64,000 nucleotides of DNA from Chloroflexota bacterium (GTDB lineage Bacteria > Chloroflexota > Anaerolineae > Anaerolineales > Anaerolineaceae): assembly GCA_009773005.1 (NCBI GenBank), contig WOUT01000017.1, forward strand, positions 1 through 64,000, read 5' to 3'. Below the pieces are notes generated by a model that was given only the letters and a program-made list of their open reading frames with translations, was not told the DNA's origin and ran no database searches. Position 1 is the first letter of the stretch; the number at the start of each line of letters is the position of its first letter. Shown here in pieces: positions 1-64,000 of the stretch. Position numbers and translations under genes: made by a program.

Positions 1-1
1 C

Positions 2-127
2 GAACAACTGACTGAGCCACTGTCTGAAGAAACCGGAGCTTCCATTAAGATAGAAATAGGTACTGTATCAGATGAACAGGCCGACTCGCTTAAGATTGAC
101 CCGAACTCATTTCCATTGATCGAATGA
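2..127 (+). CDS. C-terminal end of an unidentified protein (partial)
   Basis: An open frame enters from the left edge and stops at the TGA at 125-127, giving 41 residues that end in DPNSFPLIE. The frame has no internal stop and its codon use resembles the neighbours, but no recognisable motif is present. The 284 bp that follow, up to the rhomboid gene, are AT-rich and hold only the two short repeats listed separately. The product cannot be named from this fragment. Confidence 0.5.
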   Translation, partial: EQLTEPLSEETGASIKIEIGTVSDEQADSLKIDPNSFPLIE

Positions 128-160
128 TGTAAAAAAGCGACTTAAGGATTTTCATTAGGT

Positions 161-199
161 TATAGTCAAATCTTCTGTTATATAGTCAAATCTTCTGTT
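161..199. repeat. two tandem copies of a 20-bp unit
   Basis: The 19-bp string beginning TATAGTCAAATC occurs at 161-179 and again at 181-199, so two copies sit head to tail with a 20-bp period. It lies in a non-coding AT-rich gap after the first gene. Possible duplication by replication slippage; no function can be assigned. Confidence 0.85.
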
Positions 200-350
200 C
201 TTTCTATAGTACATTCTTGACAAAAGGCATATACTTAAATTGTTGAACATAATCACTGTGTCCGGTTCTCTATTCGTTTCGATTCGTTTTTATTAACGAA
301 TACCTGGCTCAAATATTTGCATATTTTATGTAAACACTTTATACTTTTCT

Positions 351-385
351 CGTTTCTCGTTTCTCGTTTCTCGTTTCTCGTTTCT
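351..385. repeat. heptamer microsatellite (CGTTTCT)x5
   Basis: Five perfect consecutive copies of the heptamer CGTTTCT fill 351-385, ending about 26 bp before the rhomboid start codon and just upstream of its ribosome binding site. Such a tract could vary in length by slippage and would then change promoter or leader spacing for the rhomboid gene, but that is inference. Confidence 0.9.
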
Positions 386-411
386 GGATTATCTGTAATC
401 AGGAGTAACTC

Positions 412-1059
412 ATGCTTCCAATCGGTGATGACAACTCGCAACGCAGGCTCATTCCTGTGGTTACCTGGGGGTTGGTCGCAATTAATTTGGTCGTCTTCCT
501 TTTAGAGCTCGCGGGCGGTGATTCATTCATAATGACCTGGTCATTCATCCCGGCGCGTTTCATCACTAACCCCGCTGCGGATTTCATCACCCTGTTCACC
601 GCCATGTTCATGCACGCCGGGTGGATGCACCTAGGCGGTAACATGCTCTATTTGCTGATCTTCGGCGATAATGTTGAAGACCGCTTTGGGCATTTCAAAT
701 TCCTGGTGTTCTATATCCTAGCGGGTCTGGTAGCCTCCTTCGCCCAATTTGCCGTGTCCATGTTTTCTGATATCCCCAACCTTGGCGCTTCTGGCGCCAT
801 TGCGGGCGTGCTGGCGGCTTATCTTCTACTATTCCCAAAAGGACGGGTGCGCGTGCTTGTTATGCGCTGGATTGTCTATATGCCTGCCATCATCGTTATC
901 GGAGCTTGGATCCTGCTCCAACTGGTGAGTGGAATAGGTTCAATCTCCAGCGCAGCAGACACAGGCGGCGTGGCGTATATGGCGCACATCGGCGGGTTTG
1001 TGGCAGGGCTGGTTCTGACCCTTTTCTTTCGAGGCCGGGCGCGTCAAACTTTGTATTAA
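412..1059 (+). CDS. rhomboid family intramembrane serine protease
   Basis: A 215-residue polytopic membrane protein. Rhomboids cleave transmembrane segments of substrates inside the bilayer with a Ser-His dyad. Visible are the HxxxN motif (H73 to N77, WMHLGGNM), the catalytic GxSG motif (GASGA, Ser127) followed by the small-residue helix, and the catalytic His in AHIGG (His192). About six hydrophobic segments fit the basic six-helix core. The start ATG follows an AGGAG at a suitable distance. The TfoX-like gene begins 18 bp after the stop, so the two may be co-transcribed. Substrate unknown. Confidence 0.9.
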   Translation: MLPIGDDNSQRRLIPVVTWGLVAINLVVFLLELAGGDSFIMTWSFIPARFITNPAADFITLFTAMFMHAGWMHLGGNMLYLLIFGDNVEDRFGHFKFLVFYILAGLVASFAQFAVSMFSDIPNLGASGAIAGVLAAYLLLFPKGRVRVLVMRWIVYMPAIIVIGAWILLQLVSGIGSISSAADTGGVAYMAHIGGFVAGLVLTLFFRGRARQTLY

Positions 1060-1077
1060 TATCAACAGGAGAAGTTT

Positions 1078-1407
1078 ATGGCCTATAACCAGACCCTGGC
1101 AGAACGGGTGCATACAATTCTCAAGGACGAAGGTGTGGTTGAAAAGAAAATGTTCGGCGGGGTGGATTACCTGCTGAATGGCAACATGGCTTGCGGTGTC
1201 CACGGTGAGAACCTGATCGTGCGCGTGGGTGAAGAGCGCTATGAAGAAATTCTCACACACCCGCTCGCCAAACCTTTCGACTTGACCGGCAAACCGATGA
1301 CTGGTTGGGTTGAGATCCTCCCCACTGGCACCTCGCGCGATGTCGACCTGGCTGGCTGGGTGCGGACGGGGATTGCTTATGCTCGTTCGCTTCCATCCAA
1401 AAAATGA
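1078..1407 (+). CDS. TfoX/Sxy N-terminal domain protein
   Basis: A 109-residue soluble protein matching the N-terminal TfoX domain alone: KMFGG near residues 24-28, the GNMACGVHGENLIVRVG segment, and a C-terminal GWVEI-LAGWV stretch. In gamma-proteobacteria the full-length Sxy/TfoX is a competence co-regulator; stand-alone N-domains are widespread and of unknown role, so no competence function is claimed. An AACAGGAGAAG ribosome binding site precedes the ATG. A 266-bp AT-rich gap follows; it contains a TTGACT at 1526-1531 that could belong to a glgC promoter, but no convincing -10 partner was found. Confidence 0.75.
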   Translation: MAYNQTLAERVHTILKDEGVVEKKMFGGVDYLLNGNMACGVHGENLIVRVGEERYEEILTHPLAKPFDLTGKPMTGWVEILPTGTSRDVDLAGWVRTGIAYARSLPSKK

Positions 1408-1673
1408 AGACCCAAAACCAACGTTACAAAGCAATAAAAATACAACCCGCTTTCTATGGTACAGGTTGGTGGTGAGAATACCTTGTTTGTATTTATAAAA
1501 AAAATTCAGTTGTTTTGTTCTTTTGTTGACTCACTATATATCTGAAAATCATAAAAACGATCCAAAATGGATTGAAAACCTATCTCATCAAAAGTTTTCT
1601 TATTAGAATTATTCGGGATATTTGTCTAGAGGACAGAGATTGGTTACTCTCACTCGAATAGGAAGGGCTCACA

Positions 1674-2936
1674 ATGGCTAGTGTTAGTGACATTCTGGCG
1701 GTAATTTTAGGTGGGGGTCGCGGCGCTCGATTGTTTCCATTGACTCAGCAGCGCTCCAAACCTGCGGTTCCAATGGCTGGTAAATATCGTTTGATCGATA
1801 TTCCCATCAGTAATTGCATTAACTCCGGCATTCTGCGGATTGCGGTGCTTACGCAGTTTAATTCGATATCCCTTCACAGACATATCGTGCGCACCTACAA
1901 CTTCGACGCGTTTCACCAGGGTTGGGTGCAGATCTGGGCTGCCGAGCAAACCATGGGCAACACAGACTGGTACCAGGGTACAGCAGATGCTGTGCGCAAG
2001 CAGTTGTTTGAAATTCGTGCCACGCGCGCCAAATATGTCCTCATTCTGGCAGGCGATCATCTTTACCGCATGGATTTTGCTAAATTGGCAGAATTCCACT
2101 TTGAAAAAGATGCTGATATTACCATAGCGGTTCAACCAGTCAACAAGGATGACGCCGAGCGCTTCGGTATCCTTAAACGAAATCCGTCGTACCGGATCAC
2201 AGATTTTGTTGAAAAACCGACTGATCCGAAGGTGCTCAAACACGTGGCCAGCCGCGATGACCCCGAAAAACCCTTTCTAGGCTCAACAGGGATTTACCTG
2301 TTCAAGACCGAGGTTTTGATCAACTTACTTGAGCAGCATGCGCATGATGATTTTGGCGGACATGTCATCCCCGCGGCTATCAATTCTCACAAAGTATTTG
2401 GGTATGATTTTGAAGGATTTTGGGAAGACATTGGGACGATTCGCTCCTTTTATGATACTAACCTGGCGCTCACCGGACCTAACCCGCCGTTCAATTTCTT
2501 TGATCCAGCTCAACCGATCTACAGCCATCCGCGTTTTTTGCCGGGGTCTACCATTCAAAATAGCCAAATGGAAGATACTTTACTTGCCGAAGGGTGTTGT
2601 ATTAAAAATGCGCAAATCAAGCATTCCATAATAGGGCTGCGCAGTCAGATTTCCAGCGGAGTAAAGATCACGGACAGTATTTTGATGGGCAACGATTACT
2701 ATGAACGGGATTGGATTACGGAAGGTCGCAAAATTCCTTTGCAAATTGGCAGCAATAGTTCGATCCAAGGGGCAATCATTGATAAAAATGCCCGCATCGG
2801 TGAAAATGTGACGATCAGTCCTTTTCCACGAGGAACAGATGTCGAAGGAAACGGCTGGGTCGTGCGAGATGGCATCGTTGTCATTCCAAAAGGCGCCGAA
2901 ATCTTGCCGGGAACAACCATCGCACCATTGAAATAA
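1674..2936 (+). CDS. glgC: glucose-1-phosphate adenylyltransferase
   Basis: 420 residues, normal length for ADP-glucose pyrophosphorylase, which makes ADP-glucose from glucose-1-phosphate and ATP as the committed step of bacterial glycogen synthesis. The nucleotide-binding signature GGGRGARL is near residue 13, followed by SKPAVP, the substrate-loop motif WYQGTADA near 105, and the catalytic GDHLYRMD near 128. The C-terminal third carries the left-handed beta-helix pattern. The ATG at 1674 follows a GGAAGGG. Other glycogen genes are not adjacent; the next gene is an ion pump 24 bp downstream. Confidence 0.92.
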   Translation: MASVSDILAVILGGGRGARLFPLTQQRSKPAVPMAGKYRLIDIPISNCINSGILRIAVLTQFNSISLHRHIVRTYNFDAFHQGWVQIWAAEQTMGNTDWYQGTADAVRKQLFEIRATRAKYVLILAGDHLYRMDFAKLAEFHFEKDADITIAVQPVNKDDAERFGILKRNPSYRITDFVEKPTDPKVLKHVASRDDPEKPFLGSTGIYLFKTEVLINLLEQHAHDDFGGHVIPAAINSHKVFGYDFEGFWEDIGTIRSFYDTNLALTGPNPPFNFFDPAQPIYSHPRFLPGSTIQNSQMEDTLLAEGCCIKNAQIKHSIIGLRSQISSGVKITDSILMGNDYYERDWITEGRKIPLQIGSNSSIQGAIIDKNARIGENVTISPFPRGTDVEGNGWVVRDGIVVIPKGAEILPGTTIAPLK

Positions 2937-2960
2937 TTCTATAAAGCAGGAGTTTGATAG

Positions 2961-5822
2961 ATGAATCGAAAGAACAGTGACCCCATCGCTGCACCAACGG
3001 AAGACCTTTCGGTCACCTGGTACACCCTTAGCGCTGAAGAAGTACTCAAACAATTACATACAGTTCCTTCACAGGGGTTGACGTCTGCCGAAGTAAATAA
3101 AAGGCAGCAACAATATGGGCTCAACCAACTGCAAGAAAAACCGCGCATAACCTTCCTACAGCTTGTTTTGGCACAATTGAAATCCTTTGTGGTGATCTTA
3201 TTGATTGTCGCTTCTGTCATTTCGGCTATCCTTGGCGAATTTGTTGATTCTGGCGCGATTATCCTGATCGTTGTTCTGAATGCGGTTTTAGGCGTTGTGC
3301 AAGAATCCAAGGCTGAAGAAGCGTTGGCTGCCCTCAAAAAGATGGCCGCGCCGGATGCCCAGGTGATGCGCAACGGAAAACGCTTGTCGATCCCGGCTGC
3401 CCAATTGGTTCCTGGTGACATCGTTTATCTTGAAGCAGGCAACTTTGTTCCGGCTGACCTGCGGTTGCTGGAAGCCGTAAACATGAGAGTGGAAGAAGCG
3501 GCTCTAACCGGTGAATCTGTGCCGGTGCAGAAGAACGCGACGCTTAAGCTTGACGCCAGTTCCTCGCTGGGGGATCGAAAGAACACGGTCTTCATGGGAA
3601 CGTTGATTTCATACGGTCGTGGTCATGGGGTGGTTACCAGCACTGGAATGCACACACAGTTGGGAATGATCGCCAAAATGCTTCAATCAGTCAGTGAAGA
3701 AACCACGCCTTTGCAAAAACGGCTGGATCAACTTGGCAAAACGCTTGGTTGGGCTTGTTTGGCAGTTTGTGCCGTAGTGTTTGGTGTCGGAGTTTTACAA
3801 GGCGGCAATCCACTTGAATTGTTTATGATCGCGGTCAGCCTCGCTATTGCAGCCGTACCTGAAGGGCTGCCTGCCATTGTGACGATCAGTCTGGCTCTCG
3901 GCATGCGCGAAATGATCAAGCGTCACGCTCTCATCCGTAGACTTTCTTCTGTCGAAACCCTCGGTTCAGCCACAGTGATTTGTTCGGATAAAACGGGAAC
4001 TCTGACGCAAAATGAAATGACCGTCACCCGCATTTGGGTAGACGGAAAATTCGTTGATGTGTCGGGTCAAGGGTACTACCCCAAAGGCGAATTCACGGTG
4101 GACGGCAAACAAGTGGATTTTAACCTCTATCCAGCTGTAAAGACTGCCCTCTGGGTGGGCGCACTCAACAATGATGCTGTATTGGAAGAAACACAAATTG
4201 AAGGGGAAGAATCGGAATTTCACATGGTGGGGGATCCAACCGAGGGATCAATCCTGGTGGCGGCATATAAAGCTGGCGCAGGTTCTGCGGAATTGAACAA
4301 ATCTTACCCGCGAGAAAACGAGATCCCGTTCGATTCTGACCGTAAACGCATGGTCACGATCCACGCCATTGAAAACCCGCACCTGGAAGATATTTCTCCA
4401 TTTGTCGATGCAACCCGTAAAAATTGGCATATCATTGCCGTTAAAGGTGCCCCCGACGTGGTCTTGAAATTATGCAGCCACATCCAATCCATGGATGATC
4501 GGTCGTCCCGCTCGCTTAATGAGGAAACAAGAAATCAAATTTTAAGCGCAAACGACGCCATGACTCAAAATGCTTTGCGTGTGCTGGGTGTAGCATTCCG
4601 GCTGGTTCAGTCTGCTCCTAATGATGTGGATAGCAAGGAGCTTGAAAAAGATCTGATCTTTGTGGGACTGATAGGAATGATCGACCCCGCCAGACCGGAA
4701 GTCAAATCTGCTTTGTTAACTGCCGCAAAAGCTGGAATCCGTACCTTAATGATCACAGGCGATTACCCGAATACCGCTCGAGCGATTGCAGAAAGTATTG
4801 GTCTGCTGCGCCCTGGACATAAAGTGCTTACTGGCGCTCAAATGGACCTGCTGGATGACAAGCAGCTGATCAAAGAAGTAGAACAGACTGACGTATATGC
4901 ACGCGTATCGCCAGAGCACAAAATGAGGATCGTCAATGCGCTGCAAGCAAATGGCGAAATCGTAGCGATGACCGGCGATGGCGTCAATGATGCACCTGCG
5001 ATCAAACAGGCTGATATCGGTGTGTCCATGGGTATCACCGGCACAGATGTCGCCAAAGACACTGCCGACATGGTGTTGACGGATGATAACTATGTCAGCA
5101 TCGTCTCGGCGATTAAGCAGGGTCGCATTATCTACTCGAATATCCGCAAATTTGTGTATTACCTGGTGTCATGCAATATGGCGGAGATATTCATCATCTT
5201 TTTACCCACCACTTTTGGCAGATTCTTTTTTCCACACCTTAGCGTGGAACAGCTCTCTCCACTTGCTCCAGTGCAGCTTCTGTGGCTAAACCTGATTTCG
5301 GATGGAGCGCCGGCGCTTGCGTTAGGTAACGAAAAAGGCGACCCGGATATCATGGACCAAAAACCCCGTCCGCCCAAAGAACCGATCATCAACAAACAGA
5401 TGGCTATTGGCGTGATCGTTCAAACTTTTGCCAAAACCGCCGTAACGCTCTTCGCATTTTGGCGTGGTTTGACTTACACACAATTGCCACTGGAATTACG
5501 CTTACCCCTTGCAGAAACGATGGCTTTCATAACCTTATCAGTATCCGAGTTGCTGCGAGCCTACACTGCCCGTTCTGAACGCTACTCATTGTTCAAAATC
5601 GGTATCTTCTCGAATAAGTGGATGAACAGGGCTGTACTGGTATCATTTGTTTTATTACTAGGCGTAGTCTACCTTCCTTTCCTGAATCCGGTTTTTCAGA
5701 CTTACCCGATCGGATGGAAAGAGTGGTCTATTGTACTTCCGTTGTTTTTCATCCCGGCAATTGTTGACGAAATCACTAAATGGGTCGTCTATCGAATTGG
5801 TCAGAAAAAGAACCAGGCGTAG
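2961..5822 (+). CDS. P2A-type cation (probably Ca2+) transporting ATPase
   Basis: 953 residues with the complete P-type ATPase architecture: N-terminal cation ATPase domain, TGES dephosphorylation motif near 183, PEGL in helix M4 (300-303), phosphorylated Asp343 in DKTGTLT, the IPFDSDRKRM nucleotide-domain segment and the hinge TGDGVNDAP. The M5 segment keeps Asn739 and Glu742, and M6 reads NLISD (Asn777, Ser780, Asp781). These match the two Ca2+ sites of SERCA, except Ser instead of Thr in M6. Ca2+ export is therefore the best call; Mn2+ or Na+ relatives cannot be excluded. It starts 24 bp after glgC and ends at a strong terminator. Confidence 0.88.
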   Translation: MNRKNSDPIAAPTEDLSVTWYTLSAEEVLKQLHTVPSQGLTSAEVNKRQQQYGLNQLQEKPRITFLQLVLAQLKSFVVILLIVASVISAILGEFVDSGAIILIVVLNAVLGVVQESKAEEALAALKKMAAPDAQVMRNGKRLSIPAAQLVPGDIVYLEAGNFVPADLRLLEAVNMRVEEAALTGESVPVQKNATLKLDASSSLGDRKNTVFMGTLISYGRGHGVVTSTGMHTQLGMIAKMLQSVSEETTPLQKRLDQLGKTLGWACLAVCAVVFGVGVLQGGNPLELFMIAVSLAIAAVPEGLPAIVTISLALGMREMIKRHALIRRLSSVETLGSATVICSDKTGTLTQNEMTVTRIWVDGKFVDVSGQGYYPKGEFTVDGKQVDFNLYPAVKTALWVGALNNDAVLEETQIEGEESEFHMVGDPTEGSILVAAYKAGAGSAELNKSYPRENEIPFDSDRKRMVTIHAIENPHLEDISPFVDATRKNWHIIAVKGAPDVVLKLCSHIQSMDDRSSRSLNEETRNQILSANDAMTQNALRVLGVAFRLVQSAPNDVDSKELEKDLIFVGLIGMIDPARPEVKSALLTAAKAGIRTLMITGDYPNTARAIAESIGLLRPGHKVLTGAQMDLLDDKQLIKEVEQTDVYARVSPEHKMRIVNALQANGEIVAMTGDGVNDAPAIKQADIGVSMGITGTDVAKDTADMVLTDDNYVSIVSAIKQGRIIYSNIRKFVYYLVSCNMAEIFIIFLPTTFGRFFFPHLSVEQLSPLAPVQLLWLNLISDGAPALALGNEKGDPDIMDQKPRPPKEPIINKQMAIGVIVQTFAKTAVTLFAFWRGLTYTQLPLELRLPLAETMAFITLSVSELLRAYTARSERYSLFKIGIFSNKWMNRAVLVSFVLLLGVVYLPFLNPVFQTYPIGWKEWSIVLPLFFIPAIVDEITKWVVYRIGQKKNQA

Positions 5823-5841
5823 AAGCAAATAGTTGAACTCT

Positions 5842-5872
5842 AAGAGCGTGGCGATTGTCCCACGCTCTTTTT
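5842..5872 (+). terminator. intrinsic terminator after the P-type ATPase
   Basis: A perfect 10-bp stem (AAGAGCGTGG with CCACGCTCTT), 8-nt loop and a T run at 5868-5872. It overlaps the stop region of the converging rnhB gene. Confidence 0.88.
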
Positions 5873-6530
5873 ATTGTTTACGATCTAATTCTTTAAGGGG
5901 TCTAAAACTTGACCGGTGCAAATTGCATTTACCGATCGCAGCAAGCGCATTTTGATGGATTTTGGTACCGTAACCTTTATGGTGGTCAAATCCATAATCC
6001 GGAAAATCTTGATGTGCTTTGACCATCCATTCATCCCGCGTAGTCTTTGCAAGGATCGAGGCGGCCGCAATGCTTAAACAACGCCGGTCGCCTTTGATCA
6101 AAGCGGTTTGCGGAAGTGGAATTTCAGGAAGAAATAATGCGTCAAGCAATAAATATTCAGGAGGGGTGGATAGCCTTAAAATGGCGCGCTGCATTGCCAG
6201 CCTTGTTGCAAAAAGGATACCTAAATTGTCGATCTCGTTATTATCTGAAAAACCTATCGCCCACGACAATGCATATTCCTTTATTTTCGGGGCTAATCGA
6301 CAGCGTTGCGATGGGGAGATTTGTTTTGAATCCTGAACACCAGAGAGAGAGTCACAGATTGATGGGTTGTTTGGCAGGATCACAGCCGCGGCTGCAACCG
6401 GCCCAGCCCATGCGCCCCTTCCGGCTTCGTCCAGTCCTGCGATGTTGGTTATTGAGTTAAACCATAATGCGAATTCAAAACTTAAGTCTGGTGAAATCGG
6501 GATTAGGGATTCGTCAATGCGAGCGGGCAT
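5871..6530 (-). CDS. rnhB: ribonuclease HII
   Basis: 219 residues. RNase HII nicks RNA in RNA-DNA hybrids and starts ribonucleotide excision repair. The N-terminal active-site motif GLDEAGRG places the catalytic Asp34 and Glu35; the C-terminal part has KGDRR, SIAAASILAKTTRD and the DYGFDHHKGY motif typical of type II enzymes. The gene overlaps the 3' end of the upstream glycosyltransferase by 17 bp, which suggests translational coupling. Confidence 0.92.
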   Translation of the reverse strand: MPARIDESLIPISPDLSFEFALWFNSITNIAGLDEAGRGAWAGPVAAAAVILPNNPSICDSLSGVQDSKQISPSQRCRLAPKIKEYALSWAIGFSDNNEIDNLGILFATRLAMQRAILRLSTPPEYLLLDALFLPEIPLPQTALIKGDRRCLSIAAASILAKTTRDEWMVKAHQDFPDYGFDHHKGYGTKIHQNALAAIGKCNLHRSSFRPLKELDRKQ

Positions 6531-7251
6531 AAGTTTTGCGGCGGACGATCTTTCGGATTTTGATCAAGTCAAGTGCCATACGGAACGAATCTTTCAGCAC
6601 ATGAATCTTGCTGTGCGCGTGATAAAACCAGGGTATAGGAACCTCTACAACACGATACCCAAGTTGAATTGCAATGGCGAGGATTTCCACATCAAATGTC
6701 CAACCGTGGATCGTTTGCATTGGAAAAAGTCTTTCCGCTGACTCAGCCGTGAAGCATTTAAAACCGCATTGTGTGTCTTGAAGACCCGGCAAAGTCAACC
6801 ATCGCACCATGTTGTTAAAGACCCTGCCAATCAAATGGCGGTATTCCGGTTCGCCATATCGAACCGCCCCCTTTGCCTCCCTTGAGGCAATAGCAATATC
6901 CACACCTTCCAACTGTGGAGGAATAAATCGCGGGATTTCCTGGATCGGCATGGAAAGGTCTACATCACAGATGAATCGGTATTTGCCCTGGGCGGCAAGC
7001 ATACCAATCTGAACAGCCAATCCCTTGCCTGGTCGGTCTTCATGGATCACGGAAATATAAGAATTAATTGCGGAAAATTCTTTGGCGATTTCCAAGGTTC
7101 GGTCTGAACTGGCATTTTCAATGATGATGATCTCAATTGGGTAAGGTTGAGTTTCAACAAAAAGGCGGGTTTGCTCCAAAGTGTCAGGCAGGCGCTGTTC
7201 TTCATTATGGGCTGGGAAGATAATAGAAAGGAAAGGAGTTAATGTCGCCAT
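6514..7251 (-). CDS. family 2 glycosyltransferase, dolichyl/polyprenyl-phosphate glucosyltransferase-like
   Basis: 245 residues in a GT-A fold. The sequence opens with LSIIFPAHNEEQRLPDTL, followed by IIENASSDRT and the metal-binding CDVDLSMP, and it has a late GFKCFTAESAERLF segment. This order resembles ALG5/GtrB-like enzymes that load a sugar from UDP-glucose onto a polyprenyl phosphate carrier. No obvious membrane segment is present. The gene is first in a two-gene unit with rnhB. A TATAAT box flanked by a 9-bp inverted repeat lies just upstream. Acceptor and sugar are inferred. Confidence 0.8.
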   Translation of the reverse strand: MATLTPFLSIIFPAHNEEQRLPDTLEQTRLFVETQPYPIEIIIIENASSDRTLEIAKEFSAINSYISVIHEDRPGKGLAVQIGMLAAQGKYRFICDVDLSMPIQEIPRFIPPQLEGVDIAIASREAKGAVRYGEPEYRHLIGRVFNNMVRWLTLPGLQDTQCGFKCFTAESAERLFPMQTIHGWTFDVEILAIAIQLGYRVVEVPIPWFYHAHSKIHVLKDSFRMALDLIKIRKIVRRKTYARSH

Positions 7252-7265
7252 AATATCTTTTTCTC

Positions 7266-7294
7266 GATGATTACATGATTATATCGTAATCATC
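7266..7294 (-). promoter_or_regulatory. TATAAT box inside a 9-bp inverted repeat, upstream of the glycosyltransferase
   Basis: GATGATTAC (7266-7274) and GTAATCATC (7286-7294) are perfect inverted repeats separated by 11 bp. Read on the minus strand, the intervening sequence holds TATAAT (7278-7283), about 27 bp before the glycosyltransferase ATG. The layout suggests a repressor operator straddling the -10 box; a simple RNA hairpin is the alternative. Confidence 0.5.
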
Positions 7295-7339
7295 CACTAA
7301 GTATAAAAATACCAGCACTATGCAGGTTTTTTAAACAAT

Positions 7340-7385
7340 CTTTAGCATCCCTCGATGGGAAAGACGCCGGGAAAGTTGTTTAAGT
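7340..7385. repeat. 46-bp repeat, copy 1, downstream of tRNA-Pro
   Basis: Identical to 7411-7456 except at one position (7361 A versus 7432 G). It starts CTTTAGCATCCCTCG and ends GTTGTTTAAGT. Outer bases can pair (AAACAA-CTTT with AAAG-TTGTTT) and the inner part has a CCC-GGG hairpin. This copy sits 11 bp beyond the displaced 3' end of the tRNA and has no flanking duplication. Confidence 0.9.
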
Positions 7386-7396
7386 TAAATTACAAG

Positions 7397-7413
7397 TCGG
7401 GGTGGGCGGACTT
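7397..7413 (-). other. displaced 3' end of tRNA-Pro (T-arm 3' half, acceptor strand and discriminator)
   Basis: Read on the minus strand these 17 bases give AAGT of the T-loop, CCGCC of the T-stem, CACCCCG of the acceptor strand and discriminator A. They pair perfectly with the 5' acceptor strand CGGGGTG at 7516-7522, unlike the bases now adjoining the tRNA body. No CCA is encoded. Confidence 0.85.
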
Positions 7414-7456
7414 TAGCATCCCTCGATGGGAGAGACGCCGGGAAAGTTGTTTAAGT
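7411..7456. repeat. 46-bp repeat, copy 2, inserted within tRNA-Pro
   Basis: 45 of 46 bases match 7340-7385. The copy is bracketed by a 12-bp direct repeat, GTGGGCGGACTT, at 7402-7413 and 7455-7466, which is tRNA sequence present twice. This looks like insertion of a short element with target duplication, or a 71-bp tandem duplication followed by an 18-bp deletion. Confidence 0.9.
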
Positions 7457-7522
7457 GGGCGGACTTGAACCGCCGGCCCCCGCGTCCCAAACGCGGTGCG
7501 CTGCCAACTGCGCTACACCCCG
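7449..7522 (-). tRNA. tRNA-Pro (TGG anticodon), acceptor stem disrupted
   Basis: Minus-strand cloverleaf: acceptor 5' strand CGGGGTG, D-arm with GCGC stems, anticodon stem CCGCG/CGCGG around TTTGGGA (anticodon TGG), 5-nt variable loop and T-arm GGCGG TTCAAGT CCGCC. The 3' acceptor strand should be CACCCCG but reads CACTTAA: three pairs form, two are G-U wobbles and the two terminal pairs fail. The correct strand lies 53 bp downstream at 7397-7404, displaced by a repeat. The gene may be inactive, processed unusually, or misassembled. A good sigma-70 promoter precedes it. Confidence 0.8.
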
Positions 7523-7532
7523 AACGTCTAGA

Positions 7533-7561
7533 GTATAATCTGAAGAAGTAATAAACGTCAA
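7533..7561 (-). promoter_or_regulatory. sigma-70 type promoter of tRNA-Pro
   Basis: On the minus strand TTGACG (7556-7561), a 17-bp spacer and TTATAC (7533-7538) lie 10 bp before the mature 5' end of the tRNA. This is the best consensus promoter near a tRNA in the window, so the interrupted gene should still be transcribed. Confidence 0.75.
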
Positions 7562-7577
7562 GGAAAACGACTGCAGC

Positions 7578-8498
7578 ATGTCTGACACACCCTCTCACTC
7601 GAAACGCATTGCTCTAATTCTAACAAACCTGTTTTTTATCGGCGCTCTTGCTTCATGCCGTCAGGCGATTCATCCAACTCAACAACCGGTAGCCCAATCG
7701 ACTCCATCGACCACTGACTCACTCGATATAACCGCATATCCAAAACCAGAATCGACTCAAACGCCGATTCCATGTGTCAAAACAATTGGTTCAATTGTAG
7801 AGCGTGAAATTCCTACTGTCTTGCTCGAAAAATCGATCAACGTGAAGATTTATCTTCCTCCCTGCTATAACAGTAACTTGCAGGCTGATTTTCCAGTTTT
7901 GTACATGCTTCACGGTCAAACCAGCGCCAATGATCAATGGCTGCGTCTTGGTTTGTTTTCTGAAATGGACGAATTATTAATGCAAAAAGCCATCCAGCCT
8001 TTTCTAATTGTGCTGCCTTACGAGTCCAGGTCAAATACTGACTCTGATGTTTCAAAATATGGTGAAGCGCTGGTACAAGATGTCATCCCTTACATCGAGG
8101 ATAATTTCAGAGTGTGCAAAGACCGGTCTTGCCGGGCAATCGGGGGTCTTTCACGGGGCGGAAATTGGGCGGTGCACCTTGGTTTTACTTACCCGAAGCG
8201 TTTTGTTGCCATTGGTGCGCACAGCACGCCGCTTTTTTATGGAGAGATCATTAAAATCACTGAACGTGTAAGTGCAATCTCATCAACCACAGAATTGCCT
8301 GCTATCTATATAGATATGGGCAACAAAGATCCAGACAGACAGGACGTGCTCGCCTTCGTTGCTGCCCTTAAAAAACTAAACATCCCCTACCAATTCACCG
8401 AGTTTCTGGGATATCACCAGGAAGACTATTGGAGCGCTCACGTACAAGATTATCTGTTTTGGTATTCAAACCAACTTATGTCCGCTACGCAAGAATAA
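7578..8498 (+). CDS. secreted esterase lipoprotein, esterase D/Fes-like alpha/beta hydrolase
   Basis: 306 residues. A signal peptide with lipobox LASC (Cys27) indicates a lipoprotein on the outer face of the membrane. The linker to about residue 75 is rich in Ser, Thr and Pro. The hydrolase domain has VLYMLHG (109-113), the nucleophile elbow GGLSRGG (Ser192), a likely acid near YIDMGNKDPD and a C-terminal His around GYHQEDYWSAH. It belongs to the putative esterase family that includes feruloyl and siderophore esterases; the substrate is unknown. The start has only a weak ribosome binding site. Confidence 0.8.
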   Translation: MSDTPSHSKRIALILTNLFFIGALASCRQAIHPTQQPVAQSTPSTTDSLDITAYPKPESTQTPIPCVKTIGSIVEREIPTVLLEKSINVKIYLPPCYNSNLQADFPVLYMLHGQTSANDQWLRLGLFSEMDELLMQKAIQPFLIVLPYESRSNTDSDVSKYGEALVQDVIPYIEDNFRVCKDRSCRAIGGLSRGGNWAVHLGFTYPKRFVAIGAHSTPLFYGEIIKITERVSAISSTTELPAIYIDMGNKDPDRQDVLAFVAALKKLNIPYQFTEFLGYHQEDYWSAHVQDYLFWYSNQLMSATQE

Positions 8499-8643
8499 TT
8501 TCCACCCATTCCAGGCAAACCAGATTGGTTCCACCCAATTCGACGATTGCTATTGCGGTTTTACTCAGGCTGTTGACAAGAAGAGCGAATTCGAATCAAG
8601 CCGCAATACTTTCACTGTGCCGCACGAAACATATTTTCATTCA

Positions 8644-9171
8644 TTAATATAAATCAGGGTTCTTAAATGGTATCAAAGCAAAAATAACTGCCGGGATATA
8701 TAAATTGAGACGGTCAATCGCGTCACCGGTGAGTAACCCGATTGCACCATTGGTTTGTTTGGAATTATTTCTAGAAAAAACCCGGTCATCTGCTTCTCCT
8801 AATTCAACCCCCTGACGGACAAGCTCAGCAACATTTTCAGGAAGAAAAAACTCTCCACTTCGACCAATCCCTCGTTTGCCTTCAGAGAGAATGACTACCC
8901 AGGCAAAGCCGCTCAAATGAGAACCTCTGTCCATTACTCCACCCTCAATCCCGACCCAATAATCTGCCTCTGGGGTTAGCTCCATGGCATGAAGCGCTCT
9001 CGCCTCAGCCCCTTCAAGGGTTTCTTCATCTGTCATTGGTTGGTCTGAAACGGGAGCAGGTATTTTAACAGCCCTGACCTCAAAGGATTTGCGCGGGAAC
9101 ATACGTTTGAATCCGGCTAAAGTGGCTTCTAATTTTACAGGGTTTATTGAAGCAACTGAAATTATATTCAT
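8644..9171 (-). CDS. yjjX: inosine/xanthosine triphosphatase (YjjX-type NTPase)
   Basis: 175 residues, family-typical length. YjjX-like enzymes hydrolyse non-canonical ITP and XTP and so clean the nucleotide pool. Diagnostic segments are the N-terminal SINPVKLEAT, SDQPMTDEETLEGAEARA near 42-59, DYWVGIEGGV near 71 and the C-terminal KQTNGAIGLLTGDAIDR. A GGGAG precedes the ATG. No partner gene is evident; the 145 bp after the esterase hold nothing recognised. Confidence 0.88.
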   Translation of the reverse strand: MNIISVASINPVKLEATLAGFKRMFPRKSFEVRAVKIPAPVSDQPMTDEETLEGAEARALHAMELTPEADYWVGIEGGVMDRGSHLSGFAWVVILSEGKRGIGRSGEFFLPENVAELVRQGVELGEADDRVFSRNNSKQTNGAIGLLTGDAIDRLNLYIPAVIFALIPFKNPDLY

Positions 9172-9270
9172 TTTTCTCCCATCAGAGAACGAGAAATCTT
9201 ATTATCATATTGGTATTTGAATTCTATCCGATTTCTGCTCTTTCAACGGAAAATTCCTTTTGGGTTAAAC

Positions 9271-9305
9271 AAAAAGGGCGGATCATGAACTGCACCCGCC
9301 CTTTT
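9271..9305 (-). terminator. intrinsic terminator after the DUF4332 gene
   Basis: A 10-bp perfect stem (AAAAGGGCGG at 9272-9281 with CCGCCCTTTT at 9296-9305), 14-nt loop and, on the minus strand, a T run at the 3' side. Confidence 0.82.
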
Positions 9306-9325
9306 ACAAAAACTCAAAAAGACTT

Positions 9326-9730
9326 CTAATAGCTAACTTTGCGGGGCAGCTTCTTGGCCTGATCTACCCAATCTGTGACCTGGGCTTCGGTAGGAAGTTT
9401 GCGGACGAGTTTCTTTTTTGTATTAATCTCTACTATCTTTTCACAAAGGTTCTTGGGAACGCGCTTGCTTAGCTCAACGATGGTATCAACACCTGCTTCT
9501 TCTAACAAATCAGAATACTCACTGCCGACACCTTTGATGCGGTAGAGGTCAGATAAATTGACCCATTCCAGGATCAACGCGTCGCCTATACCGGTTTTCT
9601 CCGCCAGTTCTTTGCGACCTTTCGGGGTAGCGCCGGCTTCCAGTAAAGCGTCGGTTGTGGCGATGCCAATACCCTTAAGTTTCTTCTTGTATGCGGGACC
9701 AATTCCTTCAACATCAATAATACTTGGCAT
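9326..9730 (-). CDS. DUF4332 helix-hairpin-helix protein
   Basis: 134 residues. Two helix-hairpin-helix motifs appear: VEGIGPAYKKKLKGIGI near residue 7 and IKGVGSEYSDLLEEAGV near 64, matching the DUF4332 pattern. Such motifs usually bind the DNA backbone without sequence specificity, so a nucleic-acid-binding role is inferred, but no biochemical function is established. A GGAGG precedes the start. Monocistronic, with its own terminator. Confidence 0.8.
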   Translation of the reverse strand: MPSIIDVEGIGPAYKKKLKGIGIATTDALLEAGATPKGRKELAEKTGIGDALILEWVNLSDLYRIKGVGSEYSDLLEEAGVDTIVELSKRVPKNLCEKIVEINTKKKLVRKLPTEAQVTDWVDQAKKLPRKVSY

Positions 9731-9880
9731 AATTATCCTCCTGAGTGGTTTAATGCTATGTGAAAAAAAATATTACAAGATAAGTATAGGACTTTTTATT
9801 TCAGGATGCAACTGTTTATTAGAGTATAGGCAACCATCAGATGACCATTGTGAACTTTAATGAGTCACAGGTCTCTCGTG

Positions 9881-9886
9881 TATAAT
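9881..9886 (+). promoter_or_regulatory. consensus -10 box 7 nt before the gatC start
   Basis: A perfect TATAAT ends 7 bp before the gatC ATG at 9894, with no Shine-Dalgarno between. Normal spacing puts the transcription start on the A of ATG, predicting a leaderless mRNA. No good -35 is seen. Confidence 0.55.
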
Positions 9887-9893
9887 ACTTTGC

Positions 9894-10181
9894 ATGAGTC
9901 TAACCTTGGCTGAAGTGGAACATATCGCGGAACTGGCACGGCTAAAGCTGACAGATGAGGAAAAAGAAAAATATCGTCTCCAGCTTTCTGCTATTCTGGA
10001 TTACGTTTCACGGCTGCAGGAACTGGATACAAACGACATTCCACCTACTTCCAGCGTTCTTCCTGCTCGAAGCGTCTTGCGTCAGGATATTTCCAGGGAA
10101 TCACTGACTGTTGAAGAAATTTTAAAAAATGCCCCTGAGATAACTAAAAACCAGTTTCGGGTACCGCCGGTGCTTGAATGA
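9894..10181 (+). CDS. gatC: Asp-tRNA(Asn)/Glu-tRNA(Gln) amidotransferase subunit C
   Basis: 95 residues, typical GatC size. GatC wraps around GatA and stabilises the GatCAB complex, which amidates misacylated Glu-tRNA(Gln) or Asp-tRNA(Asn). Hallmarks are the N-terminal EVEHIAELARLKLTDEE stretch, the YVSRLQELDT helix and the PTSSVLPARSVLRQD tail. Its stop overlaps the gatA start in an ATGA arrangement. A consensus -10 box lies so close to the ATG that the transcript may be leaderless. Confidence 0.93.
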   Translation: MSLTLAEVEHIAELARLKLTDEEKEKYRLQLSAILDYVSRLQELDTNDIPPTSSVLPARSVLRQDISRESLTVEEILKNAPEITKNQFRVPPVLE

Positions 10182-11659
10182 CGAATGAATTAACCAGTCT
10201 TTCAATTCGACAAATGCAACAGGGCTTGCGCGTGGGGGCTTTTTCCTGCCGGGAGCTGATAGAGGCGCATTTCCAACGAATCCAGAATCTGGAACCACGT
10301 ATCCACGCCTTTATCACTCTTGCTGAAAAGAGTGCATTTAACCAATCCGAGGATGCTGATAAGCGTCTCAAAACTGCCCGAAAGCAAAATTCACAAAGTA
10401 ATTTACCCACCCTGCTTGGGATCCCGATCGCGGTCAAGGATCTGATCACCGTTGCTGGTATGCATTGCACTTGTGGATCCAAGGTATTGGGAGACTGGGT
10501 ACCACCTTTCACTGCCACGGCTGTATTACGCTTGGTTGAAGCTGGCGCAATCGTGATTGGAAAGACCAATACGGATGAGTTTGCGATGGGTTCCTCCACC
10601 GAAACTTCGGCTTTTGGCCCAACTTTTAATCCATGGGATACATCACGGGTCCCCGGGGGTTCATCAGGCGGCAGCGCAGCTGCGGTGGCTGCCCAAATGG
10701 TTGCGGCTGCAATCGGCTCTGACACAGGCGGATCGGTCAGGCAGCCCGCTGCTTTTTGTGGTCTGACTGGCATCAAGCCTACCTATGGCCGGGTTTCGCG
10801 ATATGGACTTGTGGCTTATGGCTCATCGCTGGATTCAATGGGAGTCTTAACTCGCTCTGCAGAAGACGCAGCGCTTCTATTTGAGATAATGGCTGGACTA
10901 GATCCCTTTGACGCAACTTCGTTGGATCAACCGGTCCCCTCAATTACATTCTCGAATAAACCGGATCTAAAAGGCTTACGGGTTGGGATTCCAAAGGAAT
11001 ACTTTATCAACGGTATTCAGCCGGATGTAGAAACCCGCATCCATGCAGCGGTTAACACGCTTCAAGAGATGGGCGCTGATATCGTCAAAATCAGCCTGCC
11101 GCACACGGAATATGCGCTCCCTGTTTATTATTTGATTGCTCCGGCTGAAGCTTCAGCAAATCTCGCCCGCTATGATGGCGTCAGGCTTGGATTGCGCGAA
11201 TCTTCAGGAGGACTATTGGAAATGTATAGCACTACCCGCGGAGAAGGTTTTGGGCCCGAAGTAAAACGAAGGATTATGCTTGGCACTTACGCGCTTTCTT
11301 CAGGTTATTACGATGCTTATTATGGGCAGGCTCAAAAAGTGCGCACCCTGATCAAACGGGATTTCGATGAAGCCTTTAAGGTTGTAGATGTGATCGCTTG
11401 CCCGGTGACCCCCTCCACGGCTTTTAAAATCGGAGAACATACTGATGACCCGCTGGCGATGTATTTAGAGGATGTTTTTACGCTTCCGGCTAACCTGGCT
11501 GGCGTACCCGGGATCGCATTTCCTGTGGGGTACGATTCAAATCATCTTCCGATTGGAATGCAATTGATGGGACAGCCGTTTCAGGAAGGAATGTTATTCC
11601 ATATTGGTCATGCTTATCAGCAGGTGACGAATTATCATCTTCAATTTCCAATCCATTAA
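10178..11659 (+). CDS. gatA: Asp-tRNA(Asn)/Glu-tRNA(Gln) amidotransferase subunit A
   Basis: 493 residues; the glutaminase subunit of GatCAB that releases ammonia from glutamine for transfer in GatB. The amidase-signature Ser-cis-Ser-Lys triad is intact: Lys87 in IAVKD, Ser162 in GGSSGGSA and Ser186 in SDTGGSVRQPA. It overlaps gatC by 4 bp, implying translational coupling. gatB is not in this operon but 4.8 kb downstream on the same strand. Confidence 0.95.
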   Translation: MTNELTSLSIRQMQQGLRVGAFSCRELIEAHFQRIQNLEPRIHAFITLAEKSAFNQSEDADKRLKTARKQNSQSNLPTLLGIPIAVKDLITVAGMHCTCGSKVLGDWVPPFTATAVLRLVEAGAIVIGKTNTDEFAMGSSTETSAFGPTFNPWDTSRVPGGSSGGSAAAVAAQMVAAAIGSDTGGSVRQPAAFCGLTGIKPTYGRVSRYGLVAYGSSLDSMGVLTRSAEDAALLFEIMAGLDPFDATSLDQPVPSITFSNKPDLKGLRVGIPKEYFINGIQPDVETRIHAAVNTLQEMGADIVKISLPHTEYALPVYYLIAPAEASANLARYDGVRLGLRESSGGLLEMYSTTRGEGFGPEVKRRIMLGTYALSSGYYDAYYGQAQKVRTLIKRDFDEAFKVVDVIACPVTPSTAFKIGEHTDDPLAMYLEDVFTLPANLAGVPGIAFPVGYDSNHLPIGMQLMGQPFQEGMLFHIGHAYQQVTNYHLQFPIH

Positions 11660-11755
11660 ATTTTTCCAATTAATTAATATCCACTCAATCCTTAATCAAA
11701 ACATGAAACCCTTATTTAGTTTTTTCGTATATTGAGCAGTAGAAAGGAAAAATCA

Positions 11756-12196
11756 ATGACTAATCAATCTACTCCTGTACGTGTGCCTAATCCTGGCCCT
11801 GGCTGCCTGGTGCGCGGGTTGTATTTCATCTTTGTCGGCTCCTGGTTGGGGCTCATCTGGGTCTTGGCGGCGTGGTTTTTCAACCTGACCATCATCGGGT
11901 TGCCGCTCGGATTGGCGATGATCAACCGCATTCCTCAGATCATGACCCTGCGGCCGGAGCGTGTGCACACGACCGTTGAGGTGTTTAATGGCGCGCCGGT
12001 TGTCAGGCAGACCGCCCTGAAGCAGGCCCCGTTCATATTGCGCGCGCTCTATTTTATTGTGATCGGTTTTTGGTTCAGTCTGGTGTGGATGCTCATGGCG
12101 TGGATATTCACCGGTCTTACACTCGGTCTTGGATTACCTCTTGCCTTTTGGATGTTTGACCGGGTGCCTGCGGTGACCACCCTGGCTCGGATCTAA
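11756..12196 (+). CDS. membrane protein with two YccF-like repeats
   Basis: 146 residues from the ATG at 11756, chosen because AGAAAGGAAAAA lies directly upstream; a TTG eight codons earlier is less likely. Two homologous halves are visible: RGLYFIFVGSWLGLIWVLAA with LTIIGLPLGLAMINRIP, and RALYFIVIGFWFSLVWMLMA with LTLGLGLPLAFWMFDRVP. Each half has two hydrophobic helices and the G-L/I-P-L/F-G turn typical of YccF-domain inner-membrane proteins. Function unknown. A terminator follows. Confidence 0.75.
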   Translation: MTNQSTPVRVPNPGPGCLVRGLYFIFVGSWLGLIWVLAAWFFNLTIIGLPLGLAMINRIPQIMTLRPERVHTTVEVFNGAPVVRQTALKQAPFILRALYFIVIGFWFSLVWMLMAWIFTGLTLGLGLPLAFWMFDRVPAVTTLARI

Positions 12197-12219
12197 TCGA
12201 GAATTGGTTTCACTATTCC

Positions 12220-12256
12220 AAGAACCCTTTCTTTGATTATGAAAGGGTTCTTATTT
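12220..12256 (+). terminator. intrinsic terminator after the YccF-like gene
   Basis: Perfect 12-bp stem (AAGAACCCTTTC with GAAAGGGTTCTT), 9-nt loop, then ATTTTG. Confidence 0.85.
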
Positions 12257-12386
12257 TGATAAGGCACAACTACTCTCCGGAATCAAGTAAAACCTCTATC
12301 ACCAAACTGCCTGGGCGGTGTAAAATGAAGGTTAAATTGGAAGCGAAAACCGTCGAATAATCGACACATGAAATGGATGATATAAA

Positions 12387-13400
12387 ATGAGCGCTACTTA
12401 TAAAATAATCATCCCAATGGCAGGATTAGGCTCGCGCATGCGTCCGCAGACCTGGAACCGTCCCAAGCCGCTGCTCTATTTGGCGGGCAAAACCGTGCTT
12501 GATCATGCGCTTGACCAGTTTACTACCTTGCCTGATCTTGAAAAAGCTGAGTATGTTTTCATTGTTAGTCCAAATCAGGGTGAAATGATCCAGGAGCACA
12601 TGCAAGCGGTTCATCCTGATAAAGTTGTGCACTTCGTAGTTCAGGAACACATGCAGGGGCAGTCACATGCGATCTCTCTTGCCCGTGAGTTCTTAAAGGG
12701 CACGGTTCTGGTGGCTTTCTCCGATACGCTTATTGAAACAGATTTATCATTTCTCTCCACCGAACAGGCGGATGGAGTGGCTTGGGTTAAACCAATGGAA
12801 GACCCCCGTCGTTTTGGCGTCATCGAGACTAGCCTTGAAGGTCGGGCAACTCGTTTGATCGAAAAACCCCAAGACATTAAGAATAATTTAGTTTTGGTTG
12901 GGTTTTATTATTTTCAAGAGGGCGCCCTGCTCTTGAATGCCATTGAGGAACAAATCATAAGGGGAACAAGCCTTAAGGGTGAATACTTCCTTGCTGACGC
13001 GATCAATATTCTTCTGGAACAAGGGAAGCACTTCAACGTAAAACAAACAGAGGTGTGGCTGGATGCCGGAATCCCTGAATCTTTACTTGAAACAAACCGT
13101 TACTTGCTGGATCACGGCCGCTGTAATTGTGAACCAGTAGACTCACAAGACGGGGTCACGATCATCTCGCCGGTATCGATCCCAAAGGGAGTTGTTTTGA
13201 AATCCGCGGTGATAGGCCCGCATGTTACACTGGGTGAAGGCTGTATTTTGGAGAATGTGGTCATCAGAAATTCAATCATTGAGGCAGGCACCCACATCAA
13301 GGATATGGTGGTCGAAGGTTCGCTCATTGGACGCAATGTAATTCTTGAGGGCAAGCCAGAGCGCCTTAATATCGGCGATGATTCCTGGGTTACGCGCTAA
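12387..13400 (+). CDS. sugar-phosphate nucleotidyltransferase with beta-helix domain
   Basis: 337 residues. The N-terminal Rossmann-like domain begins IIIPMAGLGSRMRPQTWNRP, the GxGxRxxPxT-KP nucleotide-binding signature. FSDTLIETD near 115 fits the metal-binding region, and there is VKPMEDPRRFGVIE near 131. Residues from about 250 show hexapeptide left-handed beta-helix periodicity. It resembles RmlA-long or GlmU-like uridylyl/thymidylyltransferases, but the sugar cannot be told. No Shine-Dalgarno is present; TATAAA abuts the ATG. The aminotransferase starts 37 bp after, probably in one transcript. Confidence 0.8.
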   Translation: MSATYKIIIPMAGLGSRMRPQTWNRPKPLLYLAGKTVLDHALDQFTTLPDLEKAEYVFIVSPNQGEMIQEHMQAVHPDKVVHFVVQEHMQGQSHAISLAREFLKGTVLVAFSDTLIETDLSFLSTEQADGVAWVKPMEDPRRFGVIETSLEGRATRLIEKPQDIKNNLVLVGFYYFQEGALLLNAIEEQIIRGTSLKGEYFLADAINILLEQGKHFNVKQTEVWLDAGIPESLLETNRYLLDHGRCNCEPVDSQDGVTIISPVSIPKGVVLKSAVIGPHVTLGEGCILENVVIRNSIIEAGTHIKDMVVEGSLIGRNVILEGKPERLNIGDDSWVTR

Positions 13401-13437
13401 GGCGTTAACCCATAAAACTTATTAACAAGGAGCTTTC

Positions 13438-14598
13438 ATGCCCAATCAATATCTTTCCCGACGAGTCGCTGGTTTAAAACCTTCTGGCATCCGCAAGTTT
13501 TTTGATATTGCAGCAACCATGAAGGACGTGATCTCGTTAGGTATTGGTGAACCTGATTTCACCACTCCGGAGCCGATTCTTCAAGCGGGCATCCGCTCTT
13601 TGCAGCGCGGCGAAACGCACTATACCTCTAATTATGGAATTATTGAACTTCGCCGGGCGCTCGCATTTCATCTTGAAAAACATTATGGAGTACGTTATAA
13701 CCCCGATAATGAAATCATCATAACGGTTGGCGGTTCTGAAGCTCTGAATCTGGCTGCAATCGCCTTACTCAACCCGGGGGACGAGGTGTTGATCCCCTCG
13801 CCTTGTTTTGTCTCTTATCAAGCAGGAGTGATCCTGGCCGGAGGGGTTGCAGTTGAAGCGCCTTGCCGCATGGAAAACAATTTTGATATTGACCCGGATC
13901 AACTGCGCGCTGCAATCACTCCGCGTACCAAAGCCATATTAATCGGTTTCCCGAACAATCCCACTGGCGCTGTTGCCAGCCGCGAGAATTTGCTGGAAGT
14001 TGCGAAAATGGCAGAGGAACACGACCTGATCGTTATTTCTGACGAAATCTATGACCGCCTGGTTTACGGTGTGAAACATGTTTGTTTCCCCGCTATCCCC
14101 GGAGCACATGACCGCACCTTGCTTTTGGGAGGTTTCTCGAAAGATTATGCCATGACCGGTTGGCGCATCGGTTACGCCGCTGGACCGGAACACCTGATCA
14201 AGGGATTGTTGCGCGTTCACCAATATATGGTCATGTCCGCCCCTACCATGTCTCAAGCTGCTGCTCTCGAAGCGCTTCTCAAAGGTGAACCTCATGTTCA
14301 GCAAATGGTGGCTGAGTATGACCGCCGCCGCAACCTCATCGTCAGCGGATTGAATCAGATTGGTCTGCCTACTTTTGAGCCGCGGGGCGCATTCTATGCT
14401 TTCCCAAAAGTGGACGTCACTGGATTGGATGACGAAACATTTTGCAACCGGTTGTTAGAGGAAGAGCATGTTGCCATTGTGCCAGGAAATTCATTTGGGT
14501 TGGGCGGCGAAGGATTTGCGCGCTGTTCCTACGCCACTGGTTACGACCAACTCGAAGAAGCGCTGGAGCGCATTGAAAGGTTTGTTGGCAAGATTTAG
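13438..14598 (+). CDS. class I/II pyridoxal-phosphate aminotransferase (aspartate/aromatic type)
   Basis: 386 residues in fold type I. The N-terminal ISLGIGEPDFTTPEPI, GGSEALNLAAIALLNPGDEVL, NPTGAV, the DEIYDRLVYG segment and the PLP Lys235 in GGFSKDYAMTGWRIGY are all present, as is the C-terminal Arg in FARCSYATGY that binds the substrate carboxylate. This is the AspC/PatA-like subgroup; the amino acid preference is not readable. AAGGAG precedes the ATG. Co-location with the nucleotidyltransferase may be only operonic convenience. Confidence 0.88.
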   Translation: MPNQYLSRRVAGLKPSGIRKFFDIAATMKDVISLGIGEPDFTTPEPILQAGIRSLQRGETHYTSNYGIIELRRALAFHLEKHYGVRYNPDNEIIITVGGSEALNLAAIALLNPGDEVLIPSPCFVSYQAGVILAGGVAVEAPCRMENNFDIDPDQLRAAITPRTKAILIGFPNNPTGAVASRENLLEVAKMAEEHDLIVISDEIYDRLVYGVKHVCFPAIPGAHDRTLLLGGFSKDYAMTGWRIGYAAGPEHLIKGLLRVHQYMVMSAPTMSQAAALEALLKGEPHVQQMVAEYDRRRNLIVSGLNQIGLPTFEPRGAFYAFPKVDVTGLDDETFCNRLLEEEHVAIVPGNSFGLGGEGFARCSYATGYDQLEEALERIERFVGKI

Positions 14599-14698
14599 GA
14601 AAAGTATTGTGTCTGGATTCTTAAAATCTATCGTAACTTTTTCCTAAAAAAGGAACTTTGTGCATACCGCCTTCGTCCATAATCTAAATGGAGGCACT

Positions 14699-15331
14699 AT
14701 GCAAAAAACTTTACTCCTATTCCTTTTAATGTTTATCTTTGTGGTTACTGCTTGCACACCTATACTAATTGATAACCCTACAACCCTCCCAATTACTGAG
14801 ACAGCAACGGACATTGTTGTGCCCGCAGACGTGGAAGCTTTTGAAGATTGGAAACCCTACCAGAATAGTTTGTTCGGGTTGGGCTTCCAATATCCGTCTG
14901 GTTGGTTAGGTCCTGATGAATATATTTCGGACCAAGACCTTCGTGTTGAGGTTGGTTCCGATGTTGTATATCCATACGGGACTGGTCTCGAATCAAGAGT
15001 CTATGAACTAAAGAATTCGTACTATGTCACCATCCAATATTCAAAGAACAGCCAAAACGATTATTGGAAAGATACCTACCAATCATTACTCAAATTGAAA
15101 GATGGCGAGTCGCTCTCGGGTGCAAGAAGTCTGGTTATCAAAATAAGACAATTGAATCGTGGAAGTTTTGAAGGGATTGAATATATCTCCACGCTTTCAG
15201 AAACTGCTCAAACAGAGCATGTTTATTCGAGGCAAGTCATCTTGTTCGACAGCCAGTCGAACATAGTTACCATCATGGGTACACCAAACAATGTTGACCT
15301 CAACAATGCAACAGATTGGCGTGCGGCTTAA
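14699..15331 (+). CDS. lipoprotein, apparently truncated by an in-frame stop
   Basis: 210 residues from the ATG at 14699, which has GGAGG upstream (an earlier GTG at 14660 lacks one). Lipobox VVTAC marks a lipoprotein. The body (YQNSLFGLGFQYPSGW and later YVTIQYSKN) resembles PsbP-like or DUF-type secreted domains, which normally end in a helix such as F-KIVDSI. Here a TAA at 15329-15331 stops translation, yet the same frame continues with KLVDESNLEVFHKIVDSITIE and a second TAA at 15395-15397. A single-base nonsense change, sequencing error or recent pseudogenisation would explain it. Confidence 0.7.
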   Translation: MQKTLLLFLLMFIFVVTACTPILIDNPTTLPITETATDIVVPADVEAFEDWKPYQNSLFGLGFQYPSGWLGPDEYISDQDLRVEVGSDVVYPYGTGLESRVYELKNSYYVTIQYSKNSQNDYWKDTYQSLLKLKDGESLSGARSLVIKIRQLNRGSFEGIEYISTLSETAQTEHVYSRQVILFDSQSNIVTIMGTPNNVDLNNATDWRAA

Positions 15332-15510
15332 AAATTAGTAGACGAATCTAACCTGGAAGTTTTTCACAAAATCGTGGATTCGATAACAATTGAGTAATTG
15401 ATGTTTATATTCATTTTCTAAAGTTGATTAACCAGCAAAAACGCAAAACACACACACATGATAATTTAACAAAAAACCAAAAAAGGTCGGACACAAGCCA
15501 GAGTGATTTA

Positions 15511-16275
15511 TTAATGGTTTTTCTCGTAGATGATCCGTAACCCCAGCAGCGTCAGTTCTGGTTCGACAGCATCAATGCAATTAACTTCTTTCGCAATCAG
15601 GTTTGCCAAACCGCCGGTGGCCACCACTCGGGCATTCCCGCCCAGTTCTTTTTTAATTCGAGTCACCATGCCTTCCACAAGACCGGCAAAACCGTAGATC
15701 AAGCCGGATTGCAAGGCAAGGATGGTGTTTTTACCTATGACACGGTCTGGTTTATGCAGATCGACTGCAGGCAACATGGCGCCAGCCTTAAAAAGGCTTT
15801 CAGCGCCAGTTCCTATCCCTGGGGAGATTGCCACGCCCTCCAAATCACCGTTTGACGAAACGGCTGAAAATGTTGTAGCAGTTCCGAAACCGATCACGAT
15901 CACCGGTGCACCGTAAAGTGAAACTGCACCGACTGCGTTGGCGATCAAATCCGGTCCTACTTCAGCAGGATTATCCGCGTTGATGTGGATAACAGGCTTC
16001 TTGACTCTACCGACGATCACTGCTTCCAAATTGAGGTGGCGTTTTACCAGGTCGCGGAAAGCGATCGTCAAATCCGGCACGACGGATGAAATGGCGCAGC
16101 CGTCAATCTCTTCTTTTTGAATGCTTTCGCTGGCAAATAGTGAGAGCAAGAGCACGGCGTACTCATCTGATAATTTACTTGCATCGGTGAATATCCGCCA
16201 ATGGGTCACAAGGCTTTCACCGCTATAGAGTCCGAGTTTTATGTTTGTATTACCAATATCAACACAAAGAAGCAC
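15511..16275 (-). CDS. coaX: type III pantothenate kinase
   Basis: 254 residues. CoaX phosphorylates pantothenate, the first step of coenzyme A synthesis, in an ASKHA fold. Visible are DIGNTNIKLGLY at the N terminus, EVGPDLIANAVGA around the catalytic Asp and GTATTF. Two usual positions differ: the commonly acidic residue before FGTATT is Gly (VIGFGTATTFSAV), and the Arg after the catalytic Asp is Leu. A GTG start with GGAGAG upstream is used. A TGCTATAAT extended -10 box lies 40 bp upstream. Confidence 0.85.
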   Translation of the reverse strand: MLLCVDIGNTNIKLGLYSGESLVTHWRIFTDASKLSDEYAVLLLSLFASESIQKEEIDGCAISSVVPDLTIAFRDLVKRHLNLEAVIVGRVKKPVIHINADNPAEVGPDLIANAVGAVSLYGAPVIVIGFGTATTFSAVSSNGDLEGVAISPGIGTGAESLFKAGAMLPAVDLHKPDRVIGKNTILALQSGLIYGFAGLVEGMVTRIKKELGGNARVVATGGLANLIAKEVNCIDAVEPELTLLGLRIIYEKNH

Positions 16276-16314
16276 GATTCACTCTCCAATTTTTCAGATG
16301 GGTCCAATAAATAG

Positions 16315-16323
16315 ATTATAGCA
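16315..16323 (-). promoter_or_regulatory. extended -10 promoter of coaX
   Basis: On the minus strand TGC followed by TATAAT, a perfect extended -10 element, 40 bp before the coaX start. No convincing -35. Confidence 0.55.
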
Positions 16324-16420
16324 GGAAGAGCGCTAATAATTTTGTATTACGCAGAGCGCTCCTTCTAATTCCTGATCCCTAATTACTCCTTTCTAATTAC
16401 TGATTCACTCGTTCTGTCCA

Positions 16421-16429
16421 TGATAAAAT
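16421..16429 (+). promoter_or_regulatory. extended -10 promoter of gatB
   Basis: TGATAAAAT ends 10 bp before the gatB ATG; the predicted transcript start leaves a leader of only about 3-4 nt and no Shine-Dalgarno is visible. Just upstream (16365-16410) is a degenerate run of CTAATTAC/CTGATTC-like words. Confidence 0.5.
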
Positions 16430-16439
16430 CACAGTCAAG

Positions 16440-17903
16440 ATGAAATATGAACCTGTGATCGGCCTTGAAGTCCACGCCGAACTGGCAACCGCTTCTAAAA
16501 TGTTCTGCGCCTGCCCGGTAGTGGATACCACGCAGTCTTCACCGAACATCTCGGTCTGCCCGGTTTGCGCGGGTTTACCCGGCTCACTACCGGTGCTTAA
16601 CTGCATGGCAGTGGAGTACGGCGTCCGCGCTGCCCTGGCATTGGAATGTGAAGTGCAGGAAACCTCAATTTTTTCTAGAAAGAATTATTTTTACCCGGAT
16701 CTGCCAAAAGGTTACCAGATCTCGCAATATGAAGACCCTCTGGCGATCAATGGGCGCCTGATCGTAGATACTTCTCAGGGCGAACATTTGATTCGAATTC
16801 GGCGCGTGCATCTGGAAGAAGATACCGGCAAGCTCACTCATGTACATGGGATCAACGAAGATTACTCACTGGTTGACCTCAACCGGGCGGGAGTCCCGCT
16901 GCTTGAAATCGTCTCAGAGCCTGATATGCACTCTCTGGAAGAAGTGCGCGCTTATGCGACAACTTTGCGGGCGATCCTGCGTGAGTTGGGCATCAGTTCC
17001 GGCGACATGGAAAAAGGCGCTATCCGCTTTGAAGCAAATGTTTCTATTCGTCTGCAGGGGTCGAATACGCTCGGAACGCGGGTGGAGATCAAGAACTTGA
17101 ATTCATTCCGCGCTATGGAGCGCGGTATTGCATATGAACTGGAACGTCAGGCAGCCCTGCTTGACCGCGGAGACCGGGTAGTGCAGGAAACCCTCGGTTG
17201 GAATGAGACTGAGCAGGCAACTTATTCACAACGCTCCAAAGAAGAAGCTCACGATTACCGCTATTTTCCCGAACCTGACCTGCCGCCACTGGTGGTCAAT
17301 GTTGACTGGATTGAGCGCATAAGAAACGAGATGCCAGAACTGCCGCGAGCCAAAACTATCCGTTTACAGACTCATTATGGACTTCAAAAGACTGAAGCGG
17401 TAAAACTGTCTCATGAATGTGGAACGTCCGCATACTTCGAAACCTGTGCCCAGGCATTAAAAACCGCGTCACCCAAAACCGCTGCAGCCTGGATCACTGG
17501 CGAATTATTTGCATGGCTGAACCAGACTGGAACCTCTATAAACAGGATCAAGGTTAATCCCAAAAACCTCGCCGAACTGCTTGACCTTGTGCATCAAGGG
17601 ACCATCAACCAGAATACTGGCAAGGCTGTGCTGGTGGAGATGCTTGAGACGGGAAATTCAGCAGAAAAGATCGTTCGTTCACGCGGATTGGCGCAAATTT
17701 TTGATGAGAGTTCTATCGCCAGTATCGTGAGCAAGGTAATCGCCGCGCACCCTGAAGAGATGGCCAGTTTTCTCGCTGGTAAAGAAACGCTGTCTAATTG
17801 GTTTTTTGGACAGGCAATGAAGTCAGCCGGAGGAAAAGCCAACCCAAGCGTGTTAAAAACCGAGCTGGAAAAACAGCTTGAACAGATTAAAATTGCAAAA
17901 TAA
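16440..17903 (+). CDS. gatB: Asp-tRNA(Asn)/Glu-tRNA(Gln) amidotransferase subunit B
   Basis: 487 residues, normal length. GatB binds the misacylated tRNA and carries out ATP-dependent transamidation. The sequence starts [15 protein letters not shown], has the conserved [35 protein letters not shown] and [20 protein letters not shown], and ends with the YqeY-like tail domain. It is separated from gatCA and is transcribed alone from a nearby extended -10 element. Confidence 0.95.
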
Positions 17904-18018
17904 TCAATTCTTTTTATATTGACCGTTGTGTTCCCATAAGCAAATCATCATATTAATCAGATTAATAAGCCTGTTTTCTGACAATTATTAATCTTTTGCT
18001 GATATATATCATATTGAC

Positions 18019-18048
18019 TTGACCTCTTTTCTCGGATAATCTTAAAAT
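18019..18048 (+). promoter_or_regulatory. sigma-70 type promoter of the glutamate dehydrogenase gene
   Basis: TTGACC (18019-18024), 18-bp spacer, TAAAAT (18043-18048). Predicted start near 18055 gives a leader of about 150 nt. Confidence 0.55.
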
Positions 18049-18070
18049 GAAAGATGACAGGCGGAGGGAT

Positions 18071-18135
18071 CAGTGCAGTTTATATCTCAATTCACTGTGA
18101 AATTCAGCGGGCACAGGACCGAAGTGCCTGCTTTT
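18071..18135 (+). promoter_or_regulatory. two-hairpin leader, possible attenuator
   Basis: Within the long leader before glutamate dehydrogenase, CAGTG (18071-18075) pairs with CACTG (18093-18097). Then GCGGGCAC (18107-18114) pairs with GTGCCTGC (18124-18131, one G-U) and is followed at once by TTTT. The second hairpin has terminator form although the gene lies 70 bp downstream, so conditional termination is plausible. It does not match a riboswitch class I recognise. The rest of the 300-bp gap after gatB is AT-rich and featureless. Confidence 0.45.
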
Positions 18136-18204
18136 GGTTTAAATCACTGACTTATATTGCTCCAATATTGTAACTTATAAAATTTTGAGTTAGGAGAGAA
18201 CTGA

Positions 18205-19491
18205 ATGGCAACTACCATCAATGCGTTTGAAATGGCTCAAAGCCAATTCGATCATGTGGCAGAGCTGCTCAACCTTGACCCGCAGGTTTCTGAGATTCTG
18301 CGCTGGCCGCTGCGGGAGTTTTCCTTCCGCATTCCCGTGCGCATGGATGACGGAACCGTACGTGTTTTCCAGGGTTTCCGTGTGCAGCACAACGATGCCC
18401 GTGGTCCAAATAAAGGCGGCATTCGCTTCCACCCGGCAGAGACTATCGACACCGTACGTGCCTTGGCCACCTGGATGACCTGGAAATGCGCTGTTGCAGA
18501 TATCCCCCTTGGCGGCGGTAAGGGTGGCATCATAGTTGACCCTGCAACCCTGTCCACAAGCGAAAAAGAACGTCTCGTTCGCGGCTGGGTGCAGGTCATG
18601 TGGCGTAATATCGGTCCACGGCAAGACGTCCCGGCGCCAGATGTTGGAACCACTCCGCAGATGATGGCCTGGATGATGGACGAATACTCCAAGCTCGTAG
18701 GCGCCTATACGCCCGGCACGATCACCGGCAAACCTCTAGGCAGTGGCGGGTCACTCGGACGCACCGAAGCGACTGGATACGGCGTGATCTATACTGTTCG
18801 CGAAGCCATGAAACACCTTAAGATGGATCCCTCCAAATGTACCGCAGCCATCCAGGGCTTTGGCAATGTTTCACAATATGCAGCCATTGGTTTCATTGAA
18901 ATTCTCAACGGCAAGGTTTTGTGCGTCTCTTATTATGACCGCGCTGATAAAGTTTCCTATACCGTCAGCAAAGCGGAAGGTATTGATCCTCACTTCTTGA
19001 TGACCATTACCGACCAATACGGTTCGATTGATAAGACCAAAGCGAAAGCGGCAGGCTACACCATTGAAGACGGCGGCGAATGGATCAAGAAAGACGTGGA
19101 CGTGCTCATCCCGGCAGCTCTTGAGGGACAGGTTAATGCGGATACCGTCAAATTGATCGGACCGCGCGTAAAGATCGTGGCTGAAGGCGCCAATGGACCC
19201 ACCACCCCCGAGGCTGATGAAGTCTTCAAAACCAAAGGAATCTTCGTTATCCCGGACTTCCTGTGCAATGCCGGCGGTGTGACCGTTTCTTACTTCGAAG
19301 GCGTCCAGAACGACATGAACTATTACTGGACTCGTGAAGAAGTTCTTGAAAAACTTGACACCAAGATGACCATTGCTTTCAAGGGCGTGCTCGACATGAG
19401 CCTGAACCGCAAAGTTTTCACTCGCGATGCTGCCTATATGGTTGCCATTGACCGGGTCGTCAAAGCCATGCAGTTGCGCGGCTGGGTCTAA
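18205..19491 (+). CDS. gdhA: Glu/Leu/Phe/Val-type glutamate dehydrogenase
   Basis: 428 residues, the size of hexameric GDH of the shorter type. It interconverts glutamate with 2-oxoglutarate and ammonium. Visible are GGIRFHP, the substrate Lys in KCAVADIPLGGGKGGI, PAPDVGTTPQMMAWMMDEY with the catalytic Asp, the nucleotide-binding IQGFGNVSQYAA and C-terminal DFLCNAGGVTVSYFEGVQN. TTAGGAGAG precedes the ATG. With the nearby peptide transporter it fits amino-acid fermentation; the cofactor is unclear. Confidence 0.93.
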   Translation: MATTINAFEMAQSQFDHVAELLNLDPQVSEILRWPLREFSFRIPVRMDDGTVRVFQGFRVQHNDARGPNKGGIRFHPAETIDTVRALATWMTWKCAVADIPLGGGKGGIIVDPATLSTSEKERLVRGWVQVMWRNIGPRQDVPAPDVGTTPQMMAWMMDEYSKLVGAYTPGTITGKPLGSGGSLGRTEATGYGVIYTVREAMKHLKMDPSKCTAAIQGFGNVSQYAAIGFIEILNGKVLCVSYYDRADKVSYTVSKAEGIDPHFLMTITDQYGSIDKTKAKAAGYTIEDGGEWIKKDVDVLIPAALEGQVNADTVKLIGPRVKIVAEGANGPTTPEADEVFKTKGIFVIPDFLCNAGGVTVSYFEGVQNDMNYYWTREEVLEKLDTKMTIAFKGVLDMSLNRKVFTRDAAYMVAIDRVVKAMQLRGWV

Positions 19492-19516
19492 CCTTAATTA
19501 TTGGAAGAAAAAATCG

Positions 19517-19548
19517 CCCCCGGATATAGAAAATGTCCGGGGGTTATT
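19517..19548 (+). terminator. intrinsic terminator after glutamate dehydrogenase
   Basis: Perfect 8-bp GC stem CCCCCGGA/TCCGGGGG (19517-19524 and 19536-19543), 11-nt loop, then TTATT. It also lies between converging genes. Confidence 0.82.
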
Positions 19549-19563
19549 AATTGAGTTGCCAGT

Positions 19564-20601
19564 TTACCACCTGGCGTTGTGCTCTTCCGCCCACCCGATC
19601 AGACCGCTGATCTCGATCTTCTTGCCATCATCGGTTACCGCGCTGCCATTATAACGACCAAACATCTGGTGCACCTCACTGCGCAGGATTTTGAGGTCGG
19701 TCTTCGCCACGCGCTCAAAGAAGGGGGTAAACACCAAGTCCAATCTACCATCCGGGCTGACCATCGTCCATGGCGCCATGAAATTTTTATTGTTGTACGC
19801 GAATTTCACTCCACCTAATTTATGAACTTTCCCCTCCAAAACGAAGCAGTTCTCGGTGGCAGCGGATGTGTCGCCAAACCCGAAACCCAGGTTCAAACCT
19901 ATCCGCCGTTTGTCCTTAAGGAATCCAGAAGCGCTCGCCCAAACCCAAAACGACTCATACTCCCACACCCCGCGTCCCCAATCCAAGTTGCCCAGGCAGG
20001 TTTCCGGTTGGATTTCAAACCGATTGCCTTGATACTCCACCCAGCCGCTGGCGGGCATGCAGTTGATCTTGCGGTTGTAATAAAACCGCTTTCCCGGAAT
20101 GGGAATTGCGATTGTCATGGATTCGTGTTCTGCCGGGACGATGAATTCGAGTTCAGCGTTGAGCGTGGTTGCGCCGAAGCCGGGCCACCTGACAGAAAGT
20201 GTCCGTTTTGACCCATCCACGTCGAATCGCAGGTTTTTCCCCCCACCCTGATAGAGGCTCTCACCTGATGTGCTGTTGCGCGGGATCTTCACACCGGAAG
20301 CAAATGGGATCGAGAGTGTTTGTTCCTCATACTTGCCGGTCGCGAACTCGATCACATAGGCAAACACCATTCCGAGATACCCGATATCACTGATGGTGAA
20401 GGAAAAGAAATGGGTTGGTGTGGTGACAGCGTAATAATCCCAAACCTTGATGCGCATACCCTGCATGAACTTCAACCTGTAAAAATGGCAGTCTTCAAGA
20501 TTGCAGTCTAACACTTGCCGGGTTGCCCAACCGGTTTGCGAGAGGTTTCCATCTGCATTGAGCAGTTTTCCTGGACCTTTGAGGAGGTGTTGCTCTTCCA
20601 T
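19564..20601 (-). CDS. DUF2804 family protein
   Basis: 345 residues from the ATG at 20601, selected because GAAGGAGATA lies just upstream; a start 20 codons earlier lacks one. The family is soluble, beta-rich and of unknown function. Recognised segments are GNLDWGRGVWEY, FWVWASASG, RRIGLNLGFGFGD, ATENCFVLEGKVHKL and the C-terminal SEVHQMFGRYNG. No signal peptide is present. Unlinked functionally to the neighbouring hydrolase as far as visible. Confidence 0.75.
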   Translation of the reverse strand: MEEQHLLKGPGKLLNADGNLSQTGWATRQVLDCNLEDCHFYRLKFMQGMRIKVWDYYAVTTPTHFFSFTISDIGYLGMVFAYVIEFATGKYEEQTLSIPFASGVKIPRNSTSGESLYQGGGKNLRFDVDGSKRTLSVRWPGFGATTLNAELEFIVPAEHESMTIAIPIPGKRFYYNRKINCMPASGWVEYQGNRFEIQPETCLGNLDWGRGVWEYESFWVWASASGFLKDKRRIGLNLGFGFGDTSAATENCFVLEGKVHKLGGVKFAYNNKNFMAPWTMVSPDGRLDLVFTPFFERVAKTDLKILRSEVHQMFGRYNGSAVTDDGKKIEISGLIGWAEEHNARW

Positions 20602-20695
20602 CGGGGTATCTCCTTCAAATGTGCAAAATTTTATCTCACTCGAGACCTGGCAGGTTTCCAAAACTCGTAAGGTCTTAATTTTTTAATTGTGTGAT

Positions 20696-21505
20696 TTATG
20701 CTTGCAATTTCGCCAGGAAACCAAGAAGAGTTTTATTGAAAAACTCCGGGTTATCCAATATCGCGAAGTGTTTTGCATTTGGAATCACTTCATATTGGCA
20801 ATTTGGTTCGCGCGCTGCCCATAATGGAGCAATTTTTTTGATATCCCCCATGGTGTCATCGTCCCCGTGCATCAGCAGCATCGGTTTGGTGATAAAGTAA
20901 TCCGGTTCGGCATGCAGACTCAGGGTAACGCCCTTCCAGATGGCGATGAAATCCTTTTTTGCAAGATTGGAATAAGCCTCATATGTATAGTCCTGGATCT
21001 CTTTCTTTGAAGAGACATAGGAGATACTTGCCTTTTTTAAGGTTTCATAGGGATAGAGGTTGAGCAATGCGGGAGAAATAGTTATCAGCAAATTTTCAAA
21101 GACACTGTGCGTCCAGGTAATGCAGGTGCCATCAGAGATCACGAGCGCCTTCACACGCTCAGGGTGCCTGAAAGCCAATTCCTGGGCGATGTATGTCCCA
21201 TTCGAGTGCCCGATGATCACAGCCTGCCGAATGCTCAAAAGGTCCAGCAAAGCCACAAGATCCTCAACTGCGAGCGGGACAGTGAACGGTTCGCCCATCG
21301 GTTGTGAGCTTCCGTGTCCGCGTGCATCCCAAGCTAAAACACGAAATTTCTCTGCGATTACCGGCAGGATTGGATCGAAGGAGTGATGATCAACGCATGC
21401 CCCATGAAGGAAAACCACCCACGGCGCTTTTTCGACGCCCCCTTCCCAATAATGAATCGGGCAGCCTTTTGTCATAAAAATGTGCTCCCGCATTGTAAAT
21501 TCCAT
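20696..21505 (-). CDS. alpha/beta hydrolase
   Basis: 269 residues in the alpha/beta hydrolase fold. VVFLHGACVDHHSFDP contains the oxyanion HG; the nucleophile is the Ser of GHSNGTYIAQ (about 98), the acid is in LLMHGDDDTMGD and the His in NAKHFAILDNPEFF. The layout DARGHGSS resembles RsbQ/pimeloyl-ester type hydrolases. GAGGAA precedes the ATG. Cytoplasmic; the substrate is unknown. Confidence 0.85.
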   Translation of the reverse strand: MEFTMREHIFMTKGCPIHYWEGGVEKAPWVVFLHGACVDHHSFDPILPVIAEKFRVLAWDARGHGSSQPMGEPFTVPLAVEDLVALLDLLSIRQAVIIGHSNGTYIAQELAFRHPERVKALVISDGTCITWTHSVFENLLITISPALLNLYPYETLKKASISYVSSKKEIQDYTYEAYSNLAKKDFIAIWKGVTLSLHAEPDYFITKPMLLMHGDDDTMGDIKKIAPLWAAREPNCQYEVIPNAKHFAILDNPEFFNKTLLGFLAKLQA

Positions 21506-21576
21506 ATTTCCTCATTTACTTCAATGAAATTTCGATAATTATACGCCGGTTCCATTTTTCACATTTAAGTAGGTTT

Positions 21577-21605
21577 AAAAAAAAACGCCTCAGATGAGAC
21601 GTTTT
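21577..21605 (-). terminator. intrinsic terminator after acyltransferase copy 1
   Basis: On the minus strand AACGTCTC pairs with GAGGCGTT (one G-U) around a 4-nt loop and a run of T residues follows. Confidence 0.78.
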
Positions 21606-21643
21606 TAGTGAGTTACCAATAAAATAGAGACAGGAAATTGGTT

Positions 21644-22348
21644 TTAGATCGTTTCGAGTGCCCCTGGCATGGTTCTGTTGGTACGATACCAGCGCTGTTC
21701 ACTCTCATATGCCAAGCGCATGATCTTGAGCATTATCTGGTGTGCAACGTCTTTAACATAGTCATGATTTTCCACATTACCAGAAAAACGCATTGGTTTA
21801 CCGACTGTGATGTTATACGGTCCGCGAAGATACCAATGCCCGATTTCTACTTGACCGCTCACCGTGGATTTCAGCGAATGAATCCGATTTTTTTGAAGAT
21901 GGATCCCGACCGGGAAAACAGGCGCTCCGCTCGCGATTGCCAAACGTGCCACTCCGGTGCGTCCTTTGTTAAATCCACCGCCCAATGGGCTGATCAAACC
22001 TTCCGGGAAGATCATGATGGTATGCCCGGCTTTTAAATGCTCAAGAGCTTGATCAATGGCTTCCTGTCCATGCCCTGGCTTTACCGAGATGTGCCCGGAC
22101 CGGCGCAAGTACTCACCGAGGATAGGAACTTGAAAAAGCACATCGTTGATCATGATGAAGGATTGATGACCTAGCATTGAGGCGACGAAAAAAGGGTCAG
22201 TGGTGCTGGGATGGTTTGGAGCGATGATTTTCGCTCCGGCAGGAAAAGGTGATTTCTGATGCACATCCATTTTCAACATGGTACCCGTATAGGTTTTAAT
22301 AACCGGTTTTGAAACACCGTAAAGGGCTCTTTGGACAATTTTCTTCAT
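21644..22348 (-). CDS. plsC: 1-acyl-sn-glycerol-3-phosphate acyltransferase-like protein, copy 1
   Basis: 234 residues from the ATG at 22348. PlsC-type enzymes acylate lysophosphatidic acid in phospholipid synthesis. Block I NHPSTTD gives the catalytic His46 and Asp51; MIFPEG is block III, and a PVFPVGI segment is block IV. No long membrane anchor is apparent. It is about 70-75 percent identical by eye to the next upstream gene and shares its length, so the two are a tandem duplication including upstream DNA. Confidence 0.85.
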   Translation of the reverse strand: MKKIVQRALYGVSKPVIKTYTGTMLKMDVHQKSPFPAGAKIIAPNHPSTTDPFFVASMLGHQSFIMINDVLFQVPILGEYLRRSGHISVKPGHGQEAIDQALEHLKAGHTIMIFPEGLISPLGGGFNKGRTGVARLAIASGAPVFPVGIHLQKNRIHSLKSTVSGQVEIGHWYLRGPYNITVGKPMRFSGNVENHDYVKDVAHQIMLKIMRLAYESEQRWYRTNRTMPGALETI

Positions 22349-22369
22349 AACATTAATTCTCGCTTCCAA

Positions 22370-22560
22370 TAATTGGTTGATGCTAATTACAGGATATCTT
22401 ACGATTCAGAAAAACACATTGGCGCCAAGACACACTCTGGCTGGGAGAATAGACACATTTATGATGCAAAGCAGGAGCGAGGAATATGACTTCTCAGGCA
22501 TAGACTAAAACCCCGATGAATGACCGGAGATACTCACAACAACTTACAAAAACGTAAGCC
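22370..22560 (-). repeat. duplicated upstream region of acyltransferase copy 1
   Basis: This non-coding stretch aligns with 23350-23510 over its whole length, sharing words such as AAGACACACT, GAGAATAG and GGAGATAC. It shows that the tandem duplication extended about 150 bp beyond the genes and that this DNA has been partly conserved. Confidence 0.7.
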
Positions 22561-22618
22561 TCACATCGTGACACCAATGCTGAATAATTATTTCTTCCTG
22601 AAATTAAGGGGAGTGATC

Positions 22619-23323
22619 TTAGATGGTTTCGAAAGCTCCTGGCAGATTTTTATTAGTGCGATACCAGCGCTGTTCACTCTCGTAAGCCAGGCGCATGATC
22701 TTGAGCATTACCTGATGAGCGACATCTTTAACGTAATTGTGATCTTCAACATCACCCGTAAAGCGCATTGGTTTACCAATGGTGATGTTATAGGGTCCAC
22801 GAAGGTATAAAGGGCTGAATTCGTTTGTACCGCTGATTTTCGAACTCAACGAATGAATTCGATCTCTTTGCAGATGAATGCCGACCGGGAAAACAGGCGC
22901 TCCACTCGCGATTGCCAAACGTGCCACTCCGGTGCGTTCTTTGACGTATCCGCCATTCAGTGGGCTATTAGCGCCTTCAGGGAAGATCATTATGGTGTGG
23001 CCTGTTTTTAGATGTTCAAGCGCTGCATCGATGGCTTCTTGTCCTCGACCTGGAATGACTGGAATGTGCCCTAACCGGCGTAGATAATCGCCGAATATCG
23101 GGACTTGAAATGCGGTGTTGGTGATCAGGATGTAGGACCTGTGACCTAATATGGAAGCCATAATGAAAGGATCGGATACGCTGGGATGGTTGGGGGCAAT
23201 GATCTTGGCTCCGGCCGGAAAAGGCGATTTCTGATGGACATCCATTTTCAACATGGCGTTTGTGTAGGTTTTTATTGCGGGTAATGAAACGCCATAGAGT
23301 GCTTTTTCAATTAAATTTGACAT
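22619..23323 (-). CDS. plsC: 1-acyl-sn-glycerol-3-phosphate acyltransferase-like protein, copy 2
   Basis: Starting at the ATG at 23323 this paralogue has 234 residues, exactly as copy 1, and aligns from the first residue (MSNLIEKALYGVS with MKKIVQRALYGVS). An ATG five codons earlier (23338) is possible, but neither has a clear ribosome binding site. His46 and Asp51 of NHPSVSD, MIFPEGA and PVFPVGI are conserved, so both copies look active. Differences cluster in the middle and after residue 165, compatible with altered acyl preference. Confidence 0.85.
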   Translation of the reverse strand: MSNLIEKALYGVSLPAIKTYTNAMLKMDVHQKSPFPAGAKIIAPNHPSVSDPFIMASILGHRSYILITNTAFQVPIFGDYLRRLGHIPVIPGRGQEAIDAALEHLKTGHTIMIFPEGANSPLNGGYVKERTGVARLAIASGAPVFPVGIHLQRDRIHSLSSKISGTNEFSPLYLRGPYNITIGKPMRFTGDVEDHNYVKDVAHQVMLKIMRLAYESEQRWYRTNKNLPGAFETI

Positions 23324-23349
23324 ACATGAAATACTCATTTCCAATAATC

Positions 23350-23510
23350 GATAATTATTAACTATAGGATACCGGACTATGTTAGAAATCGCATTGGCTG
23401 TAAGACACACTTCTTACTATGAGAATAGGCATATTTATTGTTTGAGGCGGGAGCGGTGAGATGACTACTCCGGTACAGATAAAAACCCCATTTGATCGCC
23501 AGAGATACAA
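23350..23510 (-). repeat. duplicated upstream region of acyltransferase copy 2
   Basis: Counterpart of 22370-22560, about two-thirds identical by eye, ending in GATCGCCAGAGATAC against GACCGGAGATAC. No ORF is conserved between them; shared promoter or RNA elements may be. Confidence 0.7.
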
Positions 23511-23533
23511 AAACGGCTTATTGAGAATAAGCC
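23510..23533 (-). terminator. intrinsic terminator after the SGNH hydrolase
   Basis: On the minus strand GGCTTATT-CTC-AATAAGCC (8-bp perfect stem, 3-nt loop) is followed by GTTTTTG. Confidence 0.78.
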
Positions 23534-23557
23534 CTCCACACCGAAAAAAACCACTAA

Positions 23558-24220
23558 TTATGTCTTCCTAAAATTATTGAGGATTGGGGTCAATAACTTA
23601 ACCCACTGGTCGTAACCAGCTGCCAAAAGATGCAGGTGGTCATTGGTGAACTCAGCTTTGAGCGCACCATTTTCATCAGCAAAATAGGGATATAAATTGA
23701 TAAAGGAATAAGCGAAATTTTCAGCCAGGTTCTCAAGATGAATATTGAGCATTCTGATATGGTTGGCGTACCTTTTTGCGCGCGGCAGAATGGATTGCAC
23801 ATACACTTTGGTTTGTGGAGCCTGTTCTTTGCAGCGCTTCAGGATTTTGGCATACGTACTTAAAATTTCATCGTCATGTTTGTATGCCCACCAATTCAGG
23901 TCATTGGTGCCGATGAGCAAAAAGATCGCCTCAGGACCGCAGCACAAGATATCATCGACGCGCGCAAAAACACCTTCGGTGTCATCGCCATTGATGCCAC
24001 GGTTCTTCACCGGCAAACCAGGGAAGAGTTCTTCCCAACAACCGCCGTCGGTGATGCTGTCACCCAGGAAGACGATATCCCCTTTGTGAATGCGTGAATA
24101 GCGATAAAGGTCGGCGCGCTGAAAATAATGTGTGCGTTCAATCTTTTCCATCGCCAGGCGTGTAATGATGAATAATCCAAGGGTTGCAGCGAGCATTATG
24201 AGAAGGAAAGTAATCAGCAT
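23558..24220 (-). CDS. membrane-anchored SGNH/GDSL hydrolase
   Basis: 220 residues. An N-terminal hydrophobic segment (LITFLLIMLAATLGLFII) anchors the protein. The GDSL block reads FLGDSITDGG with the nucleophile Ser (about 55), followed by block II GINGDDTEG, block III LLIGTNDLNWW and the C-terminal DHLHLLAAGY holding the catalytic Asp and His. This group includes lysophospholipase- and PAF-acetylhydrolase-like esterases. Linkage to the acyltransferases upstream suggests lipid turnover, which is inference. Confidence 0.85.
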   Translation of the reverse strand: MLITFLLIMLAATLGLFIITRLAMEKIERTHYFQRADLYRYSRIHKGDIVFLGDSITDGGCWEELFPGLPVKNRGINGDDTEGVFARVDDILCCGPEAIFLLIGTNDLNWWAYKHDDEILSTYAKILKRCKEQAPQTKVYVQSILPRAKRYANHIRMLNIHLENLAENFAYSFINLYPYFADENGALKAEFTNDHLHLLAAGYDQWVKLLTPILNNFRKT

Positions 24221-24267
24221 ATTTACATTATATCAGACCGAATTTTTTGTGTCGCCAGCGCGTAAGG

Positions 24268-24840
24268 CTAAGGCTCAAGACAATAGGGCAGCGAACTCAT
24301 ATTCGAGTCGGGATCGAGGTTGCTGTCATTTTCATCGTAGATCTTGATGGCGGTGATCTGCGGGAACTGACTGAGGTTCTTGCCGATCACGCTGGCTACC
24401 GAGTAAGCCGCGCCGTTGTTGGCGCAGGTTCCAGCCAGGTGGATGCGCGCGATCCCGTTTTCTACGGTGAATATCCGCACTCCAGTGAAACCGCTCGAAA
24501 CCAGCCTCAACCCGGTTGCATATTCCTCTGGTGTGGGACCGGCAAAGAATGCATCCAGCACTGCGCGCATGGGCTCTACCCCTGCTGGCAGCGGGCGAGC
24601 GACTGGGTCTTCATACGGTTCCGTGCCCACGGCAAACCGGGCTTCATTGGTGAAATAGATGGTAATCGTCTGCGCAATGGTGGGCGCAAGGGTGGGGAGG
24701 TCGGTCGCAGGGGAAACGACCGATTCAACTGGAACCTGGACGGGGGACAATGGGGTCGGGGTCAGATCAACCGAAATGCTGCATGCCAACATGCTAAAAA
24801 CAGACAACACAAGCACGAGATAGCGCAATGTTTGTCTCAT
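24268..24840 (-). CDS. GerMN domain lipoprotein
   Basis: 190 residues from the ATG at 24840, which follows CGGAGGGA; the longer frame has 38 extra residues without a ribosome binding site. Lipobox SMLAC (Cys20) marks a lipoprotein. Residues from about 62 match the GerMN domain (TIYFTNEARFAVG, PMRAVLDAFFAGP, GIARIHLAGTC). In sporulating bacteria GerM is a peptidoglycan-linked lipoprotein; in non-sporulating lineages the role is unknown. Divergent from the Mrp gene. Confidence 0.82.
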   Translation of the reverse strand: MRQTLRYLVLVLSVFSMLACSISVDLTPTPLSPVQVPVESVVSPATDLPTLAPTIAQTITIYFTNEARFAVGTEPYEDPVARPLPAGVEPMRAVLDAFFAGPTPEEYATGLRLVSSGFTGVRIFTVENGIARIHLAGTCANNGAAYSVASVIGKNLSQFPQITAIKIYDENDSNLDPDSNMSSLPYCLEP

Positions 24841-24918
24841 ATTCCCTCCGATCGTTAATTGATTATAGAATAACATACTCTGATGGAGTAAAATAACCTT
24901 TTTTGAACAAGGAGCGCC

Positions 24919-25959
24919 ATGCCTACAAATGAACAGATCCTGGATGCGTTGCAAAAAGTGTTCGACCCTGAACTTGGACGGAACATCGTTGAACTGGGGA
25001 TGGTACGCGCCCTTTCAATCAAAGAGAATGGTGAAGTCTCTTTTACCCTGGCTTTGACGATTCCAGGCTGCCCGATGAAGAATCAAATGGAACGGGACGC
25101 CCGCATGGCGTTAATGGCGCTGCCGGGAGTAAATGAGGTAATAGTAACTTTTGGCGCGATGACCGAAGTTGAGAAAAAAGCAGTTTTTGCCAAAGGCATG
25201 CCTGAATTGCCCAAGTTGAACAAATTCAACCGCGTGGAAAAGGTGATCGCAGTGATGAGCGGCAAAGGCGGGGTTGGCAAAACTTCCATCACAGCCATAT
25301 TGGCTTGCGCGCTGGCGCACTCCGGCAAAAAAGTTGGCATTCTTGATGCAGATATCACCGGTCCCAGCATCCCGCGCTTGTTCGGGCTGCCCGCGGGCGG
25401 ATTGCGCAGCAGCGATCAGGGTATCCTGCCGGCAGTGACGAAACTGGGTATTAAGGTCGTTTCCATCAATTTGCTCGTCCCAACTGAAGACGCGGCTGTC
25501 ATCTGGCGTGGACCAATGATCACGGGCACCATCCAGCAGTTTTGGCGAGATGTGTTGTGGGGAAAACTGGATGTGCTGCTGGTTGATCTGCCGCCAGGCA
25601 CTTCTGATGCAGCGTTGACGGTGATGCAGACCCTGCCCGTGAACGGCGTGTTGCTGGTCTCCACCCCGCAAGAGCTGGCTGGCATGGTGGTACGCAAAGC
25701 GGATTCGATGATCAAGCAGATGAAAGTGCCGGTGCTGGCAGTGGTGGAGAACATGAGTTACTTCACTTGCCCGGATTGCGGCAAGGCTCACGAGCTATTT
25801 GGACCAAGCCATATCGAAGAACTGGCGCGCTCAGTGGAGACACAAACTTGGATTCAGTTAGCAATCGATCCAAAGTTAGCCGCGCTGGCTGACGCGGGGA
25901 AGATTGAAGCGTATTCCTCTTCAAATATCACTGAACTGATCCAAAAAACTGAAATCTAA
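24919..25959 (+). CDS. mrp: Mrp/ApbC family P-loop ATPase, iron-sulfur carrier
   Basis: 346 residues. An N-terminal DUF59/MIP18 domain (1-90, with CPMKN) is fused to a deviant-Walker ATPase: SGKGGVGKTS with Lys116 and Lys121, DADITGPSIPRLF, and LLVDLPPGTSDA. The CPDC motif near 285 can hold a bridging [4Fe-4S] cluster, as in ApbC and Nbp35. It is thought to deliver clusters to target enzymes. AAGGAG precedes the ATG. Confidence 0.92.
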   Translation: MPTNEQILDALQKVFDPELGRNIVELGMVRALSIKENGEVSFTLALTIPGCPMKNQMERDARMALMALPGVNEVIVTFGAMTEVEKKAVFAKGMPELPKLNKFNRVEKVIAVMSGKGGVGKTSITAILACALAHSGKKVGILDADITGPSIPRLFGLPAGGLRSSDQGILPAVTKLGIKVVSINLLVPTEDAAVIWRGPMITGTIQQFWRDVLWGKLDVLLVDLPPGTSDAALTVMQTLPVNGVLLVSTPQELAGMVVRKADSMIKQMKVPVLAVVENMSYFTCPDCGKAHELFGPSHIEELARSVETQTWIQLAIDPKLAALADAGKIEAYSSSNITELIQKTEI

Positions 25960-25964
25960 AACCG

Positions 25965-27470
25965 TTAAAGTACGCTGAGCAGCAGCGCCACCAGTCCGAT
26001 CACCAAAGTGATGCCCAATCCAATAGGCAGAGTGATGCGCAGGATTTCACCTTCGCGCCCTTTCAGGTCAGTGGTGCTGCCCCCCACTGCCAGTTTGGCA
26101 GGTGCGATCATGCTTCCCAGCGAACCGCCAACAGTTTGTGCAGCCAGCAGGATGATGGGTGAAATCTTAAGCAGCTCAGCCACCCCTTTTTGCATGGCGC
26201 CAAACAGCACATTTGAGTTAGTGTTACTTCCGGTGGCGAATGCACCAACCATCCCAACCAAAGGTGAAAAGAGTGGATAAAGCAGCCCCACGAACCGGCT
26301 CAAGCCTTGCGCGATCTGCAATGTCATCCCGGTGTGTTCCATCAATGAAGATAGCGCGATCATGAAGAGCGTGCCCAGGCTGGCGGGGATAGCCGCTTTG
26401 GTGGCTAAGATCAGTGACGGACCAACCCTACCGATGGACAAGGACTTGATCCTTGGCAGTAACAAAATGGCGAACGCCGCTGTGAGCAGGATCAATGTGC
26501 CGGCGTGGACGAGCGGGTGAAAGACATAGCCGTTTCCGGCTGGGGTTGTGAATCCGCCGCTTGTAACCACTTCCGGGAAGCCCATCGTCCAAGTGACGCT
26601 GGCGAGGGCGCGATTGACCGGTTTGATCACCGTGACGAACATAATGGCGGCGATCAAGAACCCGTAGGTTAATACTCCGGTTTTCAGAGCCGGACTGGTA
26701 GTCGATTCGGGTCGCCATCCGGCAGGTCTTTTGCACAGGAAGATACCGCCGATGATGCCGATGATGGCCGCCGAGAATGAGCTGATCGACATTAAGCCGA
26801 GAATACCGGCAAGATATTGAGTACCAGCGACGAAGACGGCCAGGATCACTACCCGCCACCAGTGTTTCTTCTGGCCGAGAAGAAAAGCAACTGAAAGTCC
26901 GGTAAGCAGGACGGTAATCCCCAACAGGAAATCGGTGGTGGGGATCAACTCTTTCGCGTTGACTTTGGTGATATCCACCAGCGTGCGAAATGCCAGCGCC
27001 ATGCCGCTGTTGGTTACAGACCAACTGTGACCTATGGCGGCGGCTGCCACCGCGGTCAGTGGCGAAACCCCCAACACTACCAGCATAGGGGCGGCAATGG
27101 CGATTGGCAGTCCAAACCCGGCCAGATTCTCGATCACGCCGGTTAACATCCATGCCTGAACGATAAGGAGCCAGCCTTTATCGGGGATGACGCCCTGCAA
27201 TGCGATGGCGATGGCGCGGATGCCGCCCACCTGGTCGACCAGGTGATATAAAAACAGGGCCGGCCACAGGATCATCAAAACGTTCAATGTTATCATCAGG
27301 CTTTTAACCTGTGAGACCCACAGCGCCTGCCAGTTCAACCCGAAAGCGAGGAAAGCCACGATCAACCCGGCCAACCAGCCTGCCAATCCGGCTTGATGGC
27401 TGCCGCTGCGGAATACCAGCATCAGTGTGAGAACGATCAGAATGGGAAGCAGCGCGAGGATGAAGGTCAT
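25965..27470 (-). CDS. lctP: L-lactate permease family transporter
   Basis: 501 residues with about 12-13 hydrophobic helices throughout. Family features are the N-terminal LLPILIVLTLMLVFRSG, GLPIAIAAPMLVVLG, the AIGHSWSVTNSG segment, FATGSNTNSNVLFG and the C-terminal QTVGGSLGSMIAPAK. LctP proteins import lactate or glycolate with protons. It converges tail-to-tail with mrp with only 5 bp between stops. No lactate dehydrogenase is nearby. Confidence 0.9.
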   Translation of the reverse strand: MTFILALLPILIVLTLMLVFRSGSHQAGLAGWLAGLIVAFLAFGLNWQALWVSQVKSLMITLNVLMILWPALFLYHLVDQVGGIRAIAIALQGVIPDKGWLLIVQAWMLTGVIENLAGFGLPIAIAAPMLVVLGVSPLTAVAAAAIGHSWSVTNSGMALAFRTLVDITKVNAKELIPTTDFLLGITVLLTGLSVAFLLGQKKHWWRVVILAVFVAGTQYLAGILGLMSISSFSAAIIGIIGGIFLCKRPAGWRPESTTSPALKTGVLTYGFLIAAIMFVTVIKPVNRALASVTWTMGFPEVVTSGGFTTPAGNGYVFHPLVHAGTLILLTAAFAILLLPRIKSLSIGRVGPSLILATKAAIPASLGTLFMIALSSLMEHTGMTLQIAQGLSRFVGLLYPLFSPLVGMVGAFATGSNTNSNVLFGAMQKGVAELLKISPIILLAAQTVGGSLGSMIAPAKLAVGGSTTDLKGREGEILRITLPIGLGITLVIGLVALLLSVL

Positions 27471-27513
27471 TGGTTGGGGTTTTTGATAAAAAGGGATGTG
27501 CTAAATGAATCTC

Positions 27514-29772
27514 TTATGAAATGATCTCAAGGTTGGCCAGTGAGGCCAGCAGACGCTTCAACCCAACGGACTCAAAATGAACGTTAACGGTTTCTTCGCC
27601 ATCCGGGTCCATTTTGCTTTCAAGCACCATGCCTTCGCCCCAGTCAGCCTTGTTCGCCGAGCGGACGCGCATACCAGGTTTGAAGCGGGGTTCTACTGAC
27701 ACAGAGAAACTTTGCATTACCCCACGCTGACCGGTAGTAACCCGTTGGGTGGTGGTCACCCCCGTCTTACTCCAGCGGAAGTCTTCCTGGCGCACATCGC
27801 GCCGTGAGGCATTGCGCCGACCCTGATTGACGACCAGGTCCTCGTTGATGTCAGCCAGAAAGCGCGAGGCCTCGCCATATTCCCATGAGCCAAAATTGGA
27901 ACGCCGTTCAGCCCGCAGCAGATAAAGCTGGTTCTTGGCGCGGGTCATGCCCACGTAAAACAGGCGTCGTTCCTCTGCCATCTCTTCAGGATCGTCGCGC
28001 GAACGGCTGTGCGGTAGCAGACCCTCATCCAGACCGAGGATGAAGACTTGGTTGTATTCGAGCCCTTTGGCGGCGTGCAGAGTGAGCAGGGTCACCGCCC
28101 CTTGCACCTTGTCCATTTCAGAGGACTCGCCGTTGTCAGGGATGGTATCCTGATCCGAGACGAGCGCCAGGTTTTGCAGAAATTCGGTCAGACCTTTGTC
28201 TTGAAAATCGCCAGCCAGTCTGCGCAGTTCTTGCACGTTTTCCCAGCGGTCGTTGCCTTCTTCGCTGAAATCATTGATATAAGCCTCGTACCCGACGTCG
28301 TGGATGATGCGGTCAAATAGCGCAACGATCGAGAGACTGGACTTCGCAGCCTGCCATTCGTTTAGCAGCGCGCCAAAATCAGACACGATGCCGGCCGAGC
28401 GCCCGACCTGCTGCCAATTCGGAGAGACATCCCCGTTCTTACCCAAGTCCATCAACACTTCGCCCGCGCTAATGCCTGCCTGAAAGGCGCAATTCTGCAG
28501 CGAGAGGATGGTCATATTGCCAATGCCGCGCGGCGGAACAGCGATCACCCTCAGCAGGCTGACCTCGTCGGAGGGGTTCTCGATCAGACGCAGGAAGCAG
28601 ATCAAGTCTTTCACTTCACGGCGGCCGTAGAAGCGCTGCGCGCCGATCAGGCGGTAAGGCAGGTTGGCGTGGATGAAAGCCTCTTCGATCACCCGGGATT
28701 GGGCGTTGGTGCGGTACATGATGGCAAAGTCGTTGGCGCTGGCTTTGCGGGAATGAACGTACTGCTGGATGGTATCCACCACAAAACCGGCTTCAGCCAG
28801 GTCATCCACCGCGATGAACTGCACGATCTTGTTGCCCGCGCCGTGATCGGTGAAGAGATGCTTGGGAGTACGGTTGCGGTTGCGGTCGATCACCTGCCGT
28901 GCGGCATCCAGCACGATCTGGGTGGAGCGGTAATTCTGCTCAAGCAGGATCTTTTCGCACTTGGGATAGTCTTTTTCAAAGCGCTGCACGTTGCGGTAGT
29001 CCGCGCCGCGCCAACGGTAAATGGATTGGTCTTCATCGCCCACTACGAAGATATTCTTGTGGTAAGCCGCCAGGTGCTTCAAGAGCTCATACTGCGCCAG
29101 GTTGGTGTCTTGAAATTCATCCACCAGTACGTGCTGAAAGCGGTGGGCGTATTTCTCTGAGATGGCGGGGTTTTCCTGCAGCAGGCGGGCGGACAACAAC
29201 AAGAGGTCGTCAAAATCAACCGCATTGTTGGTCTGCAACATCTCCTGGTAGCGGGTGTATACCTTTGAGACAACCTCGTCGCGGTAGGTGCCCAGTGGCA
29301 TAGCTTTGGGCAGCAGCAGGTCGTTCTTGGCAGCCGAGATGGCGGCGAGGACGCCCGCTGGGCGATGGGTCTTGTCGTCGATGTTCAACTCACGCAGGGC
29401 GCGTTTGACCAGGGATTCCTGATCGCTGCTGTCAAAGATGACGAAATTGGAGCTGAAAGGCAGGGCAGCGGACTCGCGGCGCAGCAGGCGGGCGCACATG
29501 GCGTGAAAAGTGCCCAGCCAGATACCCTCAAGGTTGCGCTGCACCATGTTGATGACGCGGTTTTCCATCTCACGCGCGGCTTTGTTGGTGAAGGTGACCG
29601 CAATGATGTCGTAGGAGGGCACGCCGACCCGGTCGATCAGGTATGCCAGGCGGCGGGTAAGCACGCGCGTCTTACCGGAGCCGGGGCCTGCCAACACCAA
29701 AATCTGCCCGTCAGGGGCGGTGACCGCCTGGCGCTGCGGCGGGTTGAGATCGTCGAGCAGGGAATCGGGCAT
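27514..29772 (-). CDS. pcrA: UvrD/PcrA-type superfamily 1 DNA helicase
   Basis: 752 residues, full length. A 3'-5' helicase for nucleotide excision repair, replication restart and transcription-coupled events. Motif I LAGPGSGKTRV (Lys34), motif II VDEFQDTN, motif III GDEDQSIYRWRGAD, motif IV LEQNYRST, motif V TLHAAKGLEYN and motif VI LFYVGMTRAK are all visible. The tail (from about 690) holds a Tudor-like segment, PRFKPGMRV-WGEGMVL, used by PcrA to contact RNA polymerase. It starts 3 bp after the methyltransferase stop. Confidence 0.94.
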   Translation of the reverse strand: MPDSLLDDLNPPQRQAVTAPDGQILVLAGPGSGKTRVLTRRLAYLIDRVGVPSYDIIAVTFTNKAAREMENRVINMVQRNLEGIWLGTFHAMCARLLRRESAALPFSSNFVIFDSSDQESLVKRALRELNIDDKTHRPAGVLAAISAAKNDLLLPKAMPLGTYRDEVVSKVYTRYQEMLQTNNAVDFDDLLLLSARLLQENPAISEKYAHRFQHVLVDEFQDTNLAQYELLKHLAAYHKNIFVVGDEDQSIYRWRGADYRNVQRFEKDYPKCEKILLEQNYRSTQIVLDAARQVIDRNRNRTPKHLFTDHGAGNKIVQFIAVDDLAEAGFVVDTIQQYVHSRKASANDFAIMYRTNAQSRVIEEAFIHANLPYRLIGAQRFYGRREVKDLICFLRLIENPSDEVSLLRVIAVPPRGIGNMTILSLQNCAFQAGISAGEVLMDLGKNGDVSPNWQQVGRSAGIVSDFGALLNEWQAAKSSLSIVALFDRIIHDVGYEAYINDFSEEGNDRWENVQELRRLAGDFQDKGLTEFLQNLALVSDQDTIPDNGESSEMDKVQGAVTLLTLHAAKGLEYNQVFILGLDEGLLPHSRSRDDPEEMAEERRLFYVGMTRAKNQLYLLRAERRSNFGSWEYGEASRFLADINEDLVVNQGRRNASRRDVRQEDFRWSKTGVTTTQRVTTGQRGVMQSFSVSVEPRFKPGMRVRSANKADWGEGMVLESKMDPDGEETVNVHFESVGLKRLLASLANLEIIS

Positions 29773-29775
29773 GGG

Positions 29776-30666
29776 TTACTTTGGGTCGATTCTGAAATCG
29801 TAAATACCGTCAATGACGGGGTAGGCGTTTCCGCATTTTGCACAGTGGAGCTGCGGAGGGGTGTCTTCCAATGGCGTGCGGCAGGCCGGGCAGGCGAAGA
29901 AGCCGGAAACAGGCGCTGATCTGCCCACAGCGGTTGAACGCAGAAAGACACTGGGAGTGAACTGCCAGAGATTGCCAGTGAACCCGGCGAGGCTATCCAG
30001 CCATGCCAGCAAGCCGGTGGGAAAGGCGCTCTTGAGGAAACCGAGACGGAAATGACTGACGGTGATGGTGTGTTGGATGGTAAACCCGGCCTGCTTCATC
30101 CAGGAGCGAATGGCGGCGGGGTGAAAGTCAAAGTTGAGCGGCAGGTACTCCACCGGGTCGGGGGTATAGGGTGACCAGCTTTGCTTGCCGAACAGATAGC
30201 GCAGCATGGATTTGAGGTTGCGTTTGTTGGCGTATTCCAGGATGAGGGTGGCGTTCTCACGGAGAACGCGTCTCACCTGAGCCAGGGCGGCGGGGGCGTC
30301 TGCCATGTGGTGCAGCGTGCGGATCATAGTGGCGCCGTCAAAGAAGCCGTCTACGAAGGGCAGGTGGTAGACGTCCGCAGCTACATAGCGGTAAAGCGGA
30401 TTGTCACCGAGCCTGGAGTGCGCTTGCTCAAGCTGGGTTCTTGAGTAATCCAGCAGGGTGATGCGGTCGTAACCCGTGTAGCGGGGAGTGTTGCGTCCGG
30501 CGCCGGCGCCCAGCTCCAGCAGGTGTTCACCGTGGGCGGGCAGCAGCCGTTTGAGCGCGATGGCTTCACAGGCGTCTTCATAGGCGCGGCCACCTTTCTC
30601 CCAGAAGGAGGATTGGTAGTCGGAACCTTCATAATTGCACACAGGTGGTGTGGGGGGTGTTTGCAT
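29776..30666 (-). CDS. SAM-dependent methyltransferase with C-terminal zinc ribbon
   Basis: 296 residues. A class I methyltransferase fold is indicated by LLELGAGAGRNT near 50 (motif I), LLDYSRTQLEQA, and the MIRTLHHMADAP region after the Asp of VAADVYHLPF. The last 45 residues form a Cys4 ribbon (CPAC...CAKC) like Trm112 or YcaR, unusual as a fusion. The substrate is unknown. It is co-transcribed with the helicase and may be read through from the SRP RNA promoter upstream. Confidence 0.82.
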   Translation of the reverse strand: MQTPPTPPVCNYEGSDYQSSFWEKGGRAYEDACEAIALKRLLPAHGEHLLELGAGAGRNTPRYTGYDRITLLDYSRTQLEQAHSRLGDNPLYRYVAADVYHLPFVDGFFDGATMIRTLHHMADAPAALAQVRRVLRENATLILEYANKRNLKSMLRYLFGKQSWSPYTPDPVEYLPLNFDFHPAAIRSWMKQAGFTIQHTITVSHFRLGFLKSAFPTGLLAWLDSLAGFTGNLWQFTPSVFLRSTAVGRSAPVSGFFACPACRTPLEDTPPQLHCAKCGNAYPVIDGIYDFRIDPK

Positions 30667-30693
30667 GTGTATACTCTCGTGTGATTAAAATGC

Positions 30694-30788
30694 GACCGGA
30701 CAGGTTTGCCGGCGGCGCCCAGAGATACCTCCTTACCGCTGCTTCCTCTCGGACCTGACGGGGTTCGCAGGGCTCTGCCGCGCCGGTC
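30694..30788 (-). ncRNA. ffs: signal recognition particle RNA, small bacterial (4.5S) type
   Basis: The minus strand has the universally conserved domain IV sequence GTCAGGTCCGAGAGGAAGCA followed by GCGGTAAG. The apical tetraloop is GAGA, a GNRA variant of the common GGAA. Flanking strands pair to form the long hairpin (CCGGCGCGGCAGAG with CTCTGGGCGCCGCCGG), with GACCGG/CCGGTC closing it, about 95 nt in all. It partners with Ffh in co-translational membrane targeting. Ends are approximate. Confidence 0.92.
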
Positions 30789-30840
30789 CCATCCGGGCGC
30801 GCCCTAAGGATACCGCAGGACGGGCGAGGTGTCAATTGAC

Positions 30841-31002
30841 CACGACCCCACTCACTACGTTCGGGGGCACAATGGCCTTTACCCCATTATTGGCGATGAT
30901 CGCGAATATGAAAATATCGCAGAATACATTTATGCGAATCCCCGTAACTGGGGAAAAGATGATGAAAACCAACCGACGCAAGAGCATGTCCTGGATGCAT
31001 AA
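30841..31002 (+). pseudogene. C-terminal relic of a REP-associated (IS200-like, Y1/HUH) transposase
   Basis: One frame on the plus strand reads ...GDDREYENIAEYIYANPRNW GKDDEN... and ends at a TAA at 31000-31002. This matches the C-terminal motif of REP-associated tyrosine transposases (an IIR-x-D/N-E, then I-x-YI-x-NP-x-W pattern). No start codon, HUH motif or catalytic Tyr is present; the upstream part is missing and abuts the SRP RNA. It is a decayed mobile-element fragment. Confidence 0.65.
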
Positions 31003-31112
31003 ATCAATAACTATCTCTTTATCGCGCAAGCTTCGATATGCTTAAGGTGCTCAAATTTACTACAAGAAGCATTCGTGCGAAAGACAGGACGACGAATTTA
31101 TGGAAGAAACAA

Positions 31113-31134
31113 TTCTTTAGAGCAAAACGAGCGG
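31113..31134 (+). repeat. CAAAACGAGCGG repeat, copy 1
   Basis: TTCTTTAGAGCAAAACGAGC followed by GG recurs, with a few changes, at 31231-31252, 118 bp downstream. Both lie in the otherwise non-coding 396-bp gap between the transposase relic and the orphan ABC ATPase. Confidence 0.7.
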
Positions 31135-31240
31135 GGTCGCGATGGCAGCGCCCCGGAGTGGATTTTCATATGTACAAATTTGGGGATTGCTTCAGGCTCA
31201 AACACTGAGCCTTCGCATACGAATGACAGGTTCTTTAAAC

Positions 31241-31273
31241 CAAAACGAGCGGCGTTGTGTTCCGCTCGTTTTG
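31241..31273. repeat. 12-bp perfect hairpin containing the CAAAACGAGCGG repeat
   Basis: CAAAACGAGCGG (31241-31252) pairs perfectly with CCGCTCGTTTTG (31262-31273) around a 9-nt loop. It has terminator-like T or A runs in both directions but no adjacent gene on the plus strand. A second hairpin, GGCTCA/TGAGCC, lies at 31195-31211. Proximity to a REP-type transposase relic makes a REP-like element possible. Confidence 0.6.
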
Positions 31274-31398
31274 ATCTGATCACTCAGAAAAAACCATAAT
31301 CCATTAAGGAGGAAAACACTTTTTTATTTGTTGCTGCCAATCAAATATCGCCCAAACATTAACATAAACGAAACACTAACCAGGAGTTTATTAAGATT

Positions 31399-32295
31399 TC
31401 AAACGATCTTCACCCCGTAGGTATCTGCCAACACCTCCTCCAGGCTGGGTTGGAAACTGAGAAAATCAGTGACATGGTGCTGGCTGGCGGACTTGATCAG
31501 GCTGTCCGGTTCCCCGTTGAGCACGCAGCGCACCTTGTTATCTTCGAAGGTGAGGTTGTGGATGTTGGTAATGCCGGCGAAGATATCTTTTGGCACCGGG
31601 TTGGCAAAACGCATTTCGATCTTGCGGATGGCGCGGCTGCGCAGCTGCACTCCCCGTTCCACCGAGATCAGTTTGCCTTGATGCAGAATGGCGACACGGT
31701 CACAAATCCTTTCCATTTCATAAAAGGATTTTGACGTGATAAAGACAGTCCGGCCGGCATGGCGGGCATCGGCGATCAGGCGGTAGAAGACATCTGCAAT
31801 AGCGGGGTTCAGATCGTCCATTGGTTCATCCAGCAGAAGCAGCTCCGGGCGGTGCACGAAAGCCTGCAGCAGATCAAAGACCTGGCGGTCGTGGCGTGAG
31901 AGCGTTGCTGCCGATTGAGACAGGTCAAGGTCAACCTGTTTGGAGATCTTCTGGATCTCCGTCCATAGCATGCCGCCCTGTTGGTGCCCAAGCGACCGCA
32001 GAAGTTCACCTACGGTAAGGCGGCTGGTTGAGGGGTAATTGCCGGGATAGATGCCAATTTTTTCACGAATAAAACGGGCATCGCGGTAAGAATCCTTGCC
32101 AAAAACCAGCAATCTGCCGCTGGAAGGGCGCAAATAGCCCGCCAGCAGGCTGATCAAGGTTGATTTTCCGGCGTGGTCGGTTCCGAGTAAACCGTAAATT
32201 TCACCGGGTTCGACGTCCAGCGTGATGTTTTCGACCCCTTGACGGCGATTGTGCGTCTTTGTTAATTTTTCCGCTTTGATCACTAAATAGCGCAT
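31399..32295 (-). CDS. orphan ABC transporter ATP-binding protein with degenerate motifs
   Basis: 298 residues of the CcmA/DrrA-like exporter ATPase type. Walker A is GTDHAGKST (usually GPNGAGKST), Walker B is LLLLDEP, and the H-loop region shows FITSKSF rather than a clear His. The signature is TLSRHDRQ instead of LSGGQ. No permease adjoins it. The weakened signature and H-loop suggest either a divergent regulatory ATPase or a subunit working with a distant partner. A GGAGGC precedes the ATG. Confidence 0.75.
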   Translation of the reverse strand: MRYLVIKAEKLTKTHNRRQGVENITLDVEPGEIYGLLGTDHAGKSTLISLLAGYLRPSSGRLLVFGKDSYRDARFIREKIGIYPGNYPSTSRLTVGELLRSLGHQQGGMLWTEIQKISKQVDLDLSQSAATLSRHDRQVFDLLQAFVHRPELLLLDEPMDDLNPAIADVFYRLIADARHAGRTVFITSKSFYEMERICDRVAILHQGKLISVERGVQLRSRAIRKIEMRFANPVPKDIFAGITNIHNLTFEDNKVRCVLNGEPDSLIKSASQHHVTDFLSFQPSLEEVLADTYGVKIV

Positions 32296-32392
32296 CTCGG
32301 CCTCCTGTGTGAAGAGAATTTGTCATTCCCCGGCGAAGATTCGCAGAGGAACGCAGGTGCCCTAAGGCTTGTATTGTGCCGGGATAAGAAAA

Positions 32393-32419
32393 CCGGCTGG
32401 TAGCGGAAGTACCAGCCGG
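32393..32419 (-). terminator. strong intrinsic terminator of the small orphan unit
   Basis: CCGGCTGGTA/TACCAGCCGG, a 10-bp perfect stem with a 7-nt loop; on the minus strand it is followed by TTTTCTTAT. Confidence 0.85.
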
Positions 32420-32456
32420 CAGTGGTTGTATGCCGTTTTAGATCAGAGAGATCTGA

Positions 32457-32648
32457 TCAGTCCAGTACTTCCTGAGAGGCGTTCACTCCGAATGGACGTG
32501 GAAGATGGCTGCAAGGTTTAATGCAGAGGATCAGTCCAAATCCAAACGCGCTTACGACTCGATTTTCAACGAACGTGGATAACCCGGATTTTCCCCAGCA
32601 ACTAAGGGGAGGCACATCTTTTGAGTTACCCGATTCTTCCAACGGCAT
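32457..32648 (-). CDS. candidate small protein, 63 residues, or structured RNA
   Basis: From an ATG preceded by GAAAGG the frame runs 63 codons. The peptide starts MPLEESGNSKDVPP, has Cys at 17, 42 and 46, a hydrophobic middle (VVSAFGFGLILCI) and ends SQEVLD. It is framed by its own promoter and terminator, so the DNA is clearly an independent transcription unit in a 644-bp gap. The transcript also contains several possible hairpins (CCCC/GGGG, CTGCA/TGCAG, GATCAGA/TCTGATC), so a non-coding RNA of about 270 nt is an equal alternative. No family recognised. Confidence 0.4.
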   Translation of the reverse strand: MPLEESGNSKDVPPLSCWGKSGLSTFVENRVVSAFGFGLILCIKPCSHLPRPFGVNASQEVLD

Positions 32649-32668
32649 TGTGAGGCCTTTCTTCCAAC

Positions 32669-32696
32669 GTATAATTTTTGGATGTTTATTTTGCAA
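32669..32696 (-). promoter_or_regulatory. promoter of the small orphan unit
   Basis: On the minus strand TTGCAA (32691-32696), 16-bp spacer, TTATAC (32669-32674); the ATG lies 20 bp further on. Confidence 0.5.
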
Positions 32697-32888
32697 CTGC
32701 ACCTATTTTAGTTTTTAAGCAGCTTAAAGTCAAGATGAAACATTACTCAGGTTACAAATAATCAGGTTTTCGAGCAAGCAGGCGCTCATAACCAGGCATA
32801 CAGGGCGTTTTCACACCGGTTCGCCTATGGCATAACATTGTACAGTAATACATTCGCAACGGTCATAGTTTTGCACTCCTTCCGGGTT

Positions 32889-32897
32889 TGATATAAT
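32889..32897 (+). promoter_or_regulatory. extended -10 promoter of the DUF362 gene
   Basis: TGATATAAT, a perfect extended -10, 42 bp before the DUF362 start, with TTGCAC at 32871 as a poorly spaced -35 candidate. Confidence 0.55.
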
Positions 32898-32939
32898 CGG
32901 ATTATCTATCGGTAAATCATGATGTAAAGGCGGAAAACC

Positions 32940-34106
32940 ATGACTTCGAAAGTGTTTTACGGCTCTCCGCGCCAGACACGCCTGTGTGCGGATGAAACAT
33001 TGCCTGCTAAATTGGATCTGATCATGGGCGCCCTTCACCTGCGCGACCGGGTCAAAAAAGAATTGGTGTGCCTCAAACTGCATGTGGGCAATAACATCGG
33101 CTATTCGGTCATCCACCCCGTCTTCATCCGCAAGGTGGTGCAGGCCATCAAAGACGGCGGAGGCAAGCCCTTCATCGTGGATGTGGATTGGGATGTAGCG
33201 GGCTGCGAAACACGCGGCTATACAACTGAAGTGCTCGGCTGCCCGGTCTACCCGGCCGCCGGACCAATGGACAATTATCATTATGAACACGAGTGGGAAT
33301 ACAAGAACATGAAGACCTGGAAGGTGGCGGGGATGGTAGAAGATGCATCCTTCCTAGTCAACTTTGCGCATGTTAAAGGCCACCCTTCCTGTGGTTTTGG
33401 CGCGGCTTTCAAGAACATTGCTCTGGGCTGCATGGTGGGTGATACTCGCGGCAAGATCCACGATACCAATCACTACGACAAATACTGGTTTAAAGAGAAT
33501 TGCAGCGACCGCGCGCTGATGCAGAAAATTGTGGATTCCTGCCCGTTCGGAGCGATTGTGTTTGATAAAAAAGACCCGGATGAACTGCATCTGCATTTTG
33601 AGCCGTGCAACCAGTGCATGCGCTGCCAGCAGGTGGCACCAGCCGGCAGCCTGAAAATCGACCCGGTCAACTTCCACTCTTTCCAGGAGGCTTGCGCCAT
33701 CTCCACCGCCATCACACTTTCCACTTTTGCCAAAGAGAAAACCGTACATCTGGCGCTGGCTAACCAGATGACCCCGGTATGCGACTGCTTCGGGTTCACC
33801 GGCATGCCCATCCTCAATGACGAAGGCGTTTTTGGTTCGGATGATATTGTCGCGCTTGATAAAGCAGTTCTGGATAAAACTGCCATCCGGCCCCTGTTGC
33901 TGGATAACGTCCCCGATTGCATGGAACCTCAAATGATCGACGCGCATCCCTTCTCGCAGCTGCACGGACCTTTTAAAGATCCGTATGTGGTAGTACGCTA
34001 CGCTGAACAATTGGGTTTAGGCAGCCAAGATTATGAACTGGTGGACGTGCTGCCGTTCGAACGCAAGGGTCCTGCCCCGATGGGTTACTACATCGCGGCG
34101 AAGTAG
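32940..34106 (+). CDS. DUF362 family iron-sulfur protein
   Basis: 388 residues. The DUF362 core shows LVCLKLHVGNN near 42, then IVDVDWD, NFAHVKGHPSCGFGAAFKNI and a cysteine cluster FEPCNQCMRCQQ at about 220-231, which has the look of one [4Fe-4S] ligand set but has only three close Cys. The family is common in anaerobes and often fused to ferredoxin domains; its reaction is not established. AAGGCGG precedes the ATG. Transcribed alone between an extended -10 promoter and a perfect terminator. Confidence 0.8.
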   Translation: MTSKVFYGSPRQTRLCADETLPAKLDLIMGALHLRDRVKKELVCLKLHVGNNIGYSVIHPVFIRKVVQAIKDGGGKPFIVDVDWDVAGCETRGYTTEVLGCPVYPAAGPMDNYHYEHEWEYKNMKTWKVAGMVEDASFLVNFAHVKGHPSCGFGAAFKNIALGCMVGDTRGKIHDTNHYDKYWFKENCSDRALMQKIVDSCPFGAIVFDKKDPDELHLHFEPCNQCMRCQQVAPAGSLKIDPVNFHSFQEACAISTAITLSTFAKEKTVHLALANQMTPVCDCFGFTGMPILNDEGVFGSDDIVALDKAVLDKTAIRPLLLDNVPDCMEPQMIDAHPFSQLHGPFKDPYVVVRYAEQLGLGSQDYELVDVLPFERKGPAPMGYYIAAK

Positions 34107-34121
34107 GGCAGAAAACCACTT

Positions 34122-34165
34122 AACACAACTCCGGCAGCCGAATCTAAGCCGGAGTTGTGTTTTGC
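34122..34165 (+). terminator. intrinsic terminator after the DUF362 gene
   Basis: A 14-bp perfect stem, AACACAACTCCGGC (34122-34135) with GCCGGAGTTGTGTT (34148-34161), followed by T residues. Confidence 0.88.
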
Positions 34166-34222
34166 AACCAATTCTTTTCTCTCTGCGTATATGTTGGTAG
34201 ATCACACAGGAGAAAAATCAAG

Positions 34223-35086
34223 TTGAAGAAAACCTTATTTCTATTTATTTTATTCGCACTAACACTTTCAGCCTGCACCGTAAATGGATATCCGATCTCG
34301 GTTGTCAATGAGCGTGTCAACGGATCCGGTAAAATTATCACCGAGACCCGCTATGTGAGCGGTTTCAATAAAGTGGACCTGCAGGGCATTGGCAACCTGA
34401 CCATCGTTCAGGGGAGCGATGAATTGCTGACGATCACAAGTGATGACAACTTCATGGATTACATCACCACCGAAGTGGTCAACGGCACGCTGGAGATTGG
34501 GATGAAGCCCAACCTCTCACTCAACCCTACAGGCACTATCGATTACAAACTGACGGTGAAGTCACTTTCCAGCGTTGTGTTGTCAGGGTTTGGCAGCATC
34601 ACTGCAGGCAAACTGACGAGAAATGAGCTGGAAGTAAGACTCGCGGGATCAGGTGAAATAAATCTGGGTATGCTTGAGAGCGACACGCTCCTGCTGCGGG
34701 TTTCAGGTTTTGGCGATATCAATGTGGAAAACATGAACGTCAAACAGCCAAACCTTGAGATCACCGGCTCCGGCGATATTAATGTGGATCAAATGGATGT
34801 GGAAGACCTGGCTGTCAAAATCAGCGGTTTCGGCAACACAGATTTAACTGGAAAAGCGGAGACTCAGGAAGTCCAGATTCTTGGCTCTGGCAACTATAGA
34901 GCCGGCAACCTCGAAAGTGAACGTGCTATTGCGAAAATTACCGGTTTTGGTGATGCAAAGGTATGGGCGAAGAGCGATCTGGATGTAACCATCACCGGCA
35001 GCGGCAACCTGGATTACTACGGCAGCCCGCGCGTGACCCAATCCGTGACCAGCTTTGGCAAGATTAATTCACTCGGCGAACATTAA
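34223..35086 (+). CDS. GIN-domain (DUF2807) lipoprotein
   Basis: 287 residues from a TTG start at 34223, chosen because CAGGAGA lies 9 bp upstream and because a longer frame would begin inside the preceding terminator. MKKTLFLFILFALTLSAC gives a lipoprotein signal with Cys18. From about residue 45 the sequence repeats SGFG and GSGDI-V motifs about every 20 residues (SGFGSI, GSGEI, SGFGDI, GSGDI), the pattern of the right-handed beta-helix GIN domain seen in putative adhesin heads. Surface location is inferred; function unknown. Confidence 0.85.
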   Translation: MKKTLFLFILFALTLSACTVNGYPISVVNERVNGSGKIITETRYVSGFNKVDLQGIGNLTIVQGSDELLTITSDDNFMDYITTEVVNGTLEIGMKPNLSLNPTGTIDYKLTVKSLSSVVLSGFGSITAGKLTRNELEVRLAGSGEINLGMLESDTLLLRVSGFGDINVENMNVKQPNLEITGSGDINVDQMDVEDLAVKISGFGNTDLTGKAETQEVQILGSGNYRAGNLESERAIAKITGFGDAKVWAKSDLDVTITGSGNLDYYGSPRVTQSVTSFGKINSLGEH

Positions 35087-35102
35087 GCACACGGGATTTC
35101 AC

Positions 35103-35132
35103 CGGAGAGCAAGAGCGCTCTCCGTTTTTTTT
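35103..35132 (+). terminator. intrinsic terminator after the GIN lipoprotein
   Basis: CGGAGAGC/GCTCTCCG, 8-bp stem, 6-nt loop, then eight T residues. Confidence 0.9.
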
Positions 35133-35148
35133 GCATGGTTTTAGAGAA

Positions 35149-35346
35149 TCATTCAGCAATTGCAATGGGCTGAGTTGCCTGCAGCGCATCCTGCAATTTC
35201 AACAATACAGCCTTGCGGCCTTTCAACATCATCTTGTAATCGATATTATCCGTTGCGGCGATCTGCATGCGAAGGTCAGAGAGACAGTTTTCTAGCAATT
35301 GAAGCAGCACGGTTTTCTCTTCTTCCTCAAGTTGAAGCCGTATCAT
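35149..35346 (-). CDS. small helical hypothetical protein
   Basis: 65 residues, very likely a real gene because GAGGAGGATCCC sits ideally before the ATG. The sequence (IRLQLEEEEKTVLLQLLENC and KAVLLKLQDAL) is charged and entirely helical by appearance, with one Cys. It could be a small coiled-coil adaptor. No family is recognised. A terminator for the gene upstream lies between them, so it is probably expressed separately. Confidence 0.65.
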   Translation of the reverse strand: MIRLQLEEEEKTVLLQLLENCLSDLRMQIAATDNIDYKMMLKGRKAVLLKLQDALQATQPIAIAE

Positions 35347-35371
35347 GGGATCCTCCTCTCAAAAGACCAAT

Positions 35372-35401
35372 AAAAAAAGCTGTCCGTCCATGACGAACAG
35401 C
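35372..35401 (-). terminator. terminator downstream of the acetyltransferase
   Basis: GCTGTCCGTC/GACGAACAGC, 10-bp stem with one mismatch and a 3-nt loop; on the minus strand a run of seven T follows. About 125 bp after the acetyltransferase stop. Confidence 0.72.
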
Positions 35402-35526
35402 CCGATAGAGACTGGTGATGATTTTTCAAGCAGAGCTGACAGCAACGCTTTTTTCTATTTTCATTATAGAATGTTCGAGGCTGCCAGTCAAGTGATTTTT
35501 ATCAAAATCAAGAAGCGGTTGAATGG

Positions 35527-36639
35527 TCAAATTGGCATCTCATAAACACGGTAGCGGCGCAGGTTTTTGACCCCCATCTTGTAAAGGGCATTGTTCATCC
35601 GGACATTATCTTCAAGCACGTAGTTGATCTCTAGCCGAACTTTATTGGAGTTTAAGGCGTCGTAGGTGGCGCGGTAAAGCAGGGTGTCGATGGCTTTTCC
35701 CTGATATTCGGGGATGACGCCAAGCGCCCACATGCGGTACTGCGTGATACGCGGCAGCATGTAGAGCAGTTTTATCCAGCCAAAGGGCAGCAGACGTCCG
35801 TTCAACCCTTTGAGAATAACGTTGATATCCGGGAGCGTCATGGCGAACCCGATCGGTTTACCACCGGCGGTCTCGGCGATCAACACAGCTTTCGGGTTGA
35901 TGATCTGTTTCAGGTCGCGAGCCATTGCTCTGCCCTCTTCTTCTGTTACCGGGTAGAACCCCCAATTGTCCGAGATCGAGACGTTGGCAAGGTTAACAAT
36001 CGTGACCACATCTTGCTCAAGACTCTTCATGTTCACCGGGCGAATGGTGACTCCATAACGTTTTTGCACTTTCTCGGTCAGGGTCAGATAGCGCTCCGGG
36101 AATTGATACCCGTCCTTCGCGTCCATTATGTAAACCATCAGATCTTTGGCTTTTGCCAATCCAAAGGAAGTCAAAAGGTCATTGTAGTATGGAGGGTTAT
36201 AGGGAGCCAGAATGACTGGCGAGGGTTCATAGCCTTCAACAACCAACCCCCATTCCTGCGAGGCGAAACTCCAGGGTCCGCGCATGCTGGTCATGCCTTT
36301 CTTGCGCAGCCACTCACGAGCGGCAGAAAGCAGTGCCTTTGCAATCACGGGATCATTGTTGCATTCGAATGAACCAAAAAGACCGATGGGCTGCTTCCAG
36401 TGATCCAATGCCAGTTTGTCCAAGAAAGCAGAAACCCGGCCAACGACTTTGCCATTCTCCCTGGCGAGAAAGAGCGCATAAATGCAGTGATTCAGCATCG
36501 GATTATTCTCAGGTACGTACTGGGCTTGTTGTTCCGAGCGCAATGGAGCCACCCAAACCGGATCATTTCGATATAACTGATAAGGAAGGTCAATAAATGC
36601 TTTTAAATCCTGCCGGGTTTGAACCTCGATGATCTCCAT
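35527..36639 (-). CDS. GNAT family N-acetyltransferase, long form
   Basis: 370 residues from the ATG at 36639 after GCGAGGAGCGG. Recognisable are MEIIEVQTRQDLKAFIDLPY at the N terminus, LYRNDPVWVAPL, FGSFEC, MRGPWSFASQEWGLVVEGYE in the middle, and a C-terminal GNAT core with LGVIPEYQGKAIDTLLYR (the acetyl-CoA loop Q/R-x-x-G/A-x-G/A is degenerate) and LEINYVLEDNVRMNNALYKMG. Two tandem GNAT-like halves are likely. The substrate is unknown. Confidence 0.75.
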   Translation of the reverse strand: MEIIEVQTRQDLKAFIDLPYQLYRNDPVWVAPLRSEQQAQYVPENNPMLNHCIYALFLARENGKVVGRVSAFLDKLALDHWKQPIGLFGSFECNNDPVIAKALLSAAREWLRKKGMTSMRGPWSFASQEWGLVVEGYEPSPVILAPYNPPYYNDLLTSFGLAKAKDLMVYIMDAKDGYQFPERYLTLTEKVQKRYGVTIRPVNMKSLEQDVVTIVNLANVSISDNWGFYPVTEEEGRAMARDLKQIINPKAVLIAETAGGKPIGFAMTLPDINVILKGLNGRLLPFGWIKLLYMLPRITQYRMWALGVIPEYQGKAIDTLLYRATYDALNSNKVRLEINYVLEDNVRMNNALYKMGVKNLRRYRVYEMPI

Positions 36640-36724
36640 AACCGCTCCTCGCAATGTTGACTATAGGTCAAAACAGTTTGTAATACAAGCGATTTTCAGA
36701 GAGATATTCTAATTGAGGATGCGA

Positions 36725-37498
36725 TTATGATTTTGTTGCTGTCAACACCAGATTCCCGCTGGTTAGGGGCACGAATAGATCTCCGGTAAGACCGCCAAAA
36801 CTGTGAATTTCACCAAAACCTGCCGTAGTTAAGGCATTGACCAACTCTTTTTGCAGTTGCGGCCTCAGATGAGTTGATGAAACACTGGATTCCCAGCTTG
36901 AGTTGCCAGAGCGTTTGAGTGTGACGATGTTGAATTGGATCAACCCGTCAGGCTCGAAATTGTAGAAGCGTTGGAACACCCACTCGCTTTTTTCTTCTTG
37001 ATGCGTCTGGGGTTCCATCCAGCGCTCTTTTTTGGCCATTACAGCATCGAAATTGCGGTTCTGGATCAAGAGCAACCCACCAGGGCGCAGGCAGGAAGCA
37101 AAATCTTTTAGCGTTTCATCCACTTCGTTTTGAGTATGCAAATGCGGGAGTGAATTCCCAAGGCACAGGACGGCATCGAATTGTCCTGCGCCGAGGTTTT
37201 TTGCCAAAGAACCAAATCCAATGACCTCAAACCTGGCTTTTAGGCCAATTTCAACTGAATTAGAACGGGCTTTCGCGATCATTTCACCGCTGAAGTCCGC
37301 ACCGACTACCTCAAAGCCCAATTTGGCAAGCGCCAGGGCGTGCATCCCTGTGCCGCAGGCAGAATCCAAAACCTTCTTGGGTACGCTGGCGGTTGATGGG
37401 TGCGCTGCCAACAACTTTTCAATGAACGGCATCTCCAGAGCAAGCCGGCTTTTCCAATTAACAAAGCGGTCATAATCGTTCGCGAACAGATCATACAT
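36725..37498 (-). CDS. class I SAM-dependent methyltransferase
   Basis: 257 residues. Opens MYDLFANDYDRFVNW, then motif I VLDSACGTGMHALALAKLG, the acidic loop VVGADFSGEMI, FDAVLCLGNSLPHL and LRPGGLLLIQNRNFDAV, a glycine/sarcosine-methyltransferase-like arrangement. C-terminal beta strands end LTGDLF-PLTSGNLVLTATK. The substrate cannot be inferred. Divergent from the DUF998 gene across 87 bp. Confidence 0.82.
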   Translation of the reverse strand: MYDLFANDYDRFVNWKSRLALEMPFIEKLLAAHPSTASVPKKVLDSACGTGMHALALAKLGFEVVGADFSGEMIAKARSNSVEIGLKARFEVIGFGSLAKNLGAGQFDAVLCLGNSLPHLHTQNEVDETLKDFASCLRPGGLLLIQNRNFDAVMAKKERWMEPQTHQEEKSEWVFQRFYNFEPDGLIQFNIVTLKRSGNSSWESSVSSTHLRPQLQKELVNALTTAGFGEIHSFGGLTGDLFVPLTSGNLVLTATKS

Positions 37499-37550
37499 GC
37501 GGCAATCCTTTTCACATAGCTAACGAAAGACTCTAGAAAGTTCAACGAAA

Positions 37551-37559
37551 TGATAAAAT
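37551..37559 (+). promoter_or_regulatory. extended -10 promoter of the DUF998 gene
   Basis: TGATAAAAT 26 bp before the ATG, the same nonamer as before gatB. Confidence 0.45.
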
Positions 37560-37585
37560 GAGGTCATCTTAGACCGGGGTGATCC

Positions 37586-38284
37586 ATGACTGACGCAACT
37601 TTTTTACAATCCTTCTTGCAAGTTTACCCTCATTTTGGCTGGATTGGCAGCCTGATTATTTTAACAGGGTGTCTGGTTTCTGCAGTGGCTTACACGGGCA
37701 AAGCGGATGAGCGCTATTCCATACTCAACCATTTCATTTCCGAGTTGGGCGAGATTGGTATCTCAAGGTCAGCGGCGGTGTTCAACACTGCCATGGTAAT
37801 TGGTGGAATCCTCTTTATCCCTTATATGGTGGGGCTGGGGTTAACCATTGGTTCGTGGTGGGCAATCATTGGGATGTCTGCCGGGTTGCTGGCGGCAGTA
37901 TCGAGTATCCTGGTTGGCATTTTTTCAATGGACAGGCTTACCCCGCACCGCCGGGCAGCCATGACCTTTTTCAGGTCCGGGCTGGTGACGGTTGTTTTCT
38001 TCACTATCGCAGTGTTTGCCCAGCCAGCCGGGCACCGGACGATTCCGCTGGTGGTCAATATGTTCGGGATCATCGCAATAATTTCCTATGCCGCCTTCCT
38101 GGCGATCGTTGGCCGCAAGATGGATACGAACAACCAGCCAAATTACATCCTTGATCCATCCGTAATGCCAGAGAGACCAAAGTTTTGGCGCACCGCATTC
38201 CTGGAATGGATGTTGTTTTTCTCGACGATTGCGTGGTTCTTATTGGTCAGTCTTTTTGTCTTGGGGCCACAGATTGTCGTTTAA
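37586..38284 (+). CDS. DUF998 integral membrane protein
   Basis: 232 residues with about six hydrophobic helices. The segment YSILNHFISELGEIGISRSA followed by FNTAMVIGGI is the DUF998 hallmark (N-x-x-S-D/E-L). A cytosolic loop MDRLTPHRRAAM follows helix 4. Function unknown. GGGGTGAT precedes the ATG. Confidence 0.8.
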   Translation: MTDATFLQSFLQVYPHFGWIGSLIILTGCLVSAVAYTGKADERYSILNHFISELGEIGISRSAAVFNTAMVIGGILFIPYMVGLGLTIGSWWAIIGMSAGLLAAVSSILVGIFSMDRLTPHRRAAMTFFRSGLVTVVFFTIAVFAQPAGHRTIPLVVNMFGIIAIISYAAFLAIVGRKMDTNNQPNYILDPSVMPERPKFWRTAFLEWMLFFSTIAWFLLVSLFVLGPQIVV

Positions 38285-38287
38285 TAA

Positions 38288-38327
38288 AAAAACCACCCGG
38301 AAGATTCTTTGATTGACGGGTGATTTT
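38288..38327. terminator. bidirectional terminator
   Basis: CACCCG (38294-38299) pairs with CGGGTG (38317-38322); T runs follow on the plus strand (ATTTTTC) and, on the minus strand, seven T. It separates the converging DUF998 and ABC-2 permease genes. Confidence 0.7.
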
Positions 38328-38340
38328 TCTAAGGTTGAGT

Positions 38341-39150
38341 CTATTTAAGGAAAATGCTGATCACGAAAGGGAGAAGCACTAATATTGCAAGCAAGGTATT
38401 TCCTCGCCTTTTTGTGTTTCTGTTATCCCAACTGAAAAGAAAAATCGCCAACAAAAACGCTAGAACTCCACTTAAGATAAGCACGATCACAGAACCCCAC
38501 GGTGAAAAATCCGCGGCCTTGCCCATCGCCAGACTGTTGAACGCATTCATTGCGTGGGAGGCGGGCAAGAGCCGGGCAGCTTTTCCGGCAATTTCAGGGA
38601 GCATGTTGTAAGGCAGCATGAGACCCCCCAGCAGCATTGATGGAACGAAAATGATCTGTGACCACAGGACGGTCATCCGTGATGAGGGGGAGACTACACC
38701 GATCAAGACGCTAATACAAGCCGAAGAAAAAGTAATTGCCAGAAAAACGATGACGAAATTTATCCAATTAACCGGTAATGGCGCTTTGAAGAATAATGGT
38801 GCTGTTATGGTGATGACCGCAGTTACCAAAGCGAGATGAAGGGTTGTGGTTAAAGCCGGAATGGATAAAACCGATATTGAAGGAACGCCATTGATCTTGA
38901 AGCTTCTGAAAATCCCATTTTCACGGGCATTCACCAACGGGTCGGGGATGCCAAGAAGCGTGGATGCCAAAACTGAAAACACGACCAGCGCAGGAACTAA
39001 TGTTTCCAAAAAGGGAGGGTTAATTGATGGCATGATGAAGCCCATTAATAAATAGAATCCTAGCGGGAACAGGTAGTTCATCAACAGCAACTGTTTATTC
39101 CTTACACCTGAGCGAAATTCAAACATAAAGTGATGGATGAATGCTTTCAA
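38341..39150 (-). CDS. ABC-2 type transporter permease
   Basis: 269 residues with six hydrophobic helices, ABC-2 layout (LLLMNYLFPLGFYLLMGFIM, SSRMTVLWSQIIFVPSMLLGGLMLP, PASHAMNAFNSL). A TTG start overlaps the stop of the ATPase gene in a TTGA arrangement and has AGGAGGT 6 nt upstream. It forms an export complex with that ATPase; the cargo is unknown. Confidence 0.85.
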   Translation of the reverse strand: MKAFIHHFMFEFRSGVRNKQLLLMNYLFPLGFYLLMGFIMPSINPPFLETLVPALVVFSVLASTLLGIPDPLVNARENGIFRSFKINGVPSISVLSIPALTTTLHLALVTAVITITAPLFFKAPLPVNWINFVIVFLAITFSSACISVLIGVVSPSSRMTVLWSQIIFVPSMLLGGLMLPYNMLPEIAGKAARLLPASHAMNAFNSLAMGKAADFSPWGSVIVLILSGVLAFLLAIFLFSWDNRNTKRRGNTLLAILVLLPFVISIFLK

Positions 39151-40064
39151 TTCGCACCTCCTATGTTCGTAATTTCGAGGAACCGATCTTCAAGCGAAGG
39201 GCGCTCGACGCGCAAATCGATCAGAATATCTTTATGCTTTTCAATGTGGGTTATGATGGCAATGATGGTTGAACTAATATCAGCGCTGAAGTAAATCTCG
39301 TAATCTTCTTTTGTGATCTGCCGGCTCACAGCCGGGAACTGGACAGTTTGATTGGAAAGGCACGCGTTTTGAGTTCTGGCAGATACTTTGGTCAGACCGG
39401 CGCCGGCGGCAGTTATTTCCATTGGTGTCCCGGTGGCTACGATTTTACCATTAAGGAGAATTGCGACCCGGTCAGACATCTCTTCTGCTTCTGCCATATC
39501 GTGAGTCGCGAGGACGATGGTGGTTCCTGCAGCTTTTAATTCGCGCATTAAATTGTGAAGCTCTACCCGTGATGCTACATCTAAACCTGCTGTGGGCTCA
39601 TCCAGGAAGAGAATCTGGGGTTTGTGGGCAACTGCAAGAGCAAGCGAGAGCCGCCTCTGCTGTCCGGTAGAAAGTTCGTAGAATTGTGTGTTTTGTTTAA
39701 TTTGAATCCCAAGTCTTTCCAGAAGGTCAAACCGTGGGGAAACGCTGTGATAGGCACAGAAGAATTTCATCGCCTCATTTGGAGTGATACTTTCAGGAAG
39801 TCCAGAACTCTGAAGCTGAACGCCAATCAGATTTCTTAGTTTTGCGGGTTCACGATGCGGGTCAACCCCGCCCACTTTGAGTGAACCGTTGTCTGGTTTG
39901 CGGAGACCTTCCAGACATTCAAGGGTACTGGTTTTACCTGCGCCGTTCGGTCCAAGCAAACCAAATATCTCTCCGTGAAAAACCTGAAAACTGATCCCAT
40001 CAACAGCCGTAAATGCACCATACTTTTTTTGAAAATGGGATACTTCAATTACTGCATCACCCAT
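39147..40064 (-). CDS. ABC transporter ATP-binding protein (exporter type)
   Basis: 305 residues. Walker A GPNGAGKTS near 40, Q-loop IGVQLQSSGLP, signature ELSTGQQRRLSLA, Walker B ILFLDEPTAGLD and H-loop VLATHD. The last 90 residues are a DrrA/CcmA-type extension. Overlaps the permease, so both are translated together. A TATAAT on the minus strand about 85 bp upstream may be the promoter. Confidence 0.9.
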   Translation of the reverse strand: MGDAVIEVSHFQKKYGAFTAVDGISFQVFHGEIFGLLGPNGAGKTSTLECLEGLRKPDNGSLKVGGVDPHREPAKLRNLIGVQLQSSGLPESITPNEAMKFFCAYHSVSPRFDLLERLGIQIKQNTQFYELSTGQQRRLSLALAVAHKPQILFLDEPTAGLDVASRVELHNLMRELKAAGTTIVLATHDMAEAEEMSDRVAILLNGKIVATGTPMEITAAGAGLTKVSARTQNACLSNQTVQFPAVSRQITKEDYEIYFSADISSTIIAIITHIEKHKDILIDLRVERPSLEDRFLEITNIGGAN

Positions 40065-40246
40065 CCTTCATTCTCCTCTGGAAGAATTTCCTTCTCCACA
40101 ACCTGTCAAAGAAACCAACACCTGTATTGTGAACAACCTTAGTTCGAGAGACAAATTATACTTATGTCCGGGTATCCTGTATATGTAAATCATTGGAACG
40201 ATTCGATTTTTAAGATCGTCATTTCAGTAAAAAAAGAGGATGTTCT

Positions 40247-40636
40247 ATGAAAAAGTATCTTGCTCTGATTGTGATTGGGTTGCTTTTTTCAGGGTTTCTC
40301 GCCGGGTGTGACGCGAAAAACGTGAAAATCACGAAAGATATGAATGGTGAAACCATTTCTGTTGAAAAAGGAGACTCGATAACCTTATCCCTCGCGGGCA
40401 ACCCGACCACTGGTTTCAACTGGGAGTTGATCGAAATGAGCCAAAGCATTCTTGTTCCGGAGGGCGAACCTGATTACAAATCGGGGTCCATGTTGATCGG
40501 TTCTAGCGGCGTATATACCTACAAATTCAACGCAGTCCAAGCGGGAAGCACCACTCTCAAGTTGGTTTATCATCGCTCGTGGGAAAAGGATATCCCGCCA
40601 GCGGAAATGTTTGAAGTCTTCATCAAAGTCAAATAA
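40247..40636 (+). CDS. chagasin-like (I42) cysteine protease inhibitor lipoprotein
   Basis: 129 residues. Signal peptide with lipobox FLAGC (Cys21). Three inhibitor loops are visible: NPTTGFNW (52-59), a glycine-rich GSSGVYTYKF near 85, and HRSWEKDIPP near 109, corresponding to the BC, DE and FG loops of chagasin that fill the active-site cleft of papain-like proteases. Anchored at the cell surface, it could protect against secreted or host-type cysteine proteases. AGAGGATG precedes the ATG. No protease gene is nearby. Confidence 0.85.
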   Translation: MKKYLALIVIGLLFSGFLAGCDAKNVKITKDMNGETISVEKGDSITLSLAGNPTTGFNWELIEMSQSILVPEGEPDYKSGSMLIGSSGVYTYKFNAVQAGSTTLKLVYHRSWEKDIPPAEMFEVFIKVK

Positions 40637-40719
40637 ACCACCAAGACCTTTGAAAGCAGGTTTTTGTTAATACAATCGATTGAGATCTGTAGAAACATGT
40701 TTTCTGAACACGCTTAAAT

Positions 40720-41637
40720 TCAGGATTTCTGTGTAAGACTCATAAACACATCTTCAAGAGTGATCTCGCTCGCGGCAATGTGAACTCCGGAAATTCCTTT
40801 TTCCGATAACCGGGATTCAAGTTGGTTTTTTTTGATCGCACCCGGCTTTGTATTCACATGAACAAGATCGCCCAAAAGACTGGTTTGCACGACTTCATTC
40901 ATTTGGTTAAGACATTCGAGCGTATCCAGGAGCGAATCGGCGGTGACATTCCAGGCTTGGCCCTTGAGGGTTGTGGTTTTCAGGCTGGAGGGTTTATCAA
41001 ACGCGAGCAGTTTTCCGTTGCGCATTAGCCCCACCCGGTTGCAGTATTCCGCCTCGTCCATATAATGGGTCGTGATGAAGATGGTCACTCCATTGGTAGC
41101 CAGTTGATAGATCAGATCCCAAAATTCGCGTCTTGCAACCGGGTCAACCCCCGAAGTGGGCTCATCCAGGAAGAGAAGTTTGGGTTGGTGCACAAGGGCA
41201 ATTGCCAACGCCAGGCGCTGCCGCCACCCGGCTGAGAGACCGCGAGTCAATTCACTGTTACGACCGGTCAGACCGACCAGGGACAGGGTTTCTTCTATCT
41301 TTTTCTTTTCTCTAACCCCATATACTCCCCCATAAAAGGCAAGATTTTCCCACACAGTCAAGTCATCATAAAGAGCAAATTTTTGTGACATATATCCTGA
41401 ACGCGACCGCACTTCTTCGGTTTGTTTAAACGCGTCAAAACCCAGGACGGAGGCGCTTCCTTCAGAAGGTTCAAGCAAACCCAGTAACATGCGGATGGTG
41501 GTAGTCTTTCCGCAACCATTTGGTCCCAGGTACCCCACGATCTCGCCGGCGCCAACCTCAAAATTGAGATGGTCCACTGCTGTGAAATCGCCGAAGCGAC
41601 GGGTCAGGTTATTGGCTTTAACGATGCTGTCAGGCAT
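40720..41637 (-). CDS. ABC transporter ATP-binding protein, second ATPase of the YbhF-like pair
   Basis: 305 residues from the ATG at 41637 (a longer frame has 16 extra codons without support). Walker A GPNGCGKTTT, signature LSAGWRQRLALA, Walker B LLFLDEPTSGVDP, H-loop ITTHYMDEAEYC. It overlaps the upstream ATPase gene by 8 bp. In enteric YbhF two such domains are fused; here they are two adjacent genes. Last gene of the TetR-controlled unit. Confidence 0.88.
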   Translation of the reverse strand: MPDSIVKANNLTRRFGDFTAVDHLNFEVGAGEIVGYLGPNGCGKTTTIRMLLGLLEPSEGSASVLGFDAFKQTEEVRSRSGYMSQKFALYDDLTVWENLAFYGGVYGVREKKKIEETLSLVGLTGRNSELTRGLSAGWRQRLALAIALVHQPKLLFLDEPTSGVDPVARREFWDLIYQLATNGVTIFITTHYMDEAEYCNRVGLMRNGKLLAFDKPSSLKTTTLKGQAWNVTADSLLDTLECLNQMNEVVQTSLLGDLVHVNTKPGAIKKNQLESRLSEKGISGVHIAASEITLEDVFMSLTQKS

Positions 41638-42580
41638 AGTGCTCACCATTTTCGGTTGGATGATTTGACAATGAAATGAAAACATCTTCGAGGGTTGGCG
41701 GGATAACTCTGGCGGAATGGATATTTCCGCTGTCGCCTGGAGTGTGCTTCATGAGTGAATCGATGATGTCCTCGGTTTTTCCGGAGGTGGAGCGCAAGTG
41801 AAGTTTGTCGCCAAAAGCGCGTGCATCCTCTACTCCGGGGATCTGAGAGACTTCCTCAAGCATTTTAAGCGGCGCACTGCTCTGCACTTCGATGATGCGC
41901 CCTTCCAGTTTAGCTCTTAGCTGAGACGGGGCTCCTTCCGCGATGATCCTGCCTGAGCGCATGAAACCCAGACGGTTGCAGCGGGCAGCCTCATCCATAT
42001 AGGGAGTGGTCAGGATAACAGCCATACCCTCTTTTGCAACAATTCGGATAATGAGCTGCCAAAAATCCTGCCGGGTGACCGGATCAACCCCTGTAGTAGG
42101 CTCATCCAACAACAGAATCTGGGGTTGGGTCACCAGCGCGGAGGCGAGTCCCAGTTTCTGTTTCATCCCGCCAGAAAGTTGACCGGCTTTGCGGGCAGAA
42201 AACTCTTCCAGCCCCACAAACCTGAGCAGTTCCAGGCAGCGTGGTTTCCACTCATTGGTTTGAATACCGCGTACCTCTGCGAAGAAACGGATGTTTTCAA
42301 GGACGGTGAGGTCTTCATAGAGAGAAAAGCGCTGAGAAAGGTAGCCGATCTTCCCGCGCGCCTGTTCGGTGTGTTTTTGGATATCAAAACCGCAAATGCA
42401 GATCTCGCCCTGGTCAGGTCGTAGAGCGCCAACCAACAGACGCAGGGTGGTCGTTTTACCCGCTCCGTCTGAGCCAACCAGTCCATAGATCTCGCCCGCC
42501 TGAACGGAAAGGTTCACATCATTGACGGCAACATTTGTACCAAAAGTTCGATAAAGGTGTGACGCTTCAATTAATGCCAT
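41630..42580 (-). CDS. ABC transporter ATP-binding protein, first ATPase of the YbhF-like pair
   Basis: 316 residues. Walker A is GSDGAGKTTT, followed by YLSQRFSLYEDLTV, signature QLSGGMKQKLGLA, Walker B ILLLDEPTTGVDP and LTTPYMDEAARC, where the H-loop His is Pro as in some YbhF N-terminal domains. Gap of 7 bp to the reductase gene upstream. With the second ATPase it should form an asymmetric heterodimer, one half possibly non-hydrolysing. Confidence 0.88.
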   Translation of the reverse strand: MALIEASHLYRTFGTNVAVNDVNLSVQAGEIYGLVGSDGAGKTTTLRLLVGALRPDQGEICICGFDIQKHTEQARGKIGYLSQRFSLYEDLTVLENIRFFAEVRGIQTNEWKPRCLELLRFVGLEEFSARKAGQLSGGMKQKLGLASALVTQPQILLLDEPTTGVDPVTRQDFWQLIIRIVAKEGMAVILTTPYMDEAARCNRLGFMRSGRIIAEGAPSQLRAKLEGRIIEVQSSAPLKMLEEVSQIPGVEDARAFGDKLHLRSTSGKTEDIIDSLMKHTPGDSGNIHSARVIPPTLEDVFISLSNHPTENGEHYA

Positions 42581-42587
42581 TAAACGC

Positions 42588-43058
42588 TTATCCTCCTGCT
42601 GGGGTGATCACGATGACCACTTCTTTGGCAGCAAGTTCTTCTAATTGCTGGCGGCTGGGATGACGTGGCAGATTGTGGGCTTTTTCCATAATCAGACCAA
42701 TCATGAATGGATGACGGGATAAACGAACTTCGAGAAAATCTGCAATTTGTTTTTGATCGGTGACTATCTCAGCAAGACCCCTGAAACAGCGATTCTTTAC
42801 GCGCACCTCAACGTGATGATCTGCTTCGATATTGCGCACCCAATCTGATTTCAAACCGCGTGCTGCACCAAGATAATATTTATCATCAATAATTTCGTAT
42901 TGTAGTGGAGTGATCCGCTTGTGCCCGCTTTTTCGTCCAGTGGTGGTTAACAGCAGAACGAGGTGTCCGACCACAGACCCTAAACCAATCGTATACAAAA
43001 AGCGGTGCAATTTATGAGCAGGTCTCATGTTGCGCCAATCAAATTTGGCGATACCCAT
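42588..43058 (-). CDS. deazaflavin (F420)-dependent nitroreductase/quinone reductase family protein
   Basis: 156 residues matching the Ddn/DUF385 split-barrel family: HKLHRFLYTIGLGSVVGHLVLLLTTTGRKSGHKRITPLQY, with the cofactor-binding TTTGRKSG, then AARGLKSDWVRNI and VRVKNRCFRGLAEIV. Members use F420H2 or act as flavin-type reductases; the cofactor used here is unknown. Its ATG lies 20 bp inside the frameshifted HXXEE gene. Confidence 0.82.
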   Translation of the reverse strand: MGIAKFDWRNMRPAHKLHRFLYTIGLGSVVGHLVLLLTTTGRKSGHKRITPLQYEIIDDKYYLGAARGLKSDWVRNIEADHHVEVRVKNRCFRGLAEIVTDQKQIADFLEVRLSRHPFMIGLIMEKAHNLPRHPSRQQLEELAAKEVVIVITPAGG

Positions 43059-43465
43059 GTGCTTTTCTCCTCTCTAAAAGTAGCAGGATGCTGAACGTCA
43101 GCAGTGCTATCGTGGAGATACTTCCAGAAAAGTAGGTTCCTCTCAAAAGAGCAACGCGCAGATGTATAAAGCCATTTAAAAATTCAATCACCGCGATGAT
43201 CCTCACCAGCTTCCATGCCCAGGTATGGTTGAGAAACGGGAATGGACTGAACCCCAAAACCAGGGCAACAATAATCAAATTTGCTACCGCGAACCCTTCC
43301 CCAGACTCCTTCTAGCATCGGGACGAAATCTACCCGCGAGTGTATAAAGGAAGTGGCAATTAGTAGATTTTGCCAGAGACCGGTCATCACTTCTTCCACG
43401 CTGTGGGCGGCTTGGGTGAATCCAAGACCGAGATAGAGCCAGGGAAGAAGCGCCTTTTTATCCAT
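43039..43465 (-). pseudogene. HXXEE-domain membrane protein, frameshifted
   Basis: Two frames form one protein. The first (from 43465, ATG after CAGGATGG) encodes WLYLGLGFTQAAHSVEEVMTG with the HxxEE motif and runs in frame to VPMLEGVW. The second frame continues NLIIVALVLGFSPFPFLNHT and reaches a stop at 43039. The switch falls at a run of four C (43299-43302); with three, the joint would read VWEGFAVANLIIVAL. Either a homopolymer sequencing error or a recent inactivating indel. The intact product would be about 140 residues with 4 helices. Confidence 0.75.
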
Positions 43466-43494
43466 ATTTCAATTTCCATCCTGTATTTGGATGG

Positions 43495-44844
43495 TCATTC
43501 TCCGTTGTTAAAAACAATGTCTGCCGGCATGCCGGGTTTGAGTTTGCCATCGGGGTTCGCAACTCGCAGTTTCACAGCGAACACGGTGGTTTTACGGCCT
43601 TCAGTAGTCTGAACATTACGGGGGGTGAATTCCGCTTGATCTGCAATGTGGATGACAGCGGCGGTAAACACAACTCCCGTGAAGGAATCGACTGTTAAAT
43701 GGGCAGATTGACCGATGGAAAGTTTCCCGAATTCCGATTCTGGGATGTAGACAGTGATGGTAAGCGGGTCAAGCTGCGCCAAGGTGATTGCGGCTGCGCC
43801 GGGCGCCAACACTTCCCCGACCTGGATCGAACGGGTTAGCACCACACCGTTGGAAGGGGCGAAAGTGGTCAGTTTTCCTAGTTGCACATCCAACAAAGCC
43901 AGGTTAGCCTCCGCCTGAGTAACCGCCTGATGAGCTTGCATTGCCGCTGCTTCAGCTTGGTGCAATGCCGCCTTGGCGGTTTGGACTTTGAGAGAGTATT
44001 CCCCGGTGCTCAGAGAAGTCAACCGCTCCTGGGCGGTCTGAACCCGTTCGGTGGCTAACACAAGATGCATTCGCGTGGATAAAACTTTAACAGCAAAATC
44101 GGTCTTTTTCAAGTCGTCATAGGCGGCCTGGGCATCGTCAAGAGCAGTTTTCGCGTCGTTATAGGCTGTTTGGGCTGTGCTATACAGGTCAGAATTATTG
44201 CTTAAGGAAGCCTTGTTGAGCACATCTAGGGCGGATTGCACCGCGAAGCGCCGGATCAAGAGCGTCTTTTCGGCATCCACGAACCTGGTATTGGCTGGGT
44301 CTGATAACAAAGCGTTCAACGAGTTTTCGGATTCGGATTTCGCTTCAACCGCATTATCGACCTCGGTTTGCGCGGCTGTAATCAGATCAACCAGAGTGAA
44401 CGACCCTCCCGGCAAGGTATAACCCGTCGGGTTTGGCATCCGCCATTCCGCGCTGCGTGCGGCTGTTGATTCAATCCGGGCTGCTGCCAGAGCAAACTCA
44501 TAATTCGAACGAGCGGTGGCTGCGGCTGCGTCCGCTGTGGCTGTGGAACTGCGCGAGAATTCCAGGGCTGCAGAAGCGATCTTGCGTTGGGCCTGTAAAA
44601 CAGCTCCATCAACATTAAAAAGCGGGCTGCCAGCGCTAACAGTGTCACCTTCCTCAATAAACACTTCAGAAACCCGCCCCCCGATTTCAGGCGAGAGGAC
44701 AGCGCTGACCGCTTCGATCGTTCCGGAAACAGAAAGTTGCTGCGAGTTTTTATTTTCCAGACTGTTAATCAAAAAATATAAACCGACAGCGAGCGCTAAA
44801 ATGATGACCGGAACGACAGGTTTTGGAAGATGTCTTTTTTGCAT
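43495..44844 (-). CDS. HlyD family efflux adaptor
   Basis: 449 residues. N-terminal anchor (VVPVIILALAVGLYFLINSL), lipoyl-like half motif VSGTIEAVSAVLSPEIGGRV followed by VEEGDTVSAGSPLF, a long Ala-rich coiled coil (about 90-320) and second lipoyl half LTTFAPSNGVVLTRSIQVGEVL, then the beta-barrel PLTITVYIPESEFGKLSIG. It resembles YbhG/MacA-type periplasmic adaptors that couple ABC exporters to the outside. Its coiled coil is longer than in YbhG. Confidence 0.88.
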   Translation of the reverse strand: MQKRHLPKPVVPVIILALAVGLYFLINSLENKNSQQLSVSGTIEAVSAVLSPEIGGRVSEVFIEEGDTVSAGSPLFNVDGAVLQAQRKIASAALEFSRSSTATADAAAATARSNYEFALAAARIESTAARSAEWRMPNPTGYTLPGGSFTLVDLITAAQTEVDNAVEAKSESENSLNALLSDPANTRFVDAEKTLLIRRFAVQSALDVLNKASLSNNSDLYSTAQTAYNDAKTALDDAQAAYDDLKKTDFAVKVLSTRMHLVLATERVQTAQERLTSLSTGEYSLKVQTAKAALHQAEAAAMQAHQAVTQAEANLALLDVQLGKLTTFAPSNGVVLTRSIQVGEVLAPGAAAITLAQLDPLTITVYIPESEFGKLSIGQSAHLTVDSFTGVVFTAAVIHIADQAEFTPRNVQTTEGRKTTVFAVKLRVANPDGKLKPGMPADIVFNNGE

Positions 44845-44873
44845 GACTTAACTCCTCTATAAAGGATGCAGGA

Positions 44874-46004
44874 TTAATCCAAACGCTTTCTAAAGCGTAA
44901 CGATGCAAACAACAAGATCAAGGTACCAAAGACTAACAAAGCCAGACATTCTTTCCAGACCGATTCAAGGCTGGAACCCTTGAGCATCACCGAACGGATG
45001 ATCACCAGGTAGTAACGCAAGGGAATAATATTGGAGATCCAGCGTAACACAGCAGGCATGGCTTCAAGCGGGAAGAAGAATCCGGACAGAAAGATGGAAG
45101 GCAGAAGCGTCATCCAAACGGTCAGCATGGCTTCTTGCTGGGTGTTTGCCATAGTAGATGCGAAGAGACCGATGCCCAACCCTGAGAGAAGCAGCAGTCC
45201 GGAGGCGCCAATGATTAATCCCAGTGAGCCACGGATCGGAACCCCGAACCACAAGTACCCGATCGCCAGAACTTCAAAGGTGTTGATGAACGCCAGAATA
45301 ACGTAAGGCAATACCTTGCCTACTACCAGTTCCCACGGGCGGATGGGGGTGACAATGAGCTGCTCGATCGTTCCTCGTTCACGCTCGCGCACCACCGAGG
45401 TGGCTGTGAGGATCGAGGTAATGGCGAATAGGATCATGCCAATCACCCCCGGAATCATGAAATAATTGCTCACCAGATCGGGGTTGTACCACACTTGAGT
45501 ACGGATCTCGAGCGGCGGCTGAAGTTTGTCGATATTTAATCCGGTGCGCTGCAGTTTTTCCACCATCAGTTTCGTGGCTTGAGATTGACCGATGAGGATT
45601 GCGGCTGAATAAGCGGTTGACGCAGAGGTTGGATCTGAACCATCCAGGATAAACGCGGCCTGAGCGTCCCCTTTAGCCAGGCGGGTGTTGTAATCCGGAG
45701 GGATGATAATGGCTGCCCGCGCCTTGCCCTGTTCAATGAGCAGTTGGATCTCATCTTCAGAACTGACGCTATATGCCAGCCGGAAATAATCCGCTGCGCG
45801 GTAAGCATCCAGCAGCGCGCGGGATTCGGCGCAGCGGCATTGGTCATACACCGCCAGGGGAATATTGCGCACGTCATTGGTGGCGGCGTACCCCAGTAAA
45901 AAGAGCTGCATAATGGGGATGATCAGGATGATTGCTAGCGCGCGTTTGTCACGCACGATCTGAATAAATTCCTTGCGGATAATGGATCGCAGGCGAGAGT
46001 TCAT
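44874..46004 (-). CDS. ABC-2 type permease, YbhS/YbhR-like
   Basis: 376 residues. N-terminal helix (RDKRALAIILIIPIMQLFLLGYA), a large external domain (about 50-180) and five C-terminal helices including the SVVRERERGTIEQLIVTPIRP motif typical of YhhJ/YbhS proteins. Its ATG shares one base with the tetR stop (TAATG). Such systems normally have two permeases; only this one is in the unit, so it may work as a homodimer. Confidence 0.88.
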   Translation of the reverse strand: MNSRLRSIIRKEFIQIVRDKRALAIILIIPIMQLFLLGYAATNDVRNIPLAVYDQCRCAESRALLDAYRAADYFRLAYSVSSEDEIQLLIEQGKARAAIIIPPDYNTRLAKGDAQAAFILDGSDPTSASTAYSAAILIGQSQATKLMVEKLQRTGLNIDKLQPPLEIRTQVWYNPDLVSNYFMIPGVIGMILFAITSILTATSVVRERERGTIEQLIVTPIRPWELVVGKVLPYVILAFINTFEVLAIGYLWFGVPIRGSLGLIIGASGLLLLSGLGIGLFASTMANTQQEAMLTVWMTLLPSIFLSGFFFPLEAMPAVLRWISNIIPLRYYLVIIRSVMLKGSSLESVWKECLALLVFGTLILLFASLRFRKRLD

Positions 46005-46615
46005 TAATTGTCCTTTGCGGCAATGACGCCGTGTAGAAATATCTCGACAAAAGAATCAAAAGAATTTTCCGGTTTCAAAGCAGCGGGTATACCCGCCAGT
46101 AATAACTCGGTCATGTAATATGAAATGAAAAGCCCCAGAAACGCACGGAACAGGATGAAGGGGTCAATGGGGCGCAGTTCACCCTCGTGGGATTGAAAAC
46201 GCTGCACGAGGGGCAGTACCTGTGGGAAGATCACCTGAAACATCCTGGGAAGGTCGCGACCTTCAAACTCCACAAGCTCAACGAATATCAGCTTAATGAA
46301 ATCAGGACGGCGGCCAAGTTCGGCGATCATGCGCTTCGCGGCATTGCGCACAAATTCTTCCACTGTATCACCGGGGGCGGCTTGCAGCAGCGGCAGCACC
46401 TGATGAAACGGATGTTTTGAGATGATAACCTCAACAAAAATCGCTTCTTTATTGGGGAAGTGGTTGTAGATTCCGCCCAGCGCCAACCCGGCGCGTTCAG
46501 AAATCTGGCGCATTGAGGTGCCAGCGTACCCCTGCTCGACGATCAGCGTGTGCGCTGCATCTATGATGGTCTGGCGAGTGCGCTCGCCCTTGGTAAGAGA
46601 GGATGGTTGCGGCAT
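46004..46615 (-). CDS. TetR family transcriptional repressor
   Basis: 203 residues. The N-terminal helix-turn-helix spans about 10-56 (TIIDAAHTLIVEQGYAGTSM, then GLALGGIYNHFPNKEAIF). The ligand domain is divergent. It heads the exporter operon (analogous to CecR/YbhFSRG) and should autorepress through the perfect palindrome 18 bp upstream of its start. An exported drug or lipid-like compound is the probable inducer; this is inference. Confidence 0.9.
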   Translation of the reverse strand: MPQPSSLTKGERTRQTIIDAAHTLIVEQGYAGTSMRQISERAGLALGGIYNHFPNKEAIFVEVIISKHPFHQVLPLLQAAPGDTVEEFVRNAAKRMIAELGRRPDFIKLIFVELVEFEGRDLPRMFQVIFPQVLPLVQRFQSHEGELRPIDPFILFRAFLGLFISYYMTELLLAGIPAALKPENSFDSFVEIFLHGVIAAKDN

Positions 46616-46632
46616 TGAAACCCCTGAAAAAA

Positions 46633-46646
46633 AACGAACGTTCGTT
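46633..46646. promoter_or_regulatory. TetR-type operator palindrome
   Basis: AACGAACGTTCGTT is a perfect 14-bp palindrome placed just downstream of the -10 box, over the expected transcription start. Classic position for autorepression by the adjacent TetR protein. Confidence 0.8.
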
Positions 46647-46649
46647 ACT

Positions 46650-46677
46650 ATTGTAAGTCGATTTTGAAGTTTGTCAA
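46650..46677 (-). promoter_or_regulatory. sigma-70 promoter of the tetR-exporter operon
   Basis: On the minus strand TTGACA (46672-46677), 16-bp spacer, TACAAT (46650-46655); close to consensus. Confidence 0.8.
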
Positions 46678-46842
46678 GTGGGTAGGATCACAAAAACCGA
46701 AATTTATAACCACGAAAAACACGAAAGAAACCTAAGCATAAAATCAAATAGTGTTTAGCAGAGTCGAGAATAAAAATGAAAGAATTTCTTTGGAATTTGG
46801 ATAGAGTTACATTAAAAAAATTGATCTAAAACGGCAATATGT

Positions 46843-46870
46843 AAAAAAACCGTCAATAGACGGGTTTTTT
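46843..46870 (-). terminator. terminator downstream of tRNA-Ser(GCT)
   Basis: CCGTC/GACGG core extended by A/T pairs, 4-nt loop, with poly-T on the minus strand (and on the plus strand). The 170 bp beyond, up to the tetR promoter, hold only the common CCACGAAAAACACGAAAG string. Confidence 0.7.
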
Positions 46871-46874
46871 AAGG

Positions 46875-46964
46875 CGGGGAGGGAGAGATTCGAACTCTCG
46901 GTCGAGTTTAAAGCCCGACAATCACTTAGCAGGCGATCCCGTTCGGCCACTCCGGCACCTCCCC
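46875..46964 (-). tRNA. tRNA-Ser (GCT anticodon)
   Basis: 90 nt, class II. Acceptor GGGGAGG/CCTCCCC, discriminator G, anticodon loop CTGCTAA (anticodon GCT, reading AGC and AGT), long variable arm and T-arm GAGAG TTCGAAT CTCTC. CCA is not encoded. Confidence 0.93.
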
Positions 46965-46999
46965 AGGTATTCAATTGTTCTCTGCTGGCGGGTGTATGG

Positions 47000-47084
47000 C
47001 GGAAGGGGAGGGATTCGAACCCACGTTGGCTTGCACCAAACCTGTTTTCAAGACAGGCGCCTTAAACCGCTCGGCCACCCTTCC
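47000..47084 (-). tRNA. tRNA-Ser (TGA anticodon)
   Basis: 85 nt, class II. Acceptor GGAAGGG/CCCTTCC, discriminator G, anticodon stem CCTGT/ACAGG around CTTGAAA (anticodon TGA), variable arm and T-arm GTGGG TTCGAAT CCCTC, which contains one T-T mismatch. CCA is not encoded. Lies 35 bp upstream of tRNA-Ser(GCT), probably one transcript. Confidence 0.92.
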
Positions 47085-47262
47085 ATTTTACCTGCAGGGA
47101 CTGTCATTTTATCATGGTTGGGGATTGAAGACAAGCACCACGGACAGCACCACGGCCAGCCGACAGCCAGACTCACAGCCCGAACCTTCAAAACAGGACC
47201 CATAGCGGAGTTGCAATGCCAGGGCGCGAATACACAAAATAAACGAAATTTAAGTCCCAACC

Positions 47263-47889
47263 TTACAGTGTCATTTTCGATTGCTTCACTTGCGCGTAAA
47301 ATTCCACTATATCACCCGAATCGCGGACATAGACCTCTGCCGGGGTGCGCATCAAAGTTATGGCAACCCAAATGTCTCCTACAGATCCGCTGGTATTCAA
47401 AACCAGCATCCATAATAGCGCCGGTAACCAACTTAGGTTGACGAAAGCGATCAATGCCAAACAGGTCAGGGTGATGCCAGCCAATGGCGTGAGCGCGGTC
47501 ACCAGATACTTGCCTTTCGGCAGGTACCAATCCGGGGCAGCGGCATAGGCATAGAACCCCTTGAATGCGAAACGAGGGTGGGTTTTTGTGAATGCCCAGA
47601 AGCAAACCCCGTGTAACCCTTCATGGAAGAATAGCATTACAGCAGTCACTAAAAGAAGAATTCCCAAAAATACCAGAGTATCCAATATCCCTTGCATACT
47701 GAAGAACAGTGTTTTATTTCCCAATTCCGGTCTGATCCAATAAACCAACTTTGTGAAGAGGAACCAGGAGGCAATCAACAGCACGACACCCAACATATTA
47801 ATCAGAATCAGACTTTTTTTCTCGCGGATATCCAATCGTTTAACCAGGGAATACTCTTGAGATAATGCAAGGGTGGGGTCGAGATTCAT
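47263..47889 (-). CDS. DUF3267 membrane protein, putative zinc metalloprotease
   Basis: 208 residues from the ATG at 47889 (a GTG six codons earlier lies inside the predicted -10 box). Four or so hydrophobic helices; HEGLHG near 95 fits the HExxH zinc motif of DUF3267, which resembles site-2 proteases. The second zinc ligand region may be LNTSGSVGDIW near 165. Substrate unknown. TATAAT ends 6 nt before the ATG, predicting a leaderless transcript. Confidence 0.78.
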   Translation of the reverse strand: MNLDPTLALSQEYSLVKRLDIREKKSLILINMLGVVLLIASWFLFTKLVYWIRPELGNKTLFFSMQGILDTLVFLGILLLVTAVMLFFHEGLHGVCFWAFTKTHPRFAFKGFYAYAAAPDWYLPKGKYLVTALTPLAGITLTCLALIAFVNLSWLPALLWMLVLNTSGSVGDIWVAITLMRTPAEVYVRDSGDIVEFYAQVKQSKMTL

Positions 47890-47895
47890 TCTTAA

Positions 47896-47901
47896 ATTAT
47901 A
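47896..47901 (-). promoter_or_regulatory. consensus -10 box 6 nt before the DUF3267 start
   Basis: Minus-strand TATAAT followed by 6 nt and the ATG; no Shine-Dalgarno, so a leaderless mRNA is predicted. It lies in the 30-bp gap shared with the divergent lyase gene. Confidence 0.5.
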
Positions 47902-47919
47902 CGGCACAGTGAATATAGA

Positions 47920-48825
47920 ATGGCAGGATATAATTTTAATGTTCCCGAATTGGAGGATATCAGAGCGCTTTTATATGTTCCCGGAAATGACCAAAAGAAG
48001 ATAGCCAAAGCAGCCAGCCTGATGGTGGACGGCATCATCCTGGATCTGGAGGATGGCGTAGCGGATAACCGGAAAGATGAAGCGCGAGTCACCATCGCTG
48101 AAGCGCTTCGGACGATTGACTTTGGCAACTCAGAACGCCTGGTCAGGATCAACCCATTTTATACAGGGCGAGCCGAGCGAGACCTGCAAGCGGTGATGCC
48201 TAGCAAACCGGATGCGATTGTTGTGCCCAAGGCGAATTCAGCCGAGATCATCCTGGAAACAGACCGGATCATCTCAGCCGCAGAGTTGGCTTTAGGGTTG
48301 AACAGTGGAAGCATCGCGATCATCGCTCTCATCGAAAGCGCCAAAGCATTTGTGAACCTACCTTCGATCTGTTCAGCCAGCCCAAGAGTTCAAGGATTGA
48401 TCTTCGGCGCGGAGGATCTGGCTGCCGATGTGGGCGTCACGCGCACTCCGTTTGCGCTTGAGCTGCTTTATGCACGCAGCACATTGGTCATGCACGCCAC
48501 TGCGTTTGGTATGCAAGCCATCGATATGGTGCAAACAAATTTTATTAACTTGGAACTACTCGAAACGGAATCCAGGCAGGGGGCTGAATTGGGCTTTTCA
48601 GGCAAACAGATTATTCATCCTGCCCAAATTGAAATTGTCCATGCAGCCTATACGCCCTCACCGGAGTCCATTGAACGGGCGCAAAAAATCCTTGAGGGAG
48701 CGCAAAAAACGCAAGCGGATGGAAGAGGCGCATATAGTCTGGATGGTGAAATGGTGGATTTGCCTGTGGTCAAACGCGCGGAAACGATCCTCTCGCGCGC
48801 TCGAGCAGCCGGGTTGATCCCTTAG
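47920..48825 (+). CDS. HpcH/HpaI aldolase/citrate lyase (CitE-like) family protein
   Basis: 301 residues in the PEP/pyruvate TIM-barrel family. RALLYVPGND near 13, DLEDGVADNRKDEAR near 43 with the Mg2+-proximal acid, RINPF (Arg near 74), VVPKA, ALIESAKAFVNL, FGAEDLAADVG and GFSGKQIIHPAQI are all typical of CitE-like or malyl-/citramalyl-CoA lyases. Without citrate lyase alpha and gamma genes nearby, a CoA-ester lyase role is likelier than citrate lyase. No ribosome binding site is seen. Confidence 0.85.
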   Translation: MAGYNFNVPELEDIRALLYVPGNDQKKIAKAASLMVDGIILDLEDGVADNRKDEARVTIAEALRTIDFGNSERLVRINPFYTGRAERDLQAVMPSKPDAIVVPKANSAEIILETDRIISAAELALGLNSGSIAIIALIESAKAFVNLPSICSASPRVQGLIFGAEDLAADVGVTRTPFALELLYARSTLVMHATAFGMQAIDMVQTNFINLELLETESRQGAELGFSGKQIIHPAQIEIVHAAYTPSPESIERAQKILEGAQKTQADGRGAYSLDGEMVDLPVVKRAETILSRARAAGLIP

Positions 48826-48972
48826 TCCTAAAGGAAGTTTTCAACGCGTTGATGCGGCCCGGTCGGATAATCAGTGGAAAAAAGTTGAATTGATCCCGCT
48901 TAATCCATCTTTGCCTGCACTCGTTCTAATTAGCGGTGTAGAGACTGCCGGTGAAGGGAAGATCGGTGGTTA

Positions 48973-49878
48973 TTAGAGAGTGAGCCACGCGAGGATGATC
49001 CCCGTTAACGCTGCAACCAGTACGATGATTCCAAAAACCAACAACCTCAACCGCTTAACACGCGGTGCAACCGGTGGTTTTTGGGAGGGGATCTCAACAG
49101 CAATCATTGTCAAATTGTCGTAGGCTCCACGCTGGTAAGCAACCTGTTTTAATTCCTCAAGCGATGCCTCCAGGGAGCGGTTTTCAAAAATTTCAAAAAT
49201 TTCATTTTCGTTAATCAGATCGGAAATTCCGTCACTGCACAGGAAGACAATATCGCCGTGTTCCAGCAGCATCCCTTGATGGTTTTGTTCGGGTACTTCG
49301 GCTATTTTGAGCCGAATATCCACCTCTGGGGGGGTTTCGGAACCGATAAACCTGCGAATCATATGAGCATTCGGATGACCTTGAAAATCGGCCGGACCAA
49401 TCACCCCTGCTTCAAGGGCTTCCTGCAACCAGGTGTGATCGGTGCTGATTTGTTGGATATATCCATGCGAGAGTAGATAAATTCTCGAATCACCTACAGT
49501 GGCAGTGAACAAACGCTGTCCGATGACCCAGGCGCAAGCTGTCGTTGAGGCCATTCCGTACAAGTTCTCAGAAGTCAGGGCAGCGCGATAAACCTGATTG
49601 CTGGCTGATTGGATTGCGCTGCATAATTGAAACGGAGGAGAAGTCCCATCACATTCTTCAATAAAACTTGTGATCTTATCCACGGCGATTTCTGCGGCGG
49701 TCTCGCCAGCCTGATGCCCACCGACCCCGTCACAAAGCACACATAACAATGATTCTGGCACTAACTCGTTCTCAGCGGCAAACGCAGTAATGGCGAAGCG
49801 GTCTTCGTTATGTCCGCGCGTGAGACCCGGGTCTGTTAATGTGTTAAACGGGAGGTGCGAATGAGCGCTGCGCTTCAT
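48973..49878 (-). CDS. PP2C-type serine/threonine phosphatase, membrane-anchored
   Basis: 301 residues. Phosphatase motifs: TRGHNEDRFAI (about 19), LLCVLCDGVGGHQAGETAAE with metal-binding Asp and Gly, TVGDSRIYLL, and DGISDLINENEI. A single C-terminal transmembrane helix (LLVFGIIVLVAALTGIILAWL) anchors it with the catalytic domain inside. Stop and start overlap (ATGA) with the VWA/FHA gene upstream, suggesting a phospho-signalling pair; no kinase gene is in the window. Confidence 0.9.
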   Translation of the reverse strand: MKRSAHSHLPFNTLTDPGLTRGHNEDRFAITAFAAENELVPESLLCVLCDGVGGHQAGETAAEIAVDKITSFIEECDGTSPPFQLCSAIQSASNQVYRAALTSENLYGMASTTACAWVIGQRLFTATVGDSRIYLLSHGYIQQISTDHTWLQEALEAGVIGPADFQGHPNAHMIRRFIGSETPPEVDIRLKIAEVPEQNHQGMLLEHGDIVFLCSDGISDLINENEIFEIFENRSLEASLEELKQVAYQRGAYDNLTMIAVEIPSQKPPVAPRVKRLRLLVFGIIVLVAALTGIILAWLTL

Positions 49879-51806
49879 CCTTCATCCTGAAAAGGCAAGA
49901 CTCGCATCTTTTTATTTTGCTCTCCAAAAACCTCAAAACGGTAGGCGATTTTTCCAAACTGCACCAAATCACCATGTTGCAGGCGCGCACCATACAAAGA
50001 AACTGGCGTGTAGTTCAACCATGTTCCTGCGCCTGAACCCATGTCAAAGATTTTGAAATGATCCTGATCCTCTTTCGATATTTTGGCATGGCAGGCGCTG
50101 ACAAGTAGATCATTGAGTACAATTTTTGCCTTTTTGGAATCGCTTCCGATTGTGATCTCTTGATGGCTTAGCGGAATCTCAGCTTGATATTTTAACCCGG
50201 TCCCTTCGGTTGACAGGCGAATCATACGAGCGGGAGCTAATCCTATCCCGGGTATATGCGGCCACTCCTCATCGTGTTTAGATTTAGAAGGAGGAGTCAT
50301 TAACTCGCCGTTGATGACAACAGGCTGAGTGACAGGGTCTTCCAGTCTATGGGATTTAATTCGCATTGAAGAGCGGTTCTTTTTTAAGTCTCTTGCAGCG
50401 AGCGAGACAAGAAGAATACCCGTGGCAGCAATCACTAGAAAAAGAATGATGGTCTGAGGGGTGATTGCAGAAAAAAGCTTTTCATACCATGTTAGGGGTC
50501 TGGCTTCCACAACAATTTCAACAGGCAGCTCCACCGTTTCAGCAATGAAACCGGCATTATCTTGAATGACAACATTCATGACATGAGAGCCGGAAGTATC
50601 AATCCCTTGAATATCCCATTCAAAAGTATCGAAAGGTGGCGAGGTGTTCTCATCAACCAGTTTTTTGTCAATAAATAACCGGCTATATTCCAAATTCCGT
50701 TTCAATCCATCCGGGAATTCGATCATGATTCGGATGCTAATGCTATCAGGAGTTAGAACAGAATCTTTTCTTTTCTGGGCGTCAGTCCAGGATCGGTTGA
50801 CCGAGGCGGGAGGTGAAAAAAAGATAGGGTTTGGCGGAAGGACTTTCAAACTAAATGGCGCAGGGTCAGATTCCAGCACGGTATCATTTTGGGTCACTTT
50901 CAGGGTCACAAAGTAATCGCCGCTTGTTTTGATCCGGGATTTGTATTTAAGGAGGTACACGTATCTCAACTGGTCAAGGTAACTGGACAAAACAGGTAGT
51001 TCTTCTGCCCCGGAAAACACAAAAAAATCACCATTGGTTTGCTCCGCAGCTTGCCTTAGAAGATCAGCTTCTGATAAGGCGGCATAAGTGGGGGGTCCGG
51101 CTAACCATATGAAAAGACGAACATCCGCTTGCAGAGCACGGCTGATGATGTCTTTCAATCCGGTGATTTGATCTGCGGTGGGCAAAGGCGTAAAGTATAG
51201 GATAGTGGGTGTTTTTTGTGTTGTCTTGGAAGCTGATGTTGCAAGATCCACAGCAGAAGAAAGGCTGGCTAACCCTGGTTGAGCCTGACGCATTTCAGGT
51301 TGGTAAGCCGCAATCGCTTTCACCCAATCTGTTGGCTTTGACAGCGTTGTGACTTGAGCCCCCGTGTTTGAGATCAGACTAAAGTCATCCATGGTGGTGA
51401 CGGATTGAGCTTGCGCCCAGGCGGCAAGCGCTGTTTTAACCCTATCAATACGCGAGACTGCGGCGTATCGATTTGCCAGGGTGGGTCCTTCATTGACTGC
51501 AAATATGAAGCGAACTCCGGGTTCAAGCAAGTCCAGGCTATCTGGCGCGACCACTTGATCATTTTCCTGAATGCGCAGATTTTCCAGGCGGAGATTTTTT
51601 ACAAAATTGCCATCAGAATCAAAAGCTCTAAAAAAAGCGCTAACCGTTGGGTAATGCGAAAGATCAGGCTTGGATAGTTCCAATTTATTCCTGGTCTGGG
51701 CATAAGCAGAATTGGCGAGAAAAAAGGAAAGACCCCCGATGATAAAAAAACAAAGACAAAGGCGAAAGCAGATTTTAATTGGGAGCCGTTGAATCAGGTT
51801 TTTCAT
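49875..51806 (-). CDS. VWA-like extracellular domain, transmembrane helix and intracellular FHA domain
   Basis: 643 residues. Signal peptide (LCLCFFIIGGLSFFLANSAY), a VWA-like region at about 85-280 (GVRFIFAVNEG at the start, with a partial metal site), Ig-like strands to about 440, one transmembrane helix (TIILFLVIAATGILLVSLAA, about 455-475) and a C-terminal FHA domain (TIGSDSKKAKIVLNDLLVSA CHAKIS...). FHA domains bind phosphothreonine. The protein could relay an outside event to a phosphorylation circuit with the co-translated PP2C phosphatase; this is inference. Confidence 0.82.
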   Translation of the reverse strand: MKNLIQRLPIKICFRLCLCFFIIGGLSFFLANSAYAQTRNKLELSKPDLSHYPTVSAFFRAFDSDGNFVKNLRLENLRIQENDQVVAPDSLDLLEPGVRFIFAVNEGPTLANRYAAVSRIDRVKTALAAWAQAQSVTTMDDFSLISNTGAQVTTLSKPTDWVKAIAAYQPEMRQAQPGLASLSSAVDLATSASKTTQKTPTILYFTPLPTADQITGLKDIISRALQADVRLFIWLAGPPTYAALSEADLLRQAAEQTNGDFFVFSGAEELPVLSSYLDQLRYVYLLKYKSRIKTSGDYFVTLKVTQNDTVLESDPAPFSLKVLPPNPIFFSPPASVNRSWTDAQKRKDSVLTPDSISIRIMIEFPDGLKRNLEYSRLFIDKKLVDENTSPPFDTFEWDIQGIDTSGSHVMNVVIQDNAGFIAETVELPVEIVVEARPLTWYEKLFSAITPQTIILFLVIAATGILLVSLAARDLKKNRSSMRIKSHRLEDPVTQPVVINGELMTPPSKSKHDEEWPHIPGIGLAPARMIRLSTEGTGLKYQAEIPLSHQEITIGSDSKKAKIVLNDLLVSACHAKISKEDQDHFKIFDMGSGAGTWLNYTPVSLYGARLQHGDLVQFGKIAYRFEVFGEQNKKMRVLPFQDEG

Positions 51807-51864
51807 ATTTGTAATTGTATGACAAAAATCAACATTTCAGCAGATTGAATATAAGCTTAAAAAC

Positions 51865-53421
51865 TCACTCCCATTCAATTGTAGCTGGCGGCTTGCTGGT
51901 GATATCGTAGACCACACGATTTACCCCTTTGACCTCGTTTACGATTCGGTTCGAAACACGAGCTAACACCTGATGAGGGATGTGTGCCCAGTCGGCAGTC
52001 ATGAAGTCCTCAGTGGTTACTGCCCTTAGGGCTACGACTTCCTGATAGGTTCGCTGGTCGCCCATAACACCCACCGACCTGACAGGCAGGAGGACAGAAA
52101 ATGCTTGCGAGATCAACCCATCTTCCCAATTTGGTTTTTTATTGATCAATCCCTCCTCGGTTAATTCAGAGAGGAAGATATCATCTGCGTGCTGCAGTCG
52201 GTCGACACGTTCGGGGGTCACCATGCCGAGACAGCGCACTGCCAAACCAGGTCCAGGGAATGGTTGGCGCCAAACCAATTCAGCGGGCAGCCCAAGGCTT
52301 TCCCCGATCTGGCGGACCTCATCCTTAAAAAGATAACGCAATGGTTCAACAAGTTTGAACCGCATTCGCTCGGGTAATCCGCCGACGTTATGGTGTGTTT
52401 TGATCCGTTCAGCTTTATTTCGTTCAGGGGCGGATGACTCGACAACATCCGGATAGATCGTACCTTGCACAAGGAAACCCGGATTTCCGATTCGGGCTGC
52501 TTCTTTTTCAAATAGATGGATGAACATTCCGCCAATGATCTTTCGTTTTTGTTCTGGCTCAATGACTCCTTCCAAAGCGCTGAAAAAATCTTTTTTCGCA
52601 TGCACTGTATGGAGGGATAACCCTATATGTTTTCCAAAAGCAGTTTCCACCTGACCCACTTCATTCTTTCGTAATAAACCGGTATCCACAAAAACAGCGT
52701 CCAACTGACTGCCAATTGCGCGATATACCAATGCTGTTGAAACGCTAGAATCCACTCCTCCGCTTACGGCAGAGATGACACGGTTTTGCCCAACTTGCTC
52801 GCGGATAGAATGGACAGTCTGTTCGATGATGTTTTCAGGGGTCCAATCCGGAGTAACCCCACATATCTTGAACACGAAGTTTTCCAACAATTGCTTGCCA
52901 AGAGCGGTGTGTCGTACTTCTGGGTGAAATTGAACGCCATAAAGACGCCGAGAGATATCACCCATTGCAGAAATTGGGCTATTGGAAGAACTGGCCAGAG
53001 AGACGAATCCTTGCGGGAGTGACTCCAGTCGGTCTCCATGAGACATCCATACCGTCAGGGAGGGTGCAGGGAGCAACGGGTTGGAACAAAGCTCTGTGAC
53101 TTCTGCCAAACCATATTCACATGCCAAAGAGGAGGTGACTTTTCCACCCAGGTAATGGGCGAGGATTTGCATTCCGTAACAGATGCCCAATATGGGCAAA
53201 CAGGCATTAAGAATAAAAGGCGCAAGCGCTGGAGCGTTTTCTGTATAGACTGATGCAGGACCACCGGACAGAATGAATCCTTTTGGGTTTAATTTCATAA
53301 TCTGAATTTGAGAGGTGTCCCAGGGAAAAATTTCGCAATAGACGTGCATTTCGCGCACCCGCCGGGCGATCAATTGGGTGTACTGCGAGCCAAAATCCAG
53401 AACGACAATTGTGTCTGCCAT
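51865..53421 (-). CDS. guaA: GMP synthase (glutamine-hydrolysing)
   Basis: 518 residues, full length. Class I amidotransferase domain: [25 protein letters not shown] and the nucleophile Cys in [11 protein letters not shown]-pyrophosphatase domain from about 200: [12 protein letters not shown]. The C-terminal dimerisation domain ends KPPATIEWE. It converts XMP to GMP. Located 28 bp downstream of xpt, so the two purine genes form an operon. Confidence 0.96.
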
Positions 53422-53449
53422 AGCTTTCCACCTGTACTTTTAGATATGC

Positions 53450-54022
53450 TTATTTGCTAAATTCGATCATGCCATCATCCAGGCTTGTGATTTGAACCAG
53501 AGCGATAATGGGAACATTCAGGTAAGCCAATACCTCTCTTCCCCCCTCAAAAGTTTTTTCGATCAATGCGCCAATTCCGCAGATCTCAGCCCCTGCAGCC
53601 TGAGCCAACCGTACCAGTCCCAAAATGGTAGCGCCTGAAGCTAAAAAGTCGTCGATGATCAAGACTTTCTCATTGGCTTGTAGATATTCAGGCGAGACGA
53701 TCAATTCAACCATGTTGCCCTTGGTGTGCGATGGCGCAACGGTCAAATAGACAGTATTCGGCATTGTGATCGGCCGGGTCTTCCTTGCGTAGACGACAGG
53801 TACTCTTAAGTGTTTTGCGGTCATCAACGCCGGGGCGATCCCCGAGATTTCGGCGGTGAGAATGCGTGTGACTCCCGTAGCTGCAAAATGCCTGGCAAGT
53901 TCGACGCCACAAAGATCCATGAGTTCGGGATCAACTTGATGATTAATGAGACTGTCCACCTTGAGAATTCCGCCACCAAGGTTTTTTCCTTCTGCAATGA
54001 TCCTGTTTTTAAGTTCCTGCAT
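53450..54022 (-). CDS. xpt: xanthine phosphoribosyltransferase
   Basis: 190 residues of the Xpt type I phosphoribosyltransferase family. MQELKNRIIAEGKNLGGGIL, DSLINHQVDPELM, the GIAPALMTA loop and the PRPP-binding motif VLIIDDFLASGAT. It makes XMP from xanthine and PRPP, feeding guaA directly downstream. GGAGGG precedes the ATG. The upstream region was checked for a purine riboswitch; none is apparent. Confidence 0.92.
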   Translation of the reverse strand: MQELKNRIIAEGKNLGGGILKVDSLINHQVDPELMDLCGVELARHFAATGVTRILTAEISGIAPALMTAKHLRVPVVYARKTRPITMPNTVYLTVAPSHTKGNMVELIVSPEYLQANEKVLIIDDFLASGATILGLVRLAQAAGAEICGIGALIEKTFEGGREVLAYLNVPIIALVQITSLDDGMIEFSK

Positions 54023-54138
54023 GTTTACCCTCCGCGAAAAGATGTATAGACATTTTACTAAATATCTTCCAACACCTGATATTTTTTAATATTGATATTA
54101 GAATTTCATTGCGGTTGCGGGTGTATTGAAAAGCATAA

Positions 54139-54156
54139 AATACTCTCAAGAGTATT
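54139..54156. repeat. inverted repeat between xpt and maf
   Basis: AATACTC-TCAA-GAGTATT, a 7-bp perfect dyad in the 211-bp divergent gap. Could be an operator for either gene. The remainder of the gap is AT-rich. Confidence 0.55.
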
Positions 54157-54218
54157 GATATTCTTATATCACAATAATTGAAGATGCTCTTTCTCCTCGT
54201 GAACCCGCTTTGGGGGTG

Positions 54219-54227
54219 TGTTAGAAT
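54219..54227 (+). promoter_or_regulatory. extended -10 promoter of maf
   Basis: TGTTAGAAT ends 6 nt before the maf ATG; a leaderless transcript is predicted. Confidence 0.5.
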
Positions 54228-54233
54228 AAAAAC

Positions 54234-54902
54234 ATGAATGTCCCGGAAATCGTTCTTGCGTCAAACTCGCCACGCAGGCGGGAGATATTAAGCTGGACTG
54301 GTCTGGCGTTTACAACCCACCCGGCAGATGTTGATGAAACTCCAAAGGATGGAGAATCTCCTGAGGATTATGTGCGGCGGCTTGCTGAAAATAAAGCCCA
54401 TGTTTCTTCAGGTTTTGCGCCCTTTAACGGGCTGGTATTAGCCGCAGACACAACAGTTTCAGATGAACTGGATATTTTAGGGAAACCAAACGATATTGAA
54501 GACGCGCGCAAGATGTTATTGCGCCTGCGGGGACGGACACATCAAGTTCATACAGCCATAGTGGTTTACATCCCTTCCAAAGGAATAACTGAGAGGGCTT
54601 TATGTTCAACGGCGGTAAGAATGAGGAAATATTCCGACGGAGAATTACAAGCCTACCTTGACACTGGCGACTCCATGGATAAAGCCGGAGCTTATGCCAT
54701 TCAACATTCCGAGTTCCGCCCTGTCGTAAAATTTTCAGGTTGTTTCGCCAGTGTGATGGGCTTTCCTTTGTGTCATTTTGAGCGGACGCTACGGCGGATG
54801 GGATATGGAGAACGAAAAGAAATCCCATATCGGTGTCAGGATCAGTTATCATACTCGTGTCCGATCTATAAACATGTATTGAATGGTGAGGAAGTTGGTT
54901 GA
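54234..54902 (+). CDS. maf: Maf-like nucleoside triphosphate pyrophosphatase
   Basis: 222 residues. LASNSPRRREIL at the N terminus, the catalytic AADTTV, ILGKPND-EDARKMLLRLRGRTHQVHTA and GDSMDKAGAYAIQ are family hallmarks. Maf proteins hydrolyse non-canonical or modified nucleotides (dTTP, UTP or m7GTP types); dTTP/UTP-type is suggested by DKAGAYAIQ. Starts without a Shine-Dalgarno. PBP gene 27 bp downstream. Confidence 0.9.
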   Translation: MNVPEIVLASNSPRRREILSWTGLAFTTHPADVDETPKDGESPEDYVRRLAENKAHVSSGFAPFNGLVLAADTTVSDELDILGKPNDIEDARKMLLRLRGRTHQVHTAIVVYIPSKGITERALCSTAVRMRKYSDGELQAYLDTGDSMDKAGAYAIQHSEFRPVVKFSGCFASVMGFPLCHFERTLRRMGYGERKEIPYRCQDQLSYSCPIYKHVLNGEEVG

Positions 54903-54929
54903 ACCGGGGACATATTCCGCGAGGATGAT

Positions 54930-57113
54930 ATGAAAATATTTCGAATTCTTTTGTTAATGGCATTTTTGCTTTCTGCTTGTAAAGGTGTAAAACCGCAGCC
55001 AACGACTAATCCTGCAAACGGATTGCCCACACCGGTGGTTAAGACCACCAGCGTCCCTGATGTCTCGGCAACCACGATGAATTATTTGACAAAATGGAAT
55101 GCAAATGATTATGCGGGAATGTACGCTATGTTATCCAAAACAAGCAAAGATGCCATTACGGAAACCGATTTTGAAAAATTATATAAGGATACGGCGGTGA
55201 ACCTGACGTTGAAACAGATTGACGCCGGGATAATTTCCACATTGATTAACCCGGCTTCTGCAAAAGTAAGTTATCAGGTGAATTTCATTACCAACCTATT
55301 TAACAATATTCAACGAAAGATGGATATGAACCTTGTGTTGGAAGAAGGAGAGTGGAAAATCCAGTGGGAAGAGGGGTTGATTCTGCCCGAATTGACAGGC
55401 GGAAACAGGTTGATGTTAAGTCTTAAACCCCCTGCGCGAGGAAATATTAACGACAAAAATGGTAACACGTTGGTAACCCAAACTGAAGCTGTTGCTCTCG
55501 GGGTTATCCCAAGTCAGATCTCTGACGCCTACGAGCCAGCGCTTCTCCAGACGCTATCAGACATATTGGGGAAACCCAAAAATATCATTAAATCCTATTA
55601 TCGGGATGAGGGTGCAAATTGGTATGTTCCTGTTGGAGAGGTTTCTCAAGCAGGTTATAACGAGGTAGCCACAACTCTAGACGCATTGAGTGGTTTGGTC
55701 ACTAATCCTTATACTGCCCGTTATTATTTCAACGGCGGGGTTGCTCCACAAGTTATTGGTTATATGCTTAGCATTTCACCTGAACAATATGACGAATACC
55801 GCCGAAAGGGATATGCCGGGGATGAAAAGATTGGCGGGGCTGGTCTGGAAAAATGGGGAGAGTCCGATTTAGCAGGCACCCCTGCTGCGGATTTATATGT
55901 CGTGAAGCCAGATGGGACGTTTGAAACACGTTTGGCAAGTCTGGATCCCAAAGCCTCGAATAATATCTATACAACGCTAGACAAGAATTTCCAAATCCTT
56001 GTTCAAAAAGCTCTTTTAGGTTTCTCGGGCGCCATCGTAGTCATGGAAGTTGAGACTGGCAAAATTCTGGCCATGGCTTCATCGCCAGATTACGATCCCA
56101 ATGTTTTTCAAACGAACAATTTTAACAGTCAATACGTTTTAAGCGATCTTGTCAATGATGACCAAACTCCGTTATGGAATAGGGCTGCGCAATCTGCTTA
56201 TCCGTTAGGGTCAGTATTCAAGTTGGTCACTGCAGCCGCTGCTTTGGAGTCAGGACTTTATGAACCTACCACAACTTATGAATGCACCAGTCAATTCACT
56301 GAACTCCCAGGTTATATAGGCGATGATTGGACATATACCAAAGGACTTCCGCCATCCGGAACGCTAACCTTGCTGGAAGGTATTATGCGGTCTTGCAACC
56401 CATGGTTCTATCACCTGGGACTAGATCTATTTCGGCAAAAAGGGGCAACATACCTTTCTGACATGGCACGCGGATTTGGGTTAGGCGAGGCAACCGGCAT
56501 TGGCGCTGTTGCGGAGGACGCAGGAAAGATCAATGACCCGGTGACAGAAGGGGATGCAGTTCAAATGGGCATCGGTCAGGGCAATATGCTTGTGACGCCT
56601 CTGCAAGTGGTGGATTTCATTGCGGCAATTGGCAATGGTGGAATCCTCTATCGACCTCAGATCATTGATAAGATCACCACCATTGATGGCGAAGTAATTC
56701 AGTCTTTCACTCCTGAGGTTCGGGGAAAATTACCGGTGAGTCAAGAAACGCTGTCTGCTCTTAAAGAGGGAATGCGTATGGTTATAGAAGAAAAACGCGG
56801 AACGGCGCATTTAGTTTTCCTGGGAATGCAAACCCCGATTTATGGCAAGACCGGCACTGCGACAACTTCGATCATCGACCCTCATTCCTGGTTTGCTGGC
56901 TTCACAGACGCCAATCACACGGATAAACCTGACATTGCAATTGTTGTCATCGCCGAAAATGCCGGGGACGGATCAAAATTTGCTGCCCCAATTTTTAAAC
57001 GAGTTATTCAGGCTTATTTCCTCGGAACAGTCCAAACTCTCTATCCGTGGGAAAAAGACCTCTATTTGACCAAAACACCTACTCCAGAGGAAACGGTAAC
57101 ACCAGCGCCATGA
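54930..57113 (+). CDS. penicillin-binding lipoprotein, MecA/PBP2-like transpeptidase
   Basis: 727 residues. The signal has lipobox LLSAC, so the protein is lipid-anchored rather than membrane-spanning. Residues about 45-145 match the NTF2-like MecA N-terminal domain (YLTKWNANDYAGMYAMLSKTS). Next a PBP dimer domain (PPARGNINDKNGNTL, about 168), then the transpeptidase: Ser428-Val-Phe-Lys431, Ser488-Cys-Asn490 and Lys640-Thr-Gly. A C-terminal Thr/Pro tail follows. It crosslinks peptidoglycan (class B). MecA-type enzymes can have low beta-lactam affinity. Overlaps rsgA by 4 bp. Confidence 0.88.
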   Translation: MKIFRILLLMAFLLSACKGVKPQPTTNPANGLPTPVVKTTSVPDVSATTMNYLTKWNANDYAGMYAMLSKTSKDAITETDFEKLYKDTAVNLTLKQIDAGIISTLINPASAKVSYQVNFITNLFNNIQRKMDMNLVLEEGEWKIQWEEGLILPELTGGNRLMLSLKPPARGNINDKNGNTLVTQTEAVALGVIPSQISDAYEPALLQTLSDILGKPKNIIKSYYRDEGANWYVPVGEVSQAGYNEVATTLDALSGLVTNPYTARYYFNGGVAPQVIGYMLSISPEQYDEYRRKGYAGDEKIGGAGLEKWGESDLAGTPAADLYVVKPDGTFETRLASLDPKASNNIYTTLDKNFQILVQKALLGFSGAIVVMEVETGKILAMASSPDYDPNVFQTNNFNSQYVLSDLVNDDQTPLWNRAAQSAYPLGSVFKLVTAAAALESGLYEPTTTYECTSQFTELPGYIGDDWTYTKGLPPSGTLTLLEGIMRSCNPWFYHLGLDLFRQKGATYLSDMARGFGLGEATGIGAVAEDAGKINDPVTEGDAVQMGIGQGNMLVTPLQVVDFIAAIGNGGILYRPQIIDKITTIDGEVIQSFTPEVRGKLPVSQETLSALKEGMRMVIEEKRGTAHLVFLGMQTPIYGKTGTATTSIIDPHSWFAGFTDANHTDKPDIAIVVIAENAGDGSKFAAPIFKRVIQAYFLGTVQTLYPWEKDLYLTKTPTPEETVTPAP

Positions 57114-58021
57114 CAAAACTGACCGTTTCAGGGTGGGTAACCCGGTACCAATCCGGATTTTATACTATCCAAACGGAAAGTGGAAAAATTACCTGTATCT
57201 TGAGGGGTCGGTTAAAACGCAGAACCATTCAAGGGGATATCATCAGTATCGGTGACCGAGTTCAGATCAGTCTTCAGTCTGACGGGACTGGAGCGGTAGA
57301 GGTCATTGAACCCCGTCACAGCGAATTGGTTCGACTGGACCCTACTCCAAGAGGAGCTTTCCGACAAATTCTACTATCTAACCCAGATCAGGTGGTTGCT
57401 GTTTTTGCCTGCGCTCAACCCGAACCTCATTTGCGCATGTTGGATCGGTTTCTGGTGATTGCAGAAAAACAACAATTAAAAGCCGTTGTGGTTGCAAATA
57501 AAGTTGACCTGATCGGTTTAAAGAATGCCAAAAAAATCTTTTCTGACTATCCCCCTCTGGGTTACCCGGTGATCTATACTTCTGCGAAAAAAGGGGACGG
57601 ACTAGAGGAATTGAAGGGCATTCTTGAAGGCAAGATTTCCGCTTTGGCGGGTCCATCCGGGGTCGGAAAATCCAGTTTGTTAAACGCCATCCAACCTGGT
57701 TTAGGATTGGCAGTTCGAGAGATCGGGGCGCGTAACGAACGAGGCAGGCATACAACGGTTGTCCGTGAAATGTTCCCGATCGAGGGTGGCGGATACGTGG
57801 CTGACTTACCTGGCTTAAGAAAATTATCCTTATGGGATACGCAGCCTGAAGAATTGGATGGGTATTTCCCTGAAATACGCCATTTGGTCTCACAATGCCA
57901 ATTCAATGATTGCGCCCATTTTGACGATCCTGGTTGCGCCGTGGTAAAGGCAGTTGAAGAAGGGGGCATCAGCGCTGAGCGGTATGAATCATACGTGCGT
58001 ATGCGGCTTGGAGATGCGTAA
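57110..58021 (+). CDS. rsgA: small ribosomal subunit biogenesis GTPase RsgA
   Basis: 303 residues from the ATG at 57110, overlapping the PBP stop (ATGA); an upstream in-frame start would lie in the PBP gene. OB-fold at the N terminus, then the circularly permuted GTPase order: G4 ANKVDL near 128, G5 TSAKKGDG, G1 GPSGVGKSS near 181, G2, G3 DLPGLRKL, and a zinc knuckle CQFNDCAHFDDPGC near 263. RsgA tests maturation of the 30S subunit. Confidence 0.93.
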   Translation: MTKLTVSGWVTRYQSGFYTIQTESGKITCILRGRLKRRTIQGDIISIGDRVQISLQSDGTGAVEVIEPRHSELVRLDPTPRGAFRQILLSNPDQVVAVFACAQPEPHLRMLDRFLVIAEKQQLKAVVVANKVDLIGLKNAKKIFSDYPPLGYPVIYTSAKKGDGLEELKGILEGKISALAGPSGVGKSSLLNAIQPGLGLAVREIGARNERGRHTTVVREMFPIEGGGYVADLPGLRKLSLWDTQPEELDGYFPEIRHLVSQCQFNDCAHFDDPGCAVVKAVEEGGISAERYESYVRMRLGDA

Positions 58022-58121
58022 GAAAAGTACAATCGGGAATCGAATGACCGCGCACATGTTTTATATCGATTAGTATTTGAAAATAGGAGATTAACCCACA
58101 ATGTGAGAGCATTTCAGCAGG

Positions 58122-58130
58122 TGGTATAAT
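58122..58130 (+). promoter_or_regulatory. extended -10 promoter with long leader
   Basis: TGGTATAAT, a perfect extended -10, would start transcription near 58137, leaving a leader of about 175 nt before the next gene. No clear hairpins were recognised in it. Confidence 0.5.
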
Positions 58131-58311
58131 TAAATTCATCAATAATAATTTCCAGGTAAACGAAATCAATGCTCTTCTGATCTCCGGTATATCGACAGTC
58201 TTTAAAATTGAGTGAATTTTAGTTTCGCAAATTATTTTTCGATAATTGTTATTTTCAATACAGTCGAATATTACAAAAGAAACAGGGTTTTTTAACCTGA
58301 GGTTTTGAATA

Positions 58312-59205
58312 ATGAAACCTGTTTTGAAAAAGAAAATGCAATGGGCGGGTGTATTTTATGGACTCGCCGGCGGATTGGCTTTCGCGATCTTTACCTGGGG
58401 GGTAGATGGATTTTTATTGGCAAGCGCCCACGGTGCATACCCATGGGCAAAATTCATTCCCGGCTTGTTCATCTGCGCGCTTTCGGGCAGCCTGGCTGGA
58501 TGGCTAACGATCCGGTTTCAAAACAATATTCTGGGCATTGTGTTATGGTTATCTTTGGCATTATTATATTCAAGACTAATCGTCTGGTTGCCTATTCGTG
58601 TTGTCCCGTTCATCATCAAGTTCTTCAATGGCGCCCTTGGCGAGTACCTGAAATACCCATATTACAAAAGCCTTGATCAAACCCAGTGGTTTGGATTCGT
58701 CATTTTAGCTATCGCTGCCATTATCTGCGGTTTACTGGAGAATATCCTCATTGAGCAGTCTTTTTTTTCCTCTGGGACTTACGCGATTGCGATTCCACTG
58801 GTTGTCTGTTTTCTTTGTTTCAGCCTGATTGGTAATGCGGCAGATTCATTGCTCAATCAAAACATACGGAAGCCTCTTCAAGAAGTCGACAATTTGCTGC
58901 AATTTGCCCTGGATAATATTGATAAAGAAGTTCCGGGAGATATTGCCCGTTCCATGCACTTGGGAGCAGTCAACCCCATCAAAGAATTACTACCCAGGGA
59001 ACGGCGGCTGATCTTGAGCAATTTTGACGAGTCTATGGGACAGGTGGATATCCTGGTCGATTTCAGAGGAATATGGGCAAAGTGCACGACAATCTATAAT
59101 CAAGTTACATTTTGCAAACCTGCTCTCGAGATACAATGGATCCGGCTTTCCAATCAAATGAAAATGGAAGCAAGATTCAACACCAAAGTATTCTTCGGCA
59201 ATTAA
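58312..59205 (+). CDS. hypothetical membrane protein with soluble C-terminal domain
   Basis: 297 residues, not recognised. Residues 1-180 form about five or six hydrophobic helices (WAGVFYGLAGGLAFAIFTWG; FIPGLFICALSGSLAGWL; ILGIVLWLSLALLYS; FVILAIAAIICGLL; IAIPLVVCFLCFSLIG). From about 185 a charged soluble domain follows (PLQEVDNLLQFALDNIDKEV; LPRERRLILSNFDESM; VDILVDFRGIWAKC). The ATG has no strong ribosome binding site, only GAGGTTTT. Separate from the Opp operon by 133 bp. Confidence 0.65.
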   Translation: MKPVLKKKMQWAGVFYGLAGGLAFAIFTWGVDGFLLASAHGAYPWAKFIPGLFICALSGSLAGWLTIRFQNNILGIVLWLSLALLYSRLIVWLPIRVVPFIIKFFNGALGEYLKYPYYKSLDQTQWFGFVILAIAAIICGLLENILIEQSFFSSGTYAIAIPLVVCFLCFSLIGNAADSLLNQNIRKPLQEVDNLLQFALDNIDKEVPGDIARSMHLGAVNPIKELLPRERRLILSNFDESMGQVDILVDFRGIWAKCTTIYNQVTFCKPALEIQWIRLSNQMKMEARFNTKVFFGN

Positions 59206-59338
59206 TTTGTTTTTGTTACAACATTAAAAAGTCTTTTCTATTGAATAATTATGAACTTTCTGTTATGGTAAACTATGTAATAGTAAACTGTTATTGTTCA
59301 AGCTACAACATCTATACTAAATTAAAGAGGCCCTGTAG

Positions 59339-60328
59339 ATGACTGATCAACTGTTAAATGTACAGAATCTGGAGACTATCTTTAAGACGCCGGAAGGCGT
59401 TGTTCACGCAGTTAACGGTGTTTCATTTAATTTGACTGAAGGAGAAACCCTTGGTGTTGTGGGAGAAAGCGGCTGCGGTAAAAGCGTCACTATGCTTTCA
59501 TGTCTGCGGCTCATTCCATCGCCTCCTGGCAAGACGGTCGCCGGAGAAGCCTTTTTCCACGGACAGGATCTATTAAAAATGTCGACGGAAGAAATCCGCA
59601 ACGTCCGCGGTGGGCAGATAAGTATGGTGTTCCAAGACCCCATGACCTCGTTGAATCCAGTCATGACAATAGGCAAGCAGCTTGCAGAACCGCTTATGCT
59701 GCACATGAACATGACCCGTGAACAAGCCCGCAAGCGCTCCATCGAGTTGCTTGGTTTAGTTGGAATTCCGAATGCGGGTGACCGGCTAAAAGATTATCCA
59801 CACCAGTATTCCGGCGGGATGCGGCAGCGGGTGATGATTGCGATGGCACTCTCCTGCAACCCGCAGATCCTGATCGCCGACGAACCTACCACCGCACTGG
59901 ATGTGACGATTCAGGCACAAATCGTAGAACTGGTCAAGCGCCTCCGTGATGAATTGGGCATGGCAATCATCTGGATCACTCATGATCTTGGCGTGGTGGC
60001 AAGCATCGCCCACCGCGTGGCGGTGATGTACGGCGGTTATATCATCGAAGACTCCGATGTAAAAGATTTGTATCTCAATCCCACCCATCCCTATACGCTT
60101 GGTTTATTGGGCAGCCTGCCCCAGATTAACGAAAAAGAGCATACGCGATTATTCTCCATTGAAGGGATGCCTCCCGTATTGTACAACAAACCGCAATCCT
60201 GCCCATTTGCTCCCCGCTGCACCTGGGTGACAGAACGTTGCTGGATCGAAAATCCGACCCTGGAACCGGTCTCCCCCGGACATCGAGTGGCTTGCTGGGT
60301 TGATACTAAAACCGGGAGTAAACGATAA
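59339..60328 (+). CDS. oppD: oligopeptide ABC transporter ATP-binding protein OppD/DppD
   Basis: 329 residues. Walker [11 protein letters not shown] near 43, [10 protein letters not shown], signature [12 protein letters not shown], Walker [14 protein letters not shown]-loop ITHDLG, and the C-terminal oligopeptide extension with four Cys positions (CPFAPRC...ERC...ACW) that can bind an Fe-S cluster. It powers peptide import with OppF, OppB and the binding protein downstream. One-base TAATG overlap with oppF. Confidence 0.93.
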
Positions 60329-61308
60329 TGACCGCTGATAATAACGTCCTGATTAAAGTTGAAAATCTTGTAATGCACTTTCCAATTTACCGCGGTGTCA
60401 TTCGCCGGAAGGTGGGCGCTGTTCATGCGGTGGATGGAGTTTCCTTTAAAATCCATCAAGGTGAAACACTGGGTTTAGTAGGTGAATCCGGATGCGGCAA
60501 ATCTACCACCGGACGTACGATCCTGCAGCTTTACAAACCATCTGCCGGCCATGTTTTCTACAAAGATAAAGATCTGGTCAATTTAAAACCAGAAGCCATG
60601 CGTATGATGCGGCGCGAAATGCAAATGATCTTCCAGGACCCTTATGCGAGCCTGAACCCTCGCATGACCTTGCGCGACATTGTCGGCGAGCCTTTGATGG
60701 CGTTCGGTGAAGCCGGCGGCAAACAAATTGATGAACGGGTTGCCAATTTACTTGAACTAGTAAAACTCAATCCTGATTTTGCCGGGCGATACCCACACGA
60801 ATTTTCCGGCGGGCAACGGCAGCGTATCGGTGTTGCCCGAGCGTTGGCATTAAATCCTTCGTTTATTGTTTGTGACGAACCCATTTCTGCTCTGGATGTT
60901 TCAATCCAGGCGCAGGTTGTTAATCTGCTCGAAGATCTACAAAAAGAATTAGATCTTACTTATTTATTCATTGCCCACGATCTTTCAATGGTGAGACACA
61001 TCAGCAACCGCGTGGCAGTGATGTATCTAGGTGTTATTGTTGAACTTGCTGACCGCAATGAACTTTACAACAATCCGCTTCACCCGTACACTCAAGCTTT
61101 ACTTTCAGCAATTCCGGTGGCAGATCCGGCTTTCTATAATAAACGTCACCGTATGGTTTTGGAAGGCGATGTGCCTTCACCTGTTAACCCGCCGTCCGGG
61201 TGCCGCTTCCGTACACGTTGCCCGATCGCTGATGGCTATTGTGCAGAAAAGAAACCCGAGTGGCGTGAAATCCGGCCAAATCACTTCGTGGCCTGTCATA
61301 AAGTATAA
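60328..61308 (+). CDS. oppF: oligopeptide ABC transporter ATP-binding protein OppF/DppF
   Basis: 326 residues. [15 protein letters not shown] near 53, [13 protein letters not shown], signature [29 protein letters not shown] and IAHDLSMV. The C-terminal cysteine motif reads [14 protein letters not shown]. Heterodimerises with OppD. In this operon the ATPases precede the binding protein and permease, an order common in several anaerobes. Confidence 0.93.
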
Positions 61309-61322
61309 CTCATGGCGTTTCT

Positions 61323-61334
61323 AAAGGAGGTGAT
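61323..61334 (+). promoter_or_regulatory. 12-nt perfect anti-16S (Shine-Dalgarno-like) sequence without a well-spaced start
   Basis: AAAGGAGGTGAT is the full complement of a typical 16S rRNA 3' end. The nearest ATG (61333, 35-codon frame ending at 61440 inside the next gene) is only 2 nt from GGAGG, too close for efficient initiation. The real binding-protein start at 61419 has its own AAGGAGG. It may be a ribosome standby or leader-peptide site. Confidence 0.5.
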
Positions 61335-61418
61335 GATAATTTCGGTTGAAAAAGCTTTTTTTCTGGCAACAAAGTACTCTTTCGATTCAAACGAATTTCT
61401 CACAAGGAGGAGAAACAA

Positions 61419-63470
61419 ATGCGTAAGTTATATGGTTTAATTGGTTTGTTGATGGTGATCAGCCTGGTGTTGTCTGCTTGTGCTAAACCAACCCCTGTTG
61501 CTGAAACCCCTGTTGCGGGAGAACCCGTTGTTACCGAAGAACCAGTGGTCGAAGAAGTTGTATTGAACCCATACCTTGGCTCTAACATGCTGGATGGTAA
61601 CGGCGCCCCCAACACGTTCTTTGATGATGTTCACATCCGCAAAGCATTCGCCTATTGCTTTGACTGGGATACCCTCATCAATGAAATTTGGAAAGGCGAA
61701 GCTGTCCAATCTAGGACGCTTGCACTGCCTGGCATGCCTGGCTATAATCCCGATCAAGCAGTCTATTCGATGGATTTAGCAAAATGCGAAGAAGAGTTCA
61801 AACTGGCTGACGTTGACAAAGACGGCATCCCCGCTGGCGAAGATCCCGACGATGTTTGGGAAATGGGTTTCCGCTTGCAGATGGGCTACAACACCGGTAA
61901 CACAACCCGGCAGCTCTATGCCGAGATCCTTCAGGGAAATCTTGCAACAGTTAACGATAAATTCACCCTCGAAGTTCTTGGTCTGCCCTGGCCTGCTTAC
62001 CTCGCTTCAGTACGCGCCAAGAAAATGCCCATCATGGTTGCCGGATGGTTGGAAGATATCCACGACGCCCACAACTGGTATCAGCCTTACACGACCGGTA
62101 CCTACGGTTCCCGACAGAACATGCCTGCTGAATTGAAAGAACAATTCGGGGCAATGCTGGATGAGGGCGTAGGCTATGTTGACCCAGCCAAACGCGCTGA
62201 GGTTTACTATAAATTCAATGAGTTGTACTTCAACGAGGTACCTGGCATCATCACCGTTCTGCCAACCTCACACGGTTATGAACAGACCTGGGTGCAGGGA
62301 CGTGTTTTGAATCCCATCTACTCTGGTGATGTTTTCAAGTTCATGTCAAAGGCTGCGGGAGCGAAGAACCCCACTGAATTGACTGAAGTCACTGCCGGTG
62401 ATCTCGACACTCTGGATCCCGCGCTCTCTTATGACACTGCCAGTGGACAGCTCATTCAGAACATCTACGAGACACTGGTCTTCTACGATGGCGTAAAGAC
62501 CGATGCCTTTGTCCCGATGCTGGCTACTGAAGTTCCGACTGTGGAAAATGGTGGAATCTCCGCTGATGGCACGGTCTGGACCTTCAAAATCCGCACCGGC
62601 GTCAAATTCCACGAAGGCGGCGATTTGACCCCGTCAGACGTTGCTTACTCCTTCCAGCGTGGTTTACTGCAGGGTGGACATTCCTCCCCGCAGTGGCTGC
62701 TGGCTGAACCCTTCTTTGGAATTGGCAATGATGACATTACCATGCTTGTGGACGAAGGCGCTTCTGCTGACGACCGCGAAGCCCTGCTCAAGAACGACGC
62801 CGCAGTCCTCAAGTCTGCTTGCGAAAAAGTTCAGGCTGCGATCGTTGCTGATGATGCTGCCGGCACGGTGACCATGACCCTTGCTCAACCCTGGGGTCCC
62901 TTCCTGGCGACCATCGCCAATGGCTGGGGTTCCGTTATGGACAAGGAATGGGTCATTGAAAAAGGCGGCTGGGATGGTTCCTGCGATACCTGGCAGAATA
63001 CCTATGCTGTGACATCCGCTGAAAACATCTTCACCCCGATTGCCAATGGCACCGGCGCCTACAAGCTGGATCATTGGACTCCTGGCGAGGAACAGGTTCT
63101 AACCAAGTTTGCTGGTTACTGGGGCGAGCCTGCTAAGTTGGATCGCATCAATCTCAAGCTTGTCAATGAGTTCGGTACCCGCTTCCAGATGCTTCAGCAG
63201 GGAGATGCCGATATCATCTATGTTCCCGCCGAGCAGCGACCACAGGTTGACCCATTGGTTGGTGAGCTTGCTGTCTATGATTTTGACACCCTCAGCTACA
63301 AAGCAGCAGTTCCAGTGTGCGGTTACGATAAAACACAGCTTGGTCAAGCCATGTACACCCCTTGTAAGGCTGGCGAGACTACAGCACAATCAAAACAATA
63401 TCTGCGCATCTACATGGGACGCCCTGCTTTATCACAGGATGTCTTGATCATGAACTTCAAAATCAAGTAA
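61419..63470 (+). CDS. family 5 peptide-binding lipoprotein with circularly permuted lobes
   Basis: 683 residues. A lipoprotein signal (LVLSAC, Cys21) and a Glu/Pro/Val linker to about 47. What follows is the normally C-terminal half of SBP family 5 (residues 49-311: GSNMLDGNGAPNTFFDDVHI, RKAFAYCFDWDTL, GYNTGNTTRQLYAEIL, the late PGIITVLPT, ending VFKFMSK). Only then comes the normally N-terminal half (about 312-683: GDLDTLDPALSYDTASGQLI, QNIYETLVFYDG, VWTFKIRTGVKFHEG, DVAYSFQRGLL, LMQ-like QGDADIIYVP, ending SQDVLIMNFKIK). Total length equals an unpermuted relative. AAGGAGG precedes the ATG. It should capture peptides for the Opp system. Confidence 0.88.
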   Translation: MRKLYGLIGLLMVISLVLSACAKPTPVAETPVAGEPVVTEEPVVEEVVLNPYLGSNMLDGNGAPNTFFDDVHIRKAFAYCFDWDTLINEIWKGEAVQSRTLALPGMPGYNPDQAVYSMDLAKCEEEFKLADVDKDGIPAGEDPDDVWEMGFRLQMGYNTGNTTRQLYAEILQGNLATVNDKFTLEVLGLPWPAYLASVRAKKMPIMVAGWLEDIHDAHNWYQPYTTGTYGSRQNMPAELKEQFGAMLDEGVGYVDPAKRAEVYYKFNELYFNEVPGIITVLPTSHGYEQTWVQGRVLNPIYSGDVFKFMSKAAGAKNPTELTEVTAGDLDTLDPALSYDTASGQLIQNIYETLVFYDGVKTDAFVPMLATEVPTVENGGISADGTVWTFKIRTGVKFHEGGDLTPSDVAYSFQRGLLQGGHSSPQWLLAEPFFGIGNDDITMLVDEGASADDREALLKNDAAVLKSACEKVQAAIVADDAAGTVTMTLAQPWGPFLATIANGWGSVMDKEWVIEKGGWDGSCDTWQNTYAVTSAENIFTPIANGTGAYKLDHWTPGEEQVLTKFAGYWGEPAKLDRINLKLVNEFGTRFQMLQQGDADIIYVPAEQRPQVDPLVGELAVYDFDTLSYKAAVPVCGYDKTQLGQAMYTPCKAGETTAQSKQYLRIYMGRPALSQDVLIMNFKIK

Positions 63471-63498
63471 ATTTTGAATTTTGCACATTAGTAATAAC

Positions 63499-63532
63499 TG
63501 CATGCGGGGACGTGATAAAGTCCCCGCATGCA
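63499..63532 (+). terminator. stable hairpin between binding protein and permease genes
   Basis: TGCATGCGGGGAC pairs perfectly over 13 bp with GTCCCCGCATGCA around an 8-nt loop. No T run follows, so it more likely protects the upstream mRNA and sets a high binding-protein to permease ratio than terminates outright. Confidence 0.65.
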
Positions 63533-63614
63533 ACACCAAATTTTGCCCTGCGGTATGCCTTGAACCTGTCGTTCAATTCATTCCGAACGGCAAAAACCAA
63601 GTTGAGGTGTATAA

Positions 63615-64000
63615 ATGACCAATTACATTATTCGCCGCTTGCTTCTCGTCCCGATATTACTGTTTGGGGTAACAGTGATTATTTTTGGACTGCTTCAATT
63701 TTTGGGCCCAGTCGAGCGGTCCGCGCTTTTTGTCAAGGACTTTCCCAAGAATGAAAAACAAATTCAAGGCATCATTCGCAATTATGGTCTTGATAAACCA
63801 GTGTATGAACAATACTGGATTTGGTTAACCGGACGGAAGGATGTTGTAACCGGTCAACGCAAGGGCGGAATTCTTTTTGGCGACTTTGGATACTCCAGAA
63901 CAGCATCGCAACCGGTGATCGATATCATCAAGAATCGTTTCCCAAATACCCTGGATTTAACCATCTGGGCAATATTCCCGATGTTATCAGTGGGTATCTG
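63615..64000 (+). CDS. oppB: oligopeptide ABC transporter permease OppB/DppB (partial)
   Basis: From the ATG at 63615 the frame is open for 128 codons to the window edge. It reads MTNYIIRRLLLVPILLFGVT VII..., the classic N-terminal helix of OppB-type permeases, then YGLDKPVYEQYWIWL and GDFGYSRTASQPVIDIIKNR FPNTLDL, the conserved periplasmic loop leading to helix 2. AGGTGT precedes the start. The permease channel of the peptide importer; oppC is expected next. Confidence 0.92.
   Translation, partial: MTNYIIRRLLLVPILLFGVTVIIFGLLQFLGPVERSALFVKDFPKNEKQIQGIIRNYGLDKPVYEQYWIWLTGRKDVVTGQRKGGILFGDFGYSRTASQPVIDIIKNRFPNTLDLTIWAIFPMLSVGI

Follow-up and report, generated by a model that had tools for sequence, protein, structure and literature searches.

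A family 5 binding-protein gene of a Chloroflexota bacterium with its halves in reversed order, very probably one of several natural circular permutants

Natural circular permutants have, in our judgement, mostly turned up as single oddities. One described case among bilobed binding proteins (SBPs) is TpMglB-2 (Tp0684), the "Type Ic / Cluster Bc" glucose-binding lipoprotein of Treponema pallidum, which is reported to be a natural circular permutation that binds its ligand and changes conformation on binding (PMC4990184). Its authors raise tethering as a possible reason for the permutation and state that the permuted part may derive from a different gene (PMC4990184). Searches of open PubMed Central texts, a collection that most subscription papers lie outside, listed no report of a family 5 circular permutant. 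The protein considered here is like the family 5 (cluster C) SBPs, e.g., DppA (1dpe) and OppA (1b05), in the sequence family of both its halves, and its operon, as in the DppA/OppA systems, has two oligo_HPY ATPases and two BPD_transp_1 permeases.

The window, i.e., the whole stretch of 64,000 nucleotides that was analysed, carries at 61419-63470 (+) an open reading frame of 683 aa with an ATG start and no internal stop. The features of the locus are as follows.

59339..60328, + strand: ABC transporter ATPase, OppD/DppD type (Pfam ABC_tran and oligo_HPY; NCBIfam OppD best, under its cut-off)
60328..61308, + strand: ABC transporter ATPase, OppF/DppF type (Pfam ABC_tran and oligo_HPY; NCBIfam OppF best, under its cut-off)
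61404..61410, + strand: ribosome-binding-like AAGGAGG ahead of the ATG (read from the sequence)
61419..61562, + strand: lipoprotein-type signal peptide (LSAC lipobox) and Pro/Glu/Val-rich linker, residues 1-48 (sequence)
61563..62351, + strand: former C-terminal half, residues 49-311, DppA ~273 to the C-terminus (Pfam 194-365, PDB phmmer, DppA mapping)
62340..62370, + strand: new internal joint, former C-terminus to former N-terminus within a few residues (sequence, alignment, DppA mapping)
62352..63467, + strand: former N-terminal half, residues 312-683, native N-terminus to DppA ~272 (Pfam 2-185, model matches)
63615..64000, + strand: start of a DppB-type permease, truncated by the window (complete in L188)

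AAGGAGG is a putative ribosome-binding motif, and the protein start MRKLYGLIGLLMVISLVLSAC with its LSAC lipobox would be of the lipoprotein type; those orthologues whose start is included in the alignment begin similarly to residues 1-48. Beyond the window (L188), the DppB-type permease is complete and is followed by a DppC-type permease and then by a second SBP_bac_5 gene of the operon, which is in normal order (L188:10833-12818).

A Pfam scan of the window protein at E up to 0.01 matched SBP_bac_5 alone, in two stretches with 200 bits in total against a cut-off of 32.4. In the whole-genome profile run each stretch exceeds the curated cut-off by itself: positions 61560-62105 correspond to profile 194-365 (75.6 bits) and 62508-63248 to profile 2-185 (127.1 bits), i.e., the order is reversed, with 194-365 ahead of 2-185. 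A phmmer search against the PDB relates residues 67-300 to DppA 275-496, residues 375-414 to DppA 51-96 and residues 482-603 to DppA 133-240; among the best 60 of its 62 matches, no best stretch spans residue 311/312. The first-pass annotation, made from the letters of this DNA, had proposed reversed halves, which both the profile order and the PDB matches bear out; no normal N-to-C order emerged from the profile alignment. The junction that it had placed near 62349 agrees with residue 311/312 (codon 312 starts at 62352). The native-type joint that it had read from the two ends, SQDVLIMNFKIK / VVLNPYLGSNMLDG, is correct: the last residue aligns to DppA 272 and the first core residue, picked by hand for this alignment, to DppA 273.

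The protein passes the profile cut-off of the family 5 SBPs (PF00496) and departs from their N-to-C order; judged by its sequence, it is a circularly permuted relative of PF00496 rather than a regular member. Every family segment occurs once, in rotated order and within a single chain; the order is kept across independent genomes, and there is homology to unpermuted proteins. A chance origin of the order is excluded by the match scores and by the conservation of the order in many genomes. The case is also an annotation issue: Pfam renders the protein as two stretches, and all of its matches to NCBIfam, ten models in number, score far under the respective cut-offs.

The first-pass annotation had advised looking for the order of the window gene, hereafter type A, in related genomes; it is present there, and the relatives are not always unpermuted. 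The 38 related loci of the genome_contigs set comprise 23 permuted, 12 normal and 3 fragments, and one of the permuted loci (L058) is that of the isolate Longilinea arvoryzae KOME-1. The query P0001 is matched in a single frame over positions 1-682 in 10 of 61 genomes, the window's own included, with some loci of this set and of the 38-locus set belonging to the same genomes. At least 19 of the 251 genomes of the order have two P0002 pieces ordered as expected for type A. When 22 permuted proteins are aligned, their chain ends agree to a residue or two, the common end lying directly after the strand that closes the former N-terminal half; the chain of the window protein stops directly after the strand DVLIMNF. 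Identity in the main clade without fragments is 65-75% for the C-half and 62-73% for the N-half, and the normal-order L062 is 62-68% identical to the window protein. In one clade, Anaerolineaceae and relatives, the permuted order has very probably become fixed.

Since the genome of the window is a draft of 105 contigs, like many of its relatives, the order could in principle stem from an assembly or binning artefact joining pieces of two gene copies. However, many separate assemblies, including that of an isolate, show it again, in proteins of 53-71% identity, and other permuted types sit in genomes listed with one contig (G047, G283, G489). An assembly join at the junction, which the first-pass annotation had named as a refuting result, does not fit a junction that recurs in many assemblies; we have discarded the artefact as the source of the order and give it virtually no credence. 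It is also very improbable, in our opinion, that two separate half-proteins or a broken gene are present instead of one functional SBP. The two Pfam stretches may create that impression; nonetheless, the gene is a single intact reading frame with a single signal peptide, both halves are conserved at similar identity, and the operon is complete.

The complete ATPase-ATPase-SBP-permease-permease order is found in 20 of the 23 type A loci examined. The exceptions are L040, where the 4 kb upstream of the gene lack an ATPase of this kind, L055, where the ATPases lie downstream on the opposite strand, and L200, where the stretch ends inside the SBP gene. The same complete order is found in 8 of 11 normal-order loci (L062, L063, L065, L066, L068, L071, L110 and L117), the available stretch beginning inside the operon in the other three (L069, L070, L111). 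By Pfam the operon is of the Opp/Dpp type, with ABC_tran plus oligo_HPY twice and BPD_transp_1 twice. The operon neighbours in L062 are 71-81% identical to those of the window gene. Considering that normal-order relatives occupy the same transporter-operon slot, we believe that the window gene was probably permuted in place, within a conserved slot. The proposal of a natural circular permutation is supported by the profile order, by the orthologues and by these normal-order relatives.

As a separate observation, in four normal-order relatives (L069, L070, L110, L111) the operon has two SBP copies flanking the two permeases, and an SBP2-like gene comes next in the operons of L069, L110 and L111.

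According to a PF00496 census, the window's genome has six such genes. Three are normal; the other three are permuted, each at a different site, and are the window gene and two genes outside the window: G000:C37 (L002, L189; type E), with profile 290-367 ahead of 2-292, and G000:C33 (L006, L190; type D), with profile 62-359 ahead of 3-59. A profile made from 13 normal-order proteins also classes these three genes as permuted; over 207 loci, a sample drawn mostly with permuted queries, it classes 93 distinct proteins as permuted and 62 as normal. At least one gene with two Pfam stretches reversed on one contig is present in 13 of the 15 genus genomes, as counted by hand with type G excluded and with G006 (pieces on two contigs) and G007 uncounted. 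Frequencies outside these two censuses are biased by the queries. The normal-order controls, which are also outgroups in the half-trees, were four relatives on plasmids of Deinococcus, Athalassotoga and Ensifer; all four are normal, as expected, and DppA, the reference for the cut sites, is normal by definition. In sequence searches of solved structures, no best stretch spans a permutation joint among the best 60 of 62, 76 and 84 matches.

With starts and joints set by hand, the cuts lie on DppA at ~121 (type D), ~167 (F), 272/273 (A), ~277 (C), ~343 (B) and 345/346 (E). For type D, 21 of 121 phylum genomes match the query P0004 along almost its entire length. A full-length match to type B (P0002) occurs, among the matches listed, in one of 251 genomes (G027). 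Two genomes (L122, L123) showed type F, and eight loci (L034-L037, L039, L176, L187, L193) showed type C; at E 1e-30 the type C query P0003 matched 1 of 121 phylum genomes, and that one is in normal order. Type H is a single protein (L245:1190-3238, minus strand, G092) with profile 199-670 followed by 63-179; it belongs to the subfamily of the window protein and is cut near the type D site, in the domain II loop of DppA rather than at the hinge. Type G is probably a further cut site (L234-L241). It comprises lipoproteins of 847-984 aa from eight genus genomes, one of them cut at a contig end, which bear an extra C-terminal part. The first Pfam stretch is found in these eight of the 15 genus genomes and both stretches in three; the second is under the Pfam cut-off in those three of the eight and absent in five, and custom profiles yielded no match for L240 and L241. 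In the Bacillota, L208:2830-4620 (OY725879.1, a plasmid record of Subdoligranulum variabile) is permuted with a cut at about DppA 123. When P0004 was compared with plasmid records, 1703 matched; a single place covers at least 80% of the query in four of them, of which one was read. The stretch of the plasmid record that holds the L208 gene has no listed genes.

Several composite proteins were seen in passing. By Pfam, permuted type D SBPs stand behind a second binding protein in L177:1220-3730 (SBP_bac_3) and L203:2662-5535, minus strand (SBP_bac_1), and another stands behind Peripla_BP_6, only the later part of which is in frame (L141:1477-3810, minus strand). Normal-order family 5 SBPs follow a Ser/Thr-type kinase in L209:1382-4543 and WD40 repeats in L213:968-4564 (both minus strand, Pfam), as if they were used as sensor domains. 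Long front parts also occur in L210, L211, L212 and L214, that of L212 being kinase-like by eye. For the type C protein L187, a LysM-like front part suggested by eye was dropped, as Pfam gave no match.

In a tree of 63 proteins arranged in normal order, the 30 type A rows occupy four positions, with normal genes between them; a single type A clade is rejected (dlnL 300.8, p-AU 1.3e-60; quick tree, LG+C20); a single origin of the type A order is therefore rejected under the model used. This tree and the half-trees leave out L031 (long branch) and L059 and L105 (partial), and the comparative sets drop near-identical copies from the same genomes and proteins under the length or score limits. The trees of the N-half and the C-half agree on the main features. 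In both, the main clade is close to L062/L066/L112/L119, L118 is beside L095/L096 (weakly in the C-half), L097 is near L109, and L061 is near L022 with weak support; L091, L103 and L104 switch between the main clade and normal neighbours.

Alternatively, in place of independent permutations at one site, type A was permuted once, early, and several lineages reverted or exchanged sequence with normal paralogues. The shared loop cut of the type A proteins speaks for such a history, as do the operons with two SBP copies described above, which make exchange possible, and the three proteins that change sides between the half-trees. We nevertheless hold it to be unlikely, given the rejection of the single clade on the quick tree, the positions of L118 and L097 near different normal genes in both half-trees (and, weakly, that of L061), and the fact that a return to normal order would take another event of this kind.

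A quick tree of 90 further proteins (LG+G4), for which the program warns of long branches, shows type C as one clade adjoining the normal L127, type D as 40 rows with one normal protein (L151) among them, and type E as one clade inside D; L208 is apart, with normal genes. Type E proteins have roughly 13-20 extra residues at the cut of type D relative to DppA and four normal-order proteins; the comparison is with normal-order proteins, the type D rows being trimmed at this cut. The nesting of E in D and the longer loop at the former ends of D fit a passage of E through D, and by these sequences type E looks like a permuted protein that was permuted again. The separate cases of site and lineage are eight (A to F, H and L208).

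Circular permutants can arise by duplication. For the window gene we presume, as the most likely route, that an in-frame tandem duplication of the SBP gene followed by the loss of the outer parts would have produced the type A order. This is the simplest route, because each permuted order that was read can be cut as one continuous segment out of two tandem copies and because type D applied twice gives type E. The first-pass annotation had suggested the same, and the duplication agrees with the half-trees; its bare form fails at the C-to-N joint, where just a few residues link the halves and a second signal peptide is absent, so that the route requires either a further deletion or a duplicated unit that lacked the signal peptide. 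No N-C-N-C fusion intermediate was found among the loci read, which included 19 additional stretches chosen for their long or doubled SBP frames; those of 973-1199 aa proved to be SBPs in normal order preceded by an additional front part, named by Pfam in two of them. Among direct repeats of at least 14 bases in 61300-63620, the search for a DNA scar gave two two-copy families, neither of which marks a joint: a 27-base repeat (74% alike) with copies at 62565-62591, at no joint, and 63438-63464, at the gene end, and a 15-base repeat inside the linker.

Altogether, we consider it very probable that the window gene encodes a lipid-anchored SBP of a Dpp/Opp-type importer and is a natural permutant, fixed in its clade, which arose in place by tandem duplication with outer loss and is one of several.

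The type A cut falls on E. coli DppA (mature numbering) at 272/273, after the strand YLSYN and before KKPLDD. The lobe borders of DppA/OppA presumably put the first lobe crossing just before this point, and hence both crossings would be kept, with the termini and the lipid anchor shifted to lobe 2, in which the cut itself is to be placed. The chain would begin in lobe 2 right after the first crossing and run to the native C-terminus, pass directly into the native N-terminus, and stop once the strand leading back into lobe 2 is complete. The N-terminal lipid anchor would leave lobe 2 near the hinge instead of lobe 1. The protein probably has the DppA/OppA fold with both hinge strands kept. An AlphaFold model built from 21 permuted rows has a mean pLDDT of 66.5; most of residues 310-670 are good, and the first half is poor, mostly below 60. 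Among solved family 5 SBPs, it is their first part that model residues 308-680 resemble (best match 7kz9_A residues 27-320, with Z 22.4 and rmsd 2.2 over 242 residues), which, as far as a model goes, fits the permutation. The model of the normal-order L062 (pLDDT 54.1, 10 rows) was discarded as a structural comparison. The fold of the first half and the lipidation may be presumed, and by its family and operon the protein would serve an importer. The permutation might also affect the hinge and substrate release, as had been suggested.

Whether it matters to the cell at all is an even question in our estimate: the permutation may be a neutral by-product of duplications in lipoprotein operons, without functional effect. 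Permuted and normal orthologues take the same operon slot, and the cuts lie in loop-like, variable stretches of the alignment, both of which suit neutrality; retention in many genomes, in turn, is compatible with neutrality and adaptation equally.

It is tempting to propose that the Chloroflexota permute family 5 SBPs repeatedly, in at least eight cases of lineage and site (A-F and H, with the D-like protein of the Bacillota), probably with G as a ninth and with one re-permuted, and that relocation of the anchor was perhaps selected. We advance this tentatively, as a reading with rather less than an even chance. If it is true, the point of tethering would tune the meeting of the binding protein with its importer. 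Beyond the single gene, the picture widens to recurrent circular permutation of one SBP family, with three cut sites within one genome. The unpermuted orthologues in the same slot of neighbouring lineages form natural before-and-after pairs, which can be used to study the influence of termini and lipid tether on folding, closure of the hinge and delivery of the substrate, as well as the way in which permutations originate.

Among the nearest comparisons are the normal-order sisters: L062, L066 and L021 have 58-68% identity per half and L119 has 60-65%, all in normal N-to-C order, and L062, L066 and L117 (the L021 gene) occupy the same operon slot as the window gene. Unlike DppA and OppA, the window protein has its halves reversed and its termini at DppA 272/273 instead of in lobe 1; this position would be in lobe 2 next to the hinge. 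The Type I/cluster B homology that would define a "Cluster Bc" protein is absent, SBP_bac_5 being the sole Pfam match at E up to 0.01. Set against TpMglB-2 as reported, the window protein is likewise a naturally permuted, lipoprotein-type and presumably bilobed SBP; unlike that Type I, cluster B protein, it belongs to family 5, both its halves come from one gene lineage, and its family has been cut at several sites.
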